Virus record (IMG/VR): IMGVR_UViG_3300006749_000153 | Coordinates: 1-22,910 of that record | Length of the DNA stretch: 22,910 nucleotides | Origin: a virus | Direction: 5' to 3' (one strand) | In this document: piece by piece, positions 1-22,910 of the stretch | Position numbering within the stretch: the first letter of the stretch is position 1 | Layout of the letters: every line of letters starts with the position of its first letter | Notes under the pieces: generated by a model | Database searches by the model: none | Told to the model about the DNA's origin: nothing | The model's input: only the letters and a program-made list of their open reading frames with translations | Position numbers and translations under genes: made by a program

Positions 1-1402
1 CGTCATAATGTTGACCTAACATATTAACAAATGTACTTAATTGCACTCCAGATTCATCTAATAACATAAATTTAGGTACAGCTTGTAATATTTTATTATT
101 ATTTCTTAAATCATATAATTCTGCTTTTTCATGTAGGTCATTGTACCATTGTTCAAATATACTACTAGTAACAGAATATTGTTGATAAGGTCTAGTAGAA
201 TTTTGCTTTGGTATAGGAGTTATATAACTTCCGGTGACTTCCGCTACAGTTGGATTTGTTAATGGTATTTCATTATTAAATAATCCAGAAGATGATTCAT
301 GAAATAAAAACTTTTCAAAATCATCAAGTCCACTTATTAGATTAGTATATAATGTCTTATTTTCAATTGCATTATTAACTGCTGCAGGTCCTGATATTTG
401 TGAAATTGACTCTGATTGTTGTAAATAATGCTCTAATAGTTCCAACTTATATTTAAAATTATCTAATCTTTCAGTAGCTGAACTATAAAATATAAAGTTA
501 TTAAAATCTGTATAATCAATATTAATTTTTATTCCGCCAAGGCTTCCTGAAAAATAATTATCAATTATTTGTTGTGATGTTTGTAACGAAGATCCTAATA
601 ATTCATTCCATGTTTTAAATGAAGTTTCATTAGATGTTTCTTGTTCTGCAGAAGCATACCAATTGGTTCCTTGCATTATATTGAACTTAGTAGGAATAAC
701 TTTTTCAGTAATTTGAATATTATCTACATATGGATTCTTTTTCTCTCTAACAATCCATAATTTTAAGTTCTTTTTATATGATTTATCAATAGGTTTATAT
801 AACTTAACAAATAAATACTTTCCAACTACTACACTGTTAACATATTTTATAGTTTTATTTCTAGAAAAATTTAATAAATAACAATTATATGGATCATTAG
901 TTAATGATGTTTGTTGAACATTATTAATGTAATTGTTAATAGATAATAAAAATGCTGGGTTTCGTTCGTTAATTGCTTTTAAACGTAACTCCGTACGATC
1001 GGGAGATATTTCGTCTATTGCTAAATGTTGATTATTATAACTTCCTATTATATTTTCAAAGAAGTTAACAACTATTTTAAAATTTCCACTAGTTAATTTT
1101 AATTTTAATAATTCTTGTTCAATATTAAATGATACTGGAGATGTTAATTGTATTTCATTTCCATCTTTATCATATATAGGATCTGAATAATTAGTTAAAT
1201 CAATTTTTTGGCATCCTGTTATCCATTGACCTCCAGAATAAACATGTAATTCATTCGAAGAGTTTTCATTAGTTAATTCTATTGATTGATATTGATATCT
1301 AGTTTTTTGAAATACTCCTAGATCTTCTGGTAAGAATCTTTTGGCTTCAATTGCTTTCTTAGCACTATTAATTTGTTCTATATTTGAATACTGTTTTAAC
1401 AT
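1..1402 (-). CDS. Large virion structural protein, N-terminal 467 residues (partial)
   Basis: The frame is open from an ATG at 1402 to the left edge, so the protein continues outside the window. It starts MLKQYSNIEQINSAKKAIEA and is rich in N, Q, S and T, with no membrane segment or enzyme motif. The start lies 2 bases after the stop of the 661-aa gene, with AAAGGT just upstream as a ribosome site. The segment around residues 119-135 (DEISPDRTELRLKAINE) and the last visible residues (VNMLGQHYD) resemble large structural proteins I associate with marine T4-like phages, from memory only. Its place at the downstream end of the gp25-gp6 run is where T4-like phages carry the large wedge protein gp7 or fibre genes. 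The baseplate or fibre role is inferred from position; the reading frame is certain. Confidence 0.8.
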   Translation of the reverse strand, partial: MLKQYSNIEQINSAKKAIEAKRFLPEDLGVFQKTRYQYQSIELTNENSSNELHVYSGGQWITGCQKIDLTNYSDPIYDKDGNEIQLTSPVSFNIEQELLKLKLTSGNFKIVVNFFENIIGSYNNQHLAIDEISPDRTELRLKAINERNPAFLLSINNYINNVQQTSLTNDPYNCYLLNFSRNKTIKYVNSVVVGKYLFVKLYKPIDKSYKKNLKLWIVREKKNPYVDNIQITEKVIPTKFNIMQGTNWYASAEQETSNETSFKTWNELLGSSLQTSQQIIDNYFSGSLGGIKINIDYTDFNNFIFYSSATERLDNFKYKLELLEHYLQQSESISQISGPAAVNNAIENKTLYTNLISGLDDFEKFLFHESSSGLFNNEIPLTNPTVAEVTGSYITPIPKQNSTRPYQQYSVTSSIFEQWYNDLHEKAELYDLRNNNKILQAVPKFMLLDESGVQLSTFVNMLGQHYD

Positions 1403-1404
1403 TA

Positions 1405-3390
1405 TTAACCTTTATAGATATCAGCTCCCCATGTAGAATCTGCAAATGATCCCAATTGATAAGGTCGAACTTTCTTGTCTCCTTGTATTGTTGCATTAAA
1501 ATCTCCATCTCCAGAAGATTCGCTATGATTTATACCATCACCAAAATCAGGTATATAATAAAATTGATTTCTTATAGAAGAGTCAGATTCCAATTTAGCT
1601 AGAATCTTTGGCTGTAAAACAGATGGTTGTTTCGAGTAAAAGTCTTTTAAATTTCCTAGTAAATTACTTCCTCCATTCTTATTAATATAAATCTCCCAAA
1701 ATTTACCGGCCTTATTTGTAGCAGCTGCTGCAGCAGGAGCTGAATTGTAAACAGTTAATGCAAATTGACGAAGTCCTTCTGCCCAACTTCTTTTATCTAG
1801 ATTTGATACATTATCCCATGGAGTATTTAATGTCATTCTAGTACCAAAAGAACCTCTATTAGTTGCTTTTGTGAATTTAGATGCGCCACTATAAAATGCT
1901 TTAAAATTTATAGTTGGTGTTCCTGCATTAAAGTTCCCGGGTTGTTTACGTTTATCAAATACATCATATGATCCTTTTGTTTTTATTGGCTTTGGTGTTC
2001 CTATCTGAGCTTTTAATGATTCATTCAGTTTAGCATTTCTTCCGCCAGAGACTCTTTCTATTACTTCAAATCCTTCTAATACTGCTTTATAAAATGTTGG
2101 TATATCATTTTTCGAAGACCAGATTAAATATTTTAAATCTCTAGCATCTGGAAAAGCAGCAATTAATTGTGTATTTACTTGTGTACGAAAAGATGCATAT
2201 CTTAATCGCTGTGCTCCATTTAATACAGCTTGTTTAGCTTTTAAAGTTTTTGCAATACCAGCTTTAACATTTTGATTTTTAGCTTTAATCTTAGCATATT
2301 CATTTTTTCTTGCTTTAATTTCCGGAGCTGCATCTAATCTAGCAGTTATACTTTCATTATATTTTGAATTTTTCTCTCGTTCCGCTTTAGTTGTCCAAAA
2401 TCTATCAGACTCCGGATTAGTTCGTTGTTTTCCATAGAATTTTTTACGCTTATTAGGATCTGCAAATTGAACGCCTGGATCATCTATTAATTCAATCAAC
2501 CAATATGAAGTTGGTCGTTTAAAGAAAATATTATGTTGTCCAGCTACTTGGGGCTTCCAAATATCATAGTTTTCAGCTTCTTCGATATCTACTATATATT
2601 CTAAACGCATTTTTGGTCTATAAGTTGCATGCTTTGTTCTCATAACTCCTTTACCAGCATCTCCTTTAACTTGAGCTCCATAATAATCCCATTGCATAAT
2701 AGCAACTGGAGGATTCCATTGGTCATATATTGGAAAACCTGTTGGTCCTAATACTTTAATACTTCGTTGTTGAGTTGTCATTGTTCTTACAAGTCGAAGT
2801 TGTACTTCACAATTTAGAAACGTAGATTGGCCATTCGGGAACATGTTTTGTTTGCCTTTATCTTTATTCATATCAAACGGCCTAATACCTGTAGCATCTG
2901 CTTGTAAATCTAATACAACAGTAAATTTAATTGTTTTTTTACCTTCTTGGCATAATTTTTTAATATCTGGAGTTATAATAAATCCTATATCATTATCTCC
3001 TAGTTTATTTCCGTCAATAGTTTGTTTAAATGGTATATCAGTAAATCCATAATAAGATCCGCCATTCCAAACCGGTTCTCCTTCTACATCTGCATATATA
3101 TTAGGAATTCTTCTCAAATATTCCCATTGACTAGTTTTAATTCTATCTTCGTCACCGGGTACCATAGCTGCTTGTCTCTCTGGTACACGATGCATTCCAG
3201 ATACTGGATCAAATCCTGCTTGATCTATATCGAAGTCTAAATCAAAGTCTTCGAATTCAAATTCATTAACAGTAGTTGATGGAGGAAACTTATAATAACT
3301 AAATGCAGTATCAATATTTTTAACTACAGATTTATTCGTATAGTTTTTTTGCATTTGTTCTATAATTATATTTTTGTTATTTGTAATCAA
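1405..3390 (-). CDS. Probable virion structural protein, 661 aa
   Basis: I do not recognise the family. The N-terminal 70 residues are disordered-looking and include an acidic D/F/E stretch (residues 43-60). Residues 70-310 look like a beta-rich globular domain with many W, Y and P. Residues 335-400 are K/A-rich and helical (possible coiled coil), and the C-terminal third is G/N/S-rich, as in fibre or baseplate proteins. It is soluble, with no signal peptide, and its only two cysteines (near residues 148 and 194) are not arranged as a metal site. It follows the 173-aa basic gene after 2 bases and precedes the large partial gene by 2 bases, so it is almost certainly translated with the baseplate block. 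A virion role is inferred from context. Confidence 0.8.
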   Translation of the reverse strand: MITNNKNIIIEQMQKNYTNKSVVKNIDTAFSYYKFPPSTTVNEFEFEDFDLDFDIDQAGFDPVSGMHRVPERQAAMVPGDEDRIKTSQWEYLRRIPNIYADVEGEPVWNGGSYYGFTDIPFKQTIDGNKLGDNDIGFIITPDIKKLCQEGKKTIKFTVVLDLQADATGIRPFDMNKDKGKQNMFPNGQSTFLNCEVQLRLVRTMTTQQRSIKVLGPTGFPIYDQWNPPVAIMQWDYYGAQVKGDAGKGVMRTKHATYRPKMRLEYIVDIEEAENYDIWKPQVAGQHNIFFKRPTSYWLIELIDDPGVQFADPNKRKKFYGKQRTNPESDRFWTTKAEREKNSKYNESITARLDAAPEIKARKNEYAKIKAKNQNVKAGIAKTLKAKQAVLNGAQRLRYASFRTQVNTQLIAAFPDARDLKYLIWSSKNDIPTFYKAVLEGFEVIERVSGGRNAKLNESLKAQIGTPKPIKTKGSYDVFDKRKQPGNFNAGTPTINFKAFYSGASKFTKATNRGSFGTRMTLNTPWDNVSNLDKRSWAEGLRQFALTVYNSAPAAAAATNKAGKFWEIYINKNGGSNLLGNLKDFYSKQPSVLQPKILAKLESDSSIRNQFYYIPDFGDGINHSESSGDGDFNATIQGDKKVRPYQLGSFADSTWGADIYKG

Positions 3391-3392
3391 AC

Positions 3393-3914
3393 TTATTCTT
3401 TCCTATTAACATTTAATGGTATAGATACATGTCCTGATTTAGGAGCTTTAATTGTGTCTACTATAACTGGTTTTTCTCCATTAACAGATATTGAGTCTAC
3501 AATTTCTTCGCCAATTTTAATTATTGCATTACCGTTATTATCACGAGCTGTAACTGATTCTAAATTAGTTTTAAAAAACATTCCTTTTGAATCATAATCT
3601 CTATATAATTTCATTTGTTCTTGTGTCGGAGCAGGTCCTGGATCTACAATAGGTCTTTGCGGTAATAATTCTGGTTCTTTTTCTTCTCTTACCTTTTTAG
3701 CTTTAGCCGGAGGATTATATGCAAGTCTAACGTCAGTAAATGTTTTATCGAAACTATCAACAGTTTTGTCAAATCCAGATAATCTTTTATTTTTAGCATC
3801 TATATCAGCTGCAATTCTTGCTGTTTTTTTAGCTTGTTCTATGGAAACAGCAGCGGCCTTTTTAGCTGCAGCTATATTAGCTTCTTTTCTAGCTTTTCTT
3901 TTTTTATTACCCAT
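3393..3914 (-). CDS. Basic, alanine/lysine-rich protein of the structural operon, 173 aa
   Basis: The family is not recognised. The first 45 residues (MGNKKRKARKEANIAAAKKA...) are strongly basic and alanine-rich and should form one long helix or coiled coil. A proline-rich linker follows (residues 85-100, with PELLPQRPIVDPGPAP), then a compact C-terminal part of about 70 residues with alternating beta-like segments. There is no membrane segment or signal peptide. It lies 5 bases after the GNAT-like gene and 2 bases before the 661-aa gene, so it belongs to the virion block. A helix, proline linker and small beta domain would suit a baseplate connector or chaperone, but nothing in the sequence decides this. 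Confidence 0.75.
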   Translation of the reverse strand: MGNKKRKARKEANIAAAKKAAAVSIEQAKKTARIAADIDAKNKRLSGFDKTVDSFDKTFTDVRLAYNPPAKAKKVREEKEPELLPQRPIVDPGPAPTQEQMKLYRDYDSKGMFFKTNLESVTARDNNGNAIIKIGEEIVDSISVNGEKPVIVDTIKAPKSGHVSIPLNVNRKE

Positions 3915-3919
3915 AATAG

Positions 3920-4345
3920 CTATATCCGTTTCTGTATTGCATTGAAACCACTTTCTGCTTTATGAAATCCATAATCAATTAGTCGTTTTGTAAAACTTTG
4001 ATTGTTTCCCCACCAAAATATCCAATTAGCTCCTTGATTCTTACAAATCTGTTCTGCTGATTCAATTAATAAATTCATTGCTTCTTTTCTAACTTCTTTT
4101 CTACATTCTTTGCTACTAAGAGGCCAAGCTAATTGAATAATTGAAGAATTGGTTACATAAAAAAATAAACAAGCGCTAGGTTTTCCATTTACTTCTACCA
4201 TTACGCCATCTTTGCCATTATTAGGCAAAAAATCTTTAGGAGGTCCACCTTTATCAAAACCCCATTGATCCCACCATTCTAGAAGCATATCATAATCATC
4301 TTCTGTTGTTCTTCGTACACTATATTGATTAGTAGAATTATTCAT
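3920..4345 (-). CDS. GNAT-like acetyltransferase domain protein, 141 aa
   Basis: The protein has the length and layout of a single GNAT N-acetyltransferase domain: an N-terminal strand and helix (YSVRRTTEDDYDMLLEWWDQ), a central strand pair with GKPSACLFFY, a long helix (residues 84-102) and the closing strand-helix pattern NQSFTKRLIDYGFHK that is typical of motif B. The usual acetyl-CoA loop Q/R-x-x-G-x-G/A is not evident: the equivalent stretch reads SSKECRKEVRKEAMNLL. The enzyme may therefore be diverged or inactive. It sits inside the baseplate/fibre operon, 5 bases before the 173-aa gene, which is an unusual place for a metabolic enzyme. It could modify a virion protein or have been recruited as a structural or assembly factor. 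The substrate cannot be predicted. Confidence 0.7.
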   Translation of the reverse strand: MNNSTNQYSVRRTTEDDYDMLLEWWDQWGFDKGGPPKDFLPNNGKDGVMVEVNGKPSACLFFYVTNSSIIQLAWPLSSKECRKEVRKEAMNLLIESAEQICKNQGANWIFWWGNNQSFTKRLIDYGFHKAESGFNAIQKRI

Positions 4346-4386
4346 ATATGTATAAATATTATACTACAAAAATATTGGAGATTAAA

Positions 4387-5541
4387 TCATCTAGTAACTT
4401 TGAAGAAAAATTTGTCTGATATATATTCTTCAAAAATTCCTTCTTTAACTTTGAATTCTATACGATAATAACGCTCAGGCATCAAACCAGACATATCTAA
4501 ACTTATAAAATTACTTTTTTCATCACAACTAACTTTTGTATACTCATTGTCATAAGGTATAATTATTTCATCAGTAGCGGCATCTAATATTGAGTATAAT
4601 GAACTACTAGGCAAATAATTTACAGTTTTTACCGGAAATAAATTAGTGGCGGATTTCTGCGGATATTTATTTCTACCATATATTCTTATTTTTGATATTT
4701 CATCATCTTTATATGATTTCTTTAAAGTAGTATGAATTGCATATGAATCTAGATCAATTTGAGACATACTTCCTGTTTCAAAACTAGAATTATCAAACAT
4801 CATTAATAATTTAGGAACATATATTGTATGACTTTCTCTACTAAAAAATCTAATAGCTCCTGTAACAGATTCGCTAGATTCGTCTTCGTCTGAAAATTTT
4901 ATTATGAATCCGTGATTTGGTGCAATATATCCATTACTACCAGATATCCATAATTTTACAGCGTCTGAAACATCAATAGTTAAATCTGATGGTCTATTAC
5001 TAAATGATTCTGTAAAATGTGTACCTCCTTGAGTTGGCGAAGATGGAGATTTCTCATATAACCATGATCCTCCTTGTCCTGGGTCAGATCCAGAACCATT
5101 TATATGAAAATTACTTCCTATAGGAAAATTAATATCAGCTGCACTAGAACTCCAAAATACAGTAGATCCAGATGCTGGTCGACTCCATGAGCATCCGTTA
5201 TCAATTGGAAACTGATAATTTATAAATCCAGTACCGTTAGTCCAATTTTGAGCAACTACATTAACATCAATTGTATAATCAACTGGTAATTCTTGTGCAT
5301 GAGTTGTATATAATTTTAATATAAATTTGCAATCATTTACTGATTTATTATATCTAGATAATGATTCTGAAATTTCTGTTGTATCAAATTTAATTAATGA
5401 TCTAGATAAACCAAAAACACCGCCTGTTCCACTATTTGATAATTGTTTTCCAATTTGTAATATTTCATCCAATCCAGTATTTACTTTTGGATCTGATTGA
5501 TATAAAGTAGCGTCTTGAGATGGGTACATTATTTTAAACAT
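4387..5541 (-). CDS. DNRLRE-fold structural protein of the baseplate/fibre block, 384 aa
   Basis: The first 255 residues follow the DNRLRE pattern of secreted and surface proteins: PSQDATLYQSDPKVNTGLDE near the start, SRSLIKFDTTEI (residues 45-56), a strand pair ending in VDYTIDVNVVAQNWTNGTG, then LTIDVSDAVKLWISGSNGY, HGFIIKFSDEDESSE and a closing IRFFSRESHTIYVPKLLMMF. Such domains are beta-sandwich, adhesion-type modules. Residues 256-384 form a second beta-rich domain resembling an Ig/fibronectin-type sandwich. There is no signal peptide, so it is probably assembled into the virion rather than secreted. It follows the gp6-like gene by 18 bases. A tail or baseplate surface protein, perhaps host-binding or decorative, is the best guess; domain recognition is firmer than the role. 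Confidence 0.75.
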   Translation of the reverse strand: MFKIMYPSQDATLYQSDPKVNTGLDEILQIGKQLSNSGTGGVFGLSRSLIKFDTTEISESLSRYNKSVNDCKFILKLYTTHAQELPVDYTIDVNVVAQNWTNGTGFINYQFPIDNGCSWSRPASGSTVFWSSSAADINFPIGSNFHINGSGSDPGQGGSWLYEKSPSSPTQGGTHFTESFSNRPSDLTIDVSDAVKLWISGSNGYIAPNHGFIIKFSDEDESSESVTGAIRFFSRESHTIYVPKLLMMFDNSSFETGSMSQIDLDSYAIHTTLKKSYKDDEISKIRIYGRNKYPQKSATNLFPVKTVNYLPSSSLYSILDAATDEIIIPYDNEYTKVSCDEKSNFISLDMSGLMPERYYRIEFKVKEGIFEEYISDKFFFKVTR

Positions 5542-5559
5542 AATATTATATTCTTTTTA

Positions 5560-7440
5560 TTAAAAATTTACTACTCTTCCTTTAATATCTTTATTTGGAA
5601 ACTTAACTTCAAATATACTAGGATCTAAAGGAGGATATATAACGCCTTGTCTAGAAGCAGCAGTTAAATCATATACATTTCCGGAATAATTATTAGCTGT
5701 ATCAAATTTATTAATAAATGTTACATCTATTATACTATTTACTCCATTTACCCTGCCTAATATATTCATAATTTCAGACATTACTATAGGTTGATTAATT
5801 TGCCATTTATCAATTATAAAATACTCTTGTAATTTATTTATACATTTTAATAATACTTCATTACTATTAAAGTTAGTTCCAACCGTTATTTCAAATTCAA
5901 CACCAATATTAACTACAAATGCATCTAATATATTTACTGCATCAGTTAACATTCTATAAAAACCTAGATAATTCTTTAAATTTGATTTGATAGCAGGATT
6001 TAATTTTGTTAATTTTGAATCTTGATCTAATCCTAAAACATATAAATTCATAGCTAATGGATTTGGAATTCTTGTGTCTTCCATTTGTCCTTGCGATAAT
6101 TGATCATCCGGAACCATATATGCTTTAGAAACTGATCCAAATTTTGAAGGCATTGAATAACAACGTATAATATAATCATCTCTAGTTACTAATCTATTTT
6201 GAGTTGCAAAGTTAGCCATGGCATTATTTTTTATATCTTGTACTGAATCTTGCGATTTTCCTCCACGCGCTGGTTGTTCATTGTTAACAGTTACACTCGA
6301 TTTAACAAAGTTTAAAAGCGCGCCAGATAGAACTGCATTAGGATCGTCTTCAAATTGAATATTACTTATTTTTGTAATAACACCAGCTGGAACATTATCA
6401 GCAGTGCCTCCGCCTGTAGTAAAAGTTACAGTTAGTGTTGTATTCGAAGGAGCTTGTCCATATGCTCTAGTATATAAAAAATTTGATGGATCGATATCTA
6501 CGTCAATTGGTTTTCTAAATGCAGCTAAGCCATTTCCTACGTTATCTGGATTAGGAATAATTTCTTCGTCATTATTATCAGAAATTCCTGCTCCAAATTG
6601 TAATTCTAATGTATTATCACTTCTTAGTCTAGTTATAAAACGTTTAGATGTTTTCTTTAATTTTAATAAACTAGGACTAGAAGATCTATAAGAAGACAAC
6701 TCCGGGTCATTTTCTAATAAATTTGGAACTTCTTGAAATAATGTATCTTGAGCTAAATAGTCTACTTGATACCATATATCTCCGTCTGACTCTACACATT
6801 GTAATATGTCAATCACATTTGTGCCAGGTAAAACTATTTTATCATATTGTTTAGGAGAAGTAAAAATAAAATCAGCTGTTTCAACTTTACCAGATACTAC
6901 TTTTGCTTTCTTCTTTAATAGAAAATATATTGGCTCTTTAGTTGTTTCATCAGCTTCATATACTGTAACAGTTGTTGGACTTAAAGAAGAACTAAATGAA
7001 AAATCAACAGATTCTAAAGTTCTAAATTCTGCAGGACCTCCTTTTTGTTTTAATTGCATTCCAGGTTTTATTGTTAAGGCATAAGTATAATCTGGAACAA
7101 TTGTTCCATTAGAACTTTTTGCTGGTATTAATTGAAATACATCTACATTACAATATGAAGGAATAGAATTTTTTGCTTTGTATCCTAATGATTTAGCTAA
7201 ATCATATACATTTTTACGCTCTGAAGCTTGTTCTAATAATGACTCTTTTAAATTATTGTCAGCATAATAACTTAATACATCACCAACATATGCTGCCATT
7301 TCCATAAACATCATTCCAGGAGATGATTCATTGAAATCATTAAAATCATTAGGAAAATATTGTTTAGTAAAATCTATTAAATTTCTTCTAAACTGTCCGA
7401 AGTCTTTTCCTAAATATGATACATCTTTTTTTACATCCAT
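5560..7440 (-). CDS. Baseplate wedge protein, gp6-like (baseplate J family)
   Basis: This is the clearest tail gene here. The length (626 aa) is close to T4 gp6 (660 aa). The N-terminal region has the conserved pattern of gp6-like proteins: FGQFRRNLIDFTKQYFPNDF, then ESSPGMMFMEMAAYVGDVLS, YYADNNLKESLLEQASERKN and a segment about aberrant K/R-rich LAKSLGYKAKNSIPS. The central part carries the baseplate-J-like beta domain (GAGISDNNDE, then ARGGKSQDSVQDIKNNAMAN and RLVTRDDYIIRCYSMPSKFG around residues 390-430), and the C terminus holds the VNxGVEFEI/GRVNGVNSIIDV pattern. In T4, gp6 dimers join wedges into the baseplate ring. It follows the gp25-like gene by 24 bases with AAAGGA upstream of the ATG, which agrees with T4-type gene order. 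Confidence 0.93.
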   Translation of the reverse strand: MDVKKDVSYLGKDFGQFRRNLIDFTKQYFPNDFNDFNESSPGMMFMEMAAYVGDVLSYYADNNLKESLLEQASERKNVYDLAKSLGYKAKNSIPSYCNVDVFQLIPAKSSNGTIVPDYTYALTIKPGMQLKQKGGPAEFRTLESVDFSFSSSLSPTTVTVYEADETTKEPIYFLLKKKAKVVSGKVETADFIFTSPKQYDKIVLPGTNVIDILQCVESDGDIWYQVDYLAQDTLFQEVPNLLENDPELSSYRSSSPSLLKLKKTSKRFITRLRSDNTLELQFGAGISDNNDEEIIPNPDNVGNGLAAFRKPIDVDIDPSNFLYTRAYGQAPSNTTLTVTFTTGGGTADNVPAGVITKISNIQFEDDPNAVLSGALLNFVKSSVTVNNEQPARGGKSQDSVQDIKNNAMANFATQNRLVTRDDYIIRCYSMPSKFGSVSKAYMVPDDQLSQGQMEDTRIPNPLAMNLYVLGLDQDSKLTKLNPAIKSNLKNYLGFYRMLTDAVNILDAFVVNIGVEFEITVGTNFNSNEVLLKCINKLQEYFIIDKWQINQPIVMSEIMNILGRVNGVNSIIDVTFINKFDTANNYSGNVYDLTAASRQGVIYPPLDPSIFEVKFPNKDIKGRVVNF

Positions 7441-7464
7441 AATTTTCCTTTAATCATCTTTTAT

Positions 7465-7995
7465 CTAGGTTGGAATAAAGCTAGTATTGCTAGCAAAGTT
7501 TTTAACAGCTTCAGTTTTTATTCCTTCATCTCCAGCAAATATTGTTATTTCTTGTTCAGACTCATTTCCAGTAACTGTAAACCCTAATGATATTTTTATC
7601 TTATGATTTAAATTTGGATCGTCTTCATTAGTAACTATATCAAATTTAGTAATTGATAAGTATGGCAACCAATAATTAGTTGCTTCTGTAATAGTTTCTA
7701 CTATAAATTTTTTAATACCTGGATTATTTGGTTCAAAAATTGCCTTAGCTAAATCAGTACCAAAATCAGGCTCCATATAACGGTCTCCTTTAGTAGTTAA
7801 TATCAAAGACATAAAATTAGTCTTTGCTTGTTCTAAAGTTGTAAATGACTTATTAAATACCCCTTTTCCAGTAAATGGAAATTGTACACCTATAGCTACA
7901 TTAGGACGTAGGTTTAATCGGTCCTCCGGAGTTAGTTTACCCCATTCGGTTTCCCTCGCCGTTTGAATATCTACTTGTGTAATCTTATATGCCAT
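7465..7995 (-). CDS. Baseplate wedge protein, gp25-like (GPW/gp25 family)
   Basis: The core of the GPW/gp25 family is visible at residues 50-110: LTTKGDRYMEPDFGTDLAKA followed by IFEPNNPGIKKFIVETITEA, which contains the family's R-x-M-x-P-x-F-G pattern. Then comes NYWLPYLSITKFDIVTNEDD and a beta-hairpin. T4 gp25 has 132 residues; this one has 176, with about 45 extra N-terminal residues. In T4 gp25 sits at the gp6 ring and the sheath initiation point. Its ATG overlaps the TAA of the upstream 154-aa gene by one base (TAATG), suggesting translational coupling, and the gp6-like gene lies 24 bases downstream. Confidence 0.92.
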   Translation of the reverse strand: MAYKITQVDIQTARETEWGKLTPEDRLNLRPNVAIGVQFPFTGKGVFNKSFTTLEQAKTNFMSLILTTKGDRYMEPDFGTDLAKAIFEPNNPGIKKFIVETITEATNYWLPYLSITKFDIVTNEDDPNLNHKIKISLGFTVTGNESEQEITIFAGDEGIKTEAVKNFASNTSFIPT

Positions 7996-8459
7996 TATCT
8001 ATTTTTCTTTTTATCAATTGCTTTCATTAATGCACTATAATCACGATTCATTGCCTTTGCAATTGCTGGATCTTCTACTGCTATTGATTGACCGGTTTCA
8101 GGATCACTAATTGTACTAGTACTAGCATTCATCATATTTCTTTGCATTCCAAAATTCTTAGCATTTGCTGATGTCATATGAATATCTTCATTCATTATAT
8201 CAGCATAATTAGTTTGCTCTCTTAATGCTCCTGTTTCATTTAATATGTCTGAAAATTTATTTTCTTTAAATTTATTATGTATTTTCTTTGGCTTAACAAC
8301 AGTACTGGGCTTAGTTACTGCAGTTTGTTTTCCTTTTATTTCATTAATTGTACTTTGTAACCCTTCATGTAAAATTTCTGTTAGTTCTTCTTTTATTACA
8401 TCTCTAACAGTTTCTTTTACTATTTTTTTTAAAACTTGGATAAACTTTTTTTGTTCCAT
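7995..8459 (-). CDS. Small structural-block protein with amphipathic N-terminal helix, 154 aa
   Basis: I do not recognise the family. Residues 1-42 form a long amphipathic helix (MEQKKFIQVLKKIVKETVRD, then VIKEELTEILHEGLQ). This resembles the L-K-x-I-I-R-E-S motif found twice in the 726-aa protein at the right end of the window. The rest is polar and probably disordered, with several Met/Asn-rich stretches (MQRNMMNAST) and a basic C terminus. Its stop overlaps the start of the gp25-like gene by one base, so the two are probably translated together. It could be a minor virion component or an assembly chaperone. A TATAAATA octamer (plus orientation) lies 17 bases upstream of the start. Confidence 0.75.
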   Translation of the reverse strand: MEQKKFIQVLKKIVKETVRDVIKEELTEILHEGLQSTINEIKGKQTAVTKPSTVVKPKKIHNKFKENKFSDILNETGALREQTNYADIMNEDIHMTSANAKNFGMQRNMMNASTSTISDPETGQSIAVEDPAIAKAMNRDYSALMKAIDKKKNR

Positions 8460-8490
8460 GATTGTTCTTCTTTTCTTATAAATATTAACA

Positions 8491-9561
8491 TTAAAAATTT
8501 ACAGGTGCCGGCCAACCGGTACTTGTTTTAGGTCCATAAATATTTTTATTTTCTGTATCAATAGCATAATCTCCTGGCTTTCCTAATTCGTTAGCTGGTG
8601 GTTCTGTTATATTGTATGACTGTGCTGGAGCTTCTTGCAATGATGTTAGTAAACTTTGTTGTTGTTCTACTAATTCTTCTATAGCATCAACTCTTGCTGT
8701 TATATCTGAAATTCCTACATTAATCTCAGAATAAAATTCACTTCCCATGGTATCGTCATCAACTCTACTATCAGCTGACCCCCATGCAACTCCAGATCCT
8801 GGATCCATTTCTCCATTCCAAACATATAAATTTCCATCTGGAGATATATATGGACTTCTTGGATATGGTGGAACTCCTGGTTTGGGACTATCTGACTTTC
8901 CATTTTTATCAAGTCCATCACCATTAACTAATAGCCACTCGCCGGCTGGTTGAGTTTCTGGAATACTATCAGAATAATCTAAATCGTTTATTGCATCCTG
9001 TAAAGCCGAATTAACTGTCATAGCACTAGCTCCAAGTCCATCGCCACCACCAGCATCAGCATTTCCAGTACATTTTGTGTCTAATTGAGTTATAATTGGA
9101 GCAAGTCCAAATAACGTAGCTTCTAAAGATGCTTTAATAGACGGAGGAATAACAGCTAGTTGCTTTACCGCTACGCCGGCATTAGCTAATACCATATTTT
9201 GTACTACAGCTAACTCTGCTAAAAGTGCCGCTTGACCTACAATTGGCGTTAAAAATACTGTTGCTTTAATAGCTGAAGCAACTCCGATTAATGTTTTAAC
9301 TAATTTAATAATTTTTTCTAGTATTGGAACAAGCTCTAATAATTTAGCTATTAAGTCTTGTATTTGTTGTATCCTTTTTAATAAATCTTGTACATCTGGA
9401 TTATCACAACCGCAATCATCCGGTAATTTAGCTGCATCAGAAATAACTTTTTCTATTTCCGATTGTACTTTATTAATAAATTTTAATATTTGATCTACTA
9501 TCAATGATACTGCTTGATTTGGCAGTCCCGGTATTTTATCTAATGGAAATGATACTGGCAT
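8491..9561 (-). CDS. Coiled-coil/tail-fibre-like structural protein, 356 aa
   Basis: Residues 1-150 are helical and hydrophobic with heptad-like spacing (VDQILKFINKVQSEIEKVIS, then LLKRIQQIQDLIAKLLELVP), followed by an alanine/valine-rich stretch that could be membrane-active or part of a trimeric bundle. A CGC pair occurs at DDCGCDNP near residue 50. The middle (about 175-265) is G/D/P-rich with ISPDGNLYVWNGE. A short coiled coil follows (VDAIEELVEQQQSLLTSLQE), and the end reads GKPGDYAIDTENKNIYGPK then STGWPAP. The closing G-x-x-GDYAID...IYGPK...W pattern is common at the tips of phage collar, fibre and collagen-like proteins. It lies between the spike-like gene and the gp25 pair. Baseplate or fibre role inferred; family not named. 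Confidence 0.75.
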   Translation of the reverse strand: MPVSFPLDKIPGLPNQAVSLIVDQILKFINKVQSEIEKVISDAAKLPDDCGCDNPDVQDLLKRIQQIQDLIAKLLELVPILEKIIKLVKTLIGVASAIKATVFLTPIVGQAALLAELAVVQNMVLANAGVAVKQLAVIPPSIKASLEATLFGLAPIITQLDTKCTGNADAGGGDGLGASAMTVNSALQDAINDLDYSDSIPETQPAGEWLLVNGDGLDKNGKSDSPKPGVPPYPRSPYISPDGNLYVWNGEMDPGSGVAWGSADSRVDDDTMGSEFYSEINVGISDITARVDAIEELVEQQQSLLTSLQEAPAQSYNITEPPANELGKPGDYAIDTENKNIYGPKTSTGWPAPVNF

Positions 9562-9575
9562 AACTTTCTTTCTAT

Positions 9576-10586
9576 TTATTTGTCAAAATAATGATTTCTA
9601 CTATTTAATTTTCCTATTTTACTTAATAATCCTATTAACTTTCCTTGCATAATTGGCGATGAAGCTATTCCTGCAGGTCCTATAACTCCAGCATTAATAA
9701 CAGCAACTAGATCATTTAAAATCATTTTTAAAACATCTCCTTTTACTAAAGGATGTCCAGCATCTTCTTTGCCAATTCGAATTTCTTTTGATCCTAACGT
9801 AATACGTTTAGGCGAGTCTAATATAATCACATCTTTTTTTGCTCTTAAAATAATTCTGTCTGCATCTCCAATTAATTGTGACTTATTATAACTTTCAATT
9901 GGCGAACTTTTAGAAGGTTCTCTGAATAATTTTAAATCTTGTATTTGTTGTAATGATGTTAAATATAAAGATGAATCATCTCCGTTTCTTTTATGTAAAC
10001 TTTCAATTATAGGTTTTCCAAGTACTTTATCATTATGGCCGTTTGTCAATATTATAATTGGATCTCCATTTGTAGTTCCAGACCATGTAGGCGATTCTTT
10101 ATAATAATCTTCTTCCTCTTCCGGAATATTAACAGTACTTCCTAATCTAATACTATTACTATATCTTCCTTGTATAATAGTATCTCCTTCATAAGGTTGC
10201 AGATGAGATATAGTAGTTTCTTTAAAGGTTTTTCCTAATGGATTCTTTTTATCTGTATTATTTGTGTTAGAAGTTTTTTCAGCTGCTACGCCTGGTAATT
10301 GATTATGATTGATGTTCGATTGTACTCCATATGCTGGAAAGTAATACCATTGTCTTTTTGTTATATCTCCCGTACTATACTCATTAGTTCCTTGAAATAA
10401 TAAAACATGTTCTCCTATTAAAGGTATATTTTTTTGTCGACTATCTGCAGGTTTACATTGTAATGTTTGTGTTTTTTCTTCATCAAATGTTCTTACTATA
10501 ATTGTTCCTATAGTATTTGTTTCAGTAGTATAAGTAGGAGTGTATAAATTTTCAATTACTTCTGCCAATAAAAAATTAACTTTCAT
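9576..10586 (-). CDS. Baseplate hub/central spike-like protein (OB-fold plus beta-repeat tail)
   Basis: Residues 1-70 look like a small beta-barrel entry domain (MKVNFLLAEVIENLYTPTYT, VRTFDEEKTQTLQCKPAD, IPLIGEHVLLFQG), as in OB-fold spike proteins. Residues 130-215 contain GDTIIQGRYSNSIRLGST, then SWSG-like PTWSGTTNGDPIIILTNGH and DDSSLYLTSLQQI. The C-terminal part has short repeating strands, GDADRIILRAKKDVIILDS, then PKRITLGSKEIRIG, and ends with HPLVKGDVLKMILNDLV. This layout is typical of T4-like gp5/spike-related proteins in marine phages. I see no lysozyme domain, unlike T4 gp5. It starts 11 bases inside the upstream 144-aa gene, a coupled overlap. Confidence 0.65.
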   Translation of the reverse strand: MKVNFLLAEVIENLYTPTYTTETNTIGTIIVRTFDEEKTQTLQCKPADSRQKNIPLIGEHVLLFQGTNEYSTGDITKRQWYYFPAYGVQSNINHNQLPGVAAEKTSNTNNTDKKNPLGKTFKETTISHLQPYEGDTIIQGRYSNSIRLGSTVNIPEEEEDYYKESPTWSGTTNGDPIIILTNGHNDKVLGKPIIESLHKRNGDDSSLYLTSLQQIQDLKLFREPSKSSPIESYNKSQLIGDADRIILRAKKDVIILDSPKRITLGSKEIRIGKEDAGHPLVKGDVLKMILNDLVAVINAGVIGPAGIASSPIMQGKLIGLLSKIGKLNSRNHYFDK

Positions 10587-11010
10587 CTTTATTCTCCAAT
10601 GATTGTTTTACATTTTTTATTTTTTCTTCTAATTCTTTATCTTCATTATTAATATTTTCAATTTCTTCTGTTAGCTCTTCTTCGAACGTATCGTCTGCTA
10701 TTTTTAGCAGTTGATTCTTTTCATCTTCACTTAACAATGATGATTCGCCTGTTATAGTTTGAGTTGTGGAAATATATCGTTGAACTATTGCTGTTAATTT
10801 AACTAAATGATCATCGTTTTTTACAGCAACGTCTAAATACTCTTTAATTAATGGAACAATAATTGTTGCATCTGATGCGTTTCTAATTAAAGGTTGTAAT
10901 TGAGATATTAATTGATTTATTTGTCTATCTTTCTTTTTAGAATTATGATAAACATCGGACATTAGGTCAGAAAAGGTCTTTCCTTTAAATAATTCATCTT
11001 TTACGTCCAT
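10576..11010 (-). CDS. Helical acidic protein of the baseplate operon, 144 aa
   Basis: The family is not recognised. The protein is almost entirely helical, with an acidic coiled-coil C terminus (EEELTEEIENINNEDKELEE, then KIKNVKQSLENKDES) and no cysteine or membrane segment. It is the first gene of the baseplate block after the sigma-factor gene. The 24-base gap before it holds AATATTTATTATTAAAAGGA, an AT-rich element plus an SD-like AAAGGA. Its last 11 bases overlap the start of the spike-like gene, which suggests coupled translation. A tail-assembly chaperone or minor baseplate part is possible, but this is only position-based. Confidence 0.75.
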   Translation of the reverse strand: MDVKDELFKGKTFSDLMSDVYHNSKKKDRQINQLISQLQPLIRNASDATIIVPLIKEYLDVAVKNDDHLVKLTAIVQRYISTTQTITGESSLLSEDEKNQLLKIADDTFEEELTEEIENINNEDKELEEKIKNVKQSLENKDES

Positions 11011-11034
11011 ATAGCATCCTTTTAATAATAAATA

Positions 11035-11742
11035 TTAAAAAGGCAAATTCACGTACTCATTACGCTCATATTCTAAAAACTTTTCAGTATATATTTGTTT
11101 TAAAACTTTTATAACTTTTGTAATATTATTAGTTTCTAATCCTGTACGTTCTCTGATAAAAACATATAACGCTTTTTTATTAAATTGTTCTATGTTCTCC
11201 CTTTCTTGAAAAATATGCAATATTGAATCTGCAACATGTATATCAGATCGATTAGTAAATATAAAATTAATGTTATTATAACAATATTCAACATATGCAT
11301 CCATAAAATATCTTAATGTCTCTTGCATTTCCGTATTATGCATTTCTGTTACAACATTTCTTTGATCGTCTATATTAACTGGTTCAGCGGTCTTTTTTAA
11401 TGTAGAATATCCTTTTTGATTCTCTGCTATTAAATAATTAAATGCTGTTCTAGTATAATATGAATAAGCTTTTCCTGCATTAGGATTAAACTTATCTAAT
11501 CGAATTGTTAAATATGTAACTAAATCAGTTTGTAAATCTTTAAATGATGAATCAATATATTCACATTTCATTTTATTGATTAAATTTTCAGACAATTTCA
11601 TAAAAGCTGGAAATATAAATCTTCTATAAACTTTTTCTTTTCTAACTTGAAAATCTAATTTCTCTAATCTATTATATGAAGATATAGAACATTCAGTTAT
11701 TCCTGTCCAATACCTATTTGACTTCTTTTTCTTTCGGCCCAT
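11035..11742 (-). CDS. Late-transcription sigma factor, T4 gp55-like
   Basis: Residues 60-115 match sigma-70 region 2 as seen in gp55-type phage sigma factors: SSFKDLQTDLVTYLTIRLDK, then FNPNAGKAYSYYTRTAFNYL and IAENQKGYSTLKK. The pattern D-L-x(6)-L-x(5)-K-F-[ND]-P-x-x-G-K-A-[FY]-[ST]-[YF]-[YF] is characteristic. The basic N terminus (MGRKKKKSNRYW) and a C-terminal helical tail (KALYVFIRERTGLETNNITK, VIKVLKQIYTEKFLE) flank it. T4 gp55 is 185 aa; this one is 235. In T4 gp55 directs host RNA polymerase to TATAAATA late promoters with gp33 and the sliding clamp. It overlaps the 98-aa membrane gene by 29 bases and lies just upstream of the baseplate block it may help express. Confidence 0.85.
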   Translation of the reverse strand: MGRKKKKSNRYWTGITECSISSYNRLEKLDFQVRKEKVYRRFIFPAFMKLSENLINKMKCEYIDSSFKDLQTDLVTYLTIRLDKFNPNAGKAYSYYTRTAFNYLIAENQKGYSTLKKTAEPVNIDDQRNVVTEMHNTEMQETLRYFMDAYVEYCYNNINFIFTNRSDIHVADSILHIFQERENIEQFNKKALYVFIRERTGLETNNITKVIKVLKQIYTEKFLEYERNEYVNLPF

Positions 11743-12010
11743 TAAATTCTTTTTCTAAATTATCAATTACTTCTTTTAATATATTAAATGTACTACCAGC
11801 TTCATCATCTGATTCAAATGATCCTCTATAATCAATTTTCTTCATTTCATTATATGAATTTTTTATTTGATTATACATATATTCATTCATATCTTCTAAT
11901 TCAATTATATAATCTTCAGTATCTGCTAATACTCCAGCTATAGTATATGCTCTATATATAAAGTAAGTACATGCTCCAGATAATATTAATATTACAATTA
12001 TAGATATCAT
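11714..12010 (-). CDS. Small single-pass membrane protein, 98 aa
   Basis: One N-terminal membrane helix (MISIIVILILSGACTYFIYR) is followed by a cytoplasmic-looking acidic coiled coil. It contains YNEMKKIDYRGSFESDDEAG, a D-x-x-G-[SA]-F-E-x-D-D-E-x-G pattern that I believe recurs in small proteins beside gp55 in T4-like marine phages (memory only). The start codon overlaps the stop of the HD-domain gene (ATGA), and its 3' end overlaps the sigma gene by 29 bases, so the three are probably translated as a unit. The function is unknown. Confidence 0.8.
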   Translation of the reverse strand: MISIIVILILSGACTYFIYRAYTIAGVLADTEDYIIELEDMNEYMYNQIKNSYNEMKKIDYRGSFESDDEAGSTFNILKEVIDNLEKEFNGPKEKEVK

Positions 12011-12783
12011 GAGTCTCCAAAGGTTTTAAATATATCTGCTATATCATTTTTTATTTCAGGATTTTGTTCTGCTAAATTTTTAATAGCTGTCTTTTTAGTA
12101 GCTTTTGCTTTTTGCGATACTGGCTTTGGAGAATTATTTTTATATGATCTCCATCTTTCATATTCTATTTGTGAAGCCATATGATCTGCATGATGTAATA
12201 TTAAAGGCAAATTAGTTTTTAATTTAGCTTGTGCTGATCTAGCAATAAAATAAGGCTTATTAGAATCATCATATACACCATCATGTATTTTTATAGCTTG
12301 ATATTCATTCCAAGATACTTTTATATCATATTTTTGTAATAAATAAATAGATAAGTCTGGTACCATTGTAAAAGGAATATTTTCATTATGTTTATACATT
12401 CTTCCCATATTCTTTCTATGCCAATCAGATGTTTCTACTTGATACACTTCTCTTCCTTTTCCTGGAAATCCACATTTGCCTAAATCATGATGCATAGCTG
12501 CAAACATCATCTCTTCTCTGTTATACCCAGATGTATCTGATCCCATATCAATCCATGCATCATATAATTTTTCTACGCAATCCATAACACGTAATACATG
12601 ATCAATATAACCTCCAGCAAATGCATTATGATAATGCGCAACAGAAGAAGCAGGCATCATTATAATACGCTCTTCATAATCATCATATAATTTATTTAAT
12701 TTATCTGCTCTAGATGGAAATAAAGTATTAACTCTACTTCTATATTCATCCCAATTGGATTTAATTTTTTCTGCTTCTAACAT
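12007..12783 (-). CDS. HD-domain phosphohydrolase, 258 aa
   Basis: The HD metal-site residues are easy to follow: H62 in GGYIDHVLRVMDCV, the pair H99-D100 in AAMHHDLGKCGFPGKG, a later H167 (KIHDGVYDD) and D200 in LILHHADHMASQIE. HD-domain proteins are metal-dependent phosphohydrolases acting on nucleotides or cyclic nucleotides. The substrate cannot be read here. I chose the ATG at 12783 rather than an upstream one at 12861, because the longer version would run through the small zinc-ribbon gene at 12807-12965. The C-terminal 45 residues (PKPVSQKAKATKKTAIKNLA) are lysine-rich. A TATAAATA octamer lies 5 bases upstream of this start, probably too close to serve as a promoter for a leadered transcript. 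The stop overlaps the next gene (ATGA). Confidence 0.82.
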   Translation of the reverse strand: MLEAEKIKSNWDEYRSRVNTLFPSRADKLNKLYDDYEERIIMMPASSVAHYHNAFAGGYIDHVLRVMDCVEKLYDAWIDMGSDTSGYNREEMMFAAMHHDLGKCGFPGKGREVYQVETSDWHRKNMGRMYKHNENIPFTMVPDLSIYLLQKYDIKVSWNEYQAIKIHDGVYDDSNKPYFIARSAQAKLKTNLPLILHHADHMASQIEYERWRSYKNNSPKPVSQKAKATKKTAIKNLAEQNPEIKNDIADIFKTFGDS

Positions 12784-12806
12784 ATTTTTATTTATATTAT
12801 AATGAA

Positions 12807-12965
12807 TTATTTTGAATATTCCAAAAGACCTTCGGATATCTTGAAAGTGCAAGGAGCACATATAACTGATATTGATGTGTCAGCTACTGTTTCTGTATTA
12901 GTGCAGTTATTATATCTACACTCTAACGTTTTTGTTGTTTTACTTTTTTTAATTGATTTTTTCAT
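12807..12965 (-). CDS. Small zinc-ribbon-like protein, 52 aa
   Basis: This short ORF reads MKKSIKKSKTTKTLECRYNN, then CTNTETVADTSISVICAPCT, then FKISEGLLEYSK and a TAA. Two cysteine pairs, C-x4-C at the start (ECRYNNC) and C-x2-C (CAPC), are spaced like a small zinc ribbon or knuckle. The lysine-rich N terminus would suit nucleic-acid contact. It sits 11 bases after the membrane/coiled-coil gene and 23 bases before the HD-domain start. Its coding frame conflicts with the longer HD-domain start, which is one reason to prefer the shorter one. The family is not known. Confidence 0.65.
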   Translation of the reverse strand: MKKSIKKSKTTKTLECRYNNCTNTETVADTSISVICAPCTFKISEGLLEYSK

Positions 12966-12976
12966 TTAATTTGAAT

Positions 12977-13933
12977 TTATGATTTTACTATTGTCCCGGT
13001 TTTTGTAGGCGGTTTCTTTTCTTCTTCGTAATGAATACCATCATTACCATTTTGTCCAATTATATTCATTCGTTTTTCTGCTTCATCCCAATCACTATTA
13101 GTAGTAACCTTTTCGCCATATATATTTTCTTTTGTATTTTCATTTAGTATATCAAAAGCTTTATTTGATGCAATTAATAAGACTATTGCTAAAGGGTCAA
13201 AAACAAAAATAAAAATTAATATAAACCAATTCACTACTTCATTTGTAGGACGATCTAATAATTCAGAAACATATTTTAATGGTCCTATTTCATTAGCCAC
13301 AGTTGAATTCGATTCAATATCTAAAACTTGCAAATCTAATGATGTAATAGAATCAGTTAAAGATTCCATTTTAATTGAGACTGCATTTCTTTGGTCTTTC
13401 ATATCATTAAGTTGAGCAGTTAATACTTTTCTTGTTGATGAAGATGTAGTAGTAATTATTTGATTTGTTTCCTTATCTCGATATTGTATTTTATTATTAG
13501 ATAATCCCTTAGTTAACTCAGATATTGAATTAGCTAATTGATTCTTTTCAGTTGTATAACTATCTAATTGCTCTTGAAATCTAGTTTTTTTCATTTCAAT
13601 GACAGTTATCTCTTTATCCATAAAAGATAATTCATTTGCTGTTTCCTGATATGCAGCTGTTAAAAATCCATATATACCTAATGAAGTTATAAACATTAAT
13701 ATTACAACAGCACTAGTTAGATATAATTTTAATAAGAAATTTATTTTTTTCCAAAATCGATGTAAATATGTAGCGGTTATTAATTTAGCTGCTTCTAATG
13801 TACCAGCCATAATAGCAACCGCCACAGCTTGTGCTGAAAATAATTTACTAATTCCGAATACACTGTAATATGCAGCACTACCAGCTAACGATAATGCAAT
13901 CAGTAGTACAGTATATACAAATGTTTTATTCAT
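12977..13933 (-). CDS. Membrane protein with four helices and long coiled-coil loop, 318 aa
   Basis: Four membrane segments can be seen: residues 5-25 (TVLLIALSLAGSAAYYSVFG), 33-55 (AVAVAIMAGTLEAAKLITAT), 67-93 (LYLTSAVVILMFITSLGIYG) and 234-255 (NWFILIFIFVFDPLAIVLLI). Between the third and fourth, residues 98-225 form a mostly polar coiled-coil region that contains a Thr/Ser-rich patch (ETNQIITTTSSSTRK). The C terminus is polar and lysine/glutamate-rich (DEAEKRMNIIGQNGNDG). I cannot name the family. It lies 3 bases after the 60-aa gene and just downstream of a 51-aa two-helix protein, beside the peptidoglycan-enzyme genes. A membrane role in lysis, entry or superinfection control is possible, but only by proximity. 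Confidence 0.8.
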   Translation of the reverse strand: MNKTFVYTVLLIALSLAGSAAYYSVFGISKLFSAQAVAVAIMAGTLEAAKLITATYLHRFWKKINFLLKLYLTSAVVILMFITSLGIYGFLTAAYQETANELSFMDKEITVIEMKKTRFQEQLDSYTTEKNQLANSISELTKGLSNNKIQYRDKETNQIITTTSSSTRKVLTAQLNDMKDQRNAVSIKMESLTDSITSLDLQVLDIESNSTVANEIGPLKYVSELLDRPTNEVVNWFILIFIFVFDPLAIVLLIASNKAFDILNENTKENIYGEKVTTNSDWDEAEKRMNIIGQNGNDGIHYEEEKKPPTKTGTIVKS

Positions 13934-13936
13934 TAC

Positions 13937-14119
13937 TTATTTTGATTTGTCTATATAATCTTTAACTGATTCTAGTTTTCTTAATGATTCAGCTAAATTC
14001 ATCATTGCTGATTTTGGATCAATTTTACCGGTTTCGATTCCTCGGCCGACACTTCTAATGATTTCATATGCATCAGTTAAATTGTCATTTATTTGATTTT
14101 TAAAATGTAATTCTGACAT
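13937..14119 (-). CDS. Small helical protein, 60 aa
   Basis: MSELHFKNQINDNLTDAYEI is followed by IRSVGRGIETGKIDPKSAMM, and the rest is helical with a charged tail (RKLESVKDYIDKSK). There is no membrane segment or cysteine. AAAAAAAGGAATAAGTTATG upstream supports this start. It lies between the 51-aa membrane gene (15 bases away) and the 318-aa membrane gene (3 bases away), so the three are probably one unit. The function is unknown. Confidence 0.7.
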   Translation of the reverse strand: MSELHFKNQINDNLTDAYEIIRSVGRGIETGKIDPKSAMMNLAESLRKLESVKDYIDKSK

Positions 14120-14134
14120 AACTTATTCCTTTTT

Positions 14135-14290
14135 TTACTTTTTAAATGCTAATAAAAATTCACGTACTGCAATTCCGAATGCAATACCAGAATAAAATAC
14201 ATTTTTATCTAATAATAGTAAAACTGCAATACCACCAATAGCAGCTGCTTTAAACCATGATGAGTTTACTATGTTTTTAATTTTTTCCAT
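14135..14290 (-). CDS. Two-helix small membrane protein, 51 aa (holin-like?)
   Basis: Too short for many gene finders. It reads MEKIKNIVNSSWFKAAAIGG, then IAVLLLLDKNVFYSGIAFGI, then AVREFLLAFKK. Two hydrophobic segments (residues 12-27 and 32-47) are separated by a short DKN turn, and the C terminus is basic. That topology is seen in small holins and in many unrelated phage membrane proteins. An AAAGGA site (AAAGGAAAATTATG) supports the start. It is the first gene of the leftward block that starts opposite the NlpC/P60-like gene. A holin role is speculation from size and from the neighbouring cell-wall enzymes. Confidence 0.65.
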   Translation of the reverse strand: MEKIKNIVNSSWFKAAAIGGIAVLLLLDKNVFYSGIAFGIAVREFLLAFKK

Positions 14291-14377
14291 AATTTTCCTT
14301 TCTTTATATAAATATTGATAAAGTAAAATACCTATATATTTATTAATATAATAAAAAATATTCAGAAAAACAAGATT
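14291..14377. promoter_or_regulatory. Divergent intergenic promoter region (87 bases)
   Basis: This is the longest non-coding stretch in the window, between the leftward 51-aa gene and the rightward NlpC/P60-like gene. It is very AT-rich and must hold the start signals for both directions. It contains TATAAATA on the plus strand at 14307-14314, 63 bases before the plus-strand start, and ATATTTATTA at 14336-14345. No hairpin of note was seen. Confidence 0.5.
14307..14314 (+). promoter_or_regulatory. TATAAATA octamer, candidate gp55-type late promoter
   Basis: An exact TATAAATA, the T4 late-promoter core, on the plus strand 63 bases upstream of the NlpC/P60-like start. A gp55-like sigma factor is encoded about 3 kb away. 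AT-rich DNA yields such octamers by chance, so this is a candidate only. Confidence 0.35.
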
Positions 14378-15562
14378 ATGATTAAGTTGAAAAATTTACT
14401 TTCAGAAGTATTAGGTCCAGTACGAGATGACTTTGATAAGTCATATAATTACCAAATAAGAAATGGAGTATGGCATACACAGAAGAAAGGTGGATCAAAA
14501 TGGTTTTCATTGGCTAATAATAAAAAAGCAATTGATCTTCTTAATAAAACATACCCAACTGATTTTTCTAGAATAGATAATTCAAATTTATTACCATTTA
14601 AAAATAACGATGAAGGAAATAAATTTAGAAAATGGGTTAATGATACATATCCAGAATATGCAAAACAAATAGATTTAGATCCGGAGGGATCATATAATAA
14701 TAGTTATATCAAAAAAGCTTGGAAATCTTATGGTGAAGAATTTATGAATTCTAATAGTAATGTTTCTGCTTTAACGCCTAATTGGTTCCAACAAATTCAA
14801 GTTTCACCTGATGAATTTATGGCATCGCCAGGCACTAAAGGTGGATATGCAAAAGATATGGTAACATTTAAAACAGGTTGGGTGGATATTGTAGATTCTA
14901 CTAAATCAATGAAAATCTGTAATGCACCAGAATTGAAAAATCAATGTGCTTCATTTGTAAATGTAGTAGATGACAGCGTATCTAGTATGGGAGATGCTTG
15001 GAGTAACTGGTGGAGAAAAACCGGGAAAGTTCAATCATATAACGCAATGAAATATATGAGTGATAATGATAAAAGGATGTATGAAAAAAGATTTCAAGAT
15101 TCAATTAATGATCCTACTCCTACTAACAATGGAGGAGGTAATCAAAAAAAGAATATTAAAATGTTAATGCAAGGAATATTATCAAATGCCCCAGGTCCAT
15201 CTCCGTCTGATTTATCTGTAGGGTCACATGTTGGAATATTTTGGCCAAAAAGTAATTATCATCAACAAGCATTAAAAGTTGCAGGACAAAAAGGCATAAA
15301 AGATGGAAAACGAGTAGAATATATGCCATTCAATACTCATATAGGAATAGTAATAGCTATCAAAGACGGAGTTCCAATTATATTACATGAAGTAGATGGA
15401 ATAGGATATGCAGATCCATATGATAAAATTATAGACCAAGGAAAAGTTGTTTGGGTGAAAAAAGAACAACAAGAAGAAAAGAAAAAAGGATTATTTGATT
15501 TATTATTAGAACCATTTCTTTCAAATAACAAAAGTAATAATTTACCAATTAATAAAGCTTAA
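14378..15562 (+). CDS. NlpC/P60-like peptidoglycan peptidase with capsid-targeting-like N terminus, 394 aa
   Basis: The N terminus is MIKLKNLLSEVLG. A helical region follows, with a segment like EGNKFRKWVNDTYPEYAKQI (residues 79-98) and KAWKSYGEEF. Two parts fit the NlpC/P60 cysteine-peptidase fold: C190 in KNQCASFVNVV, at the start of the catalytic helix; and DLSVGSHVGIFWPKSN then H321 in THIGIVIAIKDGVPIILHEV, matching the Gly-Asp/His-Val-Gly-Ile strands with the catalytic His. A P/G/N-rich linker (about 246-256) interrupts the domain. Such enzymes cut peptide bonds in peptidoglycan. The L-x-E at residues 8-10 resembles a T4 prohead-protease site. There is no signal peptide. Its TAA shares a TTAA with the convergent lipoprotein gene. 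Lysis enzyme or packaged entry enzyme cannot be decided here. Confidence 0.75.
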   Translation: MIKLKNLLSEVLGPVRDDFDKSYNYQIRNGVWHTQKKGGSKWFSLANNKKAIDLLNKTYPTDFSRIDNSNLLPFKNNDEGNKFRKWVNDTYPEYAKQIDLDPEGSYNNSYIKKAWKSYGEEFMNSNSNVSALTPNWFQQIQVSPDEFMASPGTKGGYAKDMVTFKTGWVDIVDSTKSMKICNAPELKNQCASFVNVVDDSVSSMGDAWSNWWRKTGKVQSYNAMKYMSDNDKRMYEKRFQDSINDPTPTNNGGGNQKKNIKMLMQGILSNAPGPSPSDLSVGSHVGIFWPKSNYHQQALKVAGQKGIKDGKRVEYMPFNTHIGIVIAIKDGVPIILHEVDGIGYADPYDKIIDQGKVVWVKKEQQEEKKKGLFDLLLEPFLSNNKSNNLPINKA

Positions 15563-16179
15563 GATACAACATAAATCATTGTTCCTATTTTACATAAATC
15601 AATAATTTGATTATTATATTTAATATCGGTAGTAAAACATCCTAAACTTCTACCTATATATCCATTTCTTTTAAAGAAATTATCTGATGCATATTTAGAT
15701 GAATGAAATCTTATTCCACGCTGATGAACTTTATCATTAACTCCAGGTTCTAGTCCATGAATTCTCATAGCTCTGCCAATAACAGAATTTATATATTCAT
15801 CTCCTGTAATAAATGTTCCTATTGAACTCATATTACTTCCAAATTCATTACTAAACTTAGTACAATATTTCCTCCCAGATTTTTTGCCATGCCCGACACG
15901 ACAATTAATAACTACTATTCCATCTTGAAGAACCCATAATCTTTTTTTGGAAGATGGCATTGAATAATCTACTAATATAACTTGTCCTTTATTAGGTATA
16001 TATTGCTCTAATTTTTCTGGTATTTTGATATGTTTAACTTCAGGTAGCTTAGGTCTTTCCAGAAACATTCCGTGAAATACTAATGATGACTTTTTATCTC
16101 TAATATTAAAATTTAATAGTGTGCAACCTGAAATTATCATAACAAGTAACCCAATAAATATATACTTTAGCTTTTTCAT
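15559..16179 (-). CDS. L,D-transpeptidase-fold (YkuD_2-like) lipoprotein, 206 aa
   Basis: From the ATG at 16179 the protein starts MKKLKYIFIGLLVMIISGCT, a lipoprotein signal with the lipobox I-S-G-C (Cys19 lipidated). The earlier in-frame start is a GTG at 16212 and would put 11 polar residues before the signal, so I prefer the ATG. The C-terminal half matches the murein L,D-transpeptidase (YkuD_2) pattern: RAMRIHGLEPG, then H159 in GIRFHSSKYAS, and the catalytic Cys181 in YIGRSLGCFTTD, ending CKIGTMIYVV. Enzymes of this fold crosslink or cut peptidoglycan. A phage-encoded lipoprotein form would sit in the host envelope, perhaps guarding against superinfection or altering the wall. It is convergent with the NlpC/P60-like gene, sharing a TTAA at the stops. 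Confidence 0.78.
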   Translation of the reverse strand: MKKLKYIFIGLLVMIISGCTLLNFNIRDKKSSLVFHGMFLERPKLPEVKHIKIPEKLEQYIPNKGQVILVDYSMPSSKKRLWVLQDGIVVINCRVGHGKKSGRKYCTKFSNEFGSNMSSIGTFITGDEYINSVIGRAMRIHGLEPGVNDKVHQRGIRFHSSKYASDNFFKRNGYIGRSLGCFTTDIKYNNQIIDLCKIGTMIYVVS

Positions 16180-16183
16180 ATCA

Positions 16184-16204
16184 TTTTCTTTATAATAAGA
16201 AATT
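16184..16204 (-). repeat. 21-bp leader repeat, copy 1
   Basis: A 21-base block (begins AATTTCTTATTATAAAGAAA on the minus strand, plus one A) is identical to one at 20591-20611. Here it lies 4 bases upstream of the lipoprotein ATG. Read as coding it gives ISYYKE, which is why both genes have a non-ATG extended frame. It may be a promoter, a leader or a translation enhancer for exported proteins. Confidence 0.6.
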
Positions 16205-16221
16205 CTTTTCACATATCCAAA

Positions 16222-16229
16222 TATTTATA
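16222..16229 (-). promoter_or_regulatory. TATAAATA octamer, candidate late promoter
   Basis: An exact TATAAATA on the minus strand, 42 bases upstream of the lipoprotein ATG at 16179, at a position that suits a T4-type late promoter. The same bases read AATATTTATA on the plus strand, 9 bases before the transglycosylase start, so the site may serve either direction. Confidence 0.35.
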
Positions 16230-16238
16230 TAATATATA

Positions 16239-17225
16239 ATGATTAAACTTAAAAACATATTATTAGAATTAACAGACAAAGAAAAAGAAGCTGCAGAAGC
16301 AATTAAAGCCGGCTTAGATGCAATTCGATCAAATCAAAAAAAGATTGACGCAGTAAGTCATCATATATTTCAAGCTAGAGATTCATCATGGGGTGAAAGT
16401 TGGGCAAAGAAAAATTTTGGTAATGATAGAACAGGTATTAGATCATTAGCTCTAGCAGTTTATTCATTATATCATTATGATAATGTAGATATAAACATTA
16501 TAAAAACTATTATTTCAATAATATTGCGTGAAAGTAAAGCATCATCAGCTATGGTTAATATTGGTCCGTCCGGACAAGAATTTTTAGGATGGGTACATAA
16601 TATGGTTGGTGGAAATCATTCTCAAGGCTACGCTCAAATACAACCAGATCTTGTTAAAAGATATAATTTACCTGAAGACACATTAGAGACGATGTCTGGT
16701 GCGGTTAATGGATTATATAAATTAATTACATCACATTATAATAAAGCTGTAAGTAAAGGGTATAAAGGGTCGAAAGTTACAATATGGGATAAAGATTCAA
16801 AAAAGTTTAGAGAACAAGAGGCAGTACTTGGAGATGCTGCATTACATATAGCTATTGCAGCACATAATGGAGGTTCTGGAATAATTCAACAATGGTGTAA
16901 AACAAATAAACTAGGATTAGCAGCTCCATGTGGCAGTACAAATTATAAAAATGATGGTAGAATATCAACCGGCGAAAAAATAAAAAATTATGTTCCTAGG
17001 ATGCAATCATCTAGAGGCGATACAGTACAATATATGAACCAAGTATATAATTCTTTTGATAATTTAGAAGGGATTGAAGGAGCATTAACTAAAGGATTAT
17101 TTCATGTTGCAAAACCGCCTGCAGCTCAATTAAATTTATCTCCTGCACAGATTGATCATATGAATAAAAAAATGAAAATATATACTCCCGGAGTTAGTTC
17201 AATGAATACTCCCGGTACAGTTTAA
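16239..17225 (+). CDS. SLT-type lytic transglycosylase with capsid-targeting-like N terminus, 328 aa
   Basis: The protein begins MIKLKNILLELTDKEKEAAE, then a polar helical region. The transglycosylase (SLT/goose-lysozyme-like) landmarks follow in order: E98 in IILRESKASSAM (catalytic acid), SQGYAQIQPDLVKRYN (128-143, the G-x-x-Q-I strand), ALHIAIAAHNGGSGIIQQW (201-219, the A-x-x-x-Y/H-N-x-G helix) and KNYVPRMQ (249-256). Such enzymes cleave the MurNAc-GlcNAc bond. The N-terminal 10 residues nearly match those of the NlpC/P60-like protein, and an L-x-E (LLE at 8-10) is present. There is no signal peptide or membrane helix. The C-terminal 60 residues are P/N-rich. The stop overlaps the convergent SH3-like gene by a shared TTAA. 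A lysis or entry role is open. Confidence 0.8.
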   Translation: MIKLKNILLELTDKEKEAAEAIKAGLDAIRSNQKKIDAVSHHIFQARDSSWGESWAKKNFGNDRTGIRSLALAVYSLYHYDNVDINIIKTIISIILRESKASSAMVNIGPSGQEFLGWVHNMVGGNHSQGYAQIQPDLVKRYNLPEDTLETMSGAVNGLYKLITSHYNKAVSKGYKGSKVTIWDKDSKKFREQEAVLGDAALHIAIAAHNGGSGIIQQWCKTNKLGLAAPCGSTNYKNDGRISTGEKIKNYVPRMQSSRGDTVQYMNQVYNSFDNLEGIEGALTKGLFHVAKPPAAQLNLSPAQIDHMNKKMKIYTPGVSSMNTPGTV

Positions 17226-17722
17226 ATAAATTTTCTAAGAAAATCTTTTTGTTTATCAATAGCTTTTTCTAGTTCATCATTTCTAGAGTTTGTTGAGCTT
17301 TTTGTATTTGCATTTGTGTTGTTTGCATTGCCATTCCCAATATCATTCGTTGGCCTGATGTTAGATCCTGTGTCTGATATTGTATTGCTACTAGATCTAG
17401 AAATTGATTTCCTTGTTTTATTGTCATTTCGTTTTTTAACTTTTGAACTTCTGGGAGACTCATTATTTCGTTGATTCTTTGACTTTTCGTAGTCAATGGA
17501 TCCTGCGTAGTAACTGGAGTACTCTTTAATTTGAAGGCCACAAGGATACGTGTAACCATTTCCTTGAACCATATAGCTAATCTTATCATTATATTCATTT
17601 ATTTTTGTTATATATCCCCAGCCATGATCACCTAGGAATTCATATTTAACATAATCTCCTACTTTGAATTGTGGCTTTTTGAATTTTTCTTGTATATATT
17701 TTGGCAACTTCTGTTTTTTCAT
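17222..17722 (-). CDS. SH3-like-barrel protein with low-complexity tail, 166 aa
   Basis: The N-terminal part reads MKKQKLPKYIQEKFKKPQF, then KVGDYVKYEFLGDHGWGYIT and KISYMVQGNGYTYPCGLQIK, a small beta-barrel with G-D-x-V-x-Y and G-x-G-Y-T-Y that resembles an SH3/Tudor-like module. The family is not named. Residues from about 88 to 146 are S/N/T/K-rich (SRSSSNTISDTGSNIRPTND), probably disordered, ending DELEKAIDKQKDFLRKFI. Odd point: the same stretch is open in another minus-strand frame (see findings). Its start overlaps the 67-aa gene (ATGA). The stop shares a TTAA with the transglycosylase stop. Confidence 0.7.
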   Translation of the reverse strand: MKKQKLPKYIQEKFKKPQFKVGDYVKYEFLGDHGWGYITKINEYNDKISYMVQGNGYTYPCGLQIKEYSSYYAGSIDYEKSKNQRNNESPRSSKVKKRNDNKTRKSISRSSSNTISDTGSNIRPTNDIGNGNANNTNANTKSSTNSRNDELEKAIDKQKDFLRKFI

Positions 17723-17922
17723 TCTTCTACTATTTCAGCATCACTAATTTCTATTAAAAACCACAAATATCCATCTTTACGTAAAACTACATCATGATCT
17801 ATAATTGATTTCCAATATTCAATATTTTCATTTGGATCTTCTCGAACTAATCGTTTAATATTAAATCGTCTATCTTGATATTCTATTGTTGGTAGAATAT
17901 ACATTGAGTTGGTAGGTCTCAT
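17719..17922 (-). CDS. Small unknown protein, 67 aa
   Basis: MRPTNSMYILPTIEYQDRRF leads into a compact, likely beta-rich small protein with LRKDGYLWFLIEISDAEIVE near its end. No family is recognised, and there is no membrane segment or cysteine. It follows the Hsp20 gene by 6 bases, and its stop overlaps the start of the SH3-like gene (ATGA), so it should be part of the Hsp20 transcript. Confidence 0.7.
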   Translation of the reverse strand: MRPTNSMYILPTIEYQDRRFNIKRLVREDPNENIEYWKSIIDHDVVLRKDGYLWFLIEISDAEIVEE

Positions 17923-17928
17923 TATAAC

Positions 17929-18342
17929 TTATTTTATAACTATTTGTTTAGGTGCTCTATCTTTAGCATATGGAATTGTTATAGTTAACAATCCTTTATC
18001 CATTTTGGCATCTGCTTTAGATAAGTCTAATTCTTTTGAAATTTTCCATGCAAAATCAAAAGCTCTTTTCACTATTCCTTTATGAATATAATCACGTTGC
18101 TCTTCAGCCCCTTTTACATATTTTATTCTTAAAGTTTCGCCTTCTGTTAGTATTTCGATATCTTCTTTTTCTTTGCCTACTGCTGCAATATCAAACTGTA
18201 TACCTTTATCCGTTGTAAATATATCAACTGGATAATTCATTTTATTTGTTATTACCGGTAAGTATGATGATTTTTGATCGATTAAATTTTTCCATACAAG
18301 ATCAAAGTCATTGAATAGAAATGTTTCTTTAAAGTGTGTCAT
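17929..18342 (-). CDS. Small heat-shock protein, Hsp20/alpha-crystallin family
   Basis: An alpha-crystallin domain is clear: YPVDIFTTDKGIQFDIAAVG, then KEKEDIEILTEGETLRIKYV and AFDFAWKISKELDLSKADAK, with the closing DKGLLTITIPYAKDRAPK. The length (137 aa) fits Hsp20 proteins (about 140-160). These are ATP-independent holdase chaperones and are frequent in marine T4-like phages, where they may aid virion assembly. The start is marked by the best ribosome site in the window, AGGAGGTTTAAAATG, 6 bases from the ATG. That is unusual because Bacteroidota-type genes often lack strong SD sequences. Confidence 0.92.
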   Translation of the reverse strand: MTHFKETFLFNDFDLVWKNLIDQKSSYLPVITNKMNYPVDIFTTDKGIQFDIAAVGKEKEDIEILTEGETLRIKYVKGAEEQRDYIHKGIVKRAFDFAWKISKELDLSKADAKMDKGLLTITIPYAKDRAPKQIVIK

Positions 18343-18420
18343 TTTAAACCTCCTGTGTTTATTGGTTGCTTCTGCTAACCGTTTTTATTATTAATATATA
18401 TTTTTGAGACCTACCGTATC
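18343..18420 (-). promoter_or_regulatory. Hsp20 upstream region with strong SD and hairpin
   Basis: A 78-base gap ends in AGGAGG at 18349-18354. Just upstream, 18364-18380 can fold as GGTTAGC-AGAA-GCAACC with one bulged A. Its AACC could instead pair with the GGTT at the SD (18347-18350), giving two exclusive structures. On the plus strand the same hairpin is followed by GTTTTTATTATT, but no plus-strand gene precedes it. A second 6-bp stem (TTGAGA/TCTCAA, 18404-18424) overlaps the previous stop. All by eye. Confidence 0.4.
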
Positions 18421-18861
18421 TCAACTTAAGCATAAATGATTTTCATTGCCAATTATGCTATATATTCTTAAATATCGTCCAACTTTACTTTTCTTAAATT
18501 CTTTTTCTGTTTCTTTGTCACGAATTAAAATATATCCGTTTCCAATAATTTTTCTTGTTATATGTCTTACAGCTTTTAAACTATCTGATTCTATTAATAT
18601 ATGATCCGGATCTATTAATACATCAACTCGTTCAAAAGATCCTTCCATATGATGTGAAGATAATTCAATTTCTTCAATTTCTTCTTCTGAGATTTCTTTA
18701 AAGAAGTCTTGTAACCCGGAGGTTAAACCTTGATCTATATTTTCTTTTCTCGATTCTAAATCGTAAATTTCAATAAGATATTCAATTTTTTCAGATCCAG
18801 ATAGATCATTAAAATAACTATATTCTGGAGATCCTACAAATATGTTATCAAAATTAATCAT
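18421..18861 (-). CDS. Unknown acidic protein, 146 aa
   Basis: MINFDNIFVGSPEYSYFNDL is followed by an acidic helical stretch (DFFKEISEEEIEEIELSSHH), then MEGSFERVDVLIDPDHILIE and GNGYILIRDKETEKEFKKSK. It looks like a small alpha/beta protein. No family is recognised, and there are no membrane segments. Its ATG abuts the stop of the 55-aa gene (TAAATG), suggesting coupled translation. The 78-base gap after it separates it from Hsp20, which may have its own promoter. Confidence 0.72.
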   Translation of the reverse strand: MINFDNIFVGSPEYSYFNDLSGSEKIEYLIEIYDLESRKENIDQGLTSGLQDFFKEISEEEIEEIELSSHHMEGSFERVDVLIDPDHILIESDSLKAVRHITRKIIGNGYILIRDKETEKEFKKSKVGRYLRIYSIIGNENHLCLS

Positions 18862-19029
18862 TTATATCTTTTCTACATTAAATAATTCCATAAAATGATT
18901 TAAACTTAAATTCTTCTTGGAAGCAGCTTTTTTAGTTGCTTCATATAATCCTGGAGCTTTTATTTTTCCTATAGCTTCTTTACTGCTGTCTGATTTAAAA
19001 AAGTATTTATATGTTTCCATGAAATTCAT
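18862..19029 (-). CDS. Small basic protein, 55 aa
   Basis: A short ORF reading MNFMETYKYFFKSDSSKEAI, then GKIKAPGLYEATKKAASKKN, then LSLNHFMELFNVEKI. It is basic and helical. A second Met at position 4 could also be the start. It lies 3 bases after the 129-aa gene and touches the next start. The family is not recognised; the tight fit between neighbours is the main support. Confidence 0.6.
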   Translation of the reverse strand: MNFMETYKYFFKSDSSKEAIGKIKAPGLYEATKKAASKKNLSLNHFMELFNVEKI

Positions 19030-19032
19030 TTA

Positions 19033-19422
19033 TTATAAATATGTTCCAATCTGATATCCTACTTGGATAGTATGCAAAGAATCATTCAATGTTTGTGATA
19101 ATTTTCCTATTTCATGTTTCTTTAATATAAAAGGTTTATTAAAGATAGTGATTTCAAATTTATCATCTTTATCAGCTCGCTGAAAATATACTGCTTTAGC
19201 ATTCTCAGACATATGATTAGCTGCAGAAATTAATTGTTTAAATTTAACATCTATAGATTGTCCACATAATAATAATGTTCCTACTTTTGTGTCTAATGGA
19301 TTATTTCTAAAATGATAATTACTTATCTTTCCAATTTCAAAATCCATTTCAGCCCAGATCTTTCCATATTTTTCTTTAAATTTTTCTGATATTCCCCATG
19401 GGTGATTTATACTACTAGTCAT
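19033..19422 (-). CDS. Unknown protein, 129 aa
   Basis: MTSSINHPWGISEKFKEKYG leads to an alpha/beta protein with DTKVGTLLLCGQSIDVKFKQ in the middle and FEITIFNKPFILKKHEIGKL near the end. No known motif, signal peptide or membrane helix. It overlaps the upstream 101-aa gene by 8 bases and is followed after 3 bases by the 55-aa gene. Function unknown. Confidence 0.72.
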   Translation of the reverse strand: MTSSINHPWGISEKFKEKYGKIWAEMDFEIGKISNYHFRNNPLDTKVGTLLLCGQSIDVKFKQLISAANHMSENAKAVYFQRADKDDKFEITIFNKPFILKKHEIGKLSQTLNDSLHTIQVGYQIGTYL

Positions 19423-19720
19423 ATTTTCTAATTCTTCTTGTTATACGTTCTTTATTTTGGTTCTTTTGTTCTTCTGATATAAGTTTCTTCATTGGATGTG
19501 TACGGTTTATATGCTGTTCGTGTTTGGCGGTTATACTAGCCTGTTCCCACGCTAATTCTTCCGTATCAGCGTTTTCTAAAAGGAATGTATCATTTAAATT
19601 TTCTTCATTCCATTCTATATAATACTGACCTAATGAATCCTGTATACAGATAGAGCCAGGGTATCTTTTCCTGACTCTTTTTTGTAACTTTTCTAATTTT
19701 GGTAATTTGGGTCTTGCCAT
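19415..19720 (-). CDS. Basic protein, 101 aa
   Basis: MARPKLPKLEKLQKRVRKRY opens a strongly basic protein. QDSLGQYYIEWNEENLNDTF follows, and the end is again basic (EEQKNQNKERITRRIRKYD). The charge suggests binding to nucleic acid, but no domain is recognised. It overlaps the 96-aa gene by one base and the 129-aa gene by 8, so it is within a translation-coupled run. Confidence 0.72.
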   Translation of the reverse strand: MARPKLPKLEKLQKRVRKRYPGSICIQDSLGQYYIEWNEENLNDTFLLENADTEELAWEQASITAKHEQHINRTHPMKKLISEEQKNQNKERITRRIRKYD

Positions 19721-20010
19721 TATGCAATGATTATTGGAAGTTGTTCATTGTCTAACATGGACTTAAATGGTATAGTAGATTCAATATTTCCTGACTCCAC
19801 TAATTTTGTAGTAAGATCTTTATTGATAAATGCTTGCTTAGATGATCTTGCTGTATTCAAATAGGATAATGCTGTCCTCCTTTCTAATAATACATCATAA
19901 AAGGTTTGCTTTTTATGAATAAAAGGTTTCATTATAACTCCTACTGAATGTTTCTCTTCTTTTTTGTTTATCCTTTCGGTAACTATTACTGTTTCTCCCT
20001 GATTATACAT
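19720..20010 (-). CDS. Small SH3-like beta protein, 96 aa
   Basis: MYNQGETVIVTERINKKEEK then HSVGVIMKPFIHKKQTFYDV looks like a small SH3-type barrel (G-E-x-V-x-V followed by G-V-I and Y-D-V-L-L strands), then a helical half with TALSYLNTARSSKQAFINKD. No family is known. It overlaps the DUF4494-like gene stop by one base and the 101-aa start by one base. Confidence 0.7.
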   Translation of the reverse strand: MYNQGETVIVTERINKKEEKHSVGVIMKPFIHKKQTFYDVLLERRTALSYLNTARSSKQAFINKDLTTKLVESGNIESTIPFKSMLDNEQLPIIIA

Positions 20011-20207
20011 TATTCAATAATTTTAATGATTTTACTTGCTGATACGGCTTTTACTTCATATTCTAATGTAGTAGATCCAAAATCTTTAACTACCTTTGCT
20101 TCTGCTTCTGTAACAGACATTGCTTCGACTAAATACATTTCAGTCACTTTCTTTTGCTTTCCAGTAGAATCGTCTACCAATTGCACTTTTGCGGTGTAAT
20201 AACCCAT
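20010..20207 (-). CDS. DUF4494-like protein, 65 aa
   Basis: The protein reads MGYYTAKVQLVDDSTGKQKK, then VTEMYLVEAMSVTEAEAKVV, then KDFGSTTLEYEVKAVSASKI. The pattern K-V-x(n)-[KQ]-K-V-T-E-x-Y-L-V-[DE]-A-[LM]-S-[FV]-T-E-A-E-A matches the DUF4494 family as I know it, small proteins found in Bacteroidota and their phages. The family's biochemical role is unknown. It is a useful host marker. A TATAAATA octamer lies 18 bases upstream, in position for a late promoter. Confidence 0.75.
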   Translation of the reverse strand: MGYYTAKVQLVDDSTGKQKKVTEMYLVEAMSVTEAEAKVVKDFGSTTLEYEVKAVSASKIIKIIE

Positions 20208-20225
20208 AATTGTTTATTTTTTATT

Positions 20226-20233
20226 TATTTATA
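20226..20233 (-). promoter_or_regulatory. TATAAATA octamer upstream of DUF4494-like gene
   Basis: Exact minus-strand TATAAATA, 18 bases before the ATG at 20207, within the 58-base gap after the secreted-protein gene. The spacing would leave a short leader of about 12 bases. A candidate late promoter for the run of small genes downstream. Confidence 0.35.
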
Positions 20234-20265
20234 TTATAATTAATTTTTTTCAATATTCAAAGAAT

Positions 20266-20589
20266 CTAGTCTAAGAGTGAATATCCTTTTAATTGAAATC
20301 TTTCTTCTAATCTAAATCCGGTTTGATATACTCTCCAAAGCCCAGGATAAGTCCTAGATTGAATTTCTATCATGGTAAGAACTCCATTAGAATTATCTGA
20401 TCTTGAAAATGTGAAGTTAGTTGTTATATTATATCTACATCTTAAAGAATCAATAAGTGCTTCAGGTCTATATGATTCGTCTATGTCATATAAATTAAAT
20501 AATTCATAATAATCTAATTTGGTTGTGTCTGATTGACTATATATACAAGAACATGTAAATATAGATAATATTAATAGTAACTTTCTCAT
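20266..20589 (-). CDS. Small secreted protein with N-terminal signal peptide, 107 aa
   Basis: From the ATG at 20589 it starts MRKLLLILSIFTCSCIYSQS, a signal peptide; the SQ junction is common in Bacteroidota. Cys12 and Cys14 lie just before the likely cut site, so a lipoprotein is also possible. The mature part is about 88 residues (TTKLDYYELFNLYDIDESYR, then ALIDSLRCRYNITTNFTFSR) and ends FRLEERFQLKGYSLLD. The earlier frame start is a TTG at 20619 and would bury the signal. It shares a 21-base leader with the lipoprotein gene. Function unknown; likely periplasmic or envelope. Confidence 0.7.
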   Translation of the reverse strand: MRKLLLILSIFTCSCIYSQSDTTKLDYYELFNLYDIDESYRPEALIDSLRCRYNITTNFTFSRSDNSNGVLTMIEIQSRTYPGLWRVYQTGFRLEERFQLKGYSLLD

Positions 20590-20590
20590 T

Positions 20591-20611
20591 TTTTCTTTAT
20601 AATAAGAAATT
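20591..20611 (-). repeat. 21-bp leader repeat, copy 2
   Basis: Identical to 16184-16204 over 21 bases. Here it lies 1 base before the ATG of the secreted-protein gene. Both copies precede genes for proteins with export signals. Confidence 0.6.
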
Positions 20612-20632
20612 AATATCAATAATCCAAGAAAA

Positions 20633-22813
20633 TTATCGACAATATGGAGTCATTTCAAATGCAGTTCCGGCTAATGGAGCATAACAACTAAATTCAATAT
20701 TAGTTTTACCTTGAACTGGTAAAGTACTATCTCCTTCTTTCACTGTTAATTGTGGTAGCCCATTCGATCCAATTACTTTGAATAAAGAAGCTACAGCATC
20801 TACTTTTTCCAGCCAATTATAGAGTTTTTTCATTTCTGGTGTTACTTTTTTACTGGTATAAGATGCATTCCATGCTTTCTTTATAACTGCCTCTTCAGCC
20901 GGAGTTCCTTTTGGTATATTCTCACTATAAGTGCCAGCAAGATATTGTTTAAATATATAGTTAGGACTTAACTTATCCCATGAGTATTTGCTCCATGCTG
21001 TGTAAGCATTAATGCTTCCTCCAAAACTAGATGGACCAATTAAAGCTTTATTTATGTCATAGGATGCGATACCAAGTTTATCAGCTACTTCTTCTAGAAC
21101 TTTTGCAGTGGTTTCGCTAGCTGGTCTTCCTGTTCCTCCAATTTTATTTAAAGATGTATCCGTTAAAAATTGTGAAAGTTCAGAAAAATTTGTTGCGTCA
21201 AACTTTGGCATCTTAAAATATCTTACAGCACATCCTTTATGAAAAGCTCCATTAGGATAAGCCACTGACATTAATCCTAATAATATACCCCAGGCCTTGA
21301 AGTGATCAGCACCACCTGCATCATTGCTAGAAAAGTACGCATTAAACTTGCCATCAATACCAAATCTATCTGGTACTGTATATGGATTACATGTTAATCC
21401 TGTTAAACCTTGTAGTTGTAAGGTATCTTGCACCATGAAGTTTGGAGCATCTCCTCTAGAATAACTTCTGGTTATTGAATCGGAATTGCATCTTATTCTT
21501 TCGCCTGATATAAAAACGGATACTTGTATAAATTGTTCGTCTATTATTGCCCTCATTATTTTTCGATATTCTTCAGTTGGCATTTGACGTATAACATAAG
21601 GAGCAACAGCTTTAGGATTTGCATCAGCTGCTTTTTTATACTCTTGATAAGCTTTTTGTGATTTTTCATCCCATGGAGTTTTGCCAATTTTAGTGGTAAA
21701 AGCTAATGATTTAACGTTAATTTTATCACCATAAAATTTTGTTAATTCTGTTTCAACATAACTCTGTATTGAGTCACCTCTTTTTCTAGCTAAGGATCCT
21801 GGTTCTTTTACGTTAGTTCCAGTTTCTTGGTCTGTATTTGGTATTAGAGACTCTCCGCCTTTAAATTGTATACTTAATTGCGAAACATTGGGGTTAGCTT
21901 CTACAATTTTTTTTATTCTTTCAATAACAGCTGTTATTCCTCGAAAAACTGTAGGATTATTTTCTGATACGCTCCAATATCCTGCTTTAAAAGTTAATGT
22001 TGCATTAGCTATATTTTGTTTGTCTTTAACGAAAGCATCTTTTTCATCATCACTTTGTTCATTTAATGATTCTTTTATTACATTTTTTAATCTATTCTGC
22101 GAATTATAAAAAATAAATGACTTATATACTTGTTTTGGTGTTAATCCAAAATTATGAGCTAAATTATCTAGTATATCAGCAACTAAATGTTGTTTTTCAA
22201 GGTCGGTATGAAGCTTTTGACCAAGTATTTGAATGATTCTTTCTAAATATACTATATATCCTTTTGGTAATCGTCGTAATGCTCTAGATTTACCGGTATG
22301 TACTCTAGTTCTAGTATGTTTTTTCTGTTCTGACACTAATAATTTTGATAAATCTGCAGATGAAGTAACAGATTCTTGTGGATCTCCGGGAGCAGGTGAT
22401 GTAATTGTATCTCCAGCTTCTACAGCATCACCTTCTGCATCTACTTTACTATCTTCTCCAGCTCCTGCAGAGCTTAACCCTTCTAATTCGTCTAATGGAA
22501 GATTACATTGTAACGTATAATCTTGATTTCTTGCATATCCGCCGTATGGCACAATAGAAATAATACCATCTTTCATTAATTTAGACAATACATCTGGTGT
22601 TAAATTATAATCTTTACCACTTCTCATAAGAAATTCACGTATTCCTACTGAATTTTTAGTGTACAATATACCTAATGAAGTTGCTCCTAGCTCTACAAAT
22701 TTAGCTAGAAACTTTTCTTCTGCCGGCGAAAACACTCCTGCATCAGATTCTTGCTCATTTAGCTTACCTAATAAAGATTCTCGTATAATATTTCTTAAAA
22801 ATTGCTCTTTCAT
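20633..22813 (-). CDS. Large protein with duplicated prohead-protease-like motif, 726 aa
   Basis: The N terminus reads MKEQFLRNIIRESLLGKLNE. A helical region and an acidic G/A-rich linker follow (about 110-150), then a basic helical segment (about 163-255) that ends in RLKNVIKESLNEQ at 241-253, a clear relative of the N-terminal motif. Both copies carry L-N-E followed by Q, like the (L/I)-x-E site of T4 prohead protease. Residues 300-390 loosely resemble an OmpA-type peptidoglycan-binding domain (VSQLSIQFKGGES, then LARKRGDSIQSYVETEL). The remaining 330 residues are unrecognised and end in SCYAPLAGTAFEMTPYCR. The start overlaps the stop of the histone-like gene (ATGA). A processed, possibly packaged virion protein is an inference. 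Confidence 0.8.
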   Translation of the reverse strand: MKEQFLRNIIRESLLGKLNEQESDAGVFSPAEEKFLAKFVELGATSLGILYTKNSVGIREFLMRSGKDYNLTPDVLSKLMKDGIISIVPYGGYARNQDYTLQCNLPLDELEGLSSAGAGEDSKVDAEGDAVEAGDTITSPAPGDPQESVTSSADLSKLLVSEQKKHTRTRVHTGKSRALRRLPKGYIVYLERIIQILGQKLHTDLEKQHLVADILDNLAHNFGLTPKQVYKSFIFYNSQNRLKNVIKESLNEQSDDEKDAFVKDKQNIANATLTFKAGYWSVSENNPTVFRGITAVIERIKKIVEANPNVSQLSIQFKGGESLIPNTDQETGTNVKEPGSLARKRGDSIQSYVETELTKFYGDKINVKSLAFTTKIGKTPWDEKSQKAYQEYKKAADANPKAVAPYVIRQMPTEEYRKIMRAIIDEQFIQVSVFISGERIRCNSDSITRSYSRGDAPNFMVQDTLQLQGLTGLTCNPYTVPDRFGIDGKFNAYFSSNDAGGADHFKAWGILLGLMSVAYPNGAFHKGCAVRYFKMPKFDATNFSELSQFLTDTSLNKIGGTGRPASETTAKVLEEVADKLGIASYDINKALIGPSSFGGSINAYTAWSKYSWDKLSPNYIFKQYLAGTYSENIPKGTPAEEAVIKKAWNASYTSKKVTPEMKKLYNWLEKVDAVASLFKVIGSNGLPQLTVKEGDSTLPVQGKTNIEFSCYAPLAGTAFEMTPYCR

Positions 22814-22910
22814 AATTCTTTTGATTCATTTAAACAAGCTGTTCTATATTGAGAAGCTAATTTTTTTATTTCTCCTATAGCTTTTCTAGCTCTTACACCA
22901 GCAGCTTTCA
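22810..22910 (-). CDS. Histone H1-like (Hc1-type) DNA-binding protein, C-terminal part (partial)
   Basis: Only the last 32 residues are in the window, in the frame ending at the TGA at 22810-22812: KAAGVRARKAIGEIKKLASQ, then YRTACLNESKEL. This resembles the C-terminal helix of the small histone H1-like proteins of Bacteroidota (pattern K-A-A-G-x-R-A-R-K-A-x-x-E-[IL]-x-K-L-x-x-x-[FY]-R), lysine- and alanine-rich DNA-binding proteins. The stop overlaps the ATG of the 726-aa gene by 4 bases (ATGA). The start lies beyond the right edge. Confidence 0.65.
   Translation of the reverse strand, partial: KAAGVRARKAIGEIKKLASQYRTACLNESKEL

Follow-up and report, generated by a model that had tools for sequence, protein, structure and literature searches.

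Unrelated internal proteins of T-even phages share a capsid-targeting sequence (CTS) at their N termini (PMC3012670, PMC9026906, PMC12373910), and mutagenesis of the IPIII leader in T4 assigned targeting to residues 4 and 7 and processing to residues 8 and 10 (PMC9026906). Head-carried proteins have also been described in other phages: T7 gp16 is a wall-cutting transglycosylase that travels in the head and is ejected when the phage infects (PMC8954989), and the head ejection proteins of SPN3US and phiKZ carry propeptides that gp21-related proteases cut at a short Glu-terminated motif (PMC5694885). Proteins that phages inject are difficult to recognise, since nothing unites their bodies, and in relatives of T4 the leader alone identifies them. 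Here we analyse a stretch of 22,910 nucleotides of viral DNA (the window) in which two genes for unrelated proteins open with nearly the same ten-residue tag. Sequence comparisons suggest that this tag is a shared address label by which helper proteins (in this phage probably enzymes acting on the cell wall) are loaded into the head and delivered to bacteria.

Two tagged genes in a variable slot of a T4-like phage

We regard the window phage as T4-like because it encodes homologues of the baseplate proteins gp6 and gp25 (Table 1); among named phages, its gp6 is closest to those of Microcystis phage Mel-JY01 (51%) and Flavobacterium phage immuto (39%). An initial annotation of this DNA had proposed that two proteins share an N terminus identical at 8 of 10 positions on unrelated bodies, and direct reading of the open reading frames (ORFs) together with comparison of the bodies confirmed this: the tags differ at residues 7 and 9, and the bodies of the 394-aa and 328-aa proteins have no mutual similarity. 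Both genes lie on the plus strand, opposite to the neighbouring late genes. The L,D-transpeptidase encoded between them carries what reads as a lipoprotein-type signal sequence (...IISGC), and its start is likelier to be the ATG at 16179 than the GTG at 16212 of the mechanically called ORF.

Table 1 Tagged genes and neighbouring features of the window.
Feature	Coordinates	Strand	Basis or remark
Tag 1, MIKLKNLLSE	14378..14407	+	Residues 1-10 of ORF 14378-15562; direct reading; cleavage after E10 predicted
Tagged protein, 394 aa	14378..15562	+	Ordered NlpC/P60-like motifs only; family not established
Tag 2, MIKLKNILLE	16239..16268	+	Residues 1-10 of ORF 16239-17225; direct reading; cleavage after E10 predicted
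Tagged protein, 328 aa, probable GH23/SLT-type transglycosylase	16239..17225	+	Motifs and weak hhalign match
L,D-transpeptidase (YkuD_2), untagged, between the two tagged genes	15559..16179	-	PF13645, E 3.1e-42
Baseplate wedge gp6 homologue	5560..7440	-	PHROG 219, E 2.5e-22
Baseplate wedge gp25 homologue	7465..7995	-	PF04965, E 4e-7; PHROG 261, E 4.6e-13
Variable slot flanked by two conserved regions	13937..17722	.	Gene maps of G016, G018, G023, G057 and L055

The initial annotation had also looked to further proteins with the same start and to a gp21-like prohead protease. Within the window, the two tagged ORFs are the only ones that fit M-x-x-Φ-x-x-Φ-Φ-x-E, the generic spacing of the T4 CTS, and this 22.9-kb fragment contains neither head genes nor a prohead protease; the protease is, however, present in close relatives. 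Protein searches of viral contigs matched only a near-identical contig (L001), and long synteny with the window was seen in the contigs G048, G016, G023, G018, G057 and L055, with gp6 identities of 62-68% in all of these except L055 (66% in G023). Since G016 and G023 encode both gp21 and gp23, the window phage very probably does so too.

In the relatives, the slot that holds the tagged genes contains different genes, again on the strand opposite to their neighbours, and several of these are tagged (MIQLKSLFNE and MIKLKNILQE in G016, MIKLQDLLLE and MIKLTSLLSE in G018, and MIKLKNLLAE in L055). G023 encodes nine tagged proteins belonging to nine unrelated families, against 0.01 expected. We note that a second leader, MKN[LIT]L[SA]ENMxRFG[TV]KNLSE, also recurs in the relatives' slot.

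Both tagged window proteins had been annotated as wall-cutting enzymes, a claim that stood in part for the transglycosylase and found no profile support for the NlpC/P60 assignment. The 328-aa protein is probably a GH23/SLT-type transglycosylase, as it has three GH23-like motifs in order (E98-S, G-Y-A-Q at 130-133 and A-A-H-N-G-G-S-G at 207-214) and gave a short hhalign match, in one comparison, to E. coli Slt/MltC/EmtA/MltD (E 0.0035); it did not match the SLT profile PF01464 at E up to 10. A GH23-type motif expression, written after the protein had been seen, matched 2 of 4 E. coli SLTs and 0 of 18,535 background ORFs. The likeness of the 394-aa protein to NlpC/P60 is local (C190, LxxGxxVxxF, H321 and H337 in order; hhalign E 0.081 over 14 columns), with no match to the NLPC_P60 profile PF00877 at E up to 10, and a motif expression derived from this protein was discarded when it missed 3 of 3 E. 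coli controls. Neither enzyme had a match in Pfam, PHROGs, the PDB or phage tblastn, and their single-sequence AlphaFold2 models were unusable (pLDDT 34.5 and 37.7, the 394-aa protein scoring about 38).

Spread and peptide-level conservation of the tag

To gauge how widely the tag occurs, we used a degenerate DNA pattern for MIKLK[ND][ILVFM][LF]xE, which was found at at least 120 loci in viral contigs, against 6 loci across the whole collection for a control made of the same codons in permuted order. Plausible ORF starts accounted for 121 of 132 pattern matches in viral contigs. Among the loci retrieved, 206 distinct proteins open with the tag, and clustering with the first 12 residues removed before comparison divided them into 117 unrelated clusters, 86 of which are singletons. 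The prokaryote genomes (257 Gb, bacterial and archaeal) yielded 63 matches, 17 of them at plausible ORF starts; several of these 17 lie in phage-like contigs in metagenome bins and are homologous to viral tagged proteins.

We also examined 80 loci chosen by their prohead protease, the tag having played no part in the choice. Shuffling of N termini predicted 0.2 occurrences of the narrow form of the tag there and 3.2 of the generic spacing form, whereas 12 and 32 were observed; in 120 random viral loci the observed counts were 0 (0.1 expected) and 5 (2.5 expected), respectively. Because some of the loci are near-duplicates, the 32 generic matches represent only 13 sequence families. One group that fits the generic spacing, the MxxxDKΦΦxEW[AS][YF]R...KGYPD proteins encoded near TerL, was rejected: these proteins carry no tag, and their conservation extends beyond residue 10.

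The resemblance between the tags of the two window proteins is far beyond chance. That the two are ordinary late lysins, alike at the N terminus by chance or ancestry, would fit the existence of endolysins of both types and the membrane protein gene nearby (12977-13933), but the tag is common to proteins of all 117 clusters, the chance controls are far lower, and unrelated bodies cannot inherit just their first ten residues from one ancestor. We consider this explanation very improbable.

Comparison of codons shows selection acting on the tag as a peptide. Synonymous codons vary at the constrained positions and conservation ends at E10. The constrained positions are L4, [IL]7, L8 and E10, with residue 9 free, a list to be read with the search pattern in mind, into which these residues, E10 included, were partly built. 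Since the pattern itself fixed E10, we turned to ORFs starting with MI[KR]L in the protease-selected loci, where E10 was present in 11 of 11, against 0 of 2 in the random loci. A signal in the DNA or RNA in place of a peptide tag, such as a translation-initiation element or a recombination joint, might be suspected from Lys5, which is AAA in 97 of 99 tags. Against such a signal, however, Ile2 is encoded by ATT, ATA or ATC, Leu4 by six codons and Asp6 equally by GAT and GAC, the 20 upstream bases lack conservation, and the retention of Leu8 and E10 around a free residue 9 is a pattern of the peptide type; we hold this possibility to be extremely slight.

The prohead protease, gp23 and a predicted route into the head

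Of 69 tag-bearing viral records, a good number of them short, 35 encode Peptidase_S77, the family of gp21, compared with 6 of 32 random records; it was also found in 16 of the 17 tag-bearing viral records that show gp23. The S77 proteins of tag-bearing records have conserved His and Ser regions, and the family is present in the close relatives G016, G023, immuto and Mel-JY01. Tagged proteins are encoded at 24569-24994 and 103366-103806 in immuto and at 60276-60926 in Mel-JY01. G017 (207 kb) and G011 (125 kb), the two large tag-bearing records lacking S77, are taken as fragments because the head cluster is absent from them altogether. In about 70 records, gp23 contains [LI][VIL]xE followed mostly by Ala, aligned with the T4 maturation site FLTE/A (the slash marking the cut); in the relatives this is a predicted cleavage site whose form is that of residues 7-10 of the tag.

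Directly 3′ of gp21, many loci encode a small-protein family with the tag or a variant of it at the N terminus (MIKLSKLLTE, MKNLKELLNE, MKLKSLLKES, MIKLKDILKE), which is probably a core component, and L028 has five different tagged genes between gp21 and gp23. We treat the presence of tagged genes in this interval as a descriptive point only, because enrichment there in the protease-selected loci was not significant (7 of 154 against 19 of 606 elsewhere, p 0.45); a larger test (p 4e-5) included loci chosen for the tag and was not used as evidence.

These observations bear on whether the tag sorts proteins to some other site in the virion or host, such as the tail, baseplate or membrane. The tagged genes of the window do lie among baseplate and late genes, and the tagged wall enzymes of the relatives resemble tail lysozymes (PF18013), but another destination is opposed by the association with gp21 and gp23, by the gp23 cleavage motif, which the tag matches, by the tagged genes lying between gp21 and gp23 and by agreement with the defining residues of the T4 CTS; we judge it highly improbable.

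The reading that we favour, with a probability of roughly three in four, is that MIKLK[ND][IL]LxE serves as an address at the N terminus, as the T4 CTS does: it docks on the core and is cut after E10 by a gp21-type protease, and its cargo is delivered. The CTS-like sorting tag suggested by the initial annotation has in this way gained strong comparative support, from the spacing and key residues of the T4 CTS, the unrelated clusters, gp21 and gp23, the gp23 site and the core genes. In particular, L4, [IL]7, L8 and E10 match the targeting and processing residues of the T4 CTS, which supports a CTS-like reading. From docking and cleavage through packaging and injection to the function of the cargo, we infer the following route. 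L4 and I/L7 would anchor the freshly synthesised protein on the core of the prohead; once the shell had closed, a gp21-type protease would cut after E10, with L8-x-E10 as its recognition site, the enzyme and the type of site being those that mature gp23; and the freed cargo would stay with the DNA and exit through the tail to the next host. If both enzyme readings hold, the virion head would carry wall-cutting enzymes. These could act either at the tail tip, by opening or loosening the wall around it, or after entry.

Against the CTS reading, the tag and MKTYQEFIAE, compared as sequences, agree in pattern only and have no residue-by-residue similarity. A point against delivery by a CTS is that the internal proteins of T4 do their work in the cytoplasm, while a wall enzyme has to get to the periplasm. 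A head-packaged wall enzyme able to act in the periplasm nevertheless has a precedent in T7 gp16 (PMC8954989).

The tagged proteins include members of the Pfam families Nudix, ART-PolyVal, RNase_T, Zeta_toxin, RimK-type ATP-grasp, Pribosyltran, GNAT and NT5C, as well as the wall-degrading Peptidase_M23, Phage_lysozyme2, Hydrolase_2, Phage_lysozyme and LysM. One tagged protein of G055 and G057 combines Peptidase_M23 (E 3e-22 and 2.3e-23) with Phage_lysozyme2 (E 4.8e-29 and 1.3e-33), and its counterpart in G023 starts with MKLKHILNE, a tag one residue shorter. Tagged wall enzymes are therefore recurrent in the lineage, independently of the window pair.

This range of cargo also bears on the idea that the tag binds the core and is cut, yet tagged proteins serve head assembly or stay in the head and are not delivered. 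The probable core component adjoining gp21 would suit such a role, and the T4 core proteins gp22, gp67 and gp68 likewise have LxE sites near their N termini. Tagged Nudix, ADP-ribosyltransferase-like, exonuclease, zeta-toxin kinase, ATP-grasp and NT5C proteins and wall hydrolases, however, have no plausible part in assembly, and Alt and the internal proteins (IPs) are a precedent for delivery; we find retention in the head unlikely.

Returning to delivery by an address peptide, we lean slightly towards a broader view in which a large aquatic T4-like clade has an open delivery system: MIKLKDILxE on any protein would direct it to the head and on to the next host, the tag would have become attached to over a hundred unrelated families, and wall hydrolases among these would replace or supplement the tail lysozyme. 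N termini alone would in that case list the injected effectors of uncultured phages. If the tag defines a second CTS family, the ten-residue pattern lists predicted virion-delivered proteins of uncultured aquatic phages, with roles in anti-defence, host take-over or wall opening, and the window would make it possible to test whether a contractile-tailed phage carries wall enzymes in its head.

Comparison with known leaders and head-carried proteins

Applied to T4, the generic spacing rule gave 6 matches (ipII, ipIII, alt, gene 24, 61.1 and one more) against 1.8 expected, and these include ipII, ipIII, alt and gene 24, whose products are known gp21 substrates. The T4 CTS of IPI-IPIII and Alt (MKTYQEFIAE, MELITELFDE) resembles the window tag in occupying the ten N-terminal residues of proteins with unrelated bodies, in its hydrophobic residues 4, 7 and 8 and Glu 10 and, as predicted for the tag, in an S77 protease partner and the (L/I)xE form of cleavage. 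The window-type tag differs in its consensus, MIKLKDILxE, in its spread over at least 117 clusters compared with a handful of proteins per phage, in being known from sequence alone, and in a cargo that includes wall hydrolases, Nudix proteins, kinases and ATP-grasp enzymes. The propeptide of T4 gp24 (MAKINELLRE), a protein annotated as a gp21-cleaved head protein, shares the ten-residue spacing and E10 and resembles MIKLKNLLxE more than the IP leader does, although gp24 is a capsid vertex protein and not cargo.

Outside the T4 group, T7 gp16 is unlike the tagged proteins in being a podovirus core protein whose transglycosylase is one domain of a large channel protein with no detachable tag, and the SPN3US and phiKZ proteins differ in their A-x-E sites and in propeptides that mostly exceed 100 residues. 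The consensus of the tag finds no mention in the open literature searched, 5.39 million papers among which most subscription journals are absent. That unrelated internal proteins of T-even phages carry a CTS was already known; new here are the different consensus of a CTS-like leader and its far broader range of cargo.

Tagged genes and their surroundings

Between the two window genes that open with the tag (the N-terminal peptide MIKLK[ND][IL]LxE), both possibly encoding wall-cutting enzymes, lies a phage-encoded L,D-transpeptidase lipoprotein, for which we found no homologue in the other loci compared. A possible role for this protein is to modify or mend the wall of an infected cell, for example against a second phage. 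Three adjacent tagged genes of Microcystis phage Mel-JY01 form one family, starting IISDRVWHLT, and look like ADP-ribosyltransferase-type proteins. Three genome contigs (L511, L512 and L514), each with two tagged genes, are filed in Flavobacteriaceae and Nitrosopelagicus metagenome bins; they are probably phage contigs, and their placement hints either at hosts or at misbinning. We note that in a 368,758-bp virus record (G007) the match to gp23 contains a single in-frame TAA.

Across the 117 clusters of tagged proteins, the codon for Lys3 of the tag is AAA in 86 of 106 cases and that for Lys5 in 97 of 99, a codon bias.

Coordinates of genes discussed
Feature	Record	Coordinates	Strand	Detail
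L,D-transpeptidase lipoprotein	window	15559-16179	-	
726-aa protein	window	20633-22813	-	N terminus MKEQFLRNIIRESLLGKLNEQ
Second-leader gene	G016	52781-53389		
Second-leader gene	G023	128935-129627		
Second-leader gene	G057	12374-13000		
Second-leader gene	L055	5615-6928		
Tagged trio	Mel-JY01 PP395634	60276-62718		MIKLKSLLQE, MIKLKSLLKE, MIKLMSLVTE
gp23 match	G007	91495-93003		
Gene 61.1 (hypothetical protein, 54 aa)	T4 NC_000866	18966-19130	-	

Other leaders in relatives of the window

A second leader, MKN[LIT]L[SA]ENM[LMR]RFG[TV]KNLSE, which contains two LxE sites, recurs across four close relatives of the window and is in some cases fused behind the first leader (MIKLKNILAENMRRFGTKNLSE). 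Homologues of the 726-aa protein in related contigs (G048, G055, G057, G018, L055 and G023) retain an N-terminal helix, which ends in LxEQ or similar and is possibly a longer leader cut by the prohead protease gp21.

Leaders of the T4 form

The T4-style leaders MKTYQAFITE, MKSFNQFLVE, MKTFKQFISE and MKKFNEFLNE are present in random viral loci (L351, at 3366 and 5470; L315; L350), which suggests that uncultured phages also commonly carry tags resembling the T4 capsid-targeting sequence in its classical form. In T4 itself, gp61.1 begins with a similar leader, MKTFKEFIKE, making it a candidate for an unrecognised internal protein.
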